NCBI RefSeq assembly: GCF_027924665.1
Contig: NZ_AP027043.1
Coordinates: forward strand, 5,084,001 to 5,148,000
Direction of reading: 5' to 3'
From: Flavobacterium sp. GSB-24
GTDB lineage: Bacteria; Bacteroidota; Bacteroidia; Flavobacteriales; Flavobacteriaceae
DNA: 64,000 bases
Both the position numbers and the translations under genes were made by a program. How positions within the stretch are numbered: position 1 is the first letter of the stretch; each line of letters starts with the position of its first letter. Positions 1-64,000 of this stretch are shown here, piece after piece. The notes beneath the pieces are model-generated. The model was not told the origin of the DNA. It saw only the letters and a list, made by a program, of their open reading frames with translations, and made no database searches.

Positions 1-1
1 G

Positions 2-124
2 AACCATATAAGTGATATAAGTTTGATTTAGTTTTTGCGGTAATTTTTTTAAATTCATAAGTAAACGCTGCATCTTTGTCAAAGTTACCTCCAATTTATA
101 TTTACTTATATCACTTATATGGTT
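2..124. repeat. 21-bp perfect inverted repeat flanking 81 bp
   Basis: Bases 2-22 (starting AACCATATAAGTGATATAAG) are the exact reverse complement of 104-124. The spacer is AT-rich and has no gene. A diverged copy of the same word lies at 47921-47941, upstream of another minus-strand gene. The right arm lies just downstream of the HD gene on its own strand, so the pair could form a long stem in its 3' end, but there is no T-run typical of a terminator. Confidence 0.8.
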
Positions 125-133
125 TTAAAAAAA

Positions 134-724
134 TCATTTCTTCAAAATCCCTTTTTCTACACTATCGTTAATCAAACCTTCAGCATAATTCCACAATGAT
201 TTTGAACCATTTTTAATTACGCTTTTCTTCTCATAAACCTTGTCATACTTCACGTCAAATTCTTTCCAAGTTCCACCATTGTTAGAGGTGTTTTGCAATA
301 AAGGTTCTAGACGATCCATCGATTTTGCAAATTTAGCTTCATTGGTTTCACCAGCTTCAAATTCTTCCCAAATAGCAATAAATTCTTCAGCTTGGTTTTT
401 AGGCAGTAAACCAAAGATTCGATTAGCAGCTAATCGTTCTTCATCTGTATTTAAATGATTTTTTACGGTGTCGTACATAAAAACGTCTCCAGCATCAATT
501 TCGACAATGTCATGAATGAGAACCATTTTAACGACCTTCATAATATCAATCGGCTCATCTGAATGTTCTGCCAAAACAATTGCCATCAATGCCAAATGCC
601 AGCTGTGTTCAGCATCATTTTCGCATCGGTCGCTGTTAAATAACTTTGTTTTACGCTGAATGTATTTTACTTTATCAATTTCTTTTATAAAAGCAATTTG
701 ATCTAATAAGTCTTTTGTGTTCAT
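134..724 (-). CDS. HD-domain phosphohydrolase (YfbR/HDDC2-like)
   Basis: A 196-residue cytoplasmic HD-domain protein. The metal ligands are visible in the usual order: H40 in the AEHSWH segment, H71-D72 in LIHDIVE, and D137 in KSMDRLEP. The N-terminal pattern with R33-C34-E35-N36 before AEHSW is that of the YfbR/HDDC2 group, which includes 5'-deoxynucleotidases acting on dNMPs; nucleotide specificity here is inferred from the family. Length fits a single-domain member. The start at 724 is supported by a good promoter (796-768). It stands alone and points to the left edge of the window. Confidence 0.85.
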   Translation of the reverse strand: MNTKDLLDQIAFIKEIDKVKYIQRKTKLFNSDRCENDAEHSWHLALMAIVLAEHSDEPIDIMKVVKMVLIHDIVEIDAGDVFMYDTVKNHLNTDEERLAANRIFGLLPKNQAEEFIAIWEEFEAGETNEAKFAKSMDRLEPLLQNTSNNGGTWKEFDVKYDKVYEKKSVIKNGSKSLWNYAEGLINDSVEKGILKK

Positions 725-767
725 AGTAACTGAATATTTTTTTTCTTAAAATGACATTCGTCATATG

Positions 768-798
768 CAAAATTAGAAGTAAAAGCTTAATTGCTCAA
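768..798 (-). promoter_or_regulatory. Bacteroidota promoter for the HD gene
   Basis: On the minus strand the -7 box TAATTTTG (775-768) is preceded by TTG (798-796) at a 20-base spacing, close to the Bacteroidota consensus TTG-N19-TAnnTTTG. A small palindrome, ATGAC-N4-GTCAT (751-764), lies between it and the start codon. Confidence 0.55.
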
Positions 799-901
799 CT
801 TTAAATCACTTTATATAACCTGTATGATAAAATCAATATTATTTTTTAACAGAAATCAAATTTCTGTAACATTAGTCACCTATTTTCTGAGAAAACAGCA
901 G

Positions 902-909
902 TACATTTG
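902..909 (+). promoter_or_regulatory. -7 promoter box of the sulfur operon
   Basis: TACATTTG matches TAnnTTTG. An upstream in-frame TTG at 907 lies inside this box, which argues that translation starts at the ATG at 937 rather than at 907. The -33 element is weak. Confidence 0.5.
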
Positions 910-936
910 TATCCCACATATTTTAGATTTCATATC

Positions 937-2352
937 ATGAAAATAGAACAAATTTACACCGGATGTCTAGCACAAGGTGCTTATTATATTACTTCAGATG
1001 GCGAAGCGGCCATTATCGATCCGCTTAGAGAAATACAGCCTTACTTAGATCGTTTAGAACGTGATGCCGTAAAATTGAAATACATTTTTGAAACACATTT
1101 TCACGCCGATTTCGTTTCGGGCCACGTCGATTTAAGTAAAGAAACTGGAGCTCCAATCGTTTACGGACCAAACGCGGCTTGCGAATTTGACTGCATTTCT
1201 GCAAAAGACGGACAAGAATTTAAAATCGGAAAAGTGACTATTAAGGTATTGCACACTCCTGGGCATACTATGGAAAGCACTACTTTTTTATTGATTGATG
1301 AAAACGGAAAAGATCACGCTATTTTCTCTGGAGATACTTTATTTATTGGAGATGTCGGCCGTCCAGATTTAGCACAGAAAGCTGCTGGAATGACACAAGA
1401 TCAATTGGCTGGAATTTTATTTCATTCTTTAAGAGATAAAATTATGACTCTGGCTGATGATGTAATTGTTTATCCTGCGCATGGCGCTGGAAGTGCCTGC
1501 GGAAAAAACATGAGTAAAGAAACTGTTTCGACAATCGGGAACCAAAAAGCAACAAATTATGCTTTGCGCGCCAATATGACCGAAGCTGAATTTATTGAAG
1601 AAGTAACGGATGGATTATTACCTCCTCCTGCCTATTTCAGCATGAACGTTGCCATGAATAAGCAAGGTTACGAAAGTTTTGAATCTGTTTTAAATAACGG
1701 AATGAAAGCTATAAAAGTTGAAGAATTTGAAGCTGTTGCAGAAGAAACGGGCGCTTTAATTTTGGATACCAGAAGTGCAGCCGATTTTAGCAAAGGATTT
1801 ATTCCGCAGTCTATTAATATCGGAATTAATGGTGATTTTGCGCCGTGGGTTGGAACTTTAATTGCAAATGTAAAGCAACCTATTATATTAGTTACAGCTG
1901 ATGGAATGGAAGAAGAAACCGTAACACGTTTAAGCCGTGTAGGTTTTGACACGATTATTGGACATTTAGAAGGTGGATTTGAAGCTTGGCAAAATGCAGG
2001 TTTTGAAACAGATACCGTAAACCGAATTACAGCTGAACAGTTTGCAAACGAAGTAAATATCGAGACAGATAAAATAATCGATATTCGTAAAGAAACAGAA
2101 TACGCAGCCGAACATATTGAAGATGCTTACAGCAAACCTTTGGCTTATATTAATGACTGGGTAAAAGACATTAATCCCAATGAGCATTTTTATCTGCATT
2201 GCGCCGGCGGTTACCGCAGTATGATTGCTGCTTCTATTTTACAGGCACGCGGATTTAGAAATTTTTCTGAAGTTGAAGGCGGTTTTGGAGCCATTTCAAA
2301 AACAAATCTTCCAAAATCAGATTTTGTTTGTCAGAGTAAAGTATTAAAATAA
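937..2352 (+). CDS. CstB-like persulfide dioxygenase-rhodanese fusion
   Basis: A 471-residue cytoplasmic protein with three parts. An N-terminal metallo-beta-lactamase fold (about 1-240) carries THFHADFVSGH (53-63), H110, D133 and H182, the ligand set of ETHE1/Blh-type non-heme iron persulfide dioxygenases. A first rhodanese-like domain (about 258-360) lacks the catalytic Cys at the expected loop (TADGME). A second rhodanese domain (about 365-465) keeps it, C422 in HCAGGYRS. This order, dioxygenase / pseudo-rhodanese / rhodanese, is that of CstB, which oxidises persulfides and makes thiosulfate. The two genes downstream encode a split thiosulfate-type transporter, which supports a role in sulfide/persulfide handling. 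The ATG at 937 was chosen because the upstream TTG at 907 overlaps the -7 box. Confidence 0.85.
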   Translation: MKIEQIYTGCLAQGAYYITSDGEAAIIDPLREIQPYLDRLERDAVKLKYIFETHFHADFVSGHVDLSKETGAPIVYGPNAACEFDCISAKDGQEFKIGKVTIKVLHTPGHTMESTTFLLIDENGKDHAIFSGDTLFIGDVGRPDLAQKAAGMTQDQLAGILFHSLRDKIMTLADDVIVYPAHGAGSACGKNMSKETVSTIGNQKATNYALRANMTEAEFIEEVTDGLLPPPAYFSMNVAMNKQGYESFESVLNNGMKAIKVEEFEAVAEETGALILDTRSAADFSKGFIPQSINIGINGDFAPWVGTLIANVKQPIILVTADGMEEETVTRLSRVGFDTIIGHLEGGFEAWQNAGFETDTVNRITAEQFANEVNIETDKIIDIRKETEYAAEHIEDAYSKPLAYINDWVKDINPNEHFYLHCAGGYRSMIAASILQARGFRNFSEVEGGFGAISKTNLPKSDFVCQSKVLK

Positions 2353-2355
2353 TTT

Positions 2356-2441
2356 AAAGATGCTGAGCTACTAAGATTCTAAGGTTCTAAGATTTTCAAC
2401 CTTTAACTTAGTACCTTAGAATCTTAGCAACTTAGAACCTA
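2356..2441. repeat. Intergenic 'CTAAG/CTTAG' word repeat, self-complementary
   Basis: Strings of the word family CTAAGATTCTAAGGTTCT are followed by their reverse complements (CTTAGAATCTTAGCAACTTAGAACCT), so the 86 bases can fold on themselves. The same words recur in many other gaps of this window, including 11331-11366, 11973-12009, 22047-22088, 30313-30386, 37672-37712, 38126-38163 and 46861-47038. Confidence 0.85.
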
Positions 2442-2447
2442 AAAAAT

Positions 2448-3011
2448 ATGCTAGAAATCATCAAAGAACCATGGCCTTGGTATGTTGCAGGTCCGTTGAT
2501 TGGATTGACTGTTCCAATTTTATTAATTATCGGAAATAAATCTTTCGGGATTAGTTCTTCTCTTCGTCATATTTGCGCGGCTTGTATTCCGTCAAATATT
2601 TCATTTTTTAAGTATGACTGGAAAAAAGAAAGCTGGAATTTATTTTTTGTTTTCGGAATATTTCTTGGCGGTGTAATTGCAGCTTACTTTTTATCGAATC
2701 CGAATCCGGTGCAGATTACTCCAGAACTTTCTGAACAATTAGCAGGTTACGGAATTACAGATCACACTGGTCTAGTTCCTTCACAATTATTTTCTTGGGA
2801 GAGTTTATTAACGCTTCGCGGATTTATTATGATTGTCGTGGGCGGATTTTTAGTTGGTTTCGGAACTCGTTATGCTGGCGGATGTACGAGTGGACACGCA
2901 ATTATGGGATTATCAAACTTACAATGGCCTTCACTGGTAGCCACAATCTGTTTTATGATTGGCGGTTTTGTAATGTCCCTTTTGATTTTACCTTATATTC
3001 TTTCACTTTAA
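2448..3011 (+). CDS. YeeE/YedE (thiosulfate transporter) N-terminal-type subunit
   Basis: A 187-residue inner-membrane protein with about five hydrophobic segments. GGCTSGH (C146) near residue 144-150 is the conserved cysteine motif of YeeE/YedE (TsuA-like) sulfur transporters, and a second Cys pair sits at C43 and C46. It is half the length of a full YeeE, and the next gene supplies the other half. It is in an operon with the CstB-like gene, so uptake or export of thiosulfate or a related sulfur compound is likely (inference from family and neighbour). Confidence 0.85.
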   Translation: MLEIIKEPWPWYVAGPLIGLTVPILLIIGNKSFGISSSLRHICAACIPSNISFFKYDWKKESWNLFFVFGIFLGGVIAAYFLSNPNPVQITPELSEQLAGYGITDHTGLVPSQLFSWESLLTLRGFIMIVVGGFLVGFGTRYAGGCTSGHAIMGLSNLQWPSLVATICFMIGGFVMSLLILPYILSL

Positions 3012-3021
3012 AATTTCAAAA

Positions 3022-3501
3022 ATGAATAATTTAGAAAATAAAAATATGGATAGCGAAGGAATCAACGCAAGTCAGAAAAAAGAAAGCAGTCTATCAAACC
3101 TTAAATATTTAATCGTCGGAATCTTTTTCGGGATTGTATTTGTAAAAGCAGAGATTATCAGCTGGTTTCGTATTCAGGAAATGTTTCATCTGCAGTCTTT
3201 CTTTATGTATGGCGTAATTGGAAGCGCGGTTGCAGTAGGCGTTGTTTCTGTTTTCATCATTAAAAAATTCAATATCAAAACGCTTCAAGGCGAAAAAATC
3301 GAGATTCAGCCTAAAACTTTCAACAAAGGACAAATCTACGGCGGACTTATGTTCGGTTTTGGATGGGCGATTACTGGCGCTTGCCCAGGTCCGCTTTTCG
3401 CGCAGATTGGAACTGGCGCAACTGTAATCATCGTTACTTTATTAAGTGCTATTGCAGGAACTTGGTTTTATGGTTTGATTAAAGATAAACTTCCACATTA
3501 A
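3022..3501 (+). CDS. YeeE/YedE-like second subunit (DUF6691-type)
   Basis: A 159-residue membrane protein, 10 bases after the preceding gene. The motif GWAITGACPGP around C121 is the second conserved Cys motif of YeeE proteins. Four hydrophobic segments are seen (about 27-45, 60-81, 106-124, 130-152) after a polar 25-residue N-terminus. Together with the previous gene it should form a two-chain equivalent of full-length YeeE. Followed by a strong hairpin that closes the operon. Confidence 0.8.
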   Translation: MNNLENKNMDSEGINASQKKESSLSNLKYLIVGIFFGIVFVKAEIISWFRIQEMFHLQSFFMYGVIGSAVAVGVVSVFIIKKFNIKTLQGEKIEIQPKTFNKGQIYGGLMFGFGWAITGACPGPLFAQIGTGATVIIVTLLSAIAGTWFYGLIKDKLPH

Positions 3502-3556
3502 GATTTTGTTTTTTCTTGTTTCAGATTTCAAATTTCAAGTTAACTTAACATAACAC

Positions 3557-3589
3557 AAACCCGACAGGTTTTAAAAACCTGTCGGGTTT
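3557..3589. terminator. Strong palindrome ending the sulfur operon
   Basis: Two 16-base arms (3557-3572 and 3574-3589) built on CCGACAGGTTTT / AAAACCTGTCGG. The flanking A and T runs would let it act in either direction. Related words (ACAGGTTT, AAACCTGT) occur at about 16222-16245, so it may also be a dispersed repeat used as a terminator. Confidence 0.65.
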
Positions 3590-3608
3590 ATTCTTTAAGA
3601 AAAGATTC

Positions 3609-3780
3609 ATTCCGTAGGAATGTCTCGTTGGCAGAAAATTAAATGTGATTGCCATTACACGTTCCATAGGAACGTTTGATACATTATTTCAAATGCATTA
3701 TTTTCATAAATCATGTGTCCCTACAGGACACAATGCAAACCATATTATCATTTGTTACCGACGAAATATTCCTACGGAAT
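3609..3780. repeat. Cluster of small TCC-n-GGA palindromes
   Basis: Four short palindromes of one pattern fall within 172 bases: ATTCC-GTA-GGAAT (3609-3621), ACGTTCC-ATA-GGAACGT (about 3659-3675), TGTGTCC-CTACA-GGACACA (3714-3732) and ATTCC-TAC-GGAAT (3768-3780). No ORF is convincing here. The whole gap 3502-3995 (494 bases) contains only repeats and the glpD promoter. Confidence 0.7.
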
Positions 3781-3837
3781 AAAAAGATTCGTTTCTTCAT
3801 AGAACTTCACATTTCGTTATAGCTTTCACTATCACAC

Positions 3838-3906
3838 GAAACTTGAAACTTGAAACTTGAAAACCTGAAACCTGAAATTTAAAACTTGAAACTTGAAACC
3901 CGAAAC
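3838..3906. repeat. Tandem 'GAAACTTGA' word repeat
   Basis: About seven imperfect copies of GAAACTTGA / GAAACCTGA in direct tandem, just upstream of the glpD promoter. A shorter run of the same words is at about 10782-10800, after trpE. Confidence 0.8.
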
Positions 3907-3955
3907 AAATAAAAACCAAAAAACTTTTCTTCATCGATTATTAATTTCATTTCGT

Positions 3956-3963
3956 TAAGTTTG
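3956..3963 (+). promoter_or_regulatory. -7 promoter box of glpD
   Basis: TAAGTTTG fits TAnnTTTG and lies 32 bases before the glpD ATG. No clear -33 TTG at the ideal distance. Confidence 0.4.
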
Positions 3964-3995
3964 CTTTCGAACAACATTTCCTAGAAAATAAAAAC

Positions 3996-5573
3996 ATGAA
4001 TCGTTCCGAACAGTTATCTCAATTACAAAATACACAAAAATGGGACGTAATCATAATTGGCGGTGGAGCTAGCGGTTTAGGAACTGCTATTGATGCTGCC
4101 AGCCGAGGTTATAAAACAATTTTATTAGAAGCTGTAGATTTTGCAAAAGGAACTTCAAGCAGAAGTACAAAACTGGTTCATGGCGGCGTGCGTTATTTGG
4201 AACAGGGAAATATTCATTTGGTAAGAGAAGCTTTAAAGGAAAGAGGTTTAATGCTTCAAAATGCCAATCATTTGGTTAAAAATCAATCTTTTGTTATTCC
4301 AAATTACCATTGGTTTGGCGGATATTTTTACACTTTCGGATTAAAAATTTACGATTTATTATCGGGGCGCCTGAGTTTAGGAGGTTCTAAATATCTTTCG
4401 AAAAAGAAAACAATTGAATTGCTTCCAAACGTCGAAGAAATCGGATTGAAAAATGGTGTTATTTATCACGATGGTCAATTTGATGATTCTCGTCTAGCAG
4501 TTAACATGGCTCAGACTGCTGTGGAGAATGGAGCCTGCGTTTTAAATTATGTAAAAGTTTTCAATTTACTAAAGGACGATAAAAATCAAATAATTGGTGT
4601 TCAGGCTCAAGATCTAGAAACCGGAATTAAATATAGTCTAAAAGGTGCTGCCATTATAAACGCAACTGGAGTTTTTACAAACGCTATCATGAAACTCAAT
4701 GATACAGTTTACAAAAAATATATTGTTCCAAGTCAGGGAATCCATTTAGTATTTGATAAATCTTTCTTGCCAGGTGAAAATGCCTTAATGATTCCGAAAA
4801 CAAAAGATGGACGAGTTTTGTTTGCTGTTCCGTGGCACAATCATGTTGTGGTGGGAACGACGGATACTTTAATAAAAAAACAAAGTTTAGAACCAATTGC
4901 TTTAGAAACTGAAATTCAATTTGTTTTAGAAACAGCACAACGATTCTTAGCCAAAAAACCAACACGAACAGATGTATTATCGGTTTTTGCAGGTTTGCGC
5001 CCGTTGGCCGCCCCAAAAGAAGAAGGAAAAAGTACCAAAGAAGTTTCTAGAAGCCATAAAATAATTGTTTCTGAAACTGGGCTTATTACCATTACTGGAG
5101 GAAAATGGACAACTTACAGAAAAATTGCCGAAGACCTAATAGACAAAGCTATTAAAACGGGAAAATTAACAAAAAAGGAATGCGTTACTGAGCATCTTTC
5201 TATTCACGGAAATAAACCTACAACGTCTCTCGATAGAGAAAATCACCTTTATATATATGGTTCTGATATTCCAAAAATACTCGAATTACAAGAAAACGAG
5301 CTGGAGTTAAAAGAAAAACTGCATCCTGATTACGAATTTACAATGGCAGAAGTCGTTTGGGCGATTCGCTATGAAATGGCAAGAACTACTGATGATATAT
5401 TGGCAAGACGAGTACGATTATTATTCTTAGATGCCAGAGCTGCAATTGAAGTTGCAGAAAAAACGGCAAGAATAATTGCCAAAGAACTTGGTCATGATGA
5501 AGCTTGGATAAGTACAGAAATTGTCAATTTCAAACAAATTGCAAAAGGTTTTCTTTTGTCTGAATTCCAATAA
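3996..5573 (+). CDS. glpD: Aerobic glycerol-3-phosphate dehydrogenase
   Basis: A 525-residue FAD-dependent membrane-associated enzyme that oxidises sn-glycerol 3-phosphate to dihydroxyacetone phosphate and passes electrons to quinone. The N-terminal dinucleotide-binding motif is IIGGGASGLG (20-29), followed by the family signature GTSSRSTKLVHGGVRYL (residues about 51-67). Full length for the GlpD family, with the C-terminal helical DAO_C-type domain present. No glpK or glpF is adjacent, so it is transcribed alone from the box at 3956-3963. Confidence 0.93.
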   Translation: MNRSEQLSQLQNTQKWDVIIIGGGASGLGTAIDAASRGYKTILLEAVDFAKGTSSRSTKLVHGGVRYLEQGNIHLVREALKERGLMLQNANHLVKNQSFVIPNYHWFGGYFYTFGLKIYDLLSGRLSLGGSKYLSKKKTIELLPNVEEIGLKNGVIYHDGQFDDSRLAVNMAQTAVENGACVLNYVKVFNLLKDDKNQIIGVQAQDLETGIKYSLKGAAIINATGVFTNAIMKLNDTVYKKYIVPSQGIHLVFDKSFLPGENALMIPKTKDGRVLFAVPWHNHVVVGTTDTLIKKQSLEPIALETEIQFVLETAQRFLAKKPTRTDVLSVFAGLRPLAAPKEEGKSTKEVSRSHKIIVSETGLITITGGKWTTYRKIAEDLIDKAIKTGKLTKKECVTEHLSIHGNKPTTSLDRENHLYIYGSDIPKILELQENELELKEKLHPDYEFTMAEVVWAIRYEMARTTDDILARRVRLLFLDARAAIEVAEKTARIIAKELGHDEAWISTEIVNFKQIAKGFLLSEFQ

Positions 5574-5801
5574 ATCGTAAACTCTGATGAATTTGAAAAT
5601 CTGCTTGCTTAAAAACTATCTTACAAAAGATTATTTGATGTTTTTTCGAGCCATAATTACTTTTTGATTTTAAAAAATCATTAAACAACATCATATCAAT
5701 AGTTTACACTAAAAAATTATAATACTTTTATTCTCTGAAAATTATACAATACGTTCTTCGAAAACCGCATTTAAACACATTAACAAAAAATTAACACAAC
5801 A

Positions 5802-5846
5802 TTTGTATATACAACTATTAAAATTTCTACATTTGTATATACAAAT
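5802..5846 (+). promoter_or_regulatory. marR promoter with two palindromic operators over its -33 and -7 boxes
   Basis: TTGTATATACAA occurs twice (5803-5814 and 5833-5844), centres 30 bases apart, about three helical turns. The downstream copy extends to a perfect 16-base palindrome (5831-5846). The first copy contains the -33 TTTG (5802-5805). The second overlaps the -7 box TACATTTG (5828-5835). The arrangement predicts autorepression by the MarR protein encoded 16 bases downstream. Confidence 0.75.
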
Positions 5847-5861
5847 TATACACTTACGACT

Positions 5862-6320
5862 ATGACAATTGAAGAGGTTATTAAGAGTACGGTTAAGATG
5901 GATAATGCGAAAAAAGTTATTCTGAATATCATGTACACGCAGAATGTGATTCAGGATCATTTCAACGAGTTAATTAAACCGTATGATTTATCTGGAGAAC
6001 AATATAATGTGTTACGTATATTAAGAGGGCAAAAAGGAAAACCTGCCAATATGTGCGTAATACAAGAGCGAATGCTTGCTAAAACAAGCAACACAACACG
6101 GCTGGTAGACAAATTATTATTGAAAGAGTTTGTAACTAGAAATGTTTGTCCAGATAATCGAAGAAAAATTGAAGTTTTGATTACTCAAAAAGGATTAGAT
6201 GTTTTAAAAGAATTAGATCCGAAGGTAGACGAACATGAGAAAACGTTTGCTGACAATTTAAAGCCAGAAGAATTAACTTTCTTAAATCAATTATTAGAAA
6301 AATACAGAACCAATAAATAA
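5862..6320 (+). CDS. MarR-family transcriptional regulator
   Basis: A 152-residue winged-helix regulator. The central part (about 40-110) shows the MarR helix-turn-helix and wing: GEQYNVLRILRG, then AKTSNTTRLVDKLLLKEFVTR, then the wing PDNRRKIEVLIT. MarR dimers bind short palindromes, and two copies of TTGTATATACAA lie over its own promoter. It begins an operon with a nitroreductase (9 bases on) and a YceI protein, a set often seen together in Flavobacteriia, so it probably controls a redox or xenobiotic response. The ligand is unknown. Confidence 0.9.
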   Translation: MTIEEVIKSTVKMDNAKKVILNIMYTQNVIQDHFNELIKPYDLSGEQYNVLRILRGQKGKPANMCVIQERMLAKTSNTTRLVDKLLLKEFVTRNVCPDNRRKIEVLITQKGLDVLKELDPKVDEHEKTFADNLKPEELTFLNQLLEKYRTNK

Positions 6321-6329
6321 ATTAATACT

Positions 6330-6962
6330 ATGAGCAATTTCTTAGAAAATCAAAATTGGCGTTATGCAACAAAACAATTTGATGCTTCAAAAAAAATATC
6401 ATCTGATGATTTAAACACCCTGAAAGAAGCAGTTAGATTAAGCGCTTCTTCTTACGGATTACAACCTTACAAAGTAATTATCGTTGAAAATCCAGAATTA
6501 AGAGAGCAATTAAAAGGCGCAGCTTACGGGCAGGCACAAATTACTGATGCTTCTCACCTATTTATTTTTGCTAACGATTTAAACCTTGATGCAGCTTCTG
6601 TTGACAAATACATCAACACTATCAGCGAAACAAGAGGTGTTCCTGCAGATGCATTAGGAGGATTCAGCGATATGATGAAAGGTGTAATCTCAAATTTACC
6701 TGTAGAAGCAAAACATATTTGGACGGCAAAACAAACGTATTTAGCTTTAGGAAACTTATTAAATGCTGCTGCTGAATTAAAAATTGATGCTACTCCAATG
6801 GAAGGTTTCAATGCTGCTAAATTCAACGAAATTTTAGGTTTCGATAAATTAGGTTTAAACGCTTCTGTAATTGCAACTGTAGGTTACAGACATGAAGAAG
6901 ACAATACACAGCACTTTAAAAAAGTTAGAAAATCTCACGAAGAATTATTTATCACACTATAA
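6330..6962 (+). CDS. NAD(P)H-dependent nitroreductase-family oxidoreductase
   Basis: A 210-residue FMN-dependent protein of the NfsB-like nitroreductase family. The N-terminus RYATKQFDASKKIS and the following RLSASSYGLQPYKVIIV match the FMN-binding start of the family, and the C-terminal part has the conserved PMEGF...LG segment. It likely reduces quinones, nitroaromatics or enones; the physiological substrate cannot be read from sequence. Second gene of the MarR operon. Confidence 0.88.
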   Translation: MSNFLENQNWRYATKQFDASKKISSDDLNTLKEAVRLSASSYGLQPYKVIIVENPELREQLKGAAYGQAQITDASHLFIFANDLNLDAASVDKYINTISETRGVPADALGGFSDMMKGVISNLPVEAKHIWTAKQTYLALGNLLNAAAELKIDATPMEGFNAAKFNEILGFDKLGLNASVIATVGYRHEEDNTQHFKKVRKSHEELFITL

Positions 6963-7001
6963 TTATTTATTAATCAAATTCAAATTTTAATTTTAAAAAA
7001 C

Positions 7002-7568
7002 ATGAAAAATTTAAAAACTATTGCAATAGCATTATTCGTAGCAGCAGCTGGTATTTCAGTAAACGCTCAAACTAAAAAAATCGACGTAAAAGCGTCTACT
7101 ATTAAATGGGTAGGTAAAAAAGTAACTGGAGAGCACTCTGGAACTGTAAACTTCAAAGATGGAGCTGTAGTTTTCAAAGGAAAAAAATTAGTTGGTGGTA
7201 GTTTTACTGTTGACATGACTTCATTAACTTCAACAGATTTAACTGGAGAATACCAAGGAAAATTAAACGGCCACTTAAAAGCTGATGATTTCTTCGGAAC
7301 TGAAAAATTCCCAACTTCAAAATTAGTTTTCAAAACTATTGGTGCTAAATCTACTGACGTTTACACTGTAACTGCAGATTTAACTATCAAAGGAATTACT
7401 AAACCAGTAACTTTTGATATTACTGTAAAAGGAAACACTGCTACAACTGCTTTCAAAGTTGACAGAACTAAATACGATATTAAATACGGATCAGGTAGCT
7501 TCTTCGAAGGTTTAGGAGACAAAACTATAAATGACGAATTTGAATTGACTGTAGCTTTAAAATTCTAA
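7002..7568 (+). CDS. YceI-family periplasmic lipid-binding protein
   Basis: A 188-residue exported protein. The signal peptide (about 1-22, cut after VNAQ) is followed by the YceI beta-barrel: STIKWVGKKVTGEHSGTV, then FTVDMTSLTSTD, then FDITVKGN and the final FELTVALKF. YceI proteins bind isoprenoid chains in a lipocalin-like barrel. Third gene of the MarR operon and closed by a strong terminator. Role inferred: periplasmic carrier of polyisoprenoid or quinone-like lipids, consistent with the neighbouring oxidoreductase. Confidence 0.9.
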   Translation: MKNLKTIAIALFVAAAGISVNAQTKKIDVKASTIKWVGKKVTGEHSGTVNFKDGAVVFKGKKLVGGSFTVDMTSLTSTDLTGEYQGKLNGHLKADDFFGTEKFPTSKLVFKTIGAKSTDVYTVTADLTIKGITKPVTFDITVKGNTATTAFKVDRTKYDIKYGSGSFFEGLGDKTINDEFELTVALKF

Positions 7569-7601
7569 TATTTTAAAACTTACTAATTCAAAAATTGTAA
7601 T

Positions 7602-7639
7602 AAACCCCAGCAGTTTGATACTGCTGGGGTTTATTTTTT
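7602..7639 (+). terminator. Rho-independent terminator of the marR operon
   Basis: Perfect 12-base arms AAACCCCAGCAG / CTGCTGGGGTTT (7602-7613, 7621-7632) with a 7-base loop and a following T-run. Confidence 0.9.
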
Positions 7640-7699
7640 CTTTTCAAAATCTTAACGTTCTTAATGGTATAATAACGCTTTCGTAATAAGTATCAGGAC

Positions 7700-7727
7700 T
7701 TTGATTAACATTTGGCTTCTAATTTTG
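7700..7727 (+). promoter_or_regulatory. Promoter for the exported beta-helix gene
   Basis: TTTG (7700-7703) and TAATTTTG (7720-7727) with a 16-base spacer, slightly shorter than the consensus 19. Confidence 0.45.
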
Positions 7728-7770
7728 GGGAAATTAAAAAAATCAACAACTAGAAATTTAAATCATAGTT

Positions 7771-9051
7771 ATGAAAACAAAATTACGTATTGCCTGTATT
7801 CTATTCACTATCAGCTTTTTCGCACAACCGCAGCAACAGCCAAAAGGAATTATCGGAAATACAAACTGGATGAACAATTGGACGAACTTTAAACCTGCTG
7901 CTAACGACTACAATGAAGCTACTAATATAATCGCTGGAAACATTGATAAAGACACCAAATTATTAAAGCGTAATACTTATCATTTAGTAGGTGTGGTTTA
8001 CGTTACAAATAATGCAACTTTGACAATTGAACCAGGAACGGTAATTCGAGGCGACGACAAAACCTGCGGGACTCTTGTTATTACAACTGGTTCAAAAATT
8101 ATCGCAGAAGGTCTGGAAACAGATCCCATTATTTTTACATCAGAAAAAGAAATAAACAATAGAAAACCAGGAGATTGGGGCGGAATCATTGTATTAGGAA
8201 AAGCTCCAATAAATTCTTTAGGAGGCATGCATACTCTGCCTTTTGATCTAGAAGCAAATTTGAATCATTATGGAGGTAACGATGCTGAAGATAATTCTGG
8301 AATTTTAAAATATGTGAGAATCGAATATGCGGGAAGAAAACTGAGTGCTTCAAAAGAATTAAACGGACTTTCTCTTGCAGGTGTCGGACGAAAAACAACT
8401 ATCAGTAATGTACAAATTAGTTATTCTAATGATGATTCATTCGAATGTTATGGCGGTGATTTGAATATGAGTAATTTAATTTCGTACAGAACGACTGATG
8501 ATGATTTTGATTTTACACAAGGTGCTCAAATAAATATCAGCAATAGTATTGCAATTCGTCATCCGTTTTCTTCGGATATTTCAGGTTCAAGATGTTTTGA
8601 GGTAGATTCTTATGAGAAGGTCGCTAATACTGATATGACCAAAAAAATGACCAAAATTAATGCAACCAACATTACATTGGTTAATTTAGAAGAAAACAAT
8701 CAAGGCTTGGTAAGAGAATCTGCGTACATTAAAGAAAATACATTTTTCAATTTAACCAACAGTGTCATTTCTGGATTTTCCCCTTTTGTTTTATTGGAAG
8801 GAAATATCGGAAATGGGGAAGCTAATTTAGCTAAAATTACTTTTAAAAATGTTGTTGCTAATAATTGTACTGGTGAAATTGAAAGCGAATCTACAAGTAA
8901 CAATTCTGGCATAAAAAGCTATTACAGCAATCCTGCAAACGGAATTGAATTTACTAAAATTAAGCTTAATGACTTATTTGCGCTTCCTAATATCAAAGGA
9001 AATCCAGATTTCAGGTTAAATGTAAACAACACAATAGCAATTGGGAATTAA
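7771..9051 (+). CDS. Exported beta-helix-like protein, function unknown
   Basis: A 426-residue protein with a short signal peptide (about 1-18, ending FFAQP). The segment with GVVYVTNNATLTIEPGTVIRG followed by GTLVITTGSKIIAEG, and the motif PGDWGGIIVLGKAPIN, are typical of a Bacteroidota family of exported parallel beta-helix proteins often found beside TonB-dependent receptors. Later repeats such as LKYVRIEYAG, ISNVQISYSNDDSFECYGG and DDDFDFTQGA fit beta-helix coils. No C-terminal T9SS sorting domain is seen. It stands alone, before the trp leader. Substrate unknown. Confidence 0.75.
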   Translation: MKTKLRIACILFTISFFAQPQQQPKGIIGNTNWMNNWTNFKPAANDYNEATNIIAGNIDKDTKLLKRNTYHLVGVVYVTNNATLTIEPGTVIRGDDKTCGTLVITTGSKIIAEGLETDPIIFTSEKEINNRKPGDWGGIIVLGKAPINSLGGMHTLPFDLEANLNHYGGNDAEDNSGILKYVRIEYAGRKLSASKELNGLSLAGVGRKTTISNVQISYSNDDSFECYGGDLNMSNLISYRTTDDDFDFTQGAQINISNSIAIRHPFSSDISGSRCFEVDSYEKVANTDMTKKMTKINATNITLVNLEENNQGLVRESAYIKENTFFNLTNSVISGFSPFVLLEGNIGNGEANLAKITFKNVVANNCTGEIESESTSNNSGIKSYYSNPANGIEFTKIKLNDLFALPNIKGNPDFRLNVNNTIAIGN

Positions 9052-9148
9052 AGAGTTACCATAGTATATTTGATCAAAATTTAACAAAATTTGCATTTTC
9101 GAAAAGATTTTTTTCAAATTTTATGTACTTCAATTCAAATTACATTTA

Positions 9149-9156
9149 TATCTTTG
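9149..9156 (+). promoter_or_regulatory. -7 promoter box of the trp operon
   Basis: TATCTTTG matches TAnnTTTG and lies 17 bases before the leader peptide ATG. The -33 region is poorly conserved. Confidence 0.55.
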
Positions 9157-9173
9157 TCACAACAAAAACAGAA

Positions 9174-9230
9174 ATGAGAACAATATTAAACAATACTTGG
9201 TGGTGGAACAATTTACGTCAGACGTCGTGA
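9174..9230 (+). CDS. trpL: trp leader peptide with three tandem Trp codons
   Basis: An 18-codon ORF reading M-R-T-I-L-N-N-T-W-W-W-N-N-L-R-Q-T-S, stop at 9228-9230. Codons 9-11 are TGG-TGG-TGG (9198-9206). It sits after a promoter box, before an antiterminator/terminator pair and upstream of trpE, which is the classical arrangement of transcription attenuation by ribosome stalling at Trp codons. It is too short for ordinary gene callers. Confidence 0.9.
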   Translation: MRTILNNTWWWNNLRQTS

Positions 9231-9287
9231 ACAAAGCTTCCTATGGTATTGTAAAACTATAAAATATAAAAGGCTTGTCATCACGAC
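9224..9287 (+). promoter_or_regulatory. trp attenuator: antiterminator pairing
   Basis: 9224-9239 can pair with 9271-9287: GTCGTGA with TCACGAC (7 pairs), ACAA with TTGT (4), and GCTT with AGGC (4, one G-U), with bulges at 9235 and 9279-9280. The pairing uses the left arm and loop of the terminator, so the two folds exclude each other. A ribosome stalled at 9198-9206 would leave 9224-9239 free. A ribosome at the stop codon (9228) would cover it and let the terminator form. Confidence 0.8.
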
Positions 9288-9300
9288 AAGCCTTTTTTTT
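9268..9300 (+). terminator. trp attenuator terminator
   Basis: Perfect 10-base arms AAGGCTTGTC / GACAAGCCTT (9270-9279, 9285-9294), a 5-base loop, flanking A:T pairs and a T-run to 9300. It lies between the leader peptide and trpE. Confidence 0.92.
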
Positions 9301-9350
9301 TGGTCAAAATTTAAAATAAAAAAACAACGAACTAAATAAAACTATACATT

Positions 9351-10751
9351 TTGAAACCTTTTATTCTTAATACACATTACAAACAAATTCTGGCAGATAC
9401 GGTTACTCCAGTAAGTATTTATTTTAAAATTAGAGATAAATTCCCGAACAGTTTATTATTGGAAAGTAGTGATTATCACGGAAATGACAACAGTTTCTCT
9501 TACATCTGCTGTAATCCGATTGCTACTATAAAAATTGAAAACGAAGTTATCTCTAAAACTTTTCCTGACGGAACTTCAGAAAAAATCAATATTGATGCTT
9601 CTACAAATATTCCACAGGTCATTCAGGAATTTTCAAGTCAGTTTAAATCTGAAAAAAACGATTTTAAATTCATCAACAATGGTTTATTCGGATACATTTC
9701 TTATGATGCTGTTCGTTATTTTGAAAAGGTTTCTATTGCGAAAAAAGACAATGCAACTGCAATTCCAGATGTTTTTTATGCCGTTTACCAAAACATCATT
9801 GCGATCAACCACTTTAAAAATGAAGCATATATTTTCTGCCACAGTTTAGACGGGAAAAATAACATTGCTGAGATCGAACAATTATTACAATCTAGAAATA
9901 TTGCTTCATACAAATTTGCAAAAGAAGGCGAAGGATTTTCAAATTTAACCGATGAAGAATTTAAAGAAAATGTGGCTTTAGCTAAAAAACATTGTTATCG
10001 TGGAGATGTATTTCAATTGGTTTTATCCCGCCGATTTACTCAAGGTTTCAAAGGAGATGAATTTAATGTTTACAGAGCTTTAAGAAGCATTAACCCTTCT
10101 CCATATTTATTTTTCTTTGACTATGGAGATTTCAAAATATTCGGTTCTTCGCCAGAAGCACAGATTATCGTAAAAGACAGAAAAGCTGAGATTCATCCAA
10201 TCGCTGGAACTTTCAAAAGAACGGGAGATGACGAACGTGATGCTCTTTTGGCCAAAGAACTTTCTGAAGATAAAAAAGAAAACAGCGAACACGTAATGTT
10301 AGTCGATTTGGCTAGAAATGATTTAAGCCGAAACGGACATGACGTAAATGTTGAAAAATATAGAGAAGTTCAGTTCTTTTCGCATGTAATTCACTTAGTA
10401 TCAAAAGTTACTGGACATTTACACGAGAAAGCTACAACAATGCAGGTAGTTGCAGACACGTTTCCAGCAGGAACATTAAGCGGTGCTCCAAAACACAGAG
10501 CTATGCAGTTAATTGAAGACTGCGAAAAAACCAATCGTAATTTTTACGGAGGCGCAATAGGTGTTATGGATTTTGACGGAAATTTTAACCACGCCATTAT
10601 GATTCGAACTTTCCTTTCTAAAAATCACCAACTGCATTGTCAAGCTGGTGCTGGAATTGTGGCAAGTTCAGACGAAGAAAGTGAAATGCAGGAAGTTTAT
10701 AATAAATTAAGAGCTTTAAATACGGCGCTGGAAATGGCAGAGAAAATTTAG
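9351..10751 (+). CDS. trpE: Anthranilate synthase component I
   Basis: A 466-residue chorismate-binding subunit that converts chorismate to anthranilate with ammonia from TrpG. LLESSDYH near residue 35 is the tryptophan feedback-binding motif, and the C-terminal chorismate domain shows PIAGTFKRTG, ELSEDKKENSEHVMLVDLARND and GTLSGAPKHRAMQLIE. The start is a TTG (9351) directly opening the conserved N-terminus; no ATG is suitably placed. It follows the attenuator by about 50 bases, so transcription should depend on charged tRNA-Trp, and enzyme activity is probably feedback inhibited as well. Confidence 0.95.
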   Translation: MKPFILNTHYKQILADTVTPVSIYFKIRDKFPNSLLLESSDYHGNDNSFSYICCNPIATIKIENEVISKTFPDGTSEKINIDASTNIPQVIQEFSSQFKSEKNDFKFINNGLFGYISYDAVRYFEKVSIAKKDNATAIPDVFYAVYQNIIAINHFKNEAYIFCHSLDGKNNIAEIEQLLQSRNIASYKFAKEGEGFSNLTDEEFKENVALAKKHCYRGDVFQLVLSRRFTQGFKGDEFNVYRALRSINPSPYLFFFDYGDFKIFGSSPEAQIIVKDRKAEIHPIAGTFKRTGDDERDALLAKELSEDKKENSEHVMLVDLARNDLSRNGHDVNVEKYREVQFFSHVIHLVSKVTGHLHEKATTMQVVADTFPAGTLSGAPKHRAMQLIEDCEKTNRNFYGGAIGVMDFDGNFNHAIMIRTFLSKNHQLHCQAGAGIVASSDEESEMQEVYNKLRALNTALEMAEKI

Positions 10752-10842
10752 TCATCAGTGTTCAGTTTTCAATCTCAAAACTTGAAACCTGAAACTTTAA
10801 ACAATTAACAACAAACCACAAACCATAAACTATCAATAATCC

Positions 10843-11286
10843 ATGAAAAAAGTAATTTCAATTTTAGTTTTAATCATTACGATCACAGCTTGTAATTCCG
10901 AAAAAAAGCAAAATTCTATTGAAGGAACCTGGCGTCTTATTTCTGCTGAAACGACAGAGAAAGATTCTACTTTTTCGACTTTCAATGCAAACACAAAAAT
11001 GATTAAAATTATAAATGACAGCCATTTTGCTTTTTTGAATCATGATTTGAAAAACGGAAAAGATTCTACAACAGCAGTATATTTTGCAGGAGGAGGAAAA
11101 TATACTTTGAAAGACAGTATTTATACCGAAAACCTAGAATATTTTAATAACCGTGATTGGGAAAATGGCAAATTTGAATTTGTAGTAAAAATTCAAAACG
11201 ACACTTTAATACAAAAAGGTGTTGAGAAAGTAGAAAAATTAGGAATCAATCGAATTATTACAGAAAAATACGTTCGAGAAAAATAA
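10843..11286 (+). CDS. Small lipoprotein inside the trp operon, lipocalin-like
   Basis: A 147-residue protein with a lipoprotein signal peptide ending ITACNSEK (lipid-modified Cys about residue 17). The mature part begins IEGTWRLISAET and has alternating beta-strand-like segments, as in small lipocalin-like Bacteroidota lipoproteins of the 'G-T-W' type. No catalytic motif is visible. It lies between trpE and trpG on the same strand with about 90-base gaps. Nothing in it suggests tryptophan synthesis, so it may be a passenger or a flavobacterial addition to the operon. Confidence 0.75.
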   Translation: MKKVISILVLIITITACNSEKKQNSIEGTWRLISAETTEKDSTFSTFNANTKMIKIINDSHFAFLNHDLKNGKDSTTAVYFAGGGKYTLKDSIYTENLEYFNNRDWENGKFEFVVKIQNDTLIQKGVEKVEKLGINRIITEKYVREK

Positions 11287-11330
11287 ATAAAATTAAGCTG
11301 CCAGTCTCAGTTTTCAGTCACAGTTTAAAA

Positions 11331-11366
11331 ACTTAGCAGCTCAGATCCTCAGCAACTTAGAACCTT
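11331..11366. repeat. 'CTTAGCAACTTAGAACCT' words before trpG
   Basis: Four to five CTTAG/CTCAG words in one orientation end seven bases before the trpG start codon. Preceded at about 11301-11322 by CAGTCTCAG-type words. Confidence 0.8.
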
Positions 11367-11373
11367 AAAAAAA

Positions 11374-11940
11374 ATGAAAAAAATACTAGTTATAGACAAT
11401 TACGATAGTTTCACTTACAATTTAGTGCACTATTTAGAAGATTTAAACTGCGAAGTAACCGTTTATAGAAACGACGAATTTGATATTGATGAAATCGCAT
11501 CTTTTGATAAAATTTTACTTTCTCCAGGACCTGGAATTCCAGATGAAGCGGGTTTATTAAAAGCTGTAATTGAAAAATATAGTCCAACGAAAAGTATTCT
11601 TGGCGTTTGTTTAGGACAACAGGCAATTGGAGAAGTATTTGGCGGAACACTTTCAAATCTTGATAAAGTATATCACGGCGTTGCAACAAATGTAAAAACA
11701 GTCGTTTCAGACGAAATTTTATTTGAAGGTTTAGGTAACGAATTTGAAGTAGGAAGGTACCATTCTTGGGTTGTAGACAGCAATTTACCAGATGATCTAG
11801 AAGCAACTTCCGTAGACGAAAATGGACAAATTATGTCTCTTAGACACAAAAACTATGATGTAAGAGGTGTTCAGTTTCATCCAGAGAGTGTTTTAACACC
11901 AAACGGAAAAAGGATTTTAGAGAATTGGATTAAGAGTTAG
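11374..11940 (+). CDS. trpG: Anthranilate synthase component II (glutamine amidotransferase)
   Basis: A 188-residue class I glutamine amidotransferase that supplies ammonia to TrpE. The catalytic triad is visible: C79 in GVCLGQQAIG, H169 and E171 in VQFHPES. The oxyanion motif LSPGPGIP is at 49-56. Length is that of a stand-alone TrpG, not fused to TrpD. It is separated from trpE by the lipoprotein gene, an unusual interruption of a pair that usually is adjacent. In Bacteroidota this subunit may also serve PabA function; that cannot be judged here. Confidence 0.94.
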   Translation: MKKILVIDNYDSFTYNLVHYLEDLNCEVTVYRNDEFDIDEIASFDKILLSPGPGIPDEAGLLKAVIEKYSPTKSILGVCLGQQAIGEVFGGTLSNLDKVYHGVATNVKTVVSDEILFEGLGNEFEVGRYHSWVVDSNLPDDLEATSVDENGQIMSLRHKNYDVRGVQFHPESVLTPNGKRILENWIKS

Positions 11941-11972
11941 TTTTTCAGCCTCAGTATTCAGTCTCAGTTCAA

Positions 11973-12009
11973 ACTTAGAACCTTAATCCCTTAGCAACTT
12001 AGAATCTTA
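11973..12009. repeat. 'CTTAGAACCTTAATCCCTTAGCAA' words before trpD
   Basis: The same word family as 11331-11366, again in the same orientation and again ending just before a start codon (trpD ATG at 12016). CTCAGT-type words precede it at 11949-11967. Confidence 0.8.
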
Positions 12010-12015
12010 AAAAAA

Positions 12016-13008
12016 ATGAAAACTATATTAAACAAATTAATCAATCATGAAGTGCTTTCTAAAGAAGAAGCAAAAAATGTATTGATTAATATTTCAAGCG
12101 GTCAATACAATCCAAGCCAGATTTCGGCATTTTTGACAGTTTTTATGATGCGAAGCATAACAATCGATGAGCTTTCAGGCTTTCGCGAAGCTTTATTAGA
12201 ATTATGTATTCGTGTCGATTTATCAGCCTATAATACAATAGATTTATGCGGAACGGGCGGTGACGGAAAAGACACTTTCAACATTTCAACTCTAGCCTCT
12301 TTTGTAGCAGCTGGAGCGGGAATTAAAATTGCCAAACACGGAAATTACGGAGTTTCATCGATCTCAGGATCAAGCAATGTGATGGAAAAAATGGGAATTA
12401 AATTCAGCAACGATCCTTCGTTTTTAGAGAAATGTATCGATCAAGCCGGAATTTGTGTTTTGCACGCTCCCCTATTTCACCCAGCGATGAAAAATGTTGG
12501 ACCAATTAGAAAAGAACTGGCCGTAAAAACATTTTTTAATATGCTGGGGCCAATGGTAAATCCTTCATTTCCAAAAAATCAATTGGTTGGGGTTTTCAAT
12601 TTAGAGCTGGCAAGAATGTATGCATATTTATATCAAAACACCGATGTGAATTTTACGATTCTGCATTCCCTTGACGGATATGATGAAATCTCCTTAACTG
12701 GCCCTACCAAAACCATTTCTAACCACATGGAAGGAATGCTGAAACCAGAAGATTTTGGTGTTCACCTTTTATCACAAAGTGAAATTGAAGGCGGAAAAAC
12801 CATCGAGGAATCAGCTGATATCTTTATCAATATCATTTCAGGAAAAGGAACTGAAGCACAAAACAATGTAGTTTTAGCGAATGCTGCAATGGCAATCGCA
12901 ACGGTTACAAAATGCTCTCCAAAAGAAGGTTTTGAACTGGCAAAAGAAAGTTTGTTATCCGGAAAAGGACATCAAGCTCTTAAAAAATTACAACAACTAT
13001 CTCTTTAA
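12016..13008 (+). CDS. trpD: Anthranilate phosphoribosyltransferase
   Basis: A 330-residue enzyme that joins anthranilate to PRPP. The PRPP-binding motif CGTGGDGKDTFNIST is at 78-92, followed by KHGNYGVSSISGSSNVMEKMG, which holds the anthranilate-site and glycine-rich residues. Full length and unfused. Third pathway gene of the trp operon. Confidence 0.95.
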   Translation: MKTILNKLINHEVLSKEEAKNVLINISSGQYNPSQISAFLTVFMMRSITIDELSGFREALLELCIRVDLSAYNTIDLCGTGGDGKDTFNISTLASFVAAGAGIKIAKHGNYGVSSISGSSNVMEKMGIKFSNDPSFLEKCIDQAGICVLHAPLFHPAMKNVGPIRKELAVKTFFNMLGPMVNPSFPKNQLVGVFNLELARMYAYLYQNTDVNFTILHSLDGYDEISLTGPTKTISNHMEGMLKPEDFGVHLLSQSEIEGGKTIEESADIFINIISGKGTEAQNNVVLANAAMAIATVTKCSPKEGFELAKESLLSGKGHQALKKLQQLSL

Positions 13009-13028
13009 AAAACTTAGCATCTTTAAAA

Positions 13029-13814
13029 ATGAACATTTTAGATAAAATAATAGTAGACAAAAAAAGAGAAGTCATTCTAAAAAAATCAATCATACCAGTT
13101 TCTCAATTGGAAGCTTCTGTATTTTTTGGAAAACAAACTATTTCTCTGAGTCAAAATTTAAGAGAAAGCAATTCTGGAATTATTGCCGAACACAAACGCC
13201 GTTCTCCTTCAAAATCAATCATTAACAATAATTTTACTGTTGAAGAAGTAGTAAAAGGCTACGAAGACGCAGGCGCTTGCGGAATTTCAGTTTTAACAGA
13301 TGGAAAATACTTTGGCGGTTCTCTAGACGATTTGCTTTTGGCTAGAGCATCGGTAAATATTCCGCTTTTGCGAAAAGAATTTATTGTAGACGAATATCAG
13401 ATTTTAGAAGCAAAAGCTCACGGGGCAGATTTAATTCTTTTGATCGCTGCTGTTTTAACCCGTGAAGAAATCAAATCATTATCTGAATTTGCCAAAAAAT
13501 TAGGTTTAGAGGTTTTACTAGAAGTTCACAATCAAGAAGAGCTGGAAAAATCGATTATGCCAACTTTAGACATGATTGGTGTAAATAACCGAAACTTAAA
13601 AACATTCGAAGTAAGTTTAGATTTCAGTAAAGAATTGGCGTCGCAAATTCCAGACGATTTTGTAAAAGTTTCAGAAAGCGGTATTTCATCAGTCGAAGCT
13701 ATTCAGGAACTAAAACCTTATGGATATAAAGGTTTCTTAATTGGAGAAAACTTCATGAAAACAGACAACGCTGGAGTGGCTGCAACAGAATTTATTAAAC
13801 AATTAAATATATGA
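13029..13814 (+). CDS. trpC: Indole-3-glycerol-phosphate synthase
   Basis: A 261-residue TIM-barrel enzyme closing the indole ring from CdRP. The signature EHKRRSPSK (54-62) carries the catalytic Glu and Lys, and later strands show LLRKEFIVDEYQI, GVNNRNL and SESGIS. Not fused to TrpF. The gap after trpD is only 20 bases. Confidence 0.95.
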   Translation: MNILDKIIVDKKREVILKKSIIPVSQLEASVFFGKQTISLSQNLRESNSGIIAEHKRRSPSKSIINNNFTVEEVVKGYEDAGACGISVLTDGKYFGGSLDDLLLARASVNIPLLRKEFIVDEYQILEAKAHGADLILLIAAVLTREEIKSLSEFAKKLGLEVLLEVHNQEELEKSIMPTLDMIGVNNRNLKTFEVSLDFSKELASQIPDDFVKVSESGISSVEAIQELKPYGYKGFLIGENFMKTDNAGVAATEFIKQLNI

Positions 13815-13816
13815 AG

Positions 13817-13881
13817 GTTTGCCACAAATTACACTAATTAGCACGAATTTTATTAGTGAAAATTCGTGTAATTCGTGGCAA
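13817..13881. repeat. 'GCCACAAATTACAC' imperfect palindrome between trpC and trpF
   Basis: TTTGCCAC...CACGAATTTT (13817-13850) is the imperfect reverse complement of AAAATTCGTG...GTGGCAAA (13858-13881). The same family forms larger palindromes at 22947-23106 and 46898-46970 and a half copy at 36222-36258. The following bases 13893-13970 hold another word family (CCTTTGCGGACTT, CTTAGCGCACTTTGCGG). Confidence 0.8.
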
Positions 13882-13975
13882 AAAATAATAAAAAGCCTTT
13901 GCGGACTTATCGCTTTAAGCATAATCAAAATTAAAAAACCTTAGCGCACTTTGCGGTAAAAAACACACAACTGTA

Positions 13976-14608
13976 ATGAAACTCAAAATATGCGGCATGA
14001 AATACCCCGAAAACATCCTCGAAGTAGGCGCACTCCTACCCGACTATATGGGATTTATTTTCTGGGAAAAATCCGCAAGATACTTTAACGGAGAAATTCC
14101 GGAACTGATAAAAACAATTAAAAAAGTAGGTGTTTTTGTCAATCAAAGCCAAGAAGAAATTCTGGAAAAAGTAACAAAATACAATTTACAAGCCGTTCAG
14201 TTACATGGAAATGAATCCGTCGAATTTTTATCGGAATTAAAAAAACAACTGCCGAAAAAAACTGAAATTATAAAAGTGTTTTCGGCTGATGAAAACTTTG
14301 ATTTTGAAATTATTAAACCTTTTGAAAGTGTCTGCGATTATTTTCTTTTTGATACCAAAGGCAAATTACCAGGCGGCAACGGAACCACTTTCGACTGGAC
14401 TATATTAAAAAAATACAATTCTGATAAACCTTTCTTTTTGAGCGGCGGAATTGGAATTAACGAATTAAAAGCCATTGAAGAAATTTCAAAAAGTAAATTA
14501 CCTATTTATGCTGTCGATGTAAATAGTAAATTTGAAATCGAACCAGGGCTGAAAAACAGAAATCTATTTAGCAACTTCAAACGAAAATTTGATGTTGCCA
14601 ACTTTTAA
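13976..14608 (+). CDS. trpF: Phosphoribosylanthranilate isomerase
   Basis: A 210-residue TIM-barrel enzyme performing the Amadori rearrangement of PRA to CdRP. KICGMK (4-9) holds the catalytic Cys, GVFVNQS and VQLHGNE mark the next strands, and LFDTKGKLPGGNGTTFDW holds the catalytic Asp and phosphate loop. It lies after a 161-base repeat-filled gap, then runs 12 bases ahead of trpB. Confidence 0.94.
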   Translation: MKLKICGMKYPENILEVGALLPDYMGFIFWEKSARYFNGEIPELIKTIKKVGVFVNQSQEEILEKVTKYNLQAVQLHGNESVEFLSELKKQLPKKTEIIKVFSADENFDFEIIKPFESVCDYFLFDTKGKLPGGNGTTFDWTILKKYNSDKPFFLSGGIGINELKAIEEISKSKLPIYAVDVNSKFEIEPGLKNRNLFSNFKRKFDVANF

Positions 14609-14620
14609 ACTTTAAATAAA

Positions 14621-15802
14621 ATGAGTTTTAACGTCAACGAAAAAGGATATTACGGAGAATTTGGAGGAGCTTATATTCCAGAAATGTTATATCCAAATGT
14701 AGAAGAATTACGTCAAAAATACCTTAGTATAATGGACGAACCGGATTTTAAAGCCGAATTCAACCAACTGCTAAAAGATTATGTTGGGCGACCAAGTCCG
14801 TTGTATTTTGCAAAACGTTTATCTGAAAAATACAACACCAAAGTCTACTTAAAAAGAGAAGACTTAAATCATACCGGAGCACACAAAGTAAACAATACAA
14901 TCGGGCAGATTTTACTGGCAAAACGTTTGGGCAAAAAAAGAATTATTGCCGAAACTGGTGCTGGCCAGCACGGTGTAGCAACAGCAACTGTTTGTGCCTT
15001 AATGGGAATTGAATGTATCGTTTATATGGGTGAAATTGACATTGCGCGCCAGGCACCAAACGTTGCACGTATGAAAATGTTAGGCGCTGAAGTTCGTCCA
15101 GCACTTTCGGGTTCAAGAACACTTAAAGATGCCACAAACGAGGCGATTCGCGACTGGATCAATAATCCTGTAGATACACATTATATTATCGGATCTGCGA
15201 TTGGACCTCATCCTTATCCAGATATGGTAACGCGTTTTCAGAGTATTATTTCAGAAGAAATTAAATGGCAGTTGAAAGAAAAAGAAGGACGTGAAAATCC
15301 TGATTATGTAGTGGCTTGTATTGGCGGCGGAAGTAACGCTGCGGGAACATATTACCATTTTTTACACGAACCAGAAGTCGGAATTATAGCTGTTGAAGCA
15401 GCAGGAAAAGGTGTTGACAGCGGACATAGCGCAGCAACCAGTAAACTAGGAAAAGTAGGCGTTATTCACGGCTGCAAAACTTTGCTAATGCAGACTGCAG
15501 ACGGACAAATTACTGAACCTTATTCTATTTCAGCAGGATTAGATTATCCTGGAGTTGGACCTTTACACGCACATTTAGCACAAAGTGGACGCGGAGAATT
15601 TTTCTCTGTAACGGATGATGATGCTATGAATGCAGGTTTACAACTGACAAAATTAGAAGGAATTATTCCAGCAATCGAAAGCGCACATGCATTTGCAGTT
15701 TTAGATCAGAAGAAATTTAAACCTACTGATATTGTGGTTATCAGCCTTTCTGGACGTGGTGACAAAGATTTAGATAATTATATAGATTACTTTAAATTGT
15801 AA
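14621..15802 (+). CDS. trpB: Tryptophan synthase beta chain
   Basis: A 393-residue PLP enzyme that condenses indole with serine. The PLP lysine is K89 in NHTGAHKVN, and the phosphate-binding loop is GGGSNAAG near residue 233. Length and the N-terminal GYYGEFGGAYIPE are those of TrpB1, the form that pairs with TrpA. TrpA is encoded two genes downstream, with a small unrelated ORF in between. Confidence 0.96.
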   Translation: MSFNVNEKGYYGEFGGAYIPEMLYPNVEELRQKYLSIMDEPDFKAEFNQLLKDYVGRPSPLYFAKRLSEKYNTKVYLKREDLNHTGAHKVNNTIGQILLAKRLGKKRIIAETGAGQHGVATATVCALMGIECIVYMGEIDIARQAPNVARMKMLGAEVRPALSGSRTLKDATNEAIRDWINNPVDTHYIIGSAIGPHPYPDMVTRFQSIISEEIKWQLKEKEGRENPDYVVACIGGGSNAAGTYYHFLHEPEVGIIAVEAAGKGVDSGHSAATSKLGKVGVIHGCKTLLMQTADGQITEPYSISAGLDYPGVGPLHAHLAQSGRGEFFSVTDDDAMNAGLQLTKLEGIIPAIESAHAFAVLDQKKFKPTDIVVISLSGRGDKDLDNYIDYFKL

Positions 15803-15871
15803 TAAAAATTGTAATTTGGACGTTCCAATCCGATATCCAAACTCAAACAAATAAAGAGAAAAATCATAATT

Positions 15872-16192
15872 ATGGAACTATTATTCTCATACGGAACATT
15901 AAGATCGAAACAAATTCAAATGCAGATTTTCAATAAAGTTTTAAACGGAACTCAAGATCAAATACTGGGTTTCAAATTAAAAAGTTTGCAGATAGAAGAA
16001 GAATTTGGAATGGCAGATTATGTCGTTGCAGTGCCAAGTGAAAATCTGGAAGACATTATCCATGGTGCTGTCTTTGAGGTTACTAATACAGAATTATTAA
16101 AAGTTGATCAATTCGAATCTAATTCATATAAAAGAGTCCAAGTCAAACTAAAGTCAGGAAGAATGGCATGGGTTTATACAGAAAATAAATAA
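15872..16192 (+). CDS. Gamma-glutamylcyclotransferase-like (AIG2/GGCT) protein
   Basis: A 106-residue cytoplasmic protein. The opening LLFSYGTLRSKQIQ is the YGTL substrate-loop signature of the GGCT/AIG2 fold, and EVTNTELLKVDQFES resembles the segment with the catalytic acid of the family. The C-terminal VQVKLKSGRMAWVYTEN closes the small barrel. It lies between trpB and trpA with no known link to tryptophan synthesis. Substrate unknown. Confidence 0.8.
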   Translation: MELLFSYGTLRSKQIQMQIFNKVLNGTQDQILGFKLKSLQIEEEFGMADYVVAVPSENLEDIIHGAVFEVTNTELLKVDQFESNSYKRVQVKLKSGRMAWVYTENK

Positions 16193-16262
16193 TCGATAAA
16201 TATTACGATAAAAAATACGTAACCGGTTTTTTGCAAACCTGTTAGGACAAAAACACACACTA

Positions 16263-17024
16263 ATGAACAGAATAACTCAGAAAATACAAGAAGATAAAAA
16301 AATACTCTCGATCTATTTTTCTGCAGGATATCCGAACTTAAATGATACCGTGCAGATTATTGAAGATTTAGAAAAAAATGGAGTTGACTTAATCGAAATT
16401 GGGCTTCCCTTCAGTGATCCTTTGGCAGATGGACCAACTATTCAGGCAAGTTCTACACAGGCGCTTCATAACGGAATGACGACTCAAATTCTATTCGATC
16501 AGCTGAAAAACATCCGCGAAAGCGTAAAAATTCCATTGATTATTATGGGATATTTTAATCCTATGTTACAATATGGTGTTGAAGCTTTTTGTAAAAAATG
16601 TGCTGAAATTGGAATAGATGGTTTAATTATTCCAGATCTTCCAGTAGATGTTTATGCAGATGAATACAAAGCTATTTTTGAAAAATACGGATTAATTAAT
16701 GTGTTTTTAATTACGCCGCAAACTTCAGACGAACGTATTCGTTTTATTGACAGCGTCTCAAACGGATTTATTTATATGGTAAGTTCTGCAAGCGTTACAG
16801 GATCACAATCTGGTTTTGGAAATGTTCAGGAAGATTATTTCGAAAGAATCGCAAATCTAAATTTGAAAAACCCTCAAATTGTAGGTTTCGGAATTTCAAA
16901 TAAAGAAACTTTTAATCAGGCCACAAAATATGCAAAAGGCGCTATTATTGGAAGTGCTTTTATTAAACATCTGAGTGAAAAAGGTAGTGGGAAAATTGAA
17001 GATTTTGTTGGAGCGATTCGATAA
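16263..17024 (+). CDS. trpA: Tryptophan synthase alpha chain
   Basis: A 253-residue TIM-barrel subunit that splits indole-3-glycerol phosphate to indole. The catalytic residues are visible: E45 in LIEIGLPFSDP and D56 in ADGPTIQ. Further signatures are MGYFNPMLQYG, GLIIPDLPV and SSASVTGSQSGF. It is the last gene of the trp operon, separated from trpB by the GGCT-like gene, and followed by a terminator at 17162. Confidence 0.95.
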   Translation: MNRITQKIQEDKKILSIYFSAGYPNLNDTVQIIEDLEKNGVDLIEIGLPFSDPLADGPTIQASSTQALHNGMTTQILFDQLKNIRESVKIPLIIMGYFNPMLQYGVEAFCKKCAEIGIDGLIIPDLPVDVYADEYKAIFEKYGLINVFLITPQTSDERIRFIDSVSNGFIYMVSSASVTGSQSGFGNVQEDYFERIANLNLKNPQIVGFGISNKETFNQATKYAKGAIIGSAFIKHLSEKGSGKIEDFVGAIR

Positions 17025-17044
17025 TTATCTAAACTAAAAATTCT

Positions 17045-17145
17045 GTTTGTCATTTCGATGAAGGAGTAATTTCATTAGAAATTCCAGTTCTAAAGTCGCC
17101 AATTTTTGTCACATTATGAGTAAGATTCCTCCATCGTCAGAATGA
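17045..17145. repeat. 'TGTCATTTCGA' dispersed repeat
   Basis: Begins with TTTGTCATTTCGATGAAGGAG and ends with the near-complement CTCCATCGTCAGAATGA, forming a large imperfect palindrome after trpA. Another member, TTTGTCATTTCGATCCCGAG with CTTCGAAATGACA, lies at about 34708-34740. Confidence 0.6.
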
Positions 17146-17161
17146 AAAATAAAACTAATAC

Positions 17162-17192
17162 AGCTGAAATACTAAGTGTTTCAGCTTTTTTT
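17162..17192 (+). terminator. Terminator of the trp operon
   Basis: AGCTGAAA / TTTCAGCT arms (17162-17169, 17179-17186), 9-base loop, then seven T. Confidence 0.88.
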
Positions 17193-17242
17193 TGCTCAAA
17201 ATTATCGAAACCGTTTTATGTTAATATTTTGTTAAAATAAAA

Positions 17243-17280
17243 TTAAACAAGCGTTTAAATTAAACAACTGTTTAATTTTG
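17243..17280 (+). promoter_or_regulatory. tetR promoter with tandem TTAAAC-N4-GTTTAA operators
   Basis: Two palindromes, TTAAAC-AAGC-GTTTAA (17243-17258) and TTAAAC-AACT-GTTTAA (17260-17275), the second extended to 8-base arms (17258-17277). The -7 box TAATTTTG (17273-17280) overlaps the second. Occupancy by the adjacent TetR protein would block transcription of the efflux operon. Confidence 0.75.
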
Positions 17281-17301
17281 CATCCGATTAGAAACAATAT
17301 C

Positions 17302-17931
17302 ATGTCACAGATCGAATTAAACGATAAAAAAATTCAGATTCTTAATGTTGCTGAAAAGCTATTTTCTGAGAAAGGATTTGAGGGGACATCAATACGGGAT
17401 ATTTCCAAAGAGGCAAAAATTAATATTGCCATGGTTTCGTATTATTTTGGTTCAAAAGAAAGACTTCTAGAAGCTTTGATTTTTTACAAAACTGTTGATT
17501 TAAAATTACAACTCGAAAATTTATTACAGGAAAACCTTGAACCTCTTGAAAAAGTCAATAAATTAATCGAAATTTACATTAACAGAATTTGCCTTAACAA
17601 AGGGATTTACAGAGTTTTACATTTTGAACTTAACAATAAAAAAAGAGAGAAGAGCCTAAATGCATTTACAGAACTTAAAAAAGGAAATTTAAAATCTGTT
17701 GAAAGTATTATCAAACAGGGTCAGACTCAGGGTGTTTTTAGAAAAGATATTAATATTCAACTAATTACACCAACTATTATTGGAACCTTCTTTCACTTCC
17801 ATATGAACCGATCTTTCTTCGAAGAATTATTGGATTTAAAAACAGAAGAAATGTTTAACAATTACATTAAAAACGATCTCACAAAGCACATTCAACAAAC
17901 TATAAAAGCGCTACTTGTTTATGAAAATTAG
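17302..17931 (+). CDS. TetR-family repressor of the efflux operon
   Basis: A 209-residue regulator with an N-terminal TetR helix-turn-helix (about 10-58: NVAEKLFSEKGFEGTSIRDISKEAKI, then MVSYYFGSKERLLEAL) and a C-terminal helical ligand domain. The ATG at 17302 is preferred over the upstream TTG at 17278, because that TTG lies in the -7 box and operator. It is the first gene of an operon with TolC/EmrA/EmrB, and its stop overlaps the next start by 11 bases. It most likely represses the pump until a toxic ligand binds. Confidence 0.9.
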   Translation: MSQIELNDKKIQILNVAEKLFSEKGFEGTSIRDISKEAKINIAMVSYYFGSKERLLEALIFYKTVDLKLQLENLLQENLEPLEKVNKLIEIYINRICLNKGIYRVLHFELNNKKREKSLNAFTELKKGNLKSVESIIKQGQTQGVFRKDINIQLITPTIIGTFFHFHMNRSFFEELLDLKTEEMFNNYIKNDLTKHIQQTIKALLVYEN

Positions 17932-19240
17932 TCAATTAATGCTCTTTGGAGTTTTCTTTATAGGAATATCTTCAATTGAAGCACAAGAAAAAACAAGTTT
18001 AACCTTAGACGAAGCCGTGAAAATGGCCTGGGAAAAGAGTAACGAAGTTACGCTTGCCAATACTAAGGTAAACACAAAAAAGTATGAATTACAAACGGTT
18101 AAGAATAACCAATATCCAGATTTAAAAATTTCTGGGCAATATCAACGTCTTACAAAAGCTTCGATTGATTTGCCAAATCAAGGTGAAGGTGCTTCTTTGG
18201 CTTCTCCAGACCGCGCAATGATAGGAATGGCGAATTTAAGCTTACCTCTTTTTGCTGGATTTAAAATTCAAAACAGCATTGAAGCTTACGATAAATTGTA
18301 CGAAGCTGAAAGTGCTAACGCTGAGAAAACAAAAGAAGATGTTGCTTTAAGGGTTATTACCTATTATACTGCTCTATACAAAGCACAAAAAACTTTAGAT
18401 GCTCTAAATGAGAATCAAAAAAGCGCTAAACAACGTGTTACTGATTTCATTGAATTGGAAAAAAACGGAATTATTCCGAGAAATGATTTATTGAAAGCGC
18501 AATTATTAGTTTCAAAGACACAATTATCAATCGATGAAGCTAATAATAATATCACTAACATTAATTATTATTTAACGACAATACTTAAATTAGATCCATC
18601 TGTAAAGATTGAGGTAAATGAAGAAGATTTCTTCAACTTGAAAACAACCAACGCACCTACATCTGATGCTATGGCTCTTGAAAACAGAAAAGATCTTGAA
18701 GCAATTCGTTTACAGCAAAAAGCTTCAGAAGCTAATATCAAGATTGCAAAAGCAGCTTATTACCCGACTCTTTCATTGTTGGGAGGTTATACCGCTTTAG
18801 ATCTTAAAGATATTATCACTGTAAAATATGCTATGAATTTTGGTTTAGGTTTATCTTATGATTTATCTGGAATTCTAAAAAACAGCGCACATGTTAAAGA
18901 AGCAGAAAGCAGAGCTTTAGAAGTTAAAAATACCGAAGCTATTATGACGGATCGCATTAAAGTTGAAGTTCAAAAATCTCTTGAAGACTATGACTTGGCA
19001 ATCAATCAAAGTGTAGTTTATGACGAAGCACTTCAACAAGCAGCTGAAAATTACAGACTTGTAAAAGATAAATTCGATAATGGGTTGGCAGATACCAATG
19101 ACTTGGTAGAAGCTGATGTTGAGCAATTAAGCGCAAAAATAAATACAGCTGTATCAAAAGCGACAATTATTCAAAAATATTACGAACTACTTTCAGTATC
19201 AGGACAATTATCACAATCATTCAATCTTTCTAAAATATAA
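17921..19240 (+). CDS. TolC-family outer membrane efflux protein
   Basis: A 439-residue exported protein: signal peptide about 1-20 (ending SIEAQ), then two OEP repeats (LTLDEAVKMAWEKSNEV early; NRKDLEAIRLQQKASEANIKIAKAAYYPTLSL in the second). Forms the outer-membrane exit duct for the adjacent EmrAB-type pump. ATG 17921 chosen; a TTG two codons upstream is also possible. Overlaps the tetR stop codon, so translation is probably coupled. Confidence 0.9.
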   Translation: MKISQLMLFGVFFIGISSIEAQEKTSLTLDEAVKMAWEKSNEVTLANTKVNTKKYELQTVKNNQYPDLKISGQYQRLTKASIDLPNQGEGASLASPDRAMIGMANLSLPLFAGFKIQNSIEAYDKLYEAESANAEKTKEDVALRVITYYTALYKAQKTLDALNENQKSAKQRVTDFIELEKNGIIPRNDLLKAQLLVSKTQLSIDEANNNITNINYYLTTILKLDPSVKIEVNEEDFFNLKTTNAPTSDAMALENRKDLEAIRLQQKASEANIKIAKAAYYPTLSLLGGYTALDLKDIITVKYAMNFGLGLSYDLSGILKNSAHVKEAESRALEVKNTEAIMTDRIKVEVQKSLEDYDLAINQSVVYDEALQQAAENYRLVKDKFDNGLADTNDLVEADVEQLSAKINTAVSKATIIQKYYELLSVSGQLSQSFNLSKI

Positions 19241-19252
19241 TCGATATCTCTC

Positions 19253-20332
19253 ATGGAAAAGAAAAAGACAAATAAAAAATTCATCATCATACTAACCGTT
19301 TTGGTTTTAGTGGGAGGAACTTACGGAATATCAAAATACATGCACTCATTGGCTCACGAAGAAACAGATGATGCTCAAATTGAGAAAAAAATGAACCCGA
19401 TTATCCCAAGAGTTTCTGGGTATATCAGCAAAGTATATGTGAAAGATAATGATTATGTAAAAAAAGGAGATACTTTATTTACTATCGACAAGAGAGATTA
19501 TCAGTTAAAAATTGATGAAGCTAATGCTGCTTTATTAGGTGCTGAAGGTCAATACGAAGCTGCAAAAGCTGATATCGGAAGTGCATACGCAAGTATTTCA
19601 GTTTCTGATGCTCAAATGAGATCTGCAGGTGGTTCTATCGAAAGTGCAAAAATTAGATTGAGACAACTTACAAACGATTACAACCGCTACAATAACTTGT
19701 ACAAAACTCATACTATTACAAAACAACAATATGAGCAGGCTTTAACTGCAAAAGAAGAGGCTGAAAACCAAGTACGTGTTTTAGAACAACAACAAAGAGC
19801 AAGTTCTTACCAAAAATCTGTTATTCAGTCAAAATCTAAAGTTTCTGACAAACAAACAGAAGTTGCGGCAGCAAACATCAAAAAAGCTAAAACAATGTTA
19901 GATGTTGCTCACTTAAATCTTTCTTATACAGTTGTAACTGCAGCTATTGATGGTCAGGTTTCTAAAGTTGATATCCAGCCAGGACAATTGGTTCAGCCAG
20001 GACAATCTTTATTCTACATTATCAATAATAATGAAGCTTGGGTTGTAGCTAATTTTAAAGAAACACAATTAAACAAAATGGTTGTGGGACAAAAAGTAAG
20101 CTTAAAAGTTGATGCGTATCCAAATTATGAGTTTAAAGGAACTGTAACTTCATTCTCTCCTGCTACAGGATCTCGTTTTTCATTGTTACCTCCTGATAAT
20201 GCAACAGGAAACTTCGTAAAAACAATTCAAAGATTACCAGTAAAAATTAGTTTAGACCAATCAAACGATCCTGAGAAAGTAAAACTTTTAAGACCAGGAA
20301 TGAATGTTGATGTAGACGTACATTTAAAATAA
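19253..20332 (+). CDS. HlyD/EmrA-type membrane fusion protein
   Basis: A 359-residue periplasmic adaptor. One N-terminal membrane helix (about 8-26), then EETDDAQIEKKMNPIIPRVSGYISKVYVKDNDYVKKGDTLF, the first biotinyl-lipoyl half, a coiled-coil hairpin (about 85-210) and the second half with VVTAAIDGQVSKVDIQPGQLVQPGQSL. Short length and DDA motif are EmrA-like. It links the EmrB transporter to the TolC protein encoded on either side. Confidence 0.92.
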   Translation: MEKKKTNKKFIIILTVLVLVGGTYGISKYMHSLAHEETDDAQIEKKMNPIIPRVSGYISKVYVKDNDYVKKGDTLFTIDKRDYQLKIDEANAALLGAEGQYEAAKADIGSAYASISVSDAQMRSAGGSIESAKIRLRQLTNDYNRYNNLYKTHTITKQQYEQALTAKEEAENQVRVLEQQQRASSYQKSVIQSKSKVSDKQTEVAAANIKKAKTMLDVAHLNLSYTVVTAAIDGQVSKVDIQPGQLVQPGQSLFYIINNNEAWVVANFKETQLNKMVVGQKVSLKVDAYPNYEFKGTVTSFSPATGSRFSLLPPDNATGNFVKTIQRLPVKISLDQSNDPEKVKLLRPGMNVDVDVHLK

Positions 20333-20336
20333 ATAA

Positions 20337-21926
20337 ATGGCAACAGCAATACAAGCAGACGACGATTTAGTAGAATACGGCTTCAGACGTGTTGTAATTA
20401 CAATTACAGCTGTACTTTGTGCATTGCTGGAAATTGTTGATACCACGATCGTAAACGTAGCTCTAACAGACATGCGCGGAAGTCTTGGTGCTACCTTGAC
20501 CGATGTGGCGTGGGTAATTACAGCATACGCAATTGCGAATGTTATTGTAATTCCGATGACGAGCTGGCTATCACAGCAATTTGGAAGACGTAATTATTTT
20601 GTGGCTTCCATCATAATATTTACGGTCTGTTCTTTTTTGTGTGGTAATGCCACAAATATTTGGGAACTTGTAGCCTTTCGATTCGTACAAGGTATGGGTG
20701 GTGGAGCGCTGCTGGTAACAGCCCAAACGATTATTACAGAAAGTTACCCAGTTGCAAAACGTGGAATGGCGCAGGCAATTTACGGAATGGGTGTAATTGT
20801 TGGTCCAACTTTAGGTCCGCCTTTAGGAGGATATTTAGTAGATAATTATTCTTGGCCGTACATTTTCTACATCAATATTCCATTAGGGATTATTGCAACT
20901 ATCTTGGCTTTAACTTTTGTTAGAAGTCCAAAATATGGAGAAAAATTAAAAGCAAATCAGGTTGACTGGTGGGGAATTGTTTTGTTGAGCACCTTTATTG
21001 GTTCTTTACAATTCGTACTAGAACACGGTCAGCAAGACGATTGGTTTAACGACTCACTTATTGTAACTCTAAGTGTCATAACTGTTTTAGGATTAGTTCT
21101 TTTTATTTGGAGAGAGCTGACCTACAAATATCCAATTGTAAACTTGAGTGTTTTAAAAGATGGAAATTTACGAATCGGAACTATTATGTGTTTCATACTT
21201 GGTTTCGGTTTATATGGCTCGACGTTAATTATACCAATTTATACGCAATCCATTTTAGGGTGGACCGCAACTGATGCCGGATTATTATTAATTCCAGGAT
21301 CTATTACAACGGCGATTATGATGCCATTTGTTGGAAATATGATTCAGAAAGGCGTGCCTCAAGGATATATGGTTGGAGTAGGATTTTTAGTTTTCTTCTT
21401 CTTCACATTCATGATGTACAGCCGTATGACGCCAGATACTGGAGTTGAACATATGTACTGGCCTTTAATTTTAAGAGGAATTGGTCTTGGATTACTTTTC
21501 GTACCTATTACCACCCTTTCGCTTTCTACACTAAAAGGAAAACAAATTGGTGAAGGTGCAGCTTTTACAGGAATGATGCGTCAGTTAGGAGGATCATTTG
21601 GTATTGCAATTATTACCACTTTCATCACACGTTTCAGCCAGTCACACCGAGTAGATTTAATAAACAATCTTGATCCTGCCAAATTTGAAGTGCAGCAACG
21701 AATTGCAGGAATGCAGCACGCCTTTATGTCAAAAGGATATAGTGCAGATGTTGCTTTGAAAAAAGCATATCAGGCAATAGAAGGTTCAGTCATGAAACAA
21801 AGTACAGTAATGGCTTACATGGATATTTTCATGTACTTAGGAATTATGTTTTTATGTTGTATACCGATTATTCTCTTTATCAAAAAAGGGAAGAATAAAA
21901 TTAATCCCGCAGATGCGATGCATTAA
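20337..21926 (+). CDS. DHA2-family (EmrB-type) drug:H+ antiporter
   Basis: A 529-residue inner-membrane protein with about 14 hydrophobic segments. LEIVDTTIVNVALTDM in the first helix is the DHA2 motif D1, and TSWLSQQFGRRNYF is the loop 2-3 motif A. VGPTLGPPLGGYLVDNYSWPYIFYINIPLG is the classical motif C. It starts four bases after the adaptor gene and ends the TetR-controlled operon. Drug range unknown. Confidence 0.93.
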   Translation: MATAIQADDDLVEYGFRRVVITITAVLCALLEIVDTTIVNVALTDMRGSLGATLTDVAWVITAYAIANVIVIPMTSWLSQQFGRRNYFVASIIIFTVCSFLCGNATNIWELVAFRFVQGMGGGALLVTAQTIITESYPVAKRGMAQAIYGMGVIVGPTLGPPLGGYLVDNYSWPYIFYINIPLGIIATILALTFVRSPKYGEKLKANQVDWWGIVLLSTFIGSLQFVLEHGQQDDWFNDSLIVTLSVITVLGLVLFIWRELTYKYPIVNLSVLKDGNLRIGTIMCFILGFGLYGSTLIIPIYTQSILGWTATDAGLLLIPGSITTAIMMPFVGNMIQKGVPQGYMVGVGFLVFFFFTFMMYSRMTPDTGVEHMYWPLILRGIGLGLLFVPITTLSLSTLKGKQIGEGAAFTGMMRQLGGSFGIAIITTFITRFSQSHRVDLINNLDPAKFEVQQRIAGMQHAFMSKGYSADVALKKAYQAIEGSVMKQSTVMAYMDIFMYLGIMFLCCIPIILFIKKGKNKINPADAMH

Positions 21927-21949
21927 TGTTAATAATTATTTATAATACG

Positions 21950-21988
21950 AAAAAGCCGAGTTCACTTTCCTGTAACTCGGCTTTTTAT
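21950..21988. terminator. Bidirectional terminator between emrB-like and yaaA genes
   Basis: AAAAGCCGAGTT / AACTCGGCTTTT (21951-21962, 21974-21985) with an 11-base loop and T-runs on both strands. It separates convergent genes. Confidence 0.88.
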
Positions 21989-22046
21989 TTTACTATTATT
22001 TCTTTTCTAAGAGGATAATTTTATTAAATTTTTTAAATAATTCTTT

Positions 22047-22088
22047 TAAAAACCTAGAACCTCAGCTACTTAGAACCTTAGCACCTTA
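22047..22088. repeat. 'CTTAGAACCTTAGCACCTTA' words after yaaA
   Basis: CTAGAACCTCAGCTACTTAGAACC-type words of the dispersed family, next to the yaaA stop codon. Confidence 0.75.
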
Positions 22089-22092
22089 AAAA

Positions 22093-22851
22093 TTATCTTG
22101 TAAAAACCAAATGATTTCCTTTCGAAAGATTGGCATCAAACTGATATCCATCGTAATTAAATCCTTTTAAATCGTCAATTGTTTCAGCATTGGTATCGAT
22201 GATATAACGAACCATCATACCTCTCGCCTTTTTGGCAAAGAAACTGATCATTTTTAATTTTCCGTCTTTATAATCTTTAAAGTCTGGAGTAATGACAGGA
22301 ACTTTTAAAGCTTTTACATCAACAGCAGAAAAATATTCGTTACTCGCTAAATTCACGAATAACTCACCCTTTTTCAATTCTTTGTTCAACGCTTTTGTAA
22401 CTGTTGGTTTCCAAAATTCGTGGAGGTTTTTGTATTCACCAACTGGCATTTTGGTACCCATTTCTAAACGATATGCCTGCATTAAATCAAGCGGTTTTAA
22501 AAGACCATAAAGACCAGATAAAATTCTTAATTTATCTTGAAGCGCTTCTAATTTCTCTAACGGAATAGTATAAGCATCCAAGCCTGTATAAACATCTCCA
22601 TCAAAAGTATAAACCGCAGGACGCGCGTTTTCAGGCGTAAAAGGCGTTTTCCAATCTTGATTTCTTTTCCAGTTTAAATCTGCCAATTTATCTGAGATTG
22701 ACATTAATTCAGATAATTCAGATGGCTTTTTTTGTTTCACCACTTTATGAACTACTCTTGCTTCTTTTAAAAATGAAGGCTCTGTATGTTTTGTAGTTGG
22801 TAATTCTTTTTCGAAATTTAAAGACTTTGCTGGCGATATAACTATTTTCAT
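22093..22851 (-). CDS. yaaA: YaaA-family peroxide stress / DNA-binding protein
   Basis: A 252-residue cytoplasmic protein of the YaaA (UPF0246, DUF328) family. The N-terminus MKIVISPAKSLNFE and the central LSGLYGLLKPLDLMQAYRLEMGTK are the family's most conserved blocks, and KKARGMMVRYII is also typical. YaaA lowers free iron and Fenton damage during peroxide stress in E. coli and contains a helix-hairpin-helix-like DNA-binding fold. Single gene, convergent with the efflux operon. Confidence 0.92.
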   Translation of the reverse strand: MKIVISPAKSLNFEKELPTTKHTEPSFLKEARVVHKVVKQKKPSELSELMSISDKLADLNWKRNQDWKTPFTPENARPAVYTFDGDVYTGLDAYTIPLEKLEALQDKLRILSGLYGLLKPLDLMQAYRLEMGTKMPVGEYKNLHEFWKPTVTKALNKELKKGELFVNLASNEYFSAVDVKALKVPVITPDFKDYKDGKLKMISFFAKKARGMMVRYIIDTNAETIDDLKGFNYDGYQFDANLSKGNHLVFTR

Positions 22852-22946
22852 TTGTGCTTTTTTCTATGACTCAAAAATACAAATTGCATTTCTAAAAACA
22901 GATTATCCTAATTGATTTGTTTTATTGCTCTATAGTTTTTTCTTCC

Positions 22947-23106
22947 GCCACAAATTACACAAATTAGCACGAATTTTTCTTTCATGCAGGTTATTAAGAT
23001 TTTTTGCCACAGATTAAAAAGATTTACACAGATTTTTTAATCCTTTTAATCCTGTAATCTGTGGCAGAAAAAAATAAATTCGTGGTAATTTGTATAATTC
23101 GTGGCA
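22947..23106. repeat. Nested palindromes of 'GCCACAAATT' and 'GCCACAGATT' families
   Basis: An outer pair, GCCACAAATTACACAAATT...GAATT (from 22947) and AAATTCGTGG...AATTCGTGGC (to 23106), encloses an inner pair, GCCACAGATTAAAAAGATT (from 23006) and its complement AATCCTGTAATCTGTGGC (to 23065). It fills the divergent gap between yaaA and the CCA-enzyme gene. No ORF is supported in 22852-23286. Confidence 0.8.
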
Positions 23107-23199
23107 AACCTTTTTCTCAATTCATAAAAATTGATATCAAAAACTATTAATTTCTTCAAAAAAGTGAGCTGTAGATTATAATAGGCATTTTCTATGTTG

Positions 23200-23256
23200 T
23201 AAATTTGCATGCATTTTTATTCTATTTTAATAGAAACTATTTCTATTAAAATAGAA
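23200..23256 (+). promoter_or_regulatory. -7 box followed by a 17-bp hairpin in the 5' leader
   Basis: TAAATTTG (23200-23207) is a good -7 box. Immediately downstream, 23220-23236 (TTCTATTTTAATAGAAA) is the exact reverse complement of 23240-23256, with a three-base loop. Partly matching flanks (GCATTTT / AAAATGC) lengthen the stem. A transcript from this promoter would begin with the hairpin, 31 bases before the proposed GTG start. Confidence 0.7.
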
Positions 23257-23286
23257 AATGCATTTTACTCAAAAATCACTGAATTC

Positions 23287-24720
23287 GTGGCTACACAAAC
23301 AAATTATAAAACTGCTTTACAAAACAAAATTTTCGATATCATTTCGAAAGCATCAAAAGAACTTAATGTTGATAGTTACGTTATTGGCGGATTTGTTCGC
23401 GATTTACTTTTAGACCGAGGTTCTAAAAAGGATATCGATGTTGTAGCAGTTGGAAGCGGTATTGAACTGGCTTTGAAAGTGTCTGAACTACTTCCGAAAA
23501 ACCCAAAGGTTCAGGTTTTTAAAACTTACGGAACAGCAATGCTGCGTTTTGAAGATACGGATATCGAATTTGTTGGAGCCCGAAAAGAATCTTATAATTT
23601 TGACAGCCGAAATCCGATTGTAGAAAACGGAACACTTCAAGACGATCAAAACCGTCGTGATTTTACCATTAATGCTTTGGCTTTATCTTTAAACGAAAAT
23701 AATTTTGGTGATCTTTTAGATCCGTTTAATGGTTTGTCCGATTTAGAAAATAAAACAATTAAAACGCCTTTGGATCCAGATATTACCTATTCTGATGATC
23801 CTTTGCGAATGCTGCGCGCGATTCGTTTTGCCACACAATTGAATTTTGAGATTGAAGAAAATTCATTAAATGCCATCACCAAAAATGCTGAACGCATTAA
23901 AATTATTTCTGGCGAAAGAATCGTAGACGAATTAAATAAAATTCTTTCTACAGATAAACCTTCAGTCGGATTTTTACTTTTATATAAAACTGGACTTTTG
24001 GATATTATTTTACCTGAATTAACAGCGTTGAATCAGGTAGAGGAAATTGAAGGCCATACACATAAAAATAACTTTTACCACACGCTTGAAGTTGTCGATA
24101 ATATTTGCCCAAATACAGATGATGTTTGGTTAAGATGGTCGGCTTTACTGCATGATATTGGAAAAGCGCCAACAAAACGTTTCACTAAAAAACAAGGATG
24201 GACTTTTCATGGACATGAATTTCTAGGCGGAAAGATGGCTAAGAAAATTTTTGAACGTTTACACATGCCTTTGAACCACAAAATGAAATTTGTGCAGAAA
24301 ATGGTTATTATGAGTTCGCGTCCGATTGTTTTGGCGCAGGATATTGTGACCGATAGCGCAGTTCGTCGTTTGGTGTTTGATGCTGGTGAAGATGTCGAAA
24401 ATTTAATGACTTTGTGTGAGGCAGATATTACAACCAAAAATCCATCGAAATTCAAAAAATATCACAAGAACTTTGAAATCGTCCGTAAGAAAATTGTTGA
24501 AGTTGAAGAACGCGATCATGTTCGTAATTTTCAACCGCCAATTTCTGGTGAAGAAATTATGGAAATATTTGATTTAAAACCTTCAAGAGAAATCGGAATT
24601 TTAAAAGAAGCAGTGAAAGAAGCCATTTTAGAAGGAGATATTCCGAATGAATATCAGGCAGCTTATGATTTTGTAATTAAAAGGGCAGCTAAATTGGGCT
24701 TAAAAAAAGTAGAGAAATAA
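23287..24720 (+). CDS. CCA tRNA nucleotidyltransferase with HD domain
   Basis: A 477-residue class II nucleotidyltransferase. The head domain shows YVIGGFVRDLLLDR (about 31-44), the metal motif DIDVV (about 49-53) and the flexible RRDFTINALAL motif. Further on are an RNA-binding arm and a C-terminal HD domain (LHDIGKAPTKRF). It adds or repairs tRNA 3'-CCA, consistent with the two tRNA-Glu genes in this window, which lack an encoded CCA. An in-frame ORF extends to 23209, but that extension would encode the hairpin just after the promoter. GTG 23287, which opens the conserved M-A-T-Q-T N-terminus, is therefore preferred. Confidence 0.9.
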   Translation: MATQTNYKTALQNKIFDIISKASKELNVDSYVIGGFVRDLLLDRGSKKDIDVVAVGSGIELALKVSELLPKNPKVQVFKTYGTAMLRFEDTDIEFVGARKESYNFDSRNPIVENGTLQDDQNRRDFTINALALSLNENNFGDLLDPFNGLSDLENKTIKTPLDPDITYSDDPLRMLRAIRFATQLNFEIEENSLNAITKNAERIKIISGERIVDELNKILSTDKPSVGFLLLYKTGLLDIILPELTALNQVEEIEGHTHKNNFYHTLEVVDNICPNTDDVWLRWSALLHDIGKAPTKRFTKKQGWTFHGHEFLGGKMAKKIFERLHMPLNHKMKFVQKMVIMSSRPIVLAQDIVTDSAVRRLVFDAGEDVENLMTLCEADITTKNPSKFKKYHKNFEIVRKKIVEVEERDHVRNFQPPISGEEIMEIFDLKPSREIGILKEAVKEAILEGDIPNEYQAAYDFVIKRAAKLGLKKVEK

Positions 24721-24734
24721 GTACTATTTATAAA

Positions 24735-25760
24735 ATGAAAAAAGAGAATAAATCAGTAATCATTTGGTTACTATCAGGCTGTGTTTTATTGTTTTTAATG
24801 GTTGTCGTGGGCGGAATCACACGTTTGACCAATTCAGGTTTATCAATGACTGACTGGCATTTGGTAACCGATACATTTCCACCTTTAACTGAAGCCAAAT
24901 GGCAGGCCGCATTTGATGAATATAAAAAGTTTCCTGAGTATCAAAAAATCAATATTCATAACGATTTTCAATTAGCAGATTATAAATTCATTTATTTCTG
25001 GGAGTGGTTTCACCGTTTCATCGGTCGTATTATTGGATTGGTTTTCTTTGTCCCATTTGTTTATTTCTTAATTAGAAAAAAACTGGATCGCGCAACCATC
25101 AAAAAATGTGTCATTCTTTTGGCGATGGGAGGTTTCCAAGGATTTTTAGGATGGTTTATGGTGAGAAGCGGCTTGATTGATAATCCAGATGTAAGTCACT
25201 TTAGACTTTCATTACACTTAACTTTTGCTTTCATCACTTTTGCTTATACACTTTGGGTCGCTTTAGATTTAATCTATCCTGAAAAAAACAGCAGAATCAA
25301 TATTCCGCTAAGAAACATTGGACGATTTGCTTTAGTGGCTTTACTAATCCAAATTATTTATGGCGGATTTGTTGCAGGATTAAATGCCGGATTAATTCAC
25401 AATCACTGGCCCTTAATGAGCGACGGGCAATTTATTCATGATTCAGTTTACATCGAACAGCCAACATTAATTAAAAATCTTATTGAAGGAAAAAGCGGTG
25501 TTCAGTTTGTGCATAGAACTTTTGCTTATGTTGTTGTAGCTTTTATTTTGTTCTTATATTACAGAAGTACAAAAATTTCGCTGACAAACACACAATCTAA
25601 TGGAATCAAAACTCTTGTAGTTTTTGTTTTCATCCAATTTTTACTTGGAGTTTTCACATTATTATACAGCGTTCCATTGGCTTTAGGATTAATTCACCAG
25701 ATTATGGCATTTTTCCTTTTAAGCGCTATGACTTTTACGCTGCACCGACTGAGCAAATAA
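24735..25760 (+). CDS. ctaA: Heme A synthase (COX15/CtaA)
   Basis: A 341-residue inner-membrane protein with about eight helices. Family marks are VVVGGITRLTNSGLSMTDWHLV near the N-terminus, EWFHRFIGRIIG (heme-ligand His), the second-half VQFVHRTFAY and the final ALGLIHQIMAFFLL (His). It converts heme O to heme A for cytochrome c oxidase. The gene starts 14 bases after the CCA-enzyme gene, so the two are probably cotranscribed. Confidence 0.93.
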   Translation: MKKENKSVIIWLLSGCVLLFLMVVVGGITRLTNSGLSMTDWHLVTDTFPPLTEAKWQAAFDEYKKFPEYQKINIHNDFQLADYKFIYFWEWFHRFIGRIIGLVFFVPFVYFLIRKKLDRATIKKCVILLAMGGFQGFLGWFMVRSGLIDNPDVSHFRLSLHLTFAFITFAYTLWVALDLIYPEKNSRINIPLRNIGRFALVALLIQIIYGGFVAGLNAGLIHNHWPLMSDGQFIHDSVYIEQPTLIKNLIEGKSGVQFVHRTFAYVVVAFILFLYYRSTKISLTNTQSNGIKTLVVFVFIQFLLGVFTLLYSVPLALGLIHQIMAFFLLSAMTFTLHRLSK

Positions 25761-25791
25761 CTCATTTTATGTAAACTAAAAAGAGCCGAAT

Positions 25792-25835
25792 TGAACTGCC
25801 CCCAAAAAGTTAGACACTATTTGGGGGCATTTTTA
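25792..25835. repeat. IS3-family-end-like remnant forming a hairpin
   Basis: TGAACTGCCCCCAAAAAGTT (from 25792) followed by AGACACT resembles the terminal repeat of IS150-type IS3 elements. GCCCCCAAA (25798-25806) pairs with TTTGGGGGC (25820-25828), then ATTTTTAT. No transposase or second end is nearby. It may now act as the ctaA terminator. Confidence 0.5.
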
Positions 25836-25895
25836 TGGAATAGATTTAATTCGAATGAATTATAATCTGTTGAAATCTATTTTAAAGTAAAAGTT

Positions 25896-26660
25896 TTATG
25901 CCAGCCAAGATTTAAAATCCTGCACTTTTTCTCGGCTTACAATAACCTCATCTTCTCTGTAAGTTGGTAAAATAACTTTTAGACGAGAATTGGTATACAC
26001 CTGAATTTCTTTAATAGCTTTTAACGGCACAATAAATTTTCTGCTTACGCGAAAGAAATCTTTCTTGTCTAATTCCTGCTCCAGGATTTCTAAAGTCGAA
26101 TCGATTAAATAATCACGATTTTCGTAAGTATGAATGTATGTTCCTTTATTTTCACTAAAAAAGCATTCTATTTCTTCTGTAGTAATGACTTTTAAATGCT
26201 GTCCAATTTTAACTGTAAACCTCTTTTTGTACGTTTTCTCAAAAGGATTGGAAAGCATTTGGCGAATCTGCTCAAAATCTAATTGCAGATTTGAACTTTC
26301 TGCTGCTTTTGGCATACGGGTTTTAAACTTCGAAACGGCCACTTCAAGATCATCTTCATCAATTGGTTTTAAAAGATAATCAATGCTGTTTAATTTAAAA
26401 GCCTTTAAAGCATATTCATCATATGCAGTAGTAAAAATAATAGCACTTTTGATGTCAATTTTTTCAAAAATTTCAAAAGACAAACCATCTGATAATTGGA
26501 TATCCAGAAAAATTAAATCTGGATGAGGGTTATTTTCAAACCATTCAACTGATTCTTCAACCGAATGAAGCATCGTTTCTACTTTTACATCTAACTTTTC
26601 AAGTTTTCTTTGCAGTAATCTTGCCGCTGGTTTTTCGTCTTCTATAATTAATGTGATCAT
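25896..26660 (-). CDS. LytTR-family response regulator
   Basis: A 254-residue two-component regulator. The receiver domain (1-120) has acidic residues E7-D8-E9, phospho-acceptor D53 in FLDIQLSDG, and the K in DYLLKPI. The C-terminal LytTR DNA-binding domain (about 150-254) contains FFSENKGTYIHTYENRDYLI and FFRVSRKFIVPLKAI. It is the last gene of a seven-gene minus-strand operon headed by a periplasmic protein and a LytS-type kinase, its likely partner. LytTR sites are usually pairs of 9-base direct repeats; none is identified with confidence here. Confidence 0.92.
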   Translation of the reverse strand: MITLIIEDEKPAARLLQRKLEKLDVKVETMLHSVEESVEWFENNPHPDLIFLDIQLSDGLSFEIFEKIDIKSAIIFTTAYDEYALKAFKLNSIDYLLKPIDEDDLEVAVSKFKTRMPKAAESSNLQLDFEQIRQMLSNPFEKTYKKRFTVKIGQHLKVITTEEIECFFSENKGTYIHTYENRDYLIDSTLEILEQELDKKDFFRVSRKFIVPLKAIKEIQVYTNSRLKVILPTYREDEVIVSREKVQDFKSWLA

Positions 26661-26699
26661 TTACTATAATGTAAAATTTGAAAAAAAATTAATTCAAAG

Positions 26700-27068
26700 T
26701 TACTCCCATTTTTTTTTATTCGCAGCGTCTTCTTCCATGTATTTTCGAATTTTCTTTTCCTCCCAGTTATCACTAAAAAAATAATCGCCGCTAAAAACAA
26801 GGAAAGCGTGAATTAAAAGTGCTATTCCCCATGAAAATGCTGTTGAGTAAGTATGCCACTCAAATAGACCACTTTGTCTAAATTCGCTGCCTATAAAATT
26901 TTTATTCAAACTTAAAAATATAATAATTACATTAACAATAATGTAAACTTTTAAATGTGAGTAAAAGCCTTTAATTTTCTTTACTTTCCTATACGCCTTA
27001 TTATAACGTTCATCAGTGTTAAAATCCTGCCCGTATTCTTCGTACATATGTCTTCTTAATCGTCCCAT
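26700..27068 (-). CDS. 2TM-domain membrane protein (copy 4)
   Basis: A 122-residue protein of the 2TM domain family. After a basic start (GRLRRHMYEEYGQ) comes the family core RYNKAYRKVKKIKGFYSHLKVY, a membrane hairpin (about 45-62 and 80-102) and a charged tail with WEEKKIRKYMEE ending in KKWE. ATG 27068 is chosen; an in-frame GTG at 27095 overlaps the preceding gene and lacks the family pattern. Its inter-helix loop is longer than in its siblings. Function unknown; the operon suggests kinase signalling at the membrane. Confidence 0.85.
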   Translation of the reverse strand: MGRLRRHMYEEYGQDFNTDERYNKAYRKVKKIKGFYSHLKVYIIVNVIIIFLSLNKNFIGSEFRQSGLFEWHTYSTAFSWGIALLIHAFLVFSGDYFFSDNWEEKKIRKYMEEDAANKKKWE

Positions 27069-27085
27069 TTTTTTATCTTTTAATA

Positions 27086-27391
27086 TTATTTCCACTTATT
27101 TTTGTTCTGTTTTTCCTTCTCCATAAATTCTTTGATTTTTCTTTCTTCCCATTCTTTTCCTAAAGTTGGGAAAACTTCAAAAACTTTCAATCCGTGAAAA
27201 ACAACCCCTACTCCCCACCATAATAAAGGCCAGAAAAACCATAAATACTGGGGTGATGTATATAAATTGATGAAAATCAGAATCGCATTTACCAATACAT
27301 AGGCAACAAGATTTCCATAAAATCCTTTGATATTTTCAACTTTTTTTCTTGCTTGAATGTATCTTTCTTCTTCGTTATAATTCATTTCCAT
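27086..27391 (-). CDS. 2TM-domain membrane protein (copy 3)
   Basis: A 101-residue paralogue: amphipathic N-terminus EERYIQARKKVENIKGFYGNL, two membrane helices (about 27-45 and 54-72) around the SPQYLWFFWPLLWWG turn, then LKVF and WEERKIKEFMEKE, ending KWK. ATG 27391 gives the same register as its siblings (M-E-M-N-Y); ATG 27403 would overlap the previous stop codon by 10 bases. Two bases after copy 2. Confidence 0.87.
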   Translation of the reverse strand: MEMNYNEEERYIQARKKVENIKGFYGNLVAYVLVNAILIFINLYTSPQYLWFFWPLLWWGVGVVFHGLKVFEVFPTLGKEWEERKIKEFMEKEKQNKNKWK

Positions 27392-27393
27392 GA

Positions 27394-27723
27394 CTACTCC
27401 CATTTTTGTTTTTTATTTCTTCTCTCTAAAATACTTTTTACTTTACGTGCTTCCCAATCTTCATCAAAAATCTTAAAAGAAGCAAATACATCTATTGCTG
27501 AACCAATGACGACCGCAGCCCACAAAATCATAATTACACCATTTAACAAATTAATCGGGAATACATTTAGCGGCAGTTTGGTGTATTCTTTTAAAAGGTA
27601 AAGTATTAGAATGATGGTGTAAATAAATAACTGTTTGTAAAAGGATTTAAGTTTAATAACTTTCCGACTTGCTAATTTCTGTAATTCAGATTGTTCTTTA
27701 TCAAAATCAAATTTTGTTTCCAT
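27394..27723 (-). CDS. 2TM-domain membrane protein (copy 2, divergent)
   Basis: A 109-residue member, the most divergent of the set. The core LASRKVIKLKSFYKQLFIY and the tail WEARKVKSILERRNKKQKWE are kept. The loop between helices lacks the SP-x-WF-W motif and the GWG-H-LKVF segment is replaced by AAVVIGSAIDVFASFKIF. One base separates it from copy 1. It may have a different partner within a hetero-oligomer; that is inference. Confidence 0.85.
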   Translation of the reverse strand: METKFDFDKEQSELQKLASRKVIKLKSFYKQLFIYTIILILYLLKEYTKLPLNVFPINLLNGVIMILWAAVVIGSAIDVFASFKIFDEDWEARKVKSILERRNKKQKWE

Positions 27724-27724
27724 A

Positions 27725-28027
27725 TTACTCCCAAGTTTTTCTAATTTTTTCTTTCTCTAGAATTTCTCTAATTTTTCTTTCTTCCCATTTTTTATTGAAA
27801 AAAGGCGGCAGGCTGAAAACTTTTAATCCGTGCATAATAAGAGCCATTCCCCATCCCATCAAGCACCATAAAAACCACAAATATCCTGGAGAAGTCATCA
27901 GATTTACCACAATCACAATTGGATTAGTTAGAAGATAAACTGTCAAATGCTCGTAAAACTCTTTTATTTCTTTTACTCTTTTCTGAGCATCATAATAACG
28001 TTCTGCTTCTGTAAAATCTTTTTCCAT
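27725..28027 (-). CDS. 2TM-domain membrane protein (copy 1)
   Basis: A 100-residue paralogue with the full family pattern: AERYYDAQKRVKEIKEFYEHL, helix 1 about 28-45, the TSPGYLWFLWCLMGWGMALIMHGLKVF loop and helix 2, and the tail WEERKIREILEKEKIRKTWE. It begins two bases after the stop of the kinase-2TM gene and is nearly collinear with that protein's C-terminal domain. Confidence 0.88.
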   Translation of the reverse strand: MEKDFTEAERYYDAQKRVKEIKEFYEHLTVYLLTNPIVIVVNLMTSPGYLWFLWCLMGWGMALIMHGLKVFSLPPFFNKKWEERKIREILEKEKIRKTWE

Positions 28028-28029
28028 GA

Positions 28030-29388
28030 TTATTTCCAGGTTTTTTGTTTGTTTTCTCTTTCTAGAATCTCTCTAATTTTTCTTTCCTCCCAATCTGAAC
28101 TATAACCGAATACCTTAAAAGCGTGCATCGTAATTCCAAATCCCCAGCCTAAAGCAGAAAACCAAAACCATTGAAATCCAGGTGAAAATCTAAGATTGAT
28201 AAAAACTAAAAGCGGAATCACACAACAGTATGAAATTATATTTGCATAAAATCCCTTTAATTCCTCAACTCTTTTTTTGGCTCTATAATAAGCTTTCGCT
28301 TCATCATTATAATCTGCATTTGTTTCCATAACACTAACTTGTTTTGTTAAAATTGGAATCTTAACCGTAAAATTTTTCTCGTCCTGCTCCACCTTCACTT
28401 TCCTATCGGTTATAATCCCGTAACGGTTTACAATATTCTGCAGTCCAACACCTTGTCTGTCCTGCAGCACTTCTTTCTTCTGAAGATCATTTTGAATAGC
28501 CAAATAATCTTTATCAATAAATATTCTAATATGAAGCGGTTTCTGTTCGCTTACCACATTATGCTTAACTGTATTTTCAAGCAAAAGCTGTAAGGAAAGC
28601 GGCACCACTTTAGCATCTGGATTTATGTCTTCTGTTGGCAATTCGTAAAACAAGCTGTTTTCGAAACGCATTTTCAACAAATTCATATAGGTTTTCGCAA
28701 ATGATAATTCGTCTTCAACCGAAACCAATTCTTTATCTTTTTGTTCTAAAACATATCTGTAAATTTTAGATAAAGAAGTGGTAAAACGCTGCGCATTATC
28801 TGGATTTTCTTCGATCAATGAACTTAAAACATTCAAGCTGTTAAAAAGAAAATGCGGATCAATTTGATTTTTTAAGCTTTCGAATTTAGCATTTGCTGTT
28901 CCTGCAATGATTTTCTGTTGTGTTATTTCAAATTTTGAAGCCCTTTTCCATTTTACCATAAAACTTCTGGCCTGCATAAAAGTCGAAACTCCTAATGATA
29001 AAATGATGTAGAAAAGATGCACCCATAACATTCTTGCACCAAAAAACACATCTAAAGTTACATGTTGCACGACAACGAAAATAAAATAGTTTATTCCTAA
29101 AACAACTGGAACCGTATATAAAACGGTTATTAAGATTCCGTAATAAACTCTCAGATTGGTTTGTTCCAGCCAATCCCATTTTTTATCTAGAAAAACATTG
29201 ATAAATCCGTTACCGAAACCCAATCCAAAAGAATAAAGACAGCTTATAAAAAAGGTTAAAAGAACGTTTCTAATATTTAGATCATCTCCTAAACAAGCTG
29301 AAAATATTATCGCAAATACCATTGCAATCTTGAAACATGCTATAGTTCCACCTTTTAAATCAGAAAAAACAGTTCCATCATCTTTCAT
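28030..29388 (-). CDS. LytS-type histidine kinase with C-terminal 2TM domain
   Basis: A 452-residue protein. Residues 15-145 hold about four membrane helices. A His_kinase domain follows with the phospho-acceptor H179 in QIDPHFLFNSLN, the N-box LLLENTVKHN (268-277) and the G-box RQGVGLQNIVNRY (311-323). Residues 354-452 are a complete 2TM domain (AKAYYRAKKRVEELKGFY ... LGWGFGITMHAFKVF ... WEERKIREILEREN ... TWK). That domain begins with M-E-T-N, like the start of the separate copies, as if a stop codon between kinase and 2TM genes had been lost. It is predicted to pair with the LytTR regulator at the operon's end. Confidence 0.9.
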   Translation of the reverse strand: MKDDGTVFSDLKGGTIACFKIAMVFAIIFSACLGDDLNIRNVLLTFFISCLYSFGLGFGNGFINVFLDKKWDWLEQTNLRVYYGILITVLYTVPVVLGINYFIFVVVQHVTLDVFFGARMLWVHLFYIILSLGVSTFMQARSFMVKWKRASKFEITQQKIIAGTANAKFESLKNQIDPHFLFNSLNVLSSLIEENPDNAQRFTTSLSKIYRYVLEQKDKELVSVEDELSFAKTYMNLLKMRFENSLFYELPTEDINPDAKVVPLSLQLLLENTVKHNVVSEQKPLHIRIFIDKDYLAIQNDLQKKEVLQDRQGVGLQNIVNRYGIITDRKVKVEQDEKNFTVKIPILTKQVSVMETNADYNDEAKAYYRAKKRVEELKGFYANIISYCCVIPLLVFINLRFSPGFQWFWFSALGWGFGITMHAFKVFGYSSDWEERKIREILERENKQKTWK

Positions 29389-29414
29389 ATAATCAGCTTA
29401 GTTTAATATTTTTA

Positions 29415-30035
29415 TTATTTACAAGTTTTTTGAACTTCAAGAGCTCTTTCTAACCCCCATTTTGGAGAAAAAGGAGTTTCTGGTTTAAAAGTACCAAAAA
29501 GTTCAATAGCTTTATCAACTTGTACACATAAAGGTTTTGTGTCAACTCCTGTCCATTTTGCGCCTCCTAATTGATAGTCAGCTTCTCCAAAAACTGCTCT
29601 TGGATTGTTTGGGTTAAGTGCTTTAGCTTTCGCGTAAGCTTCCATAACTTTTCCAGAATATTTCATTCCGTTTGTCATTGGGTCTGCTACAACATATCCT
29701 GTATAAATTAGCGCTTGCAATACATATAATTCTGAGTTACTTTGATCTTTTATCAATTCAATATCTAATGCATCCTGAGCTTTGGTTAATAACAAATCGA
29801 TTTTTGTTTTATCTTTTTCTGTAAAAACAGATAATGTGTTTACCAAACCTACATAGTAATTAGGAAGCCAGCTTGTTTTTTCAGCCGCTGCGATTCTTTC
29901 AAACATTGCAGAAGCATCTGCATTTTTGCCTTCTTTCCAAAGCCCGAAAGCTTTAGTCATTCCTTGTTCAAATTGTGTTTGTGCAGATAATAAACTGCAG
30001 ATAAATAATGCAATAACGGTGATAATTTTGGTCAT
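29415..30035 (-). CDS. Periplasmic tetratricopeptide-like protein heading the 2TM operon
   Basis: A 206-residue exported protein: signal peptide about 1-18 (ending SLLSAQ), then helical repeats (GMTKAFGLWKEGKNADASAMFERIAAAEKTSWLPNYYVGLV; AYAKAKALNPNNPRAVFGEADYQLG) that resemble TPR motifs. No enzyme motif is visible. It lies 26 bases upstream of the kinase gene with no promoter between, so it is probably cotranscribed. A sensor-associated or envelope-status role is an inference. Confidence 0.78.
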   Translation of the reverse strand: MTKIITVIALFICSLLSAQTQFEQGMTKAFGLWKEGKNADASAMFERIAAAEKTSWLPNYYVGLVNTLSVFTEKDKTKIDLLLTKAQDALDIELIKDQSNSELYVLQALIYTGYVVADPMTNGMKYSGKVMEAYAKAKALNPNNPRAVFGEADYQLGGAKWTGVDTKPLCVQVDKAIELFGTFKPETPFSPKWGLERALEVQKTCK

Positions 30036-30118
30036 GATTTCTTTTTTTTAAAGTTTATAAGTTATTAAGATTCTGGTATTCTAAGTTTTTTTATTGATGA
30101 TTAAAACTCTTTTTTTTA

Positions 30119-30386
30119 AGGTTCAAAGGTTTTGAGCTGCAAAGGGACAAAGGTTTGTTTTTTTATATTGTTACTATTTTTAAAACTTTGAACCTTTGTC
30201 ACTTTGCTTCTTTGTTCCTTTCTAATTTATACTTCAAAAGTATTACGGATTTTACTCTTTAAAAATTAAATGATACTGAGTTGTTGATTTTTGATGATGA
30301 ATTGTTTTTTTGGAGATTCTGAGGTTCTAAGTGACTAAGATTCTAAGTTTTTCTTAGCAACTTAGAATCTCAGAACCTTAGCATCT
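30119..30386. repeat. Two word-repeat palindromes between TPR-like gene and TonB receptor
   Basis: 30119-30220 holds AAGGTTCAAAGG and GACAAAGGTTT words facing AAACTTTGAACC and TTTGTTCCTT. 30313-30386 holds GAGGTTCTAAGTGACTAAG facing CTTAGAATCTCAGAACC, the CTAAG family. A -7 box for the minus-strand operon, TACTTTTG (30242-30235), lies between them. No gene is supported in 30036-30387. Confidence 0.7.
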
Positions 30387-30387
30387 T

Positions 30388-32553
30388 TTAAAGATTCTTC
30401 AACTGATTCTCATTTTTATTCTGGCTGATTGTCCAGAAGAAACCAACGAAGAAAAATCTATCTGCGGTTGGTGTTACAGCTTGTCTTTGATAAACTCCGC
30501 TTGGATCTGCTGTTTTGGCATAATCATATCCAAAAACATTTTGTGTTCCTAAAATATTCGAAACAGAGAAGTAAAGAATTTTTTGTGTGGTTAATAAATA
30601 GGCCCAGTTGAAACTTAAACTATTGTAAGATTTTGTTTTTCCGCTCATAAATTGCGTTTGGTTCGGATCATTGTAAGGACGTCCTGAGCTGTAGCTATTT
30701 GTAAAACCTACTTGCGATTTCCAGTCTGTAATAAAATATTTGGTTACAACAGACAAACTATGATTAGCAATAAAACTTGGAGTAGCCATGTTTGGAAAGT
30801 TTTTATATTGTCTTTCTGAATCGATGTATGAATATGAAATCCAATATTCTAAGTTTTTGTACAAATTGCTGTCTCTCCAAAGTACATCCAATCCTTTTGC
30901 ATAACCCGATCCGTTATTATTGAAAACCGAATTGTACTGAATATCTCTTGTATCGTATTGAACTAAATTGCTGTAATCTTTATAATATAATTCTGTTCTA
31001 AGCAGTTGTCCAGGTTTTGTAAACGTATAATTTAAGATATAATGTCTGGCTTTTTCACTCTCAAACTGATGGTATTTTGAATATTTAATATAATCTACAA
31101 CAGGCGTTTGAGAAAAATCTCCGTAAGCAAACGAGAACTGGCTACTTTTTGAAACTTTATAACCTAATGAAGCTCTTGGAGCAAAATTATTTTCGTTTAA
31201 CAAACTGTTATTTGAATATCTCAAACCAACTTTTAAAGCTAGATTTTTAGAGATCGAAAGATCTGCTTCTGTGTAAGCTGCAAAAATATTAGAATCGTAG
31301 CCATTTGAACCGTTAATAGAAACATTATCATCGAAATTTTCGTTGTATTTGGTAATGAAATAATCTGTACCGAAAGACAATCTAAAATGGTTGGAAACCT
31401 TTTTGGCAAGTTTCAATTTCAACTGTGCTGCATTTTCGTTGCTGTCAACATCTGTGATATTATATTTCAATTTATTTTTACTGTAACCGTAACTAATTCC
31501 TGAAGTTAACTGCCATCCTGTTCCAAAACTTCCTTTGTATGAAGAATTCAAATAAAAGTTATTATTGTTCATATCGGTTCTGATCGGATTTTCGAAATTG
31601 ATATTTTTCTGATTCAAATCGAATTTCTCCGAGTCGAAAGAAGCGTATAATTTAAAGATTCCATTTGTGAATTTATATCGGTAAACCGTTTCACCTCCAA
31701 GAGATTGATAGGGATTATTCCAATCTACATTTTGTGGAATTACTGCTTGATAAGGCGCCAAATTTATATAAGCCATATTGACACTTAAAGAACTTTTTTC
31801 CCATTTTTGAGTATTTCCTAAACTCAAACCCACTGTCATTAATCCGATATCTGTTTTTTCGTGATCTTCTTCGTCTTGTGTATTTAAAAGCAAAACACTA
31901 GATAGAGCTTCGCCATATTCAGCAGAATAACCTCCAGTAGAAAATGCAATTCCGCTAAACAAGAAAGGAGAAAATCTGCTTCGAGTTGGTAAGTTATTGG
32001 TTGTCGCTCCGTAAGGCTGCGCAACTCTAATTCCGTCAATAAAAGTCTGTGTTTCATTGGCCTCACCTCCACGCACAAACAAACGTCCGTCTTCACCAAC
32101 AGTTTGTGTACCCGGCAAAGTTTGTAAAGCTGCTACAATATTTCCTGCAGAACCCGCAGTTGTTACAATATCTAATGGTTTTAAAACAGAAACCCGTGCT
32201 TTGTCTCCAGACTCTAAGGTTCCAGCTGTGATTACAACGGCATCAAGAGCATTAACGTTTTCTCTTAATTTTACCGTTTGATTTTTATAATTGGTAACAT
32301 CAATTTCGGTTTTAAAAGTTTCGAAAAGTAAAAAACTAACTACTATAAATTGATTTCCTTCAGCAGTTGTTTCAAAAGAAAAATCTCCCGTTTCAGAACT
32401 TGTTGCTCCATCATAAGTGCCGTCAATATAAATATTAGCACCGGCAACTGGTTTTCCTTTTTGATCTACAACTCTTCCAGAAATAGTATTTTGCGCAAAA
32501 ATTAAAGCTGTAAAAAATAAAAAGCTAATGGTAAAAAATAATTTGGTTTTCAT
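30388..32553 (-). CDS. TonB-dependent outer membrane receptor with carboxypeptidase-regulatory-like N-domain
   Basis: A 721-residue outer-membrane protein: signal peptide about 1-20 (ending LIFAQ), a CarboxypepD_reg-like domain (GRVVDQKGKPVAGANIYIDGTYDGATSSETGDFSF), a plug (GRLFVRGGEANETQTFIDGIRV) and a 22-strand-type barrel. ATG 32553 is used; the in-frame start at 32592 would place the -7 box inside the gene. No SusD partner follows, so it is probably not a glycan PUL. The ligand is unknown. Confidence 0.9.
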   Translation of the reverse strand: MKTKLFFTISFLFFTALIFAQNTISGRVVDQKGKPVAGANIYIDGTYDGATSSETGDFSFETTAEGNQFIVVSFLLFETFKTEIDVTNYKNQTVKLRENVNALDAVVITAGTLESGDKARVSVLKPLDIVTTAGSAGNIVAALQTLPGTQTVGEDGRLFVRGGEANETQTFIDGIRVAQPYGATTNNLPTRSRFSPFLFSGIAFSTGGYSAEYGEALSSVLLLNTQDEEDHEKTDIGLMTVGLSLGNTQKWEKSSLSVNMAYINLAPYQAVIPQNVDWNNPYQSLGGETVYRYKFTNGIFKLYASFDSEKFDLNQKNINFENPIRTDMNNNNFYLNSSYKGSFGTGWQLTSGISYGYSKNKLKYNITDVDSNENAAQLKLKLAKKVSNHFRLSFGTDYFITKYNENFDDNVSINGSNGYDSNIFAAYTEADLSISKNLALKVGLRYSNNSLLNENNFAPRASLGYKVSKSSQFSFAYGDFSQTPVVDYIKYSKYHQFESEKARHYILNYTFTKPGQLLRTELYYKDYSNLVQYDTRDIQYNSVFNNNGSGYAKGLDVLWRDSNLYKNLEYWISYSYIDSERQYKNFPNMATPSFIANHSLSVVTKYFITDWKSQVGFTNSYSSGRPYNDPNQTQFMSGKTKSYNSLSFNWAYLLTTQKILYFSVSNILGTQNVFGYDYAKTADPSGVYQRQAVTPTADRFFFVGFFWTISQNKNENQLKNL

Positions 32554-32575
32554 ATCATCTTTGGTTTTGATGAAG

Positions 32576-32583
32576 CAAATGTA
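32576..32583 (-). promoter_or_regulatory. -7 promoter box of the TonB receptor gene
   Basis: Minus-strand TACATTTG (32583-32576), 22 bases before the ATG at 32553. Confidence 0.5.
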
Positions 32584-32693
32584 TTTTAACATTTTCTGTT
32601 AAAAAATATATAATAACCCAATTGTAGAATTTCGAGGATGAGTTGTAAATTACTAATTTGTATCTTAGCTATGAAATCCAAAATCATCATTTT

Positions 32694-33152
32694 ATGTCAG
32701 AAAGTAAACGAATTTCAAATCTATATCAATCCATTTATAATGGTAATCCTTGGCTGGAAGTAAATCTTGCCGATACTTTACAAAATGTAACAGCAGAGCA
32801 GGCTTACAAAAAAGCAAATCCAAATCTTAACACGATTTGGGAAATTGTAAATCATTTGATACAATGGAGAAGAAACATTTTAGAACGCATGCAGGGAGAA
32901 GTAATTATAACTCCTGACCATAATTATTTTGTACCTGTTCTAGACCCTTCAGAAGCTGCTTGGGAACAATCGCTTCAAACATTGGCAAAATCTCAAGAAT
33001 CATGGAATACTTTTTTCGAAGATTTTAATGACGAAGATTTGGCTAAAATTTACGTAAATAATGGCCATACCTATTACGAACACATTCACGGAATTATTCA
33101 GCATGATGTGTATCATTTAGGTCAGATCGTTATTTTGAAGAAATTGGTTTAA
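32694..33152 (+). CDS. DinB-family protein
   Basis: A 152-residue four-helix metal-binding protein of the DinB/YfiT type. Candidate metal-binding histidines appear in IWEIVNHLIQWRR and in GIIQHDVYHLGQIVILKK. ATG 32694 (MSESKR) is chosen; an in-frame TTG at 32658 exists but adds a non-conserved stretch. DinB-like proteins include thiol transferases, and the substrate is unknown. Divergent from the TonB receptor gene. Confidence 0.85.
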   Translation: MSESKRISNLYQSIYNGNPWLEVNLADTLQNVTAEQAYKKANPNLNTIWEIVNHLIQWRRNILERMQGEVIITPDHNYFVPVLDPSEAAWEQSLQTLAKSQESWNTFFEDFNDEDLAKIYVNNGHTYYEHIHGIIQHDVYHLGQIVILKKLV

Positions 33153-33207
33153 TTTAATTCATAAAGAATTAACGAAAAATAAAAAACGAAATCTAAAATA
33201 TGTTCAT

Positions 33208-33666
33208 ATGAAAAAATCAACACTATTATTATTTTTTTTATTTATGAATGTAATCGGTTTTTCGCAGGAAACTGAAGCCAAATACGATGAAAATCTTGCA
33301 AAATCTCTTCATGCCGACGAATACGGAATGAAGAAATATGTTTTTTGTCTTTTAAAATCTGGAACCAATACAACAGCTTCAAAAGAAGAAACCAAAAAAC
33401 TTTTTGAGGGACATATGGCCAACATCAATAAATTAGCAAAAGAAGGAAAACTGGTTGTTGCTGGCCCTTTTATGAAAAACGACAGAAATTATAGGGGCAT
33501 TTATATTTTTAATGTAGAAACTATAGAAGAAGCAAAGGCACTTGTTGCAACAGATCCTGCCATAAAAGCCAATTTACTCGAAGCTGAATTAACACCTTGG
33601 TATGCCACTGCCGCCTTATTGGAAACTTTAAAAATACATGAAAAAATCGCCAAGACGAAAATGTAA
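33208..33666 (+). CDS. Exported YciI-like protein
   Basis: A 152-residue protein with a signal peptide (about 1-19, ending IGFSQ) and a YciI-like ferredoxin-fold core: KKYVFCLLKSGTNT, then FEGHMANINKLAKEGKLVVAGPF and YRGIYIFNVETIEEAKALVATDPAI. The H in GHM and the D in TDP are the residues shared with YciI. Most YciI proteins are cytoplasmic, so export is a Bacteroidota variation. First of three tightly spaced genes; the next starts three bases on. Confidence 0.82.
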   Translation: MKKSTLLLFFLFMNVIGFSQETEAKYDENLAKSLHADEYGMKKYVFCLLKSGTNTTASKEETKKLFEGHMANINKLAKEGKLVVAGPFMKNDRNYRGIYIFNVETIEEAKALVATDPAIKANLLEAELTPWYATAALLETLKIHEKIAKTKM

Positions 33667-33669
33667 TAA

Positions 33670-34245
33670 ATGAAAACAGAAAAAGAAAAAATGATCTCTG
33701 GCGAATACTATAATGCGTTTGATCAAGAACTTGTCAAAGGACGTAGAACAGCCAAAAATCTTTTGCATACTCTTAATGTAAAAGAATATAGAGTAACCAA
33801 AAAAGCAAAAGAAATTCTAAAAGAACTTATTCCAAATACTGGAGATGGTTTTTACATAGAGCCTCCCTTTCACTGTGATTACGGTTATAATATTTTTTGT
33901 GGTGACAATGTTTATTTTAACGTAAATTGCGTGGTTCTGGATTGTGCTCCAGTAAATATCGGATCAAATGTATTTATTGCACCAAATGTTCAAATCTACA
34001 CAGCTTCACATCCGCTTGACGCTGAATTAAGAAAAACGCTTGAAAATGCTTACCCAGTTACCATTGGAGACGATTGCTGGATTGGCGGAAATTCAGTTAT
34101 TTGTCCAGGTGTTACAATTGGAAAAGGCTGTGTTATTGGCGCCGGATCGGTTGTGACAAAAGATATTCCAGACAATTCATTAGCGGTTGGAAACCCAGCA
34201 AAAGTAATTAGAAAATTAAATCAAGAACCTGAATCAAAAAAATAA
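33670..34245 (+). CDS. Maltose/galactoside O-acetyltransferase-like enzyme
   Basis: A 191-residue left-handed beta-helix acetyltransferase. The N-terminal MISGEYYNAFDQEL is the maltose acetyltransferase cap domain, and the hexapeptide coil region includes PPFHCDYGYNIFCGDNVYFN, the catalytic H in YTASHPLD and WIGGNSVICPGVTIGKGCVIGAGSVVTKDIP. It transfers acetyl from acetyl-CoA to a sugar hydroxyl. It ends in a TAATG overlap with the next start. Confidence 0.92.
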   Translation: MKTEKEKMISGEYYNAFDQELVKGRRTAKNLLHTLNVKEYRVTKKAKEILKELIPNTGDGFYIEPPFHCDYGYNIFCGDNVYFNVNCVVLDCAPVNIGSNVFIAPNVQIYTASHPLDAELRKTLENAYPVTIGDDCWIGGNSVICPGVTIGKGCVIGAGSVVTKDIPDNSLAVGNPAKVIRKLNQEPESKK

Positions 34246-34634
34246 TGCTTACCCTTAATAAAGTTCATCATATTGCCATTTTGTGCTCAGATTACGAAAA
34301 ATCTAAATACTTCTACACCCAGATTTTAGGGTTAACAATTATTAGAGAAATTTATCGCGACGAGCGTCAATCTTATAAATTAGATTTGGCTTTAAATGGT
34401 TCCTATGTTGTTGAATTGTTTTCATTCCCGAATCCGCCGCAAAGACCTTCAAGGCCTGAAGCTGTTGGTTTAAGACATTTGGCTTTTGAAGTAATTAATT
34501 TAGAAGAAACTATTGCCTTTTTAACTTCAAAAAATATAGAATCAGAACCAATCAGAATCGATGAAACCACCGATAAACGTTTTACTTTTATTGCAGATCC
34601 TGATTTATTGCCGATCGAGTTTTATGAGAGATAG
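34245..34634 (+). CDS. VOC-family (YaeR/glyoxalase-like) protein
   Basis: A 129-residue vicinal-oxygen-chelate protein of the YaeR-like subfamily. Two beta-alpha-beta-beta-beta modules are seen. Likely metal ligands are H8 in KVHHIAIL, E in VVELFSF, H in LRHLAFEV and the final E in LPIEFYE. The ATG shares its A with the previous stop codon, so translation is coupled to the acetyltransferase. Reaction unknown. Confidence 0.87.
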   Translation: MLTLNKVHHIAILCSDYEKSKYFYTQILGLTIIREIYRDERQSYKLDLALNGSYVVELFSFPNPPQRPSRPEAVGLRHLAFEVINLEETIAFLTSKNIESEPIRIDETTDKRFTFIADPDLLPIEFYER

Positions 34635-34640
34635 ATAATG

Positions 34641-34896
34641 AGAGGGTGCAAAGGCTCAAAGTTGCAAAGCTTCAGAGGTTTTTCTTTTAACGAATACACC
34701 TTCAATTTGTCATTTCGATCCCGAGGCTTCGAAATGACATAAATGCGAGAACTTTGCAAATAAAGCAAACAAAAACTTTGCGCCTTGTCGACTTTGTGGC
34801 AACATGTTTAACCGAACGAATTTTCTTGTTTATATCGGTTTTAACACACTAAATTGATTATTTCTTATAAAAACCCAATTTTGATGCTTAATTTTG
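34641..34896. repeat. Gap with mixed word repeats and a -7 box
   Basis: The 302-base gap 34635-34936 contains AAAGGCTCAAAGTTGCAAAG-type words, TGTCATTTCGA facing TTCGAAATGACA (about 34708-34740), and ACTTTGCGCCTTGTCGACTTTG. TAATTTTG (34889-34896) is a plausible -7 box for the ClC gene. No gene seen. Confidence 0.6.
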
Positions 34897-34936
34897 TGAT
34901 CCGCATAAAAAAAATGCGATTTCAAATTTACTTCTG

Positions 34937-36211
34937 ATGAACAAAACGGCGCAAATCAAAAAAAATCATCAATTTATAAAATTCCGAAAATTAGTTATTG
35001 TTTCTATTTTAATTGGCTTCCTTTCTGCCTTTCTTGGAATTTCTCTAAAAAAAATAACCGAATATTACGAAGAAATCTTCTTTCACCAAGTATCGGTTCA
35101 TCCACTGTTTTACATTTTATTTCCAGTTTTCGGATTATCTGTAATTTATTTCCTGAGACAATATCTTTTTAAGAAAAAAGAAAACAAAGGAATCAAAGAG
35201 GTTTTTGAAAGCACAAAAACCGAAAAAAATCTTCCTTCATATAAAATTCCATCTCATTTTATAAACGGATTATTAACTGTAATTTTTGGAGGTTCAACAG
35301 GAATCGAAGTTTCTACAGTTGTAGCAACAGCAACAATTGGTTCTGTTGCACACGAAAAAGAAAATGTTTTCCGCCAATACAAAACGGAGTTAATCTGCGC
35401 AGGAGTCGCGGCGGGAGTTACAGCACTTTTCAGCAGTCCGATTGCGGGAATATTGTTTGCCTTTGAAGTTATTTCCAGAAAAGTAACAAGTGCTTTTATA
35501 ATTTCAAATGTAATTGCTGTTTCGATTGCTTTCGGTTTACTCAGTATTTTAAAAGAAGAACCTCTATTTGCTGTATCTATTACAACTTGGCATTTAAAAG
35601 CGATTCCGTATTTTATTCTTTTAGGAATTTTAGCTGGAATGAATTCGGTTTATTTGACCAAATGCGTTTTATTCTTCAAATCTCAATTCGGAAAAATAAA
35701 TACTCATTATTATAAAATTATTATCGGATCTGCTGTTTTGAGTATCTCACTTTTTATTTTCCCTCAATTATACGGAGAAGGATATCATGCTATAAAAGGG
35801 ATTTTTAGCACCAGCCAGCTTCCGCTAACCATAACTTTAGCGCTGACATTTATAGGAATCTTGATTTTAAAACCAATTGTAACTTCTGTGACTCTTGCCT
35901 CTGGAGGTGACGGCGGTGTATTTGCCCCAAGTTTATTTATTGGTGCATTTTTAGGATTGTTATTAGCATCAATATTAAACAGTCTTTTTCATGTAAATGT
36001 AATTCCAGTAAATTTCATGATCATCGGAATGGCAGCTGTTTTAAGCGCCAGTATTCATGCTCCGTTTACAGCAATATTTTTAGTCTGCGGATTAACAAAC
36101 GATTATACTCTCTTTTTACCAATTCTTGTAGTCTGCTTAATTTCAAAATACACTGCGAAAACAATATATCCATACACTGTATATAGTTACGCGCCAAGCT
36201 TGACTAAATAA
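34937..36211 (+). CDS. ClC-family chloride channel/antiporter
   Basis: A 424-residue membrane protein with the ClC inverted-repeat fold, about ten or more helices. The C-terminal half shows GGDGGVFAPSLFIGAFLG, the G-x-F-x-P motif, and IGMAAVLSASIHAPFTAIFLV. The N-terminal filter segment reads GGSTGIEVST (118-127) instead of the usual G-R-E-G-P; the gating Glu corresponds to E124. No CBS domain. Ion preference is uncertain because of the altered filter. Confidence 0.9.
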   Translation: MNKTAQIKKNHQFIKFRKLVIVSILIGFLSAFLGISLKKITEYYEEIFFHQVSVHPLFYILFPVFGLSVIYFLRQYLFKKKENKGIKEVFESTKTEKNLPSYKIPSHFINGLLTVIFGGSTGIEVSTVVATATIGSVAHEKENVFRQYKTELICAGVAAGVTALFSSPIAGILFAFEVISRKVTSAFIISNVIAVSIAFGLLSILKEEPLFAVSITTWHLKAIPYFILLGILAGMNSVYLTKCVLFFKSQFGKINTHYYKIIIGSAVLSISLFIFPQLYGEGYHAIKGIFSTSQLPLTITLALTFIGILILKPIVTSVTLASGGDGGVFAPSLFIGAFLGLLLASILNSLFHVNVIPVNFMIIGMAAVLSASIHAPFTAIFLVCGLTNDYTLFLPILVVCLISKYTAKTIYPYTVYSYAPSLTK

Positions 36212-36221
36212 ATAATTTAGC

Positions 36222-36258
36222 CACAGATTTCACAGATTAAAACGATTAAAAAATCTTT
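36222..36258. repeat. Half copy of the 'GCCACAGATT' repeat
   Basis: AGCCACAGATTTCACAGATT followed by AAAACGATTAAAAAATC matches one arm of the palindromes at 22947-23106. The opposite arm is absent. Confidence 0.65.
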
Positions 36259-36316
36259 ATGTATCGTTGAAATCTATTGCAAAAAATATCAAAGTTTTAC
36301 AATAAATACCACATAA

Positions 36317-36916
36317 ATGCCCACTCAAAAAATTAGAAGAAGCTACAGAAAAACACGTTACATTCTTTATAAAGAAACTTTAATTGATTATAAAGAACAT
36401 TTTTGGTCCTTTTTAGGTTCATTTGTTGGTATCGGAATTCTAGCTTATCTTGAATCTTCTCATTTTTCGGGGAGTGATGTTGTGTATTTAATTGGTTCTT
36501 TTGGTGCCTCGAGTGTTTTGATTTACGGAATTATTCAAAGTCCATTTTCGCAGCCGAGAAATTTAGTTGGCGGTCATGTTATTTCGGCTTTTATAGGTGT
36601 CACTATAAATAAGCTTGTACCCGATATTGTTTGGATCTCTGCTCCTCTGGCAGTTTCACTCTCTATTATTTTCATGCAGATTACAAAAACCCTTCATCCG
36701 CCGGGAGGTGCTACTGCTTTGATTGCAGTTACAGGTTCAACACAAATAAAAGCTTTAGGATATATGTATGTGATTTCTCCAGTTTTAGTTGGTGTGCTTA
36801 TTTTACTTTTAACGGCTTTAGTTTTTAATAATCTGACTTCTAGCAGAAGTTACCCTAGTCATAGTACTTATCATAAACATTATCATAAAATTAGAAAAAG
36901 ATTGACTGGAAGGTAA
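36317..36916 (+). CDS. HPP-family membrane protein
   Basis: A 199-residue membrane protein with five to six hydrophobic segments and the name-giving motif in TKTLHPPGGATALIAVTG (H about 125, P-P). The upstream block SQPRNLVGGHVISAFIGV is also conserved. Some HPP proteins carry nitrite across membranes; specificity here is not shown. It follows the ClC gene by 105 bases on the same strand and may be cotranscribed with it. Confidence 0.88.
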   Translation: MPTQKIRRSYRKTRYILYKETLIDYKEHFWSFLGSFVGIGILAYLESSHFSGSDVVYLIGSFGASSVLIYGIIQSPFSQPRNLVGGHVISAFIGVTINKLVPDIVWISAPLAVSLSIIFMQITKTLHPPGGATALIAVTGSTQIKALGYMYVISPVLVGVLILLLTALVFNNLTSSRSYPSHSTYHKHYHKIRKRLTGR

Positions 36917-36930
36917 TTCTCATTCCTATT

Positions 36931-37007
36931 CCTGCAAGGTTTTCAAAACCTTGTAGGTATAGCTTTAATACGATTACAAACCTATAAGGTTTTGAAAACC
37001 TTGCAGG
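36931..37007. repeat. Pair of palindromes in inverted orientation
   Basis: A 27-base near-palindrome starting CCTGCAAGGTTTTC (36931-36957) is repeated as its own inverted copy at 36981-37007, starting CCTATAAGGTTTTG. Each unit folds alone, and the two can also pair with one another. Confidence 0.85.
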
Positions 37008-37097
37008 AGCGCCAACTAAATAAACTACCGTAAATCAAAACATTAAAATCTTTTCAACAAATCTCAATTCACAATTCGTATTTCGTTTTTTATATTT

Positions 37098-37105
37098 TAC
37101 CTTTG
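37098..37105 (+). promoter_or_regulatory. -7 promoter box
   Basis: TACCTTTG, 24 bases before the ATG at 37129. Confidence 0.45.
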
Positions 37106-37128
37106 ACCTCTCAATAAAAACAAATGTT

Positions 37129-37668
37129 ATGGTTTATAAATTTAGAGTAATTCTAGACGCCGAAGAAGATATTTTTAGAGACATTGCAATTCTTGAAGAT
37201 GATACTCTTGAGGATTTACATAATGCAATTTTCAACGCTTTTGGCTTTGACGGATCAGAAGTCGCTTCATTTTATACTTGTGATGAAACTTGGAATCAAG
37301 AAGATGAAATTCCGCTTTTTGATACTGGAGATGTTCCTGGCGAAATAAGAACCATGAATGATTATCCTTTGTCTAGTATCTTAGATCGTGAAAACACTAA
37401 AATTATCTACGTTTATGATTTCATCAGTATGTGGACTTTCTTAGTTGAATTAGCAGCTATCGAAGAGGAAGCCGTTGGAGCTGTTTATCCTGAAACTTTG
37501 TTCTCTCATGGTGAAATGCCAGACGAGGCTGTCGAAAAAAACTTTGAAGCTGATATGCACGACGATATCTACGGAGAATTTGAAGACGACCTAGACGAAG
37601 ACGATCTTAATATGTTCGAAGGCGACGATAGCTTCGAAGATTACGGATTTGAGGAGAATTGGAATTAA
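37129..37668 (+). CDS. Plasmid pRiA4b ORF-3 / IS1096 TnpR-like family protein
   Basis: A 179-residue cytoplasmic protein. The N-terminal 110 residues (KFRVILDAEEDIFRDIAILEDDTLEDLHNAIFNAFGFDGSEVASFYTCDETW) match the pRiA4b ORF-3-like fold, a family once linked to IS1096 passenger genes but chromosomal and conserved in Flavobacteriia. The last 45 residues are extremely acidic (FEDDLDEDDLNMFEGDD). No transposon features surround it, so a mobile role is unlikely. Function unknown. Confidence 0.82.
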   Translation: MVYKFRVILDAEEDIFRDIAILEDDTLEDLHNAIFNAFGFDGSEVASFYTCDETWNQEDEIPLFDTGDVPGEIRTMNDYPLSSILDRENTKIIYVYDFISMWTFLVELAAIEEEAVGAVYPETLFSHGEMPDEAVEKNFEADMHDDIYGEFEDDLDEDDLNMFEGDDSFEDYGFEENWN

Positions 37669-37671
37669 TTT

Positions 37672-37712
37672 TTGAGGTTCTAAGGTTCTGAGAGGCTAAG
37701 GTTCTAAGTTTT
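37672..37712. repeat. 'GAGGTTCTAAGGTTCTGAG' words, left of four-helix gene
   Basis: CTAAG-family words in the orientation opposite to 38126-38163, so the two sets flank the gene between them as an inverted pair. Confidence 0.8.
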
Positions 37713-37764
37713 TATTTTGAAAGTTTTTTCTTATTTTTAATTCTTCAAATTAAAAACATTTAAT

Positions 37765-38124
37765 ATGAGTAATTTTAGAAGTCTGCTTATATGGCAGAAA
37801 TCAATGGCCTTGACAACCAAAATTTATTTTTCAACAAACAATTTTCCAAAAGAAGAAATTTTCGGATTAACTTCACAAATTAGACGCTGTTCAATTTCTA
37901 TCCCAAGCAATATTGCAGAAGGATTTGGAAGAGAAAGCGATAAAGATCTTTTACGTTTTTTAAACATTTCAGTCGGATCATTATTCGAAATGCAGACGCA
38001 GTTAGAAATTGCAAAAAATATATCTTATCTAAAAGAACAAGATTTTAACAACTTATATGAGGACAGCCGCGAAGTAGAAAGAATGTTAGTTTCTTTTATT
38101 AAAAAAATAAAAGACAGAAACTAA
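37765..38124 (+). CDS. Four-helix-bundle protein (23S rRNA intervening-sequence family)
   Basis: A 119-residue protein with the S23/four-helix pattern: LLIWQKSMALTTKIYFSTNNFPKEEIFGLTSQIRRCSISIPSNIAEGFGRESDKDLLRFLNISVGSLFEMQTQLEIAKNI, all helical. IPSNIAEG and the conserved R-R-C-S segment are family marks. The family includes ORFs from rRNA intervening sequences and Avd accessory proteins of retroelements; no rRNA or reverse transcriptase is nearby. It is flanked by inverted repeat words. Function unknown; it may bind nucleic acid. Confidence 0.88.
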   Translation: MSNFRSLLIWQKSMALTTKIYFSTNNFPKEEIFGLTSQIRRCSISIPSNIAEGFGRESDKDLLRFLNISVGSLFEMQTQLEIAKNISYLKEQDFNNLYEDSREVERMLVSFIKKIKDRN

Positions 38125-38125
38125 A

Positions 38126-38163
38126 CCTTAGTAACTTAGCATCTTAGAACCTCAGCAACTCAA
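38126..38163. repeat. 'CTTAGCATCTTAGAACCTCAG' words, right of four-helix gene
   Basis: Reverse-complement members of the words at 37672-37712. They end six bases before the next start codon. Confidence 0.8.
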
Positions 38164-38168
38164 AAAAA

Positions 38169-39227
38169 ATGATCAACCTATTCAACACCCACATCGAGAC
38201 GCTTTCTATACACCGTGTAGGAAACAAAAGCCGTAACGAAGCGATTTTTTTATCAGAGCAGCCATTTAATTTAAATGATGAAATTGTGCCTCTTATAAAA
38301 GAATTCTTTTTTAAGCCTTTTAGAGAAAAAGAAGAAAACTATTATCAGTTTGCACACGAAGTGGACTTGGACTACAACGACATGTTTAAATATGCAACTG
38401 AGATTTTTGCTAATCCGGCAAATGTGCATGAGGTTTCTAAAAACATTACGAAGCATTTATACGAGCAGTCAAATCATCCGCATATTAAAAACGGAGAGGT
38501 TTATGTGACGTATTTGACGAATCTTAGTATCGATAATAATGTTGTAGATGCAATCGGGATTTTTAAAAGCGAATTGCAGGCAGACTTTTTACAGTTTGAA
38601 GAAAAAAACAGCAATCTTGAAATGATTTTACAGCAGGGTATCAACTTAAATAAATTGGATAAAGGCTGTTTGATTTTCAATTATAAAAAAGAAGAAGGTT
38701 ATAAAATTCTAACTGTCGACAGTAACCGTTATGATGCTCGTTACTGGTTAGAGCACTTTTTATCGGTTGATGCTTTTGAAGATGAAAATTTCATCACTAA
38801 AAAATATTTAAAATTCTGTCAAAACTTCGCAAAAGATGTGGTTTTGCCAGCAGAAGATAAGAAAGAGGAAGTAATGTTTATGAACCGATCTGTGAATTAT
38901 TTCGCTAAAAATGATCAGTTTGAAGAGCAGAATTTCTTGAATGAAGTATTAGATAATCCAGACTTAATTCCTGAATTCAAAAATTATAAAGTTGATAAAG
39001 GAGAAAAATACAGCATCGAAGATGTAACCTCATTCCCAATTGCCAACGCAGCAGTTTCTGACGCAAGAAAATCGATTAAAAACGTTATTAATTTGGATAC
39101 ACATATTCAGATTAAAATGGATTTTATTAATCCTGAAAGCGCAGAAAAATTTGTTGAAAAAGGATGGGATGAAGAAAAACAAATGTATTACTACTTAGTT
39201 TACTTCAACAAAGAAGAAAAAAGCTAA
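38169..39227 (+). CDS. Nucleoid-associated protein (NdpA/YejK family)
   Basis: A 352-residue cytoplasmic protein. The N-terminal INLFNTHIETLSIHRVGNKSRNEAIFLSE and the central FKSELQADFLQFEEKNSNLEMILQQGINLNKLDKGCLIFN match the NdpA-like 37-kDa nucleoid protein family, known in Flavobacteriia as a conserved, usually single-copy gene. It probably binds DNA; YejK interacts with topoisomerases in E. coli. Closed by a terminator. Confidence 0.85.
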   Translation: MINLFNTHIETLSIHRVGNKSRNEAIFLSEQPFNLNDEIVPLIKEFFFKPFREKEENYYQFAHEVDLDYNDMFKYATEIFANPANVHEVSKNITKHLYEQSNHPHIKNGEVYVTYLTNLSIDNNVVDAIGIFKSELQADFLQFEEKNSNLEMILQQGINLNKLDKGCLIFNYKKEEGYKILTVDSNRYDARYWLEHFLSVDAFEDENFITKKYLKFCQNFAKDVVLPAEDKKEEVMFMNRSVNYFAKNDQFEEQNFLNEVLDNPDLIPEFKNYKVDKGEKYSIEDVTSFPIANAAVSDARKSIKNVINLDTHIQIKMDFINPESAEKFVEKGWDEEKQMYYYLVYFNKEEKS

Positions 39228-39256
39228 GAAGTTTTCATTTTCTATTACTTACTGAT

Positions 39257-39292
39257 AAAAAACCTCAAAGCTTTGGCTTTGAGGTTTTTTGC
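39257..39292 (+). terminator. Terminator after the nucleoid protein gene
   Basis: AAAACCTCAAAG / CTTTGAGGTTTT arms (39259-39270, 39277-39288), six-base loop, trailing T-run. Confidence 0.9.
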
Positions 39293-39387
39293 TTAAAGAT
39301 AAATTTTATACTTTCATAGACGAAAGAAATCATAAAATGTCGATCATTCTTAATTTATCATTAATTTTGCATTAAAAATAAACTAAG

Positions 39388-41757
39388 ATGGATATTCAAT
39401 TTTTTAAAGAAAGTCCCTTCACCACCATTATATCATTTCATAAGCTGATTGAATCTTTTGAAGAAATTGCTTTATCAGACGTTGATTACAGATCGAATTA
39501 CGCAAAAGCTATTTTAAAACAAATTGAATCTATCCCGGAATTAAGAACTGGGATTCAAGATTATTCGGTTATTAAAGATAATGAAGCTTTAATTAAAAAT
39601 ATTTTAGCCGATTTATTCCCAACAGCTTTAACGCAAAACGAAATAAAAGCGGTTACAATTCCATTTCAAAACATCTCCTTCAATTATACAGAACGTTTCA
39701 AAAAAATTCTAAAAAACGCTGGAGACGAATTTTATATGGAAATTCGTGATTTCGACGAGCATCAATTTTACATTAATAACTGCTGTTTGATTTTGAGCAG
39801 TTACTATAAACAACATATCGATTTCAACAAACCATTTTTCTATGATATTCCAGACGAAAGCGGTGTCGAAAAACATTATCGTATTTTGTACAATGCAGAT
39901 TTCATGGAAATTATTCCGACTGAAAATGCTATTGCGTTAACTCAGGAAGATATCGATCAGCTGATTGATAATTACGGCGATATTAATCTGTGGAAATCTA
40001 AATTCCCAAAAGGAAGCTGGATCTTAAGAGGTTTCGGAATTGTTTCTTTATTTGATGCTACAACAGAAAGTGCCATTTCTACATTGAAAAGTAATTTGTT
40101 GAAACCTGGAGCTAAAACAGTTACTACAGATCAGGAAGTTTCTAATATTTTCCAGTCTATTTTTAATCTTCCAAAATTAAAAGTTGGGTTTATTATTTAC
40201 AATCCTGAAGAAGAAAAATTTATTAGACCGGCAAAATACGAAAACCAGCTTAAAAGTTTTTTACTTTCTGCCGATCAGGAAGTCGATTGTAAAAATGCTT
40301 TTTTTGGATGTTCATTTGAAAATTTATTAGATAATAAAGAACCTTTTGTGATTTCTAATGTTACTAAATTTACAGAAGAATCGACCAATAAAAGACTGGG
40401 AGAGCATCTTTTATCGCAAAACATTAACAGCTGTATTTTTGCTCCCGTTATTAGAAACGGACATTTACTGGGTGTTGTCGAATTGGTTTCTGAAAATCCA
40501 AGAGATTTAAATAGTGTGAATGCTACAAAACTAGAATTAGTACTTCCGTATTTAACTGATACAATTGATCGCTACAATACAGACATGCAGCATCAGGTTG
40601 AAGCAATTATTCAACGTGAGTACACGACAATTCACCCAAGTGTTTACTGGAAATTCAAAAAAGAATCGCAGAACTATTTTCAAAATTTAAATCATACAAA
40701 AGATTATATTTTTAAAGAGATTGTATTTAAAAATGTGTTTCCGCTTTATGGACAAATTGATATTAAAAGTTCTTCAGAACACCGAAATGAAACGGTAAAA
40801 ACTGATTTAAAAAGCCAGCTTACAGCTCTTTTAGAAATTTTCGAAAATCAGGATCCGAATTCTAATTTGGTTCTTTTGGAACAAAGAAAATTTGAATTAG
40901 AATCCCTTCGAAGTGAATTAGATTTCCCTCTAAAAGCTGATACGGAACAGCATATCCAACGTTATATCGAAGAAGAAATTCACCCGATCCTTAAAAACAC
41001 AAAAAGCAACGCTAAAAACGAAAAATTAGAAAAACTTTACTTTGAAAGTCTGGACGAAAAAACAGGAATGTTTTATCAGGAAAGAAAGAAATTTGACAAT
41101 GCAATGTCAATCATTAATAAAAGACTGGCAACGGTTTTAGATAAAAAACAAGTTGAAGCGCAGCAAATTTATCCGCATTATTACGAGCGTTTTAAAACGG
41201 ATGGTGTGGAACACAATTTGTATATCGGAGCTTCAATTTCACCAACCAAACCATTTGATATTATGTACCTGCATAATCTTCGTTTGTGGCAGTTGCAGAC
41301 TTTATGCGAAATGGAATTGGAGCATCATGAACTTAAGGAATCACTTCCTTATGAATTAGATGTGACGTCATTGATTCTGGTTTTCAGTTCTCCGCTTTCA
41401 ATTCGTTTTAGAATGGATGAAAAACGCTTTGATGTGGACGGAACTTATAATGCAAGATATGAAGTCGTTAAAAAACGAATTGACAAATCGAACATTAAAG
41501 GAACAAACGAAAGAATTACTGAAAAAGAAAAAATCACAATTGTTTATTCTCAAAACAGCGAAGAAGCAGAATATTTAAAATATATTAAATACTTACAGCA
41601 CAAGAAAATTCTTGAACCTTCGATAGAACAATTTGAAGTTGAAGATCTTCAAGGTGTTTCTGGTTTGAGAGCTATTCGTGTCAAAGTGATCAATAACAAT
41701 TCAAATCCAGGAGTAAAAAAGATTACTTATCAAGATTTATTAGATGAGCTCAACTAA
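39388..41757 (+). CDS. Large GAF-domain protein, function unknown
   Basis: A 789-residue cytoplasmic protein. A GAF-like region is visible at about 255-400 (SIFNLPKLKVGFIIYNPEEEKF ... SFENLLDNKEPFVISNVTKF ... INSCIFAPVIRNGHLLGVVELVSENPRDLN). The rest has long helical segments and no kinase, cyclase or phosphodiesterase signature. It is conserved in style with a Flavobacteriia 'GAF domain-containing protein' family of this size. A -7 box (TAATTTTG, 39362-39369) lies 18 bases before the ATG. Ligand and output are unknown. Confidence 0.78.
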   Translation: MDIQFFKESPFTTIISFHKLIESFEEIALSDVDYRSNYAKAILKQIESIPELRTGIQDYSVIKDNEALIKNILADLFPTALTQNEIKAVTIPFQNISFNYTERFKKILKNAGDEFYMEIRDFDEHQFYINNCCLILSSYYKQHIDFNKPFFYDIPDESGVEKHYRILYNADFMEIIPTENAIALTQEDIDQLIDNYGDINLWKSKFPKGSWILRGFGIVSLFDATTESAISTLKSNLLKPGAKTVTTDQEVSNIFQSIFNLPKLKVGFIIYNPEEEKFIRPAKYENQLKSFLLSADQEVDCKNAFFGCSFENLLDNKEPFVISNVTKFTEESTNKRLGEHLLSQNINSCIFAPVIRNGHLLGVVELVSENPRDLNSVNATKLELVLPYLTDTIDRYNTDMQHQVEAIIQREYTTIHPSVYWKFKKESQNYFQNLNHTKDYIFKEIVFKNVFPLYGQIDIKSSSEHRNETVKTDLKSQLTALLEIFENQDPNSNLVLLEQRKFELESLRSELDFPLKADTEQHIQRYIEEEIHPILKNTKSNAKNEKLEKLYFESLDEKTGMFYQERKKFDNAMSIINKRLATVLDKKQVEAQQIYPHYYERFKTDGVEHNLYIGASISPTKPFDIMYLHNLRLWQLQTLCEMELEHHELKESLPYELDVTSLILVFSSPLSIRFRMDEKRFDVDGTYNARYEVVKKRIDKSNIKGTNERITEKEKITIVYSQNSEEAEYLKYIKYLQHKKILEPSIEQFEVEDLQGVSGLRAIRVKVINNNSNPGVKKITYQDLLDELN

Positions 41758-41776
41758 AAGTTGAGCTTTTTTTTTT
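41747..41776 (+). terminator. Terminator that contains the GAF gene's stop codon
   Basis: AGCTCAAC / GTTGAGCT arms (41747-41754, 41760-41767) followed by nine T. The TAA stop (41755-41757) lies in the loop. Confidence 0.88.
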
Positions 41777-41790
41777 GCAATACAGATGAA

Positions 41791-41897
41791 ACTGATTCGC
41801 TATGGCGAAAACGCTTATGGACGCAGATTGATTTTTTAGGTTAAATTAAAAATCCGTTTTATCAGCGTTTTCGCGATAGCAAATCCGTAAAATCAGT
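41791..41897. repeat. 'ACTGATTCGC...CGCTGATAAAAC' imperfect palindrome
   Basis: ACTGATTCGCTATGGCGAAAACGC faces GCGTTTTCGCGATAGC and then AAATCAGT. Another of the recurring word families, between convergent genes. No gene in this 160-base gap. Confidence 0.65.
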
Positions 41898-41916
41898 GTC
41901 TAAATATTTTTGAATT

Positions 41917-43095
41917 TTAAATAGATTTAAAAGCGATCACAAACGCGATTACCGTGATAATTAATCCGAACATGAAAAAATTGTAGGCAATTCGAAGTAA
42001 ATTATATTTTCGCTGTAAAACCAATCCGAGGTAATACAAATCTTTGATCATTGTAGAATATAAGTAATCTCTATCCTTCATCATTTCGTTCATTGCCCAA
42101 TCGTAATCTTCAAGAGGCATTTTATAGAAATTTCCAAAGAACATTAAATTCACTTTTTTTGCTTCTACGTCATTACGTGTAAAAAATCCAGAAGTTACTT
42201 TTGGACGTGTGGATAGAATCGCAAAAATAATTGTAATAACACTAGACATCAGCATTATAAATGTCGGAATAACCAAATGGGCATTTTTCGGACTATCTAA
42301 TTTTGGAATTATAGAGGATAATGCAATTGAAATTATAATCGCATTTACAGACAATAAAATATTAGCTTTACTATCGGCGATTCCGCTCAAACGGGTATGA
42401 TTCCCAAGTGTAACACGAAATAAAGTATCAATACCACGATCTGGTTTTTCTAATTTTTCTTTCTTTTTATTTTCTTCTTCAATCGCCGCTGCCGCCTTCA
42501 ACTCCTGTTTATTTATTTTTTTCTGAATAAGAAGCAGGTTTTTTTCTTTTAAAGGCTGCCATTTTTTCAATGCATAATCAGTATAAAAGCGGTGCTTATT
42601 CAATAAAAAATTCAAATTTTCTCTGGTCCATTCGGCATTAGAAAAATTTACTATTCCAGTATTTTTTAGCTCCAAACGCAATAATTCACAAGTTGTAGCG
42701 TATTCTTCTCCCATTAAATGAGCATAATCTGCGTCTCTAATGATCTTTTCTAAATGAGTTTTGGGTACGTACTCTTTAACTGTTGCCAAAATCAAACTCG
42801 AAACAAGCGCAATAAAATCCTCTGATTTTCCTTTTTCGCGTAAAAAGTCGGCCGCTATTTTAGCACTCGTTTTTTCATGATTGTCATATCCTTCAACATA
42901 TCCAGCATCGTGAAACCATGCTGCAACCAGAAGTGCTTCTTTATCATCACCTTCCACATCTTCTTTTTTACACAGTTCTTTTACCGCAGAAACTACGGTG
43001 AAAGTATGGTTAAAATTATGATAAGAATATAAATTAGAAAGTTTATCTTTGAGTAAATTACTGACGAAATCTTCGGATTGTTCTATTAGATTCAT
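41917..43095 (-). CDS. HD phosphohydrolase fused to a Pycsar-effector-type membrane domain
   Basis: A 392-residue membrane protein. The N-terminal HD domain (about 1-180) has H30, H62-D63 in WFHDAGY, H73 and D121, a set adequate for metal binding. A charged linker (about 186-220) leads to the Pycsar effector-type domain (222-392). This has the hallmark block NHTRLSGIADSKANILL (232-248) and three hydrophobic helices (about 246-263, 274-295, 370-390). PycTM proteins bind cyclic UMP/CMP and disrupt membranes in anti-phage defence. Here no nucleotidyl cyclase is adjacent. A self-regulated cyclic-nucleotide sensor plus hydrolase is one reading (inference). Confidence 0.88.
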   Translation of the reverse strand: MNLIEQSEDFVSNLLKDKLSNLYSYHNFNHTFTVVSAVKELCKKEDVEGDDKEALLVAAWFHDAGYVEGYDNHEKTSAKIAADFLREKGKSEDFIALVSSLILATVKEYVPKTHLEKIIRDADYAHLMGEEYATTCELLRLELKNTGIVNFSNAEWTRENLNFLLNKHRFYTDYALKKWQPLKEKNLLLIQKKINKQELKAAAAIEEENKKKEKLEKPDRGIDTLFRVTLGNHTRLSGIADSKANILLSVNAIIISIALSSIIPKLDSPKNAHLVIPTFIMLMSSVITIIFAILSTRPKVTSGFFTRNDVEAKKVNLMFFGNFYKMPLEDYDWAMNEMMKDRDYLYSTMIKDLYYLGLVLQRKYNLLRIAYNFFMFGLIITVIAFVIAFKSI

Positions 43096-43121
43096 AAAGA
43101 ATATTTTTATACCACTAAATT

Positions 43122-46100
43122 ATGAAATTGTTTTTGGATAATCATTTTATTGCTAAGATTAAAAACTATTCATTAGCAATTATTACTATATCATTGATCA
43201 ATTCTTGTGCTACACATAAGCCGCAATATGGCAAAAATGTAAGCGCAAACGAAAATGAAAACGCAACAGATACCATAAAAATTGCGCAAACATTTTATCT
43301 TGTCGGCGATGCTGGAAATGCCGATGAAGCACAAGCGCAGCAAACGCTTGAACTTTTACACAAAAGACTGAAGAAAGCTAACAAGAAATCGACCTTACTC
43401 TTTTTAGGCGATAACATTTATCCGAAAGGTTTTCCCAGCGATAATAAATCGGGAGACAAAGCTTTAGCAGAAACAAAACTTACAAATCAGTTAAAATTAG
43501 CAGATGGTTTTAAGGGAAAAACTATTTTTATTCCTGGAAATCATGATTGGTACAGCGGTATAAAAGGGCTGGAACTTCAGGCTGATTTTGTAACGAAGCA
43601 TCTCAATGACAAAAAAGCATTTATGCCCAGAAAGTCATGTCCAATCGAAGATGTAAAAATTGACAGTACTACAACGTTAGTAACTATTGACAGCGAATGG
43701 TTTCTAGAAGATTGGGATAATCACCCGACAATAAATGATAATTGTGATATTAAAACCAGAGAAGCATTTTTTGATGAACTGGAAAATATTTTAAATAAAA
43801 ATCAAGAAAAAACAGTTGTTCTGGCAATTCACCACCCATTGTTAAGCAATGGAACTCATGGCGGACAATTTTCACTAGAAAAACAATTATTTCCGCTGGA
43901 GAAAAAAATTCCGCTTCCTATAATTGGATCTTTTATTAATTTACTCCGAAAGACATCTGGTGTAAGTCCGCAGGATATTCAAAATAAACAATATACAATT
44001 TATGCCAAAAGAATAAAGACGCTCTTGCAAAAGCAGAAAAATGTAATTGTAGTTTCTGGGCATGATCATAACCTTCAATTCATCAGCAAAGAAAATATTC
44101 AGCAGATTATTAGTGGTGCTGGCTCAAAATCTGAAGCAGCACGAGCGATAAACGAAAATGATTTTTCTTATGGAGGAAATGGTTATGCAACCTTAACTTT
44201 ATTTAAAAGCGGCGATGCCAAAGTCTCTTTCTACGGAAATGACAACAATAAAGAAAAACTGCTGTTTGAACGTGAAATTATAAAGGCAAAAGAAATTAAT
44301 TGGGCTTCAGATATTCCAAATAGTTACCCTGCAAAAATTACAACTTCTATTTACTCAGAGAAGATGACCAATAAAAGTTTGTTTCATAAATTTTTATTTG
44401 GGCAGCATTACAGAAAATATTACAGCATGCCAATTGAGGCAAAAGTTGCAACTGTAGACACTTTAATGGGCGGCCTGAAACCTATTCGCGAAGGCGGCGG
44501 ACATCAATCTGTTTCTTTAAGAATGTCTGATCCTAAAGGCCGTGAATATGTCATGCGAGGCATGAAAAAAAGTGCAACTGTATTTTTACAATCTGTTGCT
44601 TTTAAAGATCAATATGTAGTAAATGATTTTGAAGACACATACGCAGAAAATTTCTTGTTTGATTTTTACACCACTTCTCATCCTTACGCTCCGTTTGTAA
44701 TTGGAAGCATGTCTGATCAAATTGGTCTTTTGCACACTAATCCAGTTTTATATTATATTCCGAGACAGAAAGGTTTAGGTGAATTTAATTCTGGTTTTGG
44801 AGATCAATTGTATATGGTTGAAGAAAGACCTGCTGATAATCATCTGGATGGAAAAAATTTCGGAAATCCAAGTAATATAATTGGTACAGATGATCTGATG
44901 ACCAATCTTCATAAGGATGAAAAATATTCGGTTGATGAAAAAGAATATATAAAAGCCCGTTTGTTTGATATGCTTATTGGCGATTGGGACAGACATAGCG
45001 ATCAATGGCGCTGGGCAGAATATAAAAAAGATGGTAAAGTAATCTACAAACCGATTCCTAGAGATCGTGATCAAGCTTTTGCGAAATATGATGGAACTTT
45101 GCTTTCCTTATTAATGAACATTCCTGCGCTTCGTCATATGCGAACTTTTAAGTATAAAATTGACAATGTAAAATGGTTAAGCAGGGAACCTTATCCAATG
45201 GATCTGGCTTTTTTAAGAACTTCTGGAGAAAAAGAATGGATTGAGCAGGCAAAATTTATTCAGGAAAATTTATCTGACACCGAAATTGAAAATGCTTTCA
45301 AAAAAATGCCAAAAGAAGTTCAGGATGGAACTGTTAATGAAATTATAGCCAAACTGAAAAACAGAAAAAGAGAACTTCAAAAATATGCATCACGTTATTC
45401 TGATGTTCTAAGCAAAACGGTTATGATTGCTGGAACTGATAAGAAAGACAAATTTGTATTGAACCACAATGCTAAAAAAAGTATTGAAATTCAGGTTTTC
45501 AGGGTTAAAAAAGAAGGTGACGAATTACAATATTCAAAAACAGTAACTGATGCTAAAACCAAAAATTTATGGATTTATGGTTTAGATGATAATGATATTT
45601 TTGAAGTAAAAGGAGATCAGAAATCGAAAATTAAAGTTCGCTTAATAGGCGGCCAAAACAATGATACTTATAATATCGAAAACGGAAGAAAGGTTATTGT
45701 TTACGATTTTAAATCAAAAGAAAATACTTATAATTTAGATTCAAAAACTCAAACGCAGTTAACTGACGATTATGATGTTAACTTATATAATTATGAAAAA
45801 CCGAAATATAATGTCGTTTCTGGTCTTCCTAACATTGGTTTTAATCCAGATGACGGTGTAAAAGTGGGTATCAATTTAAATTATACTGTTAACAATTTCA
45901 AACAGAATCCTTATACACAAAGACATGTTTTAAATGCTTTTTACTACTTTGCGACAGGCGGTTTAGAATTTAATTATGCTGCACATTTTCCAGGTTTATT
46001 AGGAAAATGGGTGATTGATGTTGAATCGTTGTATACAACTCCAAATTTTGCGATGAATTATTTTGGATACGGAAATGAATCGCAATATGATGATGACGTT

Positions 46101-46853
46101 AGCTTAGATTATAACCGTGTTAGAATCAGAAAATTTAATGCTTCGGGAGCCATAAGACATGTTGGAAGATATGGAAGCGAATTTAGCATACAGCCAATGT
46201 TTCAAAGAATGACGGTTGAGCAAACTGAAGATAGATACATTGACATTCCCAATATTGTGAATCCAAATGTTTTTGACACTCAGAATTATGGTGGACTGAA
46301 GGTAAAATATCTTTTCAAAAATTCTGATTTTGCAGCGAAACCAACTTTAGGGATGGCTTTTATGGTCGCTGCGACTTGGACCACAAATTTATCTGAAACA
46401 AAACAAAATTTTCCAACTCTTGAAAGTTTCTTAGGATTCACGCATAAAATTGATCACAACGGAAAATTGGTTTTAGCAACTTATTTCAAAGGAAAAGCAA
46501 TTTTGAATAATAATTTCGAATTTTATCAAGGTGCTGCTTTAGGCGGTGACACTGATTTACGTGGTTTTAGAAATGAACGCTTTTTAGGAAGTTCTTATTT
46601 CTCGCAAAGTTCTGATTTACGTTTAAGTTTGGGCAGAATTAGAAAAACAATTGCTCCATTTACCTACGGAATTTTAGGCGGTTTCGACTACGGAAGAGTT
46701 TGGCTGGACGGAGAAGATTCTAAAAAATGGCATCACGATTACGGCGGCGGACTTTGGTTAAATGCCATTAATGTTTTAACTGCCAGAATCTCTTATTTTA
46801 AATCTCCAGATGAAATAGGAAGAGTTATTTTTGGCGCGGCATATAGCTTTTAA
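43122..46853 (+). CDS. Metallophosphoesterase lipoprotein fused to an Omp85-like outer membrane barrel
   Basis: A 1243-residue protein. The N-terminus is lipoprotein-like (hydrophobic stretch then INSCATHK, Cys about 29). The calcineurin-like phosphoesterase follows, with GDAGN, GDNIYP, GNHDWYSG (139-146), HHP and GHDHN. The middle (about 440-800) has conserved blocks GGGHQSVSLRM, GDWDRHSDQW (620-629) and PRDRDQAF (646-653), reminiscent of HipA/FAM20-type kinase loops. The C-terminus (about 900-1243) is a beta-barrel resembling BamA/Omp85, with GGDTDLRGFRNERFLG and a terminal AYSF. A surface or periplasmic phosphatase anchored by its own barrel is inferred. Its start is 26 bases from the divergent HD-Pycsar gene. 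Confidence 0.85.
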   Translation: MKLFLDNHFIAKIKNYSLAIITISLINSCATHKPQYGKNVSANENENATDTIKIAQTFYLVGDAGNADEAQAQQTLELLHKRLKKANKKSTLLFLGDNIYPKGFPSDNKSGDKALAETKLTNQLKLADGFKGKTIFIPGNHDWYSGIKGLELQADFVTKHLNDKKAFMPRKSCPIEDVKIDSTTTLVTIDSEWFLEDWDNHPTINDNCDIKTREAFFDELENILNKNQEKTVVLAIHHPLLSNGTHGGQFSLEKQLFPLEKKIPLPIIGSFINLLRKTSGVSPQDIQNKQYTIYAKRIKTLLQKQKNVIVVSGHDHNLQFISKENIQQIISGAGSKSEAARAINENDFSYGGNGYATLTLFKSGDAKVSFYGNDNNKEKLLFEREIIKAKEINWASDIPNSYPAKITTSIYSEKMTNKSLFHKFLFGQHYRKYYSMPIEAKVATVDTLMGGLKPIREGGGHQSVSLRMSDPKGREYVMRGMKKSATVFLQSVAFKDQYVVNDFEDTYAENFLFDFYTTSHPYAPFVIGSMSDQIGLLHTNPVLYYIPRQKGLGEFNSGFGDQLYMVEERPADNHLDGKNFGNPSNIIGTDDLMTNLHKDEKYSVDEKEYIKARLFDMLIGDWDRHSDQWRWAEYKKDGKVIYKPIPRDRDQAFAKYDGTLLSLLMNIPALRHMRTFKYKIDNVKWLSREPYPMDLAFLRTSGEKEWIEQAKFIQENLSDTEIENAFKKMPKEVQDGTVNEIIAKLKNRKRELQKYASRYSDVLSKTVMIAGTDKKDKFVLNHNAKKSIEIQVFRVKKEGDELQYSKTVTDAKTKNLWIYGLDDNDIFEVKGDQKSKIKVRLIGGQNNDTYNIENGRKVIVYDFKSKENTYNLDSKTQTQLTDDYDVNLYNYEKPKYNVVSGLPNIGFNPDDGVKVGINLNYTVNNFKQNPYTQRHVLNAFYYFATGGLEFNYAAHFPGLLGKWVIDVESLYTTPNFAMNYFGYGNESQYDDDVSLDYNRVRIRKFNASGAIRHVGRYGSEFSIQPMFQRMTVEQTEDRYIDIPNIVNPNVFDTQNYGGLKVKYLFKNSDFAAKPTLGMAFMVAATWTTNLSETKQNFPTLESFLGFTHKIDHNGKLVLATYFKGKAILNNNFEFYQGAALGGDTDLRGFRNERFLGSSYFSQSSDLRLSLGRIRKTIAPFTYGILGGFDYGRVWLDGEDSKKWHHDYGGGLWLNAINVLTARISYFKSPDEIGRVIFGAAYSF

Positions 46854-46860
46854 GATAGGT

Positions 46861-47038
46861 TCTAAGTTTCTGAGATACTGAGGTTCTAAGATTTTTTTAG
46901 CCACGAATTACATTCATTTTCACTGATTTTTTTTAATATTATTCGTGGAAATTGGTGTAATTCGTGGCTAACTTTTTATTATCATTTTTGATTTCTAAGA
47001 AAAACTCAGAACCTTAGAATCTTAGCCTCTCAGAACCT
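46861..47038. repeat. Nested palindromes of two repeat families
   Basis: An outer pair of CTAAG/CTTAG words (46861-46890 and about 46999-47038) encloses an inner imperfect palindrome of the GCCACGAATT family (46898-46970). The 186-base gap between convergent genes consists almost wholly of these. Confidence 0.8.
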
Positions 47039-47039
47039 T

Positions 47040-47900
47040 TCATTTTAATTTAAACTCATAAACATTCCCTCCTACTTTATTCGTTTTTTCGTCGGCAATA
47101 AGTAAGGTGTTGTTGTCTTTAAAAACGATGGCTTCTTTTTGAGAAAAATGGTTTAGGTTTATTTCTGTATGAGTTCCTTTGTGGAATAAATCTCCTTTGA
47201 AACCTTTAAATAAAAGAACTTTATCATGGCTCAACAACGCTACTTTTTTTCCGTCAGGGCTAATTGTGGCACTCGTTAAAACACAATGATTGTAATTATT
47301 GCAAGTTTTAAATTCGCCAATTTTTACTGCTTTTTGAGTTCCAGATGCATTTTTGATTTTGTAAATAAAAGCAGTTCCATCGAAACCTTTGCTTCTGTTT
47401 TTTGTAAAAAGATAAAAGTAACCGCCCTGTTCAAAAAAGCCTTCAACATCAAAAAACATTTCCTTTTTCTTTGGAGGAAATTCGGTTTGTTCTGGATACG
47501 AAAATGAGATTTTATATTCGGCTTTAGCCAAATCTTTGTTTAATTCGCTTTTAGCAACTTTATAAATACATAAATCTTTACGTTCATTATCATTATTTCC
47601 AAAATCACCAATGTAAATATTTCCAGTTTTATCTCTTGTGATATCTTCCCAATCGATATTTTCTGCATTAGAGATTGTAATTGTTTTTTCTAATTTTCCT
47701 TTAGAATCAATCGCATAAATTGCATTTTTATTACCGCTGTCTTCTAAGGTATAAATTGTACTTGTTTCGGGGAAATAAGTTATTCCTGAAACTTCTTTTA
47801 ATTTTTTCGGAAGCGAATAAAGTGTCTTCAAATCATTCCCTGACTGTTGCTGACAAGCCAATAAAACTAAAGACGCGAATACTAAAAAAGATTTTTTCAT
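47040..47900 (-). CDS. Beta-propeller-like lipoprotein, function unknown
   Basis: A 286-residue lipoprotein: signal ending LVLLACQQQ (Cys about 16). The mature part shows propeller-like blades, e.g. KEVSGITYFPETSTIYTLEDSGNKNAIYAIDSKGKL, WEDITRDKTGNIYIGDFGNNDNERKDLCIYKV and FFDVEGFFEQGGYFYLFTKNRS. It resembles SdiA-regulated/NHL-like periplasmic proteins. No catalytic residues can be assigned. Confidence 0.78.
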   Translation of the reverse strand: MKKSFLVFASLVLLACQQQSGNDLKTLYSLPKKLKEVSGITYFPETSTIYTLEDSGNKNAIYAIDSKGKLEKTITISNAENIDWEDITRDKTGNIYIGDFGNNDNERKDLCIYKVAKSELNKDLAKAEYKISFSYPEQTEFPPKKKEMFFDVEGFFEQGGYFYLFTKNRSKGFDGTAFIYKIKNASGTQKAVKIGEFKTCNNYNHCVLTSATISPDGKKVALLSHDKVLLFKGFKGDLFHKGTHTEINLNHFSQKEAIVFKDNNTLLIADEKTNKVGGNVYEFKLK

Positions 47901-47920
47901 AAGATTATATTTTCTTCTTA

Positions 47921-47941
47921 AACCATATAAGTTATATCAGG
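47921..47941. repeat. Diverged copy of the AACCATATAAGT word
   Basis: Shares AACCATATAAGT, then ATAT, with the 21-base arms at 2-22 and 104-124. Only one arm is seen here. Confidence 0.5.
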
Positions 47942-47987
47942 CAATTTAAGAGTTGATTAATGAACTTACATAATTGGATGTTAAATT

Positions 47988-49040
47988 CTAAACTAAGTTT
48001 GTGTTTTTAAAATTACGGATAATAAACTCAAATGCCGCGTGCATGATATGGCCCATCGATTTGGCATTTTTAAATTTCATATCGTTAGTATATCGGTACA
48101 ATTCCATTTTTAATTGATTCAGATGTTCTTCTGTCGAAATGGTATCGTGACACATTATATTCAGGAGTTTTTTAATTCGATTTTCTGCCGAATGAATACG
48201 TTTGGCCAAAATCGCTCTTTCTTCATCTTTATACTGAATTATCGAACGTTCTTCCAATTTTTCTTTGATGAGCTGAATCATTGGATAATTTTCTTTGAAA
48301 AACTGAGGGCGATATACTTTGAAATTTCCCTCATAACATTGCTGGTCAAAATCAATTGGACGAATTTTATATACTACTTGATCAAAATCGTGAATTGGGA
48401 CAATTACATAATTGTACGCACGCATATCACCCAAAAGACGAATCATACAACGTTCGTTAAACTTCACAAATTCTTTTGCAATCTGCGCTTTTTCAGTTTC
48501 AGAACAACTATCCAACAAAGTATCCATAAAAACATCACCTGGAATTCCGATAATATGTTCTTCTATCAAAGTATCTTTATAAACCAAAAAATTGATTTTA
48601 TCCGGCGAAAGAATATCTTCCAATTCTAAACCATAAATTCGAGAAGCATCGGCTTTTTTAATGTAGAAATGAACGTAATTATCGTTGAGGATATTTCGAA
48701 CTTTAATTCTAAAAGGTTTCGAATTTCCGAATGTACAATAATCAATCGCATCAATATTCAGGAACTGGATAATTTCGCTGTTACCATCAGAATGAAGAAG
48801 AGAATAAATTCTTTTTAGGTTTAAATCAATTTCATTGCGCTCAAATTCGCTGTAATATACACGAATCCAAAGAGTATCATTATCATTTTTATCGTAAACA
48901 TTTATCGAGCCCGAAAAACGAAGCAAGTCATCATAAAACACAGAAACTTTAGAAATACGTTCGTATCGCTCTAAATAGTTTAAAAGTTGCAGTGTTAAAG
49001 GATAGGACGGTTTTTTTAAAACCATTAATGGCTCGCTCAT
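47988..49040 (-). CDS. Conserved protein of unknown function, possible kinase-like fold
   Basis: A 350-residue cytoplasmic protein with no signal peptide or membrane helix. I do not recognise a named family. Two blocks are suggestive of a divergent kinase-like active site: RLLGDMRAYNYVIV (201-214, with D205 and N210) and YKIRPIDFDQQ (224-234, with D230 and D232). They resemble the catalytic loop and metal loop of phosphotransferase-like folds. The C-terminal third (255-350) is helical and charged. Single gene, divergent from an ABC transporter gene; minus-strand -7 box TAAATTTG at 49065-49058. Confidence 0.7.
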   Translation of the reverse strand: MSEPLMVLKKPSYPLTLQLLNYLERYERISKVSVFYDDLLRFSGSINVYDKNDNDTLWIRVYYSEFERNEIDLNLKRIYSLLHSDGNSEIIQFLNIDAIDYCTFGNSKPFRIKVRNILNDNYVHFYIKKADASRIYGLELEDILSPDKINFLVYKDTLIEEHIIGIPGDVFMDTLLDSCSETEKAQIAKEFVKFNERCMIRLLGDMRAYNYVIVPIHDFDQVVYKIRPIDFDQQCYEGNFKVYRPQFFKENYPMIQLIKEKLEERSIIQYKDEERAILAKRIHSAENRIKKLLNIMCHDTISTEEHLNQLKMELYRYTNDMKFKNAKSMGHIMHAAFEFIIRNFKNTNLV

Positions 49041-49145
49041 TTTGAATATCTTTATTACAAATTTACGTCAATACGATTAAAGTTCGAATTTAAAGTAACA
49101 AAAATCAATTTGGCTCGTCATACTAAAAACTAAAACCAGAAAAAT

Positions 49146-50054
49146 TTGGAAACCATATTAACCATTGAGAATCTGAACAAAAGATACGGCCGAATTCAGG
49201 CTTTAAAAAATGTATCTTTTACTATACAAAAAGGCCGTGTTTATGGCATTCTTGGCCCAAACGGAAGCGGAAAATCAACTACATTAGGAATTGTATTGAA
49301 TGTTGTTAATAAATCTTCTGGTAATTACCGCTGGTTTGACGGCAATGTAGAAACGCATGAAGCTTTAAAAAAAGTTGGCGCAATTATAGAACGACCAAAT
49401 TTTTATCCTTATATGACTGCTGAGCAAAACCTGAAATTGGTCTGCAAAATCAAAAATATCAATTATTCTAAAGTTAATGAAAAGCTGGAATTGGTTGGTT
49501 TGGATGAAAGAAAGGATAGCAAATTCAGTACTTTTTCGTTGGGAATGAAGCAGCGTCTGGCCATTGCATCTGCACTTTTAAATGATCCAGAAATTTTAAT
49601 TTTAGATGAACCAACTAACGGATTAGATCCGCAGGGAATTCATCAGATTCGAGATATTATTAAAAAAATTGCTTCTCAGGGAACTACTATTTTACTGGCA
49701 TCACATTTATTAGATGAAGTCGAAAAAGTTTGTTCGCAGGTAATTGTTTTAAGAAAAGGCGAAGTTTTATACTCAGGTTCCGTCGATGGAATGTCATCTA
49801 ATGAAGGTTTCTTTGAAATTTCTTCGAATGATAATGAGCTATTAAAATCCGCTTTAAAAGATCACAATGCCGTAAGTCAAATTAAGGATGAAGATGGAAA
49901 AGTTTTAGTGTATTTAAAATCAGATTTGTCAGCTTCAGAATTGAATCAATTTTTATTTTCCAAAAATATAATTTTAAGTCACTTGGTCAAACGTAAAAAT
50001 AGTTTGGAAGCGCAATTTTTAGAATTAACCAAAAACACTCATCCAAAAAACTAA
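49146..50054 (+). CDS. ABC transporter ATP-binding protein
   Basis: A 302-residue ATPase: Walker A GPNGSGKSTT (about 37-46), signature FSLGMKQR, Walker B LILDEPTNGLDPQG and the H-loop ASHLLDEVEKV, plus a C-terminal extension as in multidrug/bacitracin (BcrA-like) ATPases. The start is TTG at 49146, which opens the conserved M-E-T-I-L-T-I-E-N; no ATG is near. It pairs with the permease encoded eight bases on. Confidence 0.92.
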   Translation: METILTIENLNKRYGRIQALKNVSFTIQKGRVYGILGPNGSGKSTTLGIVLNVVNKSSGNYRWFDGNVETHEALKKVGAIIERPNFYPYMTAEQNLKLVCKIKNINYSKVNEKLELVGLDERKDSKFSTFSLGMKQRLAIASALLNDPEILILDEPTNGLDPQGIHQIRDIIKKIASQGTTILLASHLLDEVEKVCSQVIVLRKGEVLYSGSVDGMSSNEGFFEISSNDNELLKSALKDHNAVSQIKDEDGKVLVYLKSDLSASELNQFLFSKNIILSHLVKRKNSLEAQFLELTKNTHPKN

Positions 50055-50061
50055 CCAAGCC

Positions 50062-50898
50062 ATGAAAAGACTTATCTCTATAGAATTACAAAAAATCTGG
50101 ATGAATAAAGCCAGCCGTATATTAACACTAACTTATTTTATCTTACTTTCTTTTATAGCACTAATTGCAGCCATAAAATTTGACATTGGCGTTTTTAAAT
50201 TTCATTTAGCAGAAATGGGAATTTTCAACTTCCCTTTTATCTGGCATTTTAATACCTATGTTGCAGCTATTCTTAAATTTTTTCTGGCTATTGTAATTGT
50301 TTCTATGATGGCTAATGAATACAGTTACGGAACTTTAAAACAAAATTTGATTGACGGTTTAAGCAAAAAAGAATTTATTCTTTCTAAATTTTTAACCGTG
50401 GTTTTATTTGCTTTCGGCTCGACAGTTTTCGTTTTTATCATGAGTTTAATTCTGGGATTGTTTTTTTCTTCTTATACTGAATTTGATATAATTTTTAGTG
50501 ATTTAGATTACCTTTTAGCCTTTTTTGTAAAATTAACAGGATTCTTTTCTTTCTGTTTATTTCTTGGAATTCTGGTAAAACGCTCCGCATTTGCATTAGG
50601 ATTTCTTTTGGTCTGGAGTATAATTGAAGGAATTGCAAAAGGTGTATTGGCTTTTAAAATTTTCCCAGACAGTAATACTGGCGAAAAAGTTATGCTGTTT
50701 TTTCCGTTAGAATCTATGTCAAATTTAATTGTTAATCCAGGACCTAGATTATCTGTTATTAAGAATATCGGTTCACAAATGGGAATCGATACAGATATGG
50801 ATTACAGCGTAAATTACTTTACAGTTTTAATCGTTTTAACATGGACTTTCCTATTTGTATATTTTTCTTACAAACTATTAAAAAATAGAGATTTATAG
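50062..50898 (+). CDS. ABC transporter permease (ABC-2 type)
   Basis: A 278-residue inner-membrane protein with six hydrophobic segments and the ABC-2 pattern ELQKIWMNKASRILTL at the N-terminus, ANEYSYGTLKQNLIDGLSKKEFILSKF after helix 2. It completes the transporter with the preceding ATPase. Substrate unknown; peptide or antibiotic export is usual for BcrAB-like pairs. Confidence 0.88.
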   Translation: MKRLISIELQKIWMNKASRILTLTYFILLSFIALIAAIKFDIGVFKFHLAEMGIFNFPFIWHFNTYVAAILKFFLAIVIVSMMANEYSYGTLKQNLIDGLSKKEFILSKFLTVVLFAFGSTVFVFIMSLILGLFFSSYTEFDIIFSDLDYLLAFFVKLTGFFSFCLFLGILVKRSAFALGFLLVWSIIEGIAKGVLAFKIFPDSNTGEKVMLFFPLESMSNLIVNPGPRLSVIKNIGSQMGIDTDMDYSVNYFTVLIVLTWTFLFVYFSYKLLKNRDL

Positions 50899-50915
50899 TA
50901 TATTTGTTATACTAT
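50895..50915 (+). promoter_or_regulatory. Palindrome with a -7 box in its centre, overlapping a start codon
   Basis: ATAGTATA-TTTGT-TATACTAT. The box TATATTTG (50899-50906) lies in the left arm and loop, and the ATG at 50914 lies in the right arm. Transcription from this box would be nearly leaderless. Confidence 0.5.
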
Positions 50916-53262
50916 GAAGCATTTTAAAATCTTAATTGTTTTATTTCTGCTGTCCTGTGTCACGCATAGGACCAGTGCTCAAAATATTACTGTTAATCCA
51001 AATATCACGCCTGCAGATTTAGTTCAAAATATTTTAATCAATAGTTCTTGTATTGCTATTGAAAATGTAAGCGCTTCAGGAAATCCGTCTGCAAATGGTC
51101 AAAGTTATGCTTCCTTCACCGCAGGAACTAATTTTCCTTTTTCGGGCGGACTTGTTCTAAGTACTTCGCCAAGTCAAAATGCAGAAGGTCCTTACAACCA
51201 AGCAGATTCTAAAGGTGTACAAGTACAATCGTGGAACGGTGATAATGACTTAAATAGAGCATTGGGCATTAACAACAGCAGACAAGCAACAGTATTAGAA
51301 TTTGACTTTACTGCTTTGACGAATTCTATCAGCTTTAATTATTTGTTTGCTTCAAACGAGTATCAGTTCAATTATCCATGCATTTATTCAGATGGTTTTG
51401 CCTTTTTAATTAAAGAAGTTGGAAGTTCCGAAGATTATAAAAATTTAGCAGTTCTGCCAAATTTAACTACTGCAGTTTCTGCGACAACTGTACATCCTAA
51501 AATAAATCCTATTACTACTCCAGATGGAATAGTAAAAGGATGTGATGCTGAAAATGAAACTTATTTTAATGGTTATAATTCTGCAGTAAGTCCAATAAAT
51601 TATGCGGGGCAAACCGTTGTAATGAATGCTTATACAGATGTAGTTCCTAATAAAAAATATCATCTAAAATTGGTTATTGCAGATGATGAAACCAGACAAT
51701 ATAACTCGGCTGTTTTTATACAAGCCGGAAGTTTTATAACCAGAATAAATTTTGGACAAGATAGAACGGCAGCCAATAATAACCCTGTATGTTTTGGAGA
51801 AAATTTCGTTTTAGACACCAAATTAAACACTTCTGATTACAATTTTAAATGGTTTAAAAAAGACGATTCTAATAATTACATACAACTTTCTGGTGCAATA
51901 ACCTCTACATACGCTGTAATTACATCGGGAACTTATAAAGTAGAAGCTACCTTAAACGGCACAACTTGCGTTTCAGTTGGAGAGATAACAATCGAATTTA
52001 CGCCAGAAATTGCCTCAACAAATACTTCTTTATTGCAATGTGATGATAATACAGATGGAATTTCAATTTTTAATTTGACGAAGGCCGCTAATATTGTGAA
52101 AAACAATAATACGCAAATTATCAATCAAGGATACTACGAGAATTTAGCAGATGCACAAACCAAAACAAATCCAATTGTAAATCCAGAGAGTTACACCAAT
52201 AAAGCTCCAAATCAAATTGTTTATGCAAGAATAGAGAATTCCTTTGGTTGTTATACTACTCCACAAATTGCTTTAAACATTTCAAATTCAATTATTCCCG
52301 ATCAATCTCCAATTGCAACTTGTGATGGTGACGATACTCAAGACGGTTTGTACCAATTTGATTTAAATTCTGAAGTAACACCCCAAGTTTTGACAGGATT
52401 ACCAGCAGGATTGATTATCAATTATTATTTGACAGCAAATGAGGCGATAACAGAAACAAACATACTTCCTAATATTTTTAAAAATACAACGCCAAATAGT
52501 CAGACTATTTATGCTCGAGCAGCAAATGGTCCTGATTGTTATGATATAGCTCCAATAGAATTAATTGTCCACACTTTTGATCCTCCTAATTTTGAAGATG
52601 AAACACTGTATTTATGCAAAGGTTATCAGATAACATTAACGGTTGAGGCGGGTTTTCAAAGTTATACTTGGTCAAATGGTAACACTACAAATTCAATACT
52701 AATTGACACTGCTGGAGATTATTCTGTTACAGTAACTGATATTAATAATTGTCAAAAAACTAAAAAATTCAAAGTCATTCTATCTGAACCGGCAGTAATT
52801 ACTGGAGCCGAAGTAAAAGATTTTTCAGGTATAGAAAATGCGGTACGAATTCAATATACTGGAGTTGGAAATTATGAATTCTCTCTAGAAGGCTCTGTTT
52901 TTCAAGATGATCCAACATTTACACAAGTAAATCCAGGTATTTATAATGCAATTGCCCGAGACAAAAATGGCTGCGGAATATCTAATTCGTTTGTAGTCTA
53001 TGTGTTAGATTATCCTAGATTTTTTACTCCCAATGGCGACGGATATAACGACTTATGGGCAATCAAAAATATTGAAGAAATGCCTGATTATAGCATTTCA
53101 ATTTTTGACCGTTATGGTAAATTGTTAAAACAAATGACTCAAAACAGTTTGGGCTGGAACGGAATCTTCAATGGACAACAATTGCCGTCAGATGATTATT
53201 GGTTTACACTTCAATTCATTAATGGAAAAAATGTTAAAGGTCATTTCAGCTTGAAAAGGTAA
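50914..53262 (+). CDS. T9SS type-B sorted surface protein with choice-of-anchor L domain
   Basis: A 782-residue secreted protein: signal peptide about 1-22 (ending RTSAQ), then a choice-of-anchor L domain (about 25-270: ITPADLVQNILINSSCIAIENVSASGNPSANGQSY ... FDFTALTNSISFNYLFASNEY). Several repeats with QCDDNTDG / TCDGDDTQDG and an Ig-like segment (TYTWSNGNTTNSI) follow. The end is the gliding-motility C-terminal type-B sorting domain (FFTPNGDGYNDLWAI ... FDRYGKLLKQM ... FSLKR). Adhesin-like. Its repeats and end are related to those of the next gene. Confidence 0.92.
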   Translation: MKHFKILIVLFLLSCVTHRTSAQNITVNPNITPADLVQNILINSSCIAIENVSASGNPSANGQSYASFTAGTNFPFSGGLVLSTSPSQNAEGPYNQADSKGVQVQSWNGDNDLNRALGINNSRQATVLEFDFTALTNSISFNYLFASNEYQFNYPCIYSDGFAFLIKEVGSSEDYKNLAVLPNLTTAVSATTVHPKINPITTPDGIVKGCDAENETYFNGYNSAVSPINYAGQTVVMNAYTDVVPNKKYHLKLVIADDETRQYNSAVFIQAGSFITRINFGQDRTAANNNPVCFGENFVLDTKLNTSDYNFKWFKKDDSNNYIQLSGAITSTYAVITSGTYKVEATLNGTTCVSVGEITIEFTPEIASTNTSLLQCDDNTDGISIFNLTKAANIVKNNNTQIINQGYYENLADAQTKTNPIVNPESYTNKAPNQIVYARIENSFGCYTTPQIALNISNSIIPDQSPIATCDGDDTQDGLYQFDLNSEVTPQVLTGLPAGLIINYYLTANEAITETNILPNIFKNTTPNSQTIYARAANGPDCYDIAPIELIVHTFDPPNFEDETLYLCKGYQITLTVEAGFQSYTWSNGNTTNSILIDTAGDYSVTVTDINNCQKTKKFKVILSEPAVITGAEVKDFSGIENAVRIQYTGVGNYEFSLEGSVFQDDPTFTQVNPGIYNAIARDKNGCGISNSFVVYVLDYPRFFTPNGDGYNDLWAIKNIEEMPDYSISIFDRYGKLLKQMTQNSLGWNGIFNGQQLPSDDYWFTLQFINGKNVKGHFSLKR

Positions 53263-53373
53263 AGTAGAATTTTAACTAATTCTTTACTAAAAGCTTAAAA
53301 CAATTTAAAAAGTAAAGCATAAAAAAATACAAAACATCAAATTTATCTTATATTTACTTTAAATTCTTATAAG

Positions 53374-55821
53374 ATGAATTTATGTAAAACTTTACTCTTT
53401 CTTTTTTTACTTTCTACAAATATTTATTCGCAAAATGATTGCATCGATGCAATTGTAGTTTGCGGCAATTCTGGTTTTAAAGGTTTAAGTATACAAGGCG
53501 CCGGAAACGTTCAAGAAATTACAGGAGAAAACAGCTGTGGTTCTAGAGAAAATAATAGCGTATGGTTAAAAATTTCAATTAAAACTTCTGGAACGTTTGG
53601 TTTTATTATAAAACCTGAAAGTTCTGATCTTAACGAAGATTTTGATTTTTTTGTATTTGGTCCAGATGCAAAATGTACTTCATTAACATCTCCCATTCGC
53701 TGTTCTACCACAAATCCTAATATGGCAAAACTCACCTACAACCATACGGGAATGACAGGTGATTATTTTGACACCTCTGAAGGTCCTGCTGAACTTGGAG
53801 ACGGGTATATCAAATGGATTAACGCACATGCTGGAGAATCTTATTTTATTGTAATTGACAGGCCTGTCGGAATTAGTAATTTTTCTTTAGAATGGCTGGG
53901 CACAGCAACATTTGATGATGCACCAAGTATCAGTGTTCCTGTATTAAGTGATTTGAATATTACAAAATCTGACTTTTCTGGGCAGGCAAATTCTTCATTA
54001 ATTTTTGATTTGACAGCAAATTCTCCAAAAATAACAGGATCTCAAACAGGAGTAAAAATTACTTATCATACTTCTGAAAATGATGCTATTATTAATAGCA
54101 ATCCAATAACAGATCCAACTGCTTATAGAAATAGTACAAGTCCCGAAACTATTTTTGTGAGAGCAACAAACACGATTACGCAATGTTATAATACTGCTTC
54201 TTTTACAATTAAAATAAATGACAAAGTTGTTTTTCCGAATAACAAGGTTGAAGTTTGTGATGAAAATGATGCAAATCCATTCGATGGAAAAACGAAAATT
54301 GATTTTGAGCAAGTAACAAAAGTAGTTTTTGATAATGCTGATGTTTCTGGTTTAACTATCAATTATTATTTAACTCAAAGCGATGCTGATAATAACAGCG
54401 ATCAATTGCCAAATATTTTTAACAGCATTACACCATTTGAGCAATCGGTATTTATAAAAGCCTTTAATAGCCAGCTCAGCGCATCTGTAGCAGAAGTAAA
54501 AATTACTATAAATCCTTTACCGCCAGTAAACAATGTCACTCTTGTACAATGTGATTCTGGTGAAAATGCTAATGGCTTTGTGTTGTTCAATTTAAAAGAG
54601 GCAAATGCAGCTCTGACCAATAATAATCCTGATCTTGAAACTTCTTTTTTTATAAGTAAGACCGATGCTGAAAGCAATATAAATCAATTGTCTACAGAGT
54701 ATACCAATAGTAGCAATCCTCAAACTGTGTTTGCCAGGATCACTAATTTACAAACTAAATGTAGCAGCATCTCTACCGTAAATTTAAAAACCAATGTAAT
54801 TTCGGTACAAACTTATCTATTAGATATTGCTTGTGATGATGATGAAAATGAAGATGGTATTAATACCTTTAATTTAACCAACGCAAATATTCCTTTCACA
54901 AACACTCAAGAATTAAAATATTACGCTACAGAAAATGATGCTTTATTAGAACAAAATCAGATTGAGACACCTTTACAATACAATAACAAAGTCCCTTATA
55001 ATGATTTTGCCTATGCAAGAATCGAAGAAGGAAATGAATGCTTTGGAATCAGTAAAATTAAATTAGAAGTCATCCGATTACCCGATATAGAAATTAATGG
55101 TGCAACAACAAATGTCTGCGATAATGATTCTTCTTATTTTGCCCAATTAGATGCTGGAATAAAAGACATTAATACATTAAGTGACTTTGTATACGTCTGG
55201 AAAAAAGACGGTGTAGAAATATTGGACAAAACAATATCAAATATCGAAGTCAATACCAGCGGAATTTACACTGTAACAGTTTTCAACAAAAATAATTGTT
55301 CTAAAACGAGAACAATTCAGGTTGTATCTTCAAACATTGCAACTATAGAAAGCGTTGAAGTTGTCGATTTACAAATTGATAATTCTAATAAAATTAAGAT
55401 AAATGTTTCTGGAAGCGGAGATTATGAATTTAGTTTAAATACTCCAAACGGTCCTTTTCAAGATTCAAATGTATTTGAAAATATAAAATCTGGAATTTAT
55501 GAAGTCTATATTAATGATAAAAAGAATTGTGGACTGGTCAGTAAAACAGTAGCCGTAATTGGTGTTCCACAATTTTTCACACCCAATAATGATGGTTTTA
55601 ATGATTATTGGAATATCATTGGATTGAATGGCAATGAATATAAAAATTCCAAAATTTATATTTATGACAGATATGGAAAATTACTAAAACAATTAACCAC
55701 ATTTGACAACGGCTGGGATGGAACTTTTCAAGGAATTCCATTACCATCAGATGATTATTGGTATACTTTAAAATTAAGCGACCAGCGAGAAAGTAAAGGT
55801 CATTTTTCGCTGAAAAGGTAA
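53374..55821 (+). CDS. T9SS type-B sorted surface protein
   Basis: An 815-residue secreted protein: signal peptide about 1-19 (ending IYSQ), an N-terminal domain with Cys pairs (NDCIDAIVVCGNSG, SCGSRENNSVWLK, GPDAKCTS). Three or four repeats of the type VEVCDENDANPFDGKTKIDFEQ / LVQCDSGENANGFVLFNLKEAN / IACDDDENEDGINTFNLTNAN follow. The end is a type-B C-terminal sorting domain (FFTPNNDGFNDYWNI ... YDRYGKLLKQLTT ... HFSLKR) almost the same as its neighbour's. Probably arose by tandem duplication of the repeat-and-sorting part. Confidence 0.92.
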   Translation: MNLCKTLLFLFLLSTNIYSQNDCIDAIVVCGNSGFKGLSIQGAGNVQEITGENSCGSRENNSVWLKISIKTSGTFGFIIKPESSDLNEDFDFFVFGPDAKCTSLTSPIRCSTTNPNMAKLTYNHTGMTGDYFDTSEGPAELGDGYIKWINAHAGESYFIVIDRPVGISNFSLEWLGTATFDDAPSISVPVLSDLNITKSDFSGQANSSLIFDLTANSPKITGSQTGVKITYHTSENDAIINSNPITDPTAYRNSTSPETIFVRATNTITQCYNTASFTIKINDKVVFPNNKVEVCDENDANPFDGKTKIDFEQVTKVVFDNADVSGLTINYYLTQSDADNNSDQLPNIFNSITPFEQSVFIKAFNSQLSASVAEVKITINPLPPVNNVTLVQCDSGENANGFVLFNLKEANAALTNNNPDLETSFFISKTDAESNINQLSTEYTNSSNPQTVFARITNLQTKCSSISTVNLKTNVISVQTYLLDIACDDDENEDGINTFNLTNANIPFTNTQELKYYATENDALLEQNQIETPLQYNNKVPYNDFAYARIEEGNECFGISKIKLEVIRLPDIEINGATTNVCDNDSSYFAQLDAGIKDINTLSDFVYVWKKDGVEILDKTISNIEVNTSGIYTVTVFNKNNCSKTRTIQVVSSNIATIESVEVVDLQIDNSNKIKINVSGSGDYEFSLNTPNGPFQDSNVFENIKSGIYEVYINDKKNCGLVSKTVAVIGVPQFFTPNNDGFNDYWNIIGLNGNEYKNSKIYIYDRYGKLLKQLTTFDNGWDGTFQGIPLPSDDYWYTLKLSDQRESKGHFSLKR

Positions 55822-55853
55822 TCCTAAGTAACTCAATTTTATAATAAAAAAAG

Positions 55854-55886
55854 AATCCCAAACTCCATACGGAATTTGGGATTTTT
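55854..55886. terminator. Bidirectional terminator between T9SS gene and typA
   Basis: AATCCCAAA / TTTGGGATT arms (55854-55862, 55875-55883), 12-base loop, T-runs on both strands. It separates convergent genes. Confidence 0.88.
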
Positions 55887-55906
55887 ATATTGAAATTGAA
55901 AACTAA

Positions 55907-57703
55907 TTAGATTTTATATCTTTTTCTATCAGTTTCACTTAAATAAATCTTTCTTAAACGAAGAGATTTTGGAGTAACTTCAACATACTCATCTTTTTGA
56001 ATATACTCTAAAGCTTCTTCTAATGAGAATTTGACAGCTGGAATAATTCTAGCTTTATCATCAGCTCCAGAAGAACGTACGTTAGAAAGTTTTTTCGTTT
56101 TAGTAACGTTAACAGTCATATCGTCGCTACGAGTGTTTTCTCCAATAACCTGACCTTCATAAATATCTTCGTTAGGATCAACAAAGAATTTACCACGATC
56201 TTGTAATTTATCGATAGAGTAAGGAATAGCTTTTCCGTTTTCCATAGAGATTAATGAACCGTTGTTACGTCCAGGAATTTCTCCTTTGTAAGGCTCATAT
56301 CCAATGAAACGGTGTGCCATGATAGCTTCACCCGCAGTAGCAGTAAGCAATTGATTTCTTAAACCAATGATTCCACGAGATGGAATATTAAATTTAATAA
56401 TCATACGCTCTCCTTTACCTTCCATAGAAAGCATTTCACCTTTACGGATAGTAACGAATTCAACAGCTCTACCTGAAAGGTTTTCTGGCAAGTCAATAGT
56501 TAATTCCTCAATTGGCTCACATTTAACACCATCAACTTCTTTGATGATAACTTGCGGCTGACCAATTTGAAGCTCATACCCTTCTCTTCTCATTGTTTCA
56601 ATAAGAACAGATAAGTGTAATACACCACGACCAAAAACCATGAATTTATCAGCAGAATCAGTTTCTCCAACTTTCATTGCTAAGTTTTTCTCAAGCTCTT
56701 TTGTCAATCTTTCACGAATATGTCTAGAAGTAACAAATTTACCTTCTTTACCAAAGAAAGGAGAATCGTTAATTGTAAACAACATACTCATTGTTGGCTC
56801 ATCGATAGCGATAGTTTGTAAAGCTTCTGGGTTTTCGAAGTCAGCGATAGTATCACCAATTTCAAATCCTTCAATACCTACAACAGCACAAATATCTCCA
56901 GCAATAACTTGATCTACTTTTCTACGGCCTAAACCTTCAAAAGTGTGTAATTCTTTAATTCTAGATTTGATTACTTTACCGTCTCTTTTTACTAAAGAGA
57001 TTGGCATTCCTTCTTTCAATACACCTCTTTCAAGACGACCAATTGCTATACGACCTGTAAAAGAAGAGAAATCTAAAGATGTAATCAACATTTGAGGAGT
57101 ACCTTCAGATACTTTTGGAGCAGGAACATTAGCGATAACCATGTCTAATAATGGTTCAATGTTTTCTGTTTGATTTCTCCAATCATCAGACATCCAGTTG
57201 TTCTTAGCAGAACCATAAACCGCTGGGAAATCTAATTGCTCTTCAGTTGCACCTAATTCAAACATTAGATCAAAAACTTTCTCGTGAACTTCTTCTGGAG
57301 TACAGTTTTCTTTATCAACTTTATTGATAACTACGCAAGGTTTCAATCCTAAATCGATCGCTTTTTGCAAAACAAAACGAGTTTGAGGCATTGGTCCTTC
57401 AAAAGCATCAACTAGCAAACATACACCATCGGCCATGTTCAATACACGTTCTACTTCACCACCAAAATCGGCGTGGCCTGGGGTGTCAATAATATTGATT
57501 TTTGTTCCTTTATATTGAACCGATACGTTCTTAGAAGTAATTGTAATACCTCTCTCACGCTCTAAATCGTTATTATCTAGGATTAAATCACCTGTGTTTT
57601 CGTTTTCACGAAATAATTGACAGTGATACATAATTTTATCAACCAAAGTGGTTTTACCGTGATCGACGTGGGCAATAATTGCAATGTTTCTAATAGATTC
57701 CAT
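55907..57703 (-). CDS. typA: Ribosome-associated GTPase TypA/BipA
   Basis: A 598-residue translational GTPase. G1 [13 protein letters not shown] (about 10-22), the G2/switch I segment with RERGITI, G3 [15 protein letters not shown] and G4 NKVDKEN are all present. The EF-G-like domains and the BipA-specific C-terminal domain ([16 protein letters not shown] ... EGQVIGEN) follow. It acts on ribosome assembly and stress adaptation. Single gene with its own promoter box at 57730-57723. Confidence 0.96.
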
Positions 57704-57722
57704 CTGTGATTTTTAATGGGCG

Positions 57723-57730
57723 CAAAGGTA
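57723..57730 (-). promoter_or_regulatory. -7 promoter box of typA
   Basis: Minus-strand TACCTTTG (57730-57723), 19 bases before the ATG. Confidence 0.5.
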
Positions 57731-57858
57731 CACTTTATTTTTTAATAAAAAACGTTTCTGACATAGTTTGCGTATATACAATCAATTAGTTAATATAAAA
57801 CACCAAAATATCGCCTTCAAAATAATATTAACATATGTTTAGTTATAGTTAATTTAAC

Positions 57859-57866
57859 TATATTTG
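57859..57866 (+). promoter_or_regulatory. -7 promoter box, five bases before a start codon
   Basis: TATATTTG. Transcription should start at or very near the ATG at 57872, so the kinase mRNA may be leaderless. TTTA at 57838-57841 could be the -33 element, with a 17-base spacer. Confidence 0.5.
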
Positions 57867-57871
57867 AGGTA

Positions 57872-59581
57872 ATGAAAAGTAAAACTCTCCAAATTACTCT
57901 TATTTATTCAATCATCTCGATAATTATGGCAGTTTTGTGTCATATATTACTCATAAGTTACTTTTCTTCATCTGAATATCAATATTTATCACTTATAAAA
58001 GACATTATCTTTATTCTAATTACAGGATTGGTTTTCAAGTTTATACTGGCAAAAAATGAAAAAAGGAGTATTACCATTTTTGAAAAGCTAAACAAAACCA
58101 ATGAAGAAATAAAGGAATCTAATGAGAAATATGACATCGTAGCAAAAGCAACAAGCGATACTATCTGGGATTGGAAAATTCAAGAGGATAGTATTAATTG
58201 GAACAAAGGAATTGAAAGTGTTTTTGGTTACAACCCTGAAGAAGTTGGAAAAACTTCTAAATGGTGGTTTGACAAAATTCACCCAGAAGACAGTATCCGA
58301 ATGTCAATAAAATTATATTCTTTTATTGAACAAAAAACAGAAAAATGGCAGGATCAATACCGTTTTAGATGCGCGGACGGGACTTATAAATATGTTTTGG
58401 ACAGAGGTTTTTTATTGAAAGATGAAAGCGGAAGAGCCATTAGAATGATTGGTGCTATTCAAGATATTACTAAACAAAAAGAAGAAGAACAACGTTTAAA
58501 GCTTTTAGAAACTGTAATTACTCAATCTAGAGATTCTATTTTGATCACAGAAGCCAATTCGCCTGACGGAAAAATCCCTAAAATTGTTTATGTTAATCCA
58601 GCATTTTCGCAAATGTCCGGATACCAATCCAATGAAATAATTGGAAAGTCACCTAACATCTTTAAGGGGCCGAATTCTGATTCTGAAGAATTAAAGAAAC
58701 TTTTACGTGCTATAAAAAACGAAGAAGAATGTCTAATTGAAACTATCAGCTATACCAAAAATAAAGAAGAATTTTGGGTACGTTTTTCCATGATTCCAAT
58801 TTTCAGCAACGAAGGAGCTATTTCACACTGGATTTCCATACAAAGAGATATTACCGACGAGAAAAAACTGGAAACAGAAAAAGAACATCTTATTCGAGAA
58901 TTAACCCAAAACAATAAAGATTTAAAACAATTCTCTTACATTACATCTCATAACCTTAGAGCCCCATTATCTAATTTAATCGGACTTTTAAATTTAATTG
59001 AAGACATTCCTGTAGAAAATGAAGAACTCCAGGAAATTCTTACTGGTTTTACAAAATCAACACATTTATTAAACGAAACAATTAATGATTTAGTAAAAGT
59101 TATAATTATTAAAGACAATCCTTCGATGCAAAAAGAAGAAGCATCTTTAGAAGAAGTATTTGAAAATGTATTTAGTCAGCTGTCATTCCAAATAGAATTA
59201 CACAAACCTATAATCAAACTTAAGTTCGACAAAGTACCAGAGCTCATTACCAATAAAGCATATATTGAAAGCATTTTATTAAACTTACTAACCAATTCCA
59301 TAAAATATAAATCGGAAAATAGAAAACTAAAGATATCTATAACTGCAGAAAAAATTGATAACAAAACGATACTAACTTTCAAGGACAACGGAATTGGAAT
59401 TGATTTAGAAAGAAACCGAGACAAAGTATTTGGTCTTTATCAAAGATTTCACAATTATCCAGATAGCAAAGGATTAGGTCTTTATCTCGTGAAATCGCAG
59501 GTAGAAACAATGGGAGGAACTATTTCTATAGACAGCGAAGTTAACAAAGGAACCACATTTACAATAACATTTAAAAATTAA
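57872..59581 (+). CDS. PAS-domain sensor histidine kinase
   Basis: A 569-residue membrane kinase: two membrane helices (about 8-30 and 38-58), a short coiled segment, PAS-1 (about 88-205, PAS_3 type with FGYNPEEVGKTSKWWFDKIHPED), PAS-2 (about 206-335, FSQMSGYQSNEIIGKSPNIFKG). The HisKA segment has H360 in SYITSHNLRAPLSNL, and the HATPase_c has NLLTNSIKYKS and GLGLYLVKSQVETMGG. PAS-2 resembles redox/light PAS domains in its GKSPNIFKGP loop but lacks the Cys of LOV domains. Its partner is probably the receiver protein encoded four bases downstream. Confidence 0.92.
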   Translation: MKSKTLQITLIYSIISIIMAVLCHILLISYFSSSEYQYLSLIKDIIFILITGLVFKFILAKNEKRSITIFEKLNKTNEEIKESNEKYDIVAKATSDTIWDWKIQEDSINWNKGIESVFGYNPEEVGKTSKWWFDKIHPEDSIRMSIKLYSFIEQKTEKWQDQYRFRCADGTYKYVLDRGFLLKDESGRAIRMIGAIQDITKQKEEEQRLKLLETVITQSRDSILITEANSPDGKIPKIVYVNPAFSQMSGYQSNEIIGKSPNIFKGPNSDSEELKKLLRAIKNEEECLIETISYTKNKEEFWVRFSMIPIFSNEGAISHWISIQRDITDEKKLETEKEHLIRELTQNNKDLKQFSYITSHNLRAPLSNLIGLLNLIEDIPVENEELQEILTGFTKSTHLLNETINDLVKVIIIKDNPSMQKEEASLEEVFENVFSQLSFQIELHKPIIKLKFDKVPELITNKAYIESILLNLLTNSIKYKSENRKLKISITAEKIDNKTILTFKDNGIGIDLERNRDKVFGLYQRFHNYPDSKGLGLYLVKSQVETMGGTISIDSEVNKGTTFTITFKN

Positions 59582-59585
59582 TATT

Positions 59586-59993
59586 ATGCTTGAGCAGATC
59601 TTATGCGTTGACGATGATCCAATCACATTGATGCTATGCAAAAAGGTAATTTCGAAATCTTCATTTTCACATGAAGTTATTACAGCTCAAAACGGTGAAG
59701 AAGCCCTCCATCATTTCAACACCTTAAAATACACAAACGACAAAAACAAAAGAAAACCAGAATTGATTTTCTTAGATTTAAACATGCCAATAATGGGCGG
59801 ATGGGAGTTTTTAGATCATTTTACTTCTTCAGATTATGACGAATTCAACTCTGCTCCTGTAATTGTATTGTCCTCTACAATTGACCCAGAAGATTTAGCT
59901 AAAGCAAAACAATATCCTATTATAATCGATTTTCTTTCTAAACCCATTACACAGCCAATGCTGGAATATCTTAAAAAGAAAATAGATCTTTAA
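59586..59993 (+). CDS. Single-domain response regulator
   Basis: A 135-residue stand-alone receiver. D9-D10-D11 acidic cluster in CVDDDPIT, phospho-acceptor D64 in IFLDLNMPIMGGW, the S-T pair in VLSSTID and K in FLSKPIT. No output domain, so it acts by protein contact or phosphorelay. Four bases after the PAS kinase gene, the likely phosphodonor. Confidence 0.93.
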   Translation: MLEQILCVDDDPITLMLCKKVISKSSFSHEVITAQNGEEALHHFNTLKYTNDKNKRKPELIFLDLNMPIMGGWEFLDHFTSSDYDEFNSAPVIVLSSTIDPEDLAKAKQYPIIIDFLSKPITQPMLEYLKKKIDL

Positions 59994-60012
59994 ACTTAAA
60001 AAATTTCAAATC

Positions 60013-60060
60013 AAAAAATCCAAATTTCAATCTTTTAAAGTTAGAATTTGGATTTTTTGA
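60013..60060 (+). terminator. Terminator of the PAS kinase operon
   Basis: AAAAAATCCAAATT / AATTTGGATTTTTT arms (60013-60026, 60045-60058), 18-base loop. Confidence 0.8.
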
Positions 60061-60112
60061 TTTTGATCTAATAAACAAAGCGTTTACTTAAACTTTCATT
60101 TTTAGCAGAAAC

Positions 60113-60138
60113 AAAAAAGTCCTCGAATGAGGACTTTT
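60113..60138 (-). terminator. Terminator of rpsT
   Basis: AAAAGTCCTC / GAGGACTTTT arms (60115-60124, 60129-60138) with a four-base loop. On the minus strand it is followed by a T-run and lies 25 bases after the rpsT stop. Confidence 0.88.
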
Positions 60139-60162
60139 ATATATCTTTCAAATTGTATTTAA

Positions 60163-60414
60163 TTACAATTTAGCAACATGTTTAGTTAATTTAGACTTCA
60201 AGTTAGAAGCTTTATTATCATGAATGATGTTCTTTTTAGCTAATTTATCAATCATAGAGATTACAGTTGATAATTTTGCAGCAGCATCAGACTTATCAGT
60301 AGCTAATCTTAATGCTTTAATTGCATTACGAGTAGTTTTATGTTGATATCTGTTAAGAACTCTTCTTTTTTCGTTACTTCTGATTCTTTTTAATGCTGAC
60401 TTATGATTTGCCAT
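60163..60414 (-). CDS. rpsT: 30S ribosomal protein S20
   Basis: An 83-residue highly basic protein beginning MANHKSALKRIRSNEKRR, the S20 signature, and ending KSKLTKHVAKL. Binds 16S rRNA early in 30S assembly. ATG 60414 is the conserved start; an in-frame extension to 60477 would add an unconserved stretch. Convergent with the PAS kinase operon. Confidence 0.97.
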   Translation of the reverse strand: MANHKSALKRIRSNEKRRVLNRYQHKTTRNAIKALRLATDKSDAAAKLSTVISMIDKLAKKNIIHDNKASNLKSKLTKHVAKL

Positions 60415-60567
60415 TTTCTTTAATTTTAGATGTAATAATTTATTATAAATACTAGTTAAAAAAGAAAAACCTCCCACAATTGTAAAACAATCACTTTGGT
60501 TTTAACTAATAAAATAAAAACCGAGACACCAATTTTTATTTTACAAAACTTATTTACAACTAATTTG

Positions 60568-60639
60568 TAGTCCGTAGGGGAATCGAACCCCTGTTACCAG
60601 GATGAAAACCTGGCGTCCTAACCCCTAGACGAACGGACC
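60568..60639 (-). tRNA. tRNA-Glu (anticodon TTC)
   Basis: A 72-base tRNA on the minus strand. Acceptor GGTCCGT pairs with ACGGACT, the anticodon loop TTTTCAT lies between CCAGG and CCTGG, and the T-loop GGTTCGATTCC is present. CCA is not encoded. It is the second of two tandem copies. Confidence 0.95.
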
Positions 60640-60685
60640 ATAATTCTCCTAAGTTTGGAAACTTTTCAATATGTAATATAACTTG

Positions 60686-60757
60686 TAGTCCGTGGGGGAA
60701 TCGAACCCCCCTTACCAGGATGAAAACCTGGCGTCCTAACCGATAGACGAACGGACC
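60686..60757 (-). tRNA. tRNA-Glu (anticodon TTC), first copy
   Basis: The same acceptor and anticodon arms as its neighbour 46 bases on. It differs in the D-loop (CTATCGGTTAG versus CTAGGGGTTAG) and in the T-stem, where GGGGG/CCCCC pairs are kept. CCA is not encoded. Confidence 0.95.
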
Positions 60758-60777
60758 GTGCTTCTGTATTGCGGATG

Positions 60778-60807
60778 CAAAGATACATCTATTTTTTAGT
60801 TGCACAA
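60778..60807 (-). promoter_or_regulatory. Promoter of the tRNA-Glu pair
   Basis: Minus-strand TTG (60807-60805), 19-base spacer, TATCTTTG (60785-60778), an exact match to the Bacteroidota TTG-N19-TAnnTTTG consensus. It sits between proS and the tRNAs. Confidence 0.75.
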
Positions 60808-60835
60808 TAGTTAACACAAAAAAAAATATATTTTT

Positions 60836-62314
60836 TTAATATGCCTTAGCAAAAAGCACTCTTTTAGAAGAAGGATTCCCAGTAAACACACAGGTTCCCG
60901 CCTCTTCAACAGCATCTAAAGGGATACATCTAATTGTTGCTTTTGTCAATTCTTTTATCTTCTCTTCTGTTGCAGCAGTTCCGTCCCAGTGAGCAGATAA
61001 AAAGCCTCCTTTACCTTCAAGAACTTCTTTAAACTCCTCAAAATTATTTACTTCTGTAATATGGGTATTGCGGTAGTTTAATGCTCTGTCAAATAAATCT
61101 TTTTGAATTTGTTCTAACAAGTCATTAATGTATTCAACAATTTTTTCACCTTCAACAACTTCTTTAGTCAAATTATCACGTCTTGCAACCTCAAAAGTTC
61201 CGTTTTCTAGATCTTTTGGACCAACAGCAATTCTAACAGGAACACCTTTCAATTCCCATTCAGCAAATTTAAATCCTGGTTTTTGAGTTGTTCTGTCATC
61301 GTATTTAACCGAAATCTTAAGCTTTTTCAATTTTGCAGTCAATTCATTAACCGCTGCAGTAATCTGCGCTAATTGTTCGTCTGTTTTATGAATTGGAACA
61401 ATAACCACTTGTATTGGCGCTAAATTTGGAGGCAGCACTAATCCTTGATCGTCAGAATGCGTCATAATCAAAGCTCCCATCAAACGAGTAGAAACTCCCC
61501 ATGACGTTCCCCAAACATGTTCTTGTTTTCCTTCTGCATTAGCAAACTTAACATCAAAAGCTTTTGCAAAGTTTTGTCCTAAAAAGTGAGATGTACCAGC
61601 CTGTAATGCTTTTCCATCCTGCATTAAAGCTTCAATACAATAAGTTTCATCTGCACCTGCAAAACGTTCTGTTTCAGTTTTAAAACCTTTTACTACCGGA
61701 ATTGCCATAAAACTTTCTGCAAAATCAGCATAAACATTCATCATTTTTTCAGACTCCTCAATAGCTTCTGCTTTAGTAGCATGAGCAGTATGCCCTTCCT
61801 GCCATAAAAACTCAGCTGTTCTCAAAAACAAACGCGTACGCATTTCCCATCGAACCACATTAGCCCATTGGTTAATCAATAAAGGCAAATCTCTATATGA
61901 TTGTACCCATCCTTTATATGTAGACCAAATAATTGCCTCACTAGTTGGACGAACAATAAGCTCCTCTTCTAACTTTGCATTTGGATCAACCATTAATTTT
62001 CCAGGTTTTTCTGGATCGTTTTTCAATCTATAATGTGTTACAACAGCACATTCTTTTGCAAATCCTTCAGCATTCTTCTCCTCAGCCTCAAACATGCTTT
62101 TCGGCACGAACAAAGGAAAATACGCATTTTGATGTCCAGTTTCTTTGAACATACGATCTAATTCAGCCTGCATTTTTTCCCAAATAGCATATCCGTATGG
62201 TTTAATTACCATACAGCCTCTAACTCCTGAATTTTCAGCTAGATCTGCTTTTACAACCAGCTCGTTATACCATTTCGAATAATCTTCTGATCTTGTAGTG
62301 AGGTTCTTACTCAT
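60836..62314 (-). CDS. proS: Prolyl-tRNA synthetase (short form)
   Basis: A 492-residue class II synthetase that charges tRNA-Pro. Motif 2 region is [18 protein letters not shown], and TSEAIIW and the motif 3 region with [15 protein letters not shown] are present. At this length it is the eukaryote/archaeal-type ProRS without the INS editing domain, usual for Bacteroidota. Upstream of and collinear with the tRNA-Glu pair, which has its own promoter. Confidence 0.95.
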
Positions 62315-62377
62315 ATTATATAGTTTGGCACAAATTTTGTTTTAATAATTTTAACTAAATAGTTTGACAAAACTAAC

Positions 62378-62385
62378 TATTTTTG
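62378..62385 (+). promoter_or_regulatory. -7 promoter box of the Gly/Tyr/Trp-rich lipoprotein gene
   Basis: TATTTTTG, 30 bases before the ATG. Confidence 0.45.
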
Positions 62386-62415
62386 TAATGTGCAACAATA
62401 AAAAACACCACAGAT

Positions 62416-63408
62416 ATGAAAACTAACATTTCTCTTCGCCAAAACTCTAATCATTTTTACTTAATTGGATTATTGAGTTTATTACTTGCGTCGTGTGGTT
62501 CTTACCAAAATTCATCTTATCATGACAATGATGGTGTATACGGTAATTCTTCATCAAACAGATATGTGCAGCAGTCTAATGGCACAAACAATCAATACAA
62601 AGATTATTTCAGATCACTGCAAGATGATAACCAACCGACAGAAATTTTTACTGACGTTGACAATTATACCAATTATTCAGAAAATGACAGTACTCAAACA
62701 GCTTCTGTAGCTTATCCTGCATGGGGAAGCAGTAGCTCTGACGTTTCTGTAAACGTATACTCAAACCCATCATGGTCATTTGGCTTTGGAATGGGCTATC
62801 CTTATTACGGATGGGGCTATGGCGGATACTGGGGCTGGGGATACCCAGGTTACTGGGGAGGCTGGGGTTATCCAGGATACTGGGGACCAGGCTGGGGCTA
62901 TCCAGGATATTGGGGAGGCGGTTACTACGGCTACAACAACTATAACTACACTTACGGAAGAAGAGGTTCTGCCGCATATTATGGAAACAGAAATTATGCA
63001 TACAACCGAAGCTACACTTCTAACAGAGGTTTTACAACAAATAGAAATTACACTACTAACAGAGGAAGTTACACAACCAATAGAAACTACACAACAAACA
63101 GATCTAATGGTTATACTGACTTTAGAAGATCTAATATGAATGGAGGAACTAGTCCGTCATTTACAAATAGAAGAGCTAATACCAATAGTGTAGATTACAG
63201 TAACTCTAGAAGATCTTACAACAATAGTAACACTACGACAAACAGAAGCTATAATTACAATAATAGCAACAACAGCAGTTCATCAAGAAGCTACACTCCT
63301 AGCAGTCCATCACGTTCAATGAACAGCGGTGGCGGTGGAAGCATGAGATCTTCTGGCGGCGGCGGTGGCGGCGGTATGAGATCTGGCGGTGGCGGAGGAA
63401 GAAGATAA
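62416..63408 (+). CDS. Low-complexity Gly/Tyr/Trp-rich lipoprotein
   Basis: A 330-residue lipoprotein: signal peptide ending LLLASCGSYQ (Cys about 27). The mature chain has a polar Asn/Ser/Asp-rich start, then a Trp/Gly/Tyr/Pro tract (about 125-180) with near-exact repeats of GYPGYWG. An Arg/Asn/Tyr/Thr tract follows with repeats of NYTTNR (about 205-232), then a Ser/Asn/Tyr region and a Gly/Arg/Met end (GGGGGGMRSGGGGG). No domain is recognised. Similar proteins are annotated only as hypothetical in Flavobacteriia. A surface or adhesive role is a guess. Confidence 0.82.
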   Translation: MKTNISLRQNSNHFYLIGLLSLLLASCGSYQNSSYHDNDGVYGNSSSNRYVQQSNGTNNQYKDYFRSLQDDNQPTEIFTDVDNYTNYSENDSTQTASVAYPAWGSSSSDVSVNVYSNPSWSFGFGMGYPYYGWGYGGYWGWGYPGYWGGWGYPGYWGPGWGYPGYWGGGYYGYNNYNYTYGRRGSAAYYGNRNYAYNRSYTSNRGFTTNRNYTTNRGSYTTNRNYTTNRSNGYTDFRRSNMNGGTSPSFTNRRANTNSVDYSNSRRSYNNSNTTTNRSYNYNNSNNSSSSRSYTPSSPSRSMNSGGGGSMRSSGGGGGGGMRSGGGGGRR

Positions 63409-63449
63409 TTTTTTCTCACTAAACTAAATTCAAACTAAAACTTATCCAA

Positions 63450-64000
63450 ATGAAAAAAATACTTTTCCTACTTATAACAGGACTAACTGCCAGCGCGTCA
63501 TATTCTCAAGAAGTTTCAGATGCTTTGCGTTATTCTCAAGACAATCTAACAGGAACTGCAAGATTTAGAGCTATGAGCGGTGCTTTCGGTGCTGTTGGAG
63601 GGGATTTATCATCTTTAAGCGTCAACCCAGCTGGTTCTGCAGTTTTTAATACCAATCAAGTTGGAATATCTTTTAGTAATCAAAACATTAAAAATAATTC
63701 TGAGTACTTTGGAACTCAAACTTCAGATAAAGAAAACTCTTTTATTTTGAATCAAGCGGGAGGTGTTTTTGTTTTTAAAGATCGTAATCCTAACAACGGT
63801 TGGAATAAAATTGCTATTGGCGCGACATACGAGAATACAAATAATTTTAATAATGATATTTTCTCTGCTGGAACAAATCCAATCAATTCTGTTGATGACT
63901 ATTTCTTATCCTTTGCGAATGGAATTCCTTTACAAGATATTGATGGATTAGATTATAGAGATTTAAACTACAAAGAACAACAGGCTTATATGGGATACTG
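63450..64000 (+). CDS. OmpP1/FadL-like outer membrane protein, 3' end beyond the window
   Basis: The first 183 codons are present with no stop. Signal peptide about 1-20 (MKKILFLLITGL, ending SYSQ), then LRYSQDNLTGTARFRAMSGAFGAVGGDLSSLSVNPAGSAVFNTNQ. This N-terminal block is typical of the Bacteroidota FadL/OmpP1-type porins: G-G-D-x-S at the hatch, then the NPAG motif. It starts 41 bases after the lipoprotein gene and may share its transcript. Hydrophobic compound transport is inferred from the family. Confidence 0.82.
   Translation, partial: MKKILFLLITGLTASASYSQEVSDALRYSQDNLTGTARFRAMSGAFGAVGGDLSSLSVNPAGSAVFNTNQVGISFSNQNIKNNSEYFGTQTSDKENSFILNQAGGVFVFKDRNPNNGWNKIAIGATYENTNNFNNDIFSAGTNPINSVDDYFLSFANGIPLQDIDGLDYRDLNYKEQQAYMGY

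Follow-up and report, generated by a model that had tools for sequence, protein, structure and literature searches.

A kinase and LytTR regulator cluster with tandem 2TM proteins in Flavobacterium, a candidate switch for an uptake unit

Genes and proteins of the cluster

The window, a stretch of 64,000 nucleotides from Flavobacterium sp. GSB-24, contains a run of head-to-tail minus-strand genes for a LytTR response regulator, four free 2TM proteins (T4, T3, T2, and T1), a fusion of a histidine kinase with a 2TM module, and a secreted protein (Table 1). All seven ORFs of the operon in the original prediction were recovered; its end, placed at 30035, was not, as a TonB-dependent receptor and two regulatory repeats also belong to the unit. 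The gap is 2 bp between the kinase and T1 and 1 bp between T1 and T2; T2 and T3 overlap by 10 bp; T3 and T4 either overlap by 10 bp (GTG start) or are 17 bp apart (ATG start); and 39 bp separate T4 from the regulator.

Table 1. Coordinates of genes, modules, and predicted regulatory sites within the window
Feature	Position	Strand	Basis or remark
Response regulator, receiver and LytTR DNA-binding domain	25896..26660	-	Pfam
T4, free 2TM, common last-position type	26700..27068 (ATG); GTG start at 27095 also possible	-	
T3, free 2TM	27086..27403	-	Lineage of 14, support 0.998
T2, divergent free 2TM without the TM2 histidine	27394..27723	-	Lineage of 16, support 0.995
T1, free 2TM	27725..28027	-	Lineage of 13 sequences, support 0.999
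Histidine kinase	28030..29388	-	Four predicted N-terminal membrane helices, PF06580 core, C-terminal 2TM
Kinase-fused 2TM module, residues 369-442	28063..28284	-	Pfam
Secreted helical protein, HusA relative	29415..30035	-	ORF, homology
Presumed -7 box TACTTTTG	30235..30242	-	30 bp past the operon repeat element
LytTR-type direct repeat ahead of the secreted protein/kinase operon	30273..30307	-	ACAATTCATCA-N10-ACAACTCAGTA, 45.1 bits
TonB-dependent receptor (CarboxypepD_reg, plug, barrel)	30388..32553	-	ORF opens at 32592
Presumed -7 box TACATTTG	32576..32583	-	30 bp past the receptor repeat element
LytTR-type direct repeat ahead of the TonB receptor	32614..32648	-	ACAACTCATCC-N10-ACAATTGGGTT, 32.6 bits

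Pfam identified the 2TM domain (PF13239, gathering cut-off 24.8 bits) in all five consecutive modules, four free and one kinase-fused (T4, 80 bits; T3, 107; T2, 37; T1, 105; kinase, 89), which bears out both the predicted number of modules and the claim that the module is common to the kinase and the free proteins. Only one of the six 2TM domains in the genome lies outside this cluster. The C-terminal tail thought to be common to these proteins held in part: W-E-x-(R/K)-K is the Pfam core, whereas the terminal K/T-W-E/K is not family-wide. Its penultimate tryptophan is present in 87/115 free copies and 43/47 kinase copies from the genus loci, and in 40/109 and 13/40, respectively, from other genera. 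We therefore rejected this terminus as a functional signature, because its conservation stops outside the genus and is lineage-specific.

The kinase matches PF06580 with 90 bits, and H179, N272, and G315 are invariant across 66 aligned kinases. The nearest solved fold to its structure model (pTM 0.47) is GanS (6swj); GanS also led the best 50 of 373 PDB matches, almost all of them histidine kinases, and none of these 50 suggested a match to the C-terminal module. The 5TMR-LYT input domain, described as characteristic of LytS-type kinases (PMC10653868), was not found in this kinase by Pfam at E 0.001; thus, the earlier label LytS is imprecise. We considered the N-terminal helices as extra 2TM copies and dismissed them, since scores of only about 1-12 bits are noise. 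The regulator matches PF00072 (54 bits) and PF04397 (78 bits), and its best curated matches, LytR and BtsR, each fall far under their own cut-offs. The structure model of T4 (pLDDT 68) was too weak for use.

The product of the first gene had been described as a periplasmic protein; what that description missed is the homology of this secreted protein to the Porphyromonas gingivalis haemophore HusA (PG_2227; 6bqs), with an E value of 1.3e-9 over 168 residues. HusA and HusB serve porphyrin uptake in P. gingivalis, HusB being the proposed receptor of HusA, and mutants of HusA W130, Y164, and L123/V124 had changed haem spectra, according to the structural report (PMC6173696; PDB 6bqs/6crl). In our alignment (HusA numbering shifted by 21, anchored on R121, W130, Y133, and R139), W130 and Y164, the aromatic residues of the porphyrin groove, are replaced by glycine (G122 and G157) and L123/V124 by V115/A116; the docking residue F80 is kept as F71. 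A porphyrin ligand, considered for its likeness to HusA, is thus not supported, because both key residues are missing. The HusA-like protein adjoins a TonB-dependent receptor, as HusA is linked with its proposed receptor HusB, and the likeness of the receptor to HusB is one of gene neighbourhood. The likely start of the receptor is the ATG at 32553, because the putative -7 box falls inside the extension that opens at 32592; a signal peptide at this start was judged by eye.

Predicted regulatory sites

Both the receptor and the operon are preceded by a LytTR-type direct repeat with a period of exactly 21 bp. Judged by sequence, both are predicted targets of the LytTR type, direct repeats with a period close to 21 bp that stand ahead of a promoter. 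The repeats of BtsR, two 8-bp elements 13 bp apart, have the same 21-bp period. Downstream of the repeats lie TACATTTG and TACTTTTG, which we take to be Bacteroidota-type -7 boxes. Across 47 genus loci (L007-L053, drawn from among the matches listed), exact half-sites were paired at period 21 in 16 instances, whereas no other period of 15-30 and no pair on the opposite strand was seen. With a weight matrix built from 28 sites in the genus loci, one of them probably spurious (6.4 bits), the repeat was found in 105 of 109 held-out clusters, versus 1 on the opposite strand. Of 251 unique downstream stretches, 102 have the -7 box precisely at +30; in the shuffled control, the mean number of stretches with a match anywhere was 10.5. 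At this position it is common ahead of the receptor (39/83) and the HusA-like gene (56/109) and rare ahead of the kinase (5/39) and the free 2TM block (2/15).

The regulon looks nearly private to the cluster. When the near-exact sites of the 61 genus genomes were counted manually, 56 out of 61 fell at the cluster, compared with 2 for the reversed-pattern control, and none occurs in the 13 genus genomes without an identified cluster. (Fourteen of the 61 genomes were left out of the cluster set, including G038, which was represented only by a receptor fragment, L229.) Genome-wide, the fuller pattern returned the two cluster sites and two weak ones, with 1 match in the control. A loose half-site pattern was tried and rejected as a guide to the regulon: it gave 142 matches (reversed control, 21), and many of those listed are 7-bp tandem repeats, which match because they mimic period 21.

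The free 2TM block has a repeat of its own in some genera. A repeat of at least 16 bits stands directly ahead of the first free 2TM gene in 15 of 40 loci from other genera; at this threshold it is absent from all 47 genus loci, the window included, and from all 80 named loci. Sites of at least 12 bits occur in 16 of 24 gaps of at least 80 bp, versus 1 of 139 shorter gaps. On the kinase tree, the separate repeat requires 8 gains or losses, 6 of them forced by well-supported branches.

Distribution and lineages of free 2TM proteins

The cluster is widespread in Flavobacteriaceae and Weeksellaceae, and its architecture is constant. After dereplication, applied because named loci overlap unnamed ones, 149 of 153 clusters had one to seven free 2TM genes and 145 had a detected regulator; broken or cut loci (e.g., the frameshifted pieces of L168, and L134, L136, L176, and L177) depress the counts of regulators, HusA-like genes, and receptors. 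Of the four clusters without free 2TM genes, L177 sits at a contig end, and L023 and L035 each have a divergent candidate 2TM-like ORF in the corresponding place; in L038 the fused kinase is kept, and no free 2TM gene was found.

Of 100 sampled Flavobacteriaceae genomes, one per genus, 93 contain PF13239. The original prediction hinged on 2TM genes not lying mostly away from kinases, and this holds within the order. By manual count, 63 of 74 2TM domains in 16 genomes with the fused kinase belong to the kinase cluster; of the 11 located elsewhere, we inspected seven (L005, L094-L098, and L100), each of which is either next to dihydrofolate reductase or fused to it. In genomes from outside the order, a 2TM gene usually stands alone, and 15 of 31 positive genomes lack a fused kinase. 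A distant family has an unfused 2TM-kinase-regulator cluster (L102), in which the 2TM gene precedes the kinase and a 24.8-bit repeat lies 35 bp ahead of it. Adjacent-gene and fused-gene states alternate for the 2TM module, both with the kinase and with dihydrofolate reductase. The proposed tie of free 2TM proteins to kinase signalling is upheld as far as membership in the unit goes, because free copies occur in nearly all clusters, sometimes with their own repeats, and in the unfused cluster.

In four species comparisons, dN is well under dS for T1-T4, which therefore look like genuine genes under purifying selection, although the ratios are rough because dS is often above 1 and reaches 3 for T2. 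The window modules are 29-52% identical among themselves. Median identity to counterparts in other species is 72% for T1 and 78% for T3, and T2, a very divergent member, is 53% identical to its counterparts versus 29-30% to the other window copies. We therefore rejected the idea that these three arose by recent tandem duplication, their counterparts elsewhere being more alike than their window paralogues. Sequence comparison places T1, T2, and T3 in old lineages with strong support, and the order of the copies hardly varies: T1/T2, then T3, then T4 in every pair tested. The origin of T4 is not settled by identity alone, because its median of 41% to the broad type is no higher than the 42% to the best window paralogue. 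Of the 84 unnamed loci that have free genes, 58 carry a T4 type as the free 2TM copy closest to the regulator, although other genes sometimes intervene.

Possible roles of the free 2TM proteins

We found no described function for PF13239 in the literature searched. On balance, we lean toward reading the cluster as a two-component switch, complete in itself, that serves an outer-membrane uptake unit, with the free 2TM proteins as co-regulated partners determining the state of the kinase. The intact domains suggest ordinary phosphotransfer from the kinase to the LytTR regulator. The regulator would bind the 21-bp-period repeats just upstream of two promoters, with an effect of either sign, one promoter serving the TonB-dependent receptor and the other the HusA-like protein, the kinase, the 2TM proteins, and the regulator; such binding would therefore place the receptor and its own operon under its control. 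Because the module is shared and the operon is apparently controlled by its own regulator, the free copies are probably tunable sensor partners. They may contact the kinase module, acting as near-obligate membrane subunits that would pair with its C-terminal 2TM and tune kinase activity, and the feedback loop would be closed because the regulator would set their amount. Their distribution suggests T4 as the basic partner and T1-T3 as older specialised duplicates. In favour of this reading are the constant architecture, the order of the copies, the repeat with its -7 box, the nearly private regulon, the separate repeats in some genera, the unfused cluster, and the alternation of adjacent and fused states. 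Weighing against it are the low scores of the kinase and T4 structure models, the absence of a separate repeat from the genus and named loci and the 8 gains or losses that it requires, the scarcity of the -7 box ahead of the kinase and the free 2TM block, and the fused kinase of L038, for which no free 2TM gene was found. A more specific version of the favoured reading, which we hold only tentatively, is that a graded series of regulator-driven free hairpins, belonging to old specialised lineages, forms mixed assemblies with the kinase and exchanges with its C-terminal 2TM, the number and kind of free copies (0-7) setting a threshold or shut-off. The cluster ties PF13239 to a full circuit of kinase, regulator, nearly private repeat, -7 box, and target receptor, which makes its function directly testable by reporter; in some genera the free 2TM genes are separate predicted targets. 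It also suggests that duplicated parts of a kinase's own membrane portion can persist as separate, regulated, specialised genes.

The same data also fit 2TM proteins as outputs instead of regulators. In one such explanation, which we consider unlikely yet the most serious of the alternatives, free 2TM proteins are produced along with the uptake receptor, perhaps as its helpers or as protection for the inner membrane, and the 2TM of the kinase is only an anchor. Their place in the regulon, with a repeat of their own in some genera, is as expected for outputs, and an anchor is the simplest reading of the 2TM beside or fused to dihydrofolate reductase. However, the kinase already has its N-terminal helices, and a second anchor needs another reason; moreover, free 2TM genes are kept in clusters such as L057, L059, and L070, whose fetched upstream stretch yielded neither a HusA-like gene nor a TonB receptor; the presence of free 2TM genes thus tracks the kinase and not the uptake genes. 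It is still less probable, with the variation in copy number between species (0 to 7) and fast divergence of T2 and T4 in its favour, that the tandem copies are largely dispensable duplicates retained by chance; this we regard as very improbable, given that three of the four window copies belong to lineages of 13-16 members with support of 0.995-0.999 and near-fixed order, that dN is below dS, and that the T4 type occurs in 40 of 47 genus loci.

The statement that no described mechanism covers such an arrangement was too strong, since LytTR Regulatory Systems have comparable features. In HdrRM and BrsRM, a LytTR regulator has a membrane protein encoded next to it and is autoregulated through direct repeats, 9-bp elements mostly 12 bp apart (PMC6193735). 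By analogy, free 2TM proteins could act as inhibitors that tether the regulator to the membrane. The adjoining membrane protein, the 21-bp period, and the usual position of the T4 type agree with this, but we think it quite unlikely: by that account, these systems have regulators without a receiver domain, no kinase, and membrane families DUF3021/DUF2154 (PMC6193735), whereas here the regulator has a receiver and a kinase partner, and the 2TM module is common to the kinase, not the regulator. The BtsS/BtsR-type system of E. coli (LytS/LytTR) likewise combines a PF06580 kinase with a receiver-LytTR regulator that controls an uptake protein (PMC5552118; PMC10653868). Compared with those systems, our kinase has four predicted N-terminal helices and a C-terminal 2TM, with no 5TMR-LYT domain detected, free 2TM genes lie between kinase and regulator, and what the regulator appears to control is a TonB receptor together with its own operon. 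For the role that we favour, partners setting the state of the kinase, the nearest functional analogue is LiaFSR, where the operon encodes a membrane protein, LiaF, that inhibits the kinase LiaS in a feedback loop (PMC11237479). That system differs in having a single protein with LiaF-type domains instead of a set of 2TM paralogues, and a winged-helix DNA-binding domain in LiaR where the regulator of this cluster has LytTR.

Architecture and distribution of the cluster

Seven minus-strand genes lie at 25896-30035 as the original prediction described, and Pfam assigns the 2TM domain (PF13239) to all five of the modules it claimed, namely the four small free proteins (T1 to T4) and the C-terminus of the kinase. 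The kinase had also been called LytS-type, which strictly it is not: its core is His_kinase (PF06580), and Pfam did not find a 5TMR-LYT domain. The regulator consists of receiver and LytTR domains. In the AlphaFold2 model of the kinase, four long helices at the N-terminus are followed by the kinase core, and a linker of low confidence (residues 350-360) joins this core to the 2TM module, whose helices span 358-401, 408-427 and 429-448; mean pLDDT is 80.9, and with a pTM of 0.47 the relative placement of the parts is unreliable. If the model holds, the catalytic core would have a membrane attachment on each side.

PF13239 searches were positive in 57 of 61 sampled Flavobacterium genomes. At higher ranks the share of positive genomes was 93/100 for the family, 27/139 for the class and 31/148 for the phylum. 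We compared three sets of loci: 47 from Flavobacterium (the window's own included), 40 that come from other genera in the family or from a second family of the order, and 80 that ranked highest among at least 582 (the 80-locus set: Flavobacterium, Polaribacter, Tenacibaculum, Chryseobacterium, Kaistella, Cloacibacterium, Christiangramia, Mariniflexile and unclassified Flavobacteriaceae). The usual gene order is TonB-dependent receptor, HusA-like secreted protein, kinase-2TM, free 2TM genes and LytTR regulator; in a few loci only, a 2TM gene precedes the kinase (L167, L174, L183; L-numbers denote loci), and in a few the regulator is preceded by an additional gene. After the clusters were dereplicated at 95% kinase identity, 153 remained, of which 4 have no free 2TM gene, 28 have one, 48 two, 43 three, 20 four, 7 five, 1 six and 2 seven. 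A regulator was found in 145, a HusA-like gene in 110 and a receptor in 90, counts that are lowered by contig ends and the limits of the fetched stretch. Among clusters without a counted free 2TM gene, the contig of L177 ends inside the kinase, and in L023 and L035 a divergent candidate 2TM-like ORF occupies that place (Pfam gave no 2TM match for the one in L023); in L038, a fused-kinase cluster, no free 2TM gene was found.

The receptor has CarboxypepD_reg, plug and barrel domains, and the secreted protein matches Porphyromonas gingivalis PG_2227, which is HusA (PDB 6bqs, E = 1.3e-9). PMC6173696 describes HusA as a TPR-like haemophore with the TonB receptor HusB as its proposed partner, and reports altered haem spectra for mutants of W130 and Y164. 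Because both residues align with glycine in the window's protein, we do not claim porphyrin as the ligand. The most fitting name for the system is a switch of a putative TonB-dependent uptake unit. Many relatives encode another secreted protein between the receptor and the HusA-like gene (DUF2141 in L117, the one tested); the ORFs listed for the window include no such gene in that interval. The second-family loci contain, amid their free 2TM genes, a methyltransferase-like membrane protein (an ICMT/PEMT protein in L072; L073 has a similar ORF), and in L085 and L138 a second kinase-LytTR pair, with no 2TM detected, directly follows the cluster.

Lineages and order of the free 2TM proteins

A tree was built from 311 modules of 87 loci (the 47 Flavobacterium and 40 other-genera loci); in it, T1, T2 and T3 fall into three lineages with support of 0.999, 0.995 and 0.998 and with 13, 16 and 14 members, respectively. 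T4 belongs to a larger type of 78 modules, supported at only 0.65; this type occurs in 40 of the 47 Flavobacterium loci and closes the free-gene series in 58 of the 84 loci that have such genes. Where pairs co-occur, T1 precedes T3 in 13 of 13, T2 precedes T3 in 11 of 11 and T3 precedes T4 in 15 of 15; only the order of T1 and T2 varies (10 and 2). The window's modules are mutually 29-52% identical, and median identity to members of the same lineage is 72% for T1, 53% for T2, 78% for T3 and 41% for T4. For T1 to T4, dN is well below dS, which is often saturated. Judged from these comparisons, the free copies are old, and they stand in a nearly fixed order. Some first-position copies from other genera group, with mixed support, with kinase modules, as if derived from the kinase.

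The conserved residues of TM2 (W415, G416, G418 and H422 in the kinase; W80, G81 and H87 in T4) would suit helix packing, and T2, which lacks the histidine, could be a non-equivalent partner. Among 40 aligned T4-type sequences two histidines are invariant: H38, close to where TM1 starts, and H87, late in TM2. The former is Asn in the window kinase. A ligand role for them is conceivable.

A direct repeat with a period of 21 bp

When upstream regions were aligned, some of the loci showed a conserved block 5' of the HusA-like gene, a feature that the original prediction had missed. Its core is a direct repeat, ACAAYTCA...ACARYTCA. Across the 47 Flavobacterium loci, 16 exact pairs of half-sites have period 21; none has another period from 15 to 30, and none lies on the opposite strand. 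Allowing one mismatch gives 33 pairs with period 21 and 3 with another. A weight matrix trained on 28 different Flavobacterium sites finds exactly two strong sites in the window, the next best scoring 7.8 bits. In 109 held-out dereplicated clusters, with no kinase at least 95% identical to the training loci, a site of at least 16 bits is present on the cluster strand in 105 and on the opposite strand in 1. Together the 167 loci contain 263 such sites, and the next gene is the HusA-like gene in 116, the receptor in 88, the kinase in 39, the first free 2TM gene in 15, the second in 3 and none in 2.

Of 251 unique downstream stretches, 102 have the motif TANNTTTG, which we take to be the Bacteroidota -7 box, beginning exactly 30 bases 3' of the element; shuffled stretches gave on average 10.5 with a match at any place. 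It commonly stands at this position before the receptor (39/83) and the HusA-like gene (56/109) and rarely before the kinase (5/39) and the free 2TM block (2/15). Both window sites have it, and the box of the receptor site suggests that translation of the receptor starts at 32553, not 32592. Intergenic positions 30050-30400 also hold imperfect repeats of the CTTAGAA/TTCTAAG type that vary between relatives.

The regulon looks nearly private to the cluster. A fuller pattern allowing at most three mismatches finds the two cluster sites and two weak ones in the window's genome (control, one). With at most one mismatch, the 61 Flavobacterium genomes yield 61 matches (reversed-pattern control, 2), of which by our own count 56 lie at the cluster and 5 elsewhere; two of the 56 adjoin a receptor (L229) in genome G038. 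A cluster was fetched for 47 of the genomes, 40 of which have a match there, and the 13 genomes without an identified cluster have no such match. The five off-cluster copies, all in other Flavobacterium genomes, may be further targets or chance. The window's genome also has many 7-bp tandem repeats (ACAATTC, ACAACTA) that mimic the 21-bp period.

Coordinates of features in the window, compared loci (L) and sampled genomes (G, with contig C)
Feature	Location	Remark
Repeat site	30273-30307	45.1 bits, weight matrix
Repeat site	32614-32648	32.6 bits, weight matrix
T4	26700-27068	
Near-exact repeat away from cluster	G003:C8:38648; G036:C1:490404; G044:C89:1830; G047:C273:36982; G049:C1:462579	
7-bp tandem repeats, among others	G000:C1 4002326-4002403; 4837524-4837573; 2114249-2114305	window's genome
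Secreted protein, receptor/HusA-like interval	L117 4897-5304; L032, L036, L043, L120, L121, L161	same place in all
Methyltransferase-like protein	L072 6115-6684; L073 5042-5611	
Second kinase-LytTR pair	L085 8281-10382; L138	
2TM/dihydrofolate reductase loci	L005 937-1776; L094, L095, L099, L100; L096, L097, L098	

Regulation and possible roles of the free 2TM proteins

Of the 40 other-genera loci, 15 have a site reaching 16 bits between the kinase and the first free 2TM gene. It lies 23-92 bp before that gene in the 14 with a recorded distance, and in 5 of the 15 the fetched stretch holds no other 16-bit site. No site of this strength was found in this place in the 47 Flavobacterium loci or the 80-locus set. 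Across all three sets, a site of at least 12 bits is present in 16 of 24 loci where the kinase-to-2TM gap is at least 80 bp and in 1 of 139 where it is shorter. On the kinase tree the 16-bit sites of the other-genera loci are clustered, but more than one event is needed to explain them (8 changes, of which well-supported branches force 6). In L102, from a family outside the order, a 2TM gene is followed by a kinase without 2TM and a regulator, and a site of 24.8 bits lies 35 bp upstream of the 2TM gene. Neither a site reaching 12 bits nor a match to kinase or regulator was found in five other 2TM loci from outside the order (L103, L228, L230, L231, L232), and eight dihydrofolate reductase-linked control loci reach at most 6.7 bits. 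By this sequence evidence, the free 2TM genes are also predicted regulator targets in part of the family.

The architecture, lineages, repeats, -7 boxes and a nearly private regulon are observed. In the proposed mechanism the kinase would phosphorylate the regulator, which would bind and activate its targets, and the free 2TM hairpins would pair with the 2TM module of the kinase. We infer this pairing from the module that both share, from their near-obligate linkage and co-regulation, and from the way fused and unfused forms alternate. The free proteins might instead have an output role, or might capture the regulator, as in the LytTR Regulatory Systems, where a membrane protein inhibits a LytTR regulator. 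PMC6193735 reports 9-bp repeats, mostly 12 bp apart, for LytTR proteins, a geometry equal to that of the period-21 element. In searches that covered mainly open-access papers we found no description of the present system; the two 2TM passages of a phage-shock-protein survey concern other proteins.

The sixth 2TM gene of the window's genome lies directly upstream of folA (dihydrofolate reductase), and a similar 2TM is fused to this enzyme in three other Flavobacteriaceae genomes (288-310 aa). Pfam was checked for one such locus, L096. The fusion probably gives a membrane-bound dihydrofolate reductase.
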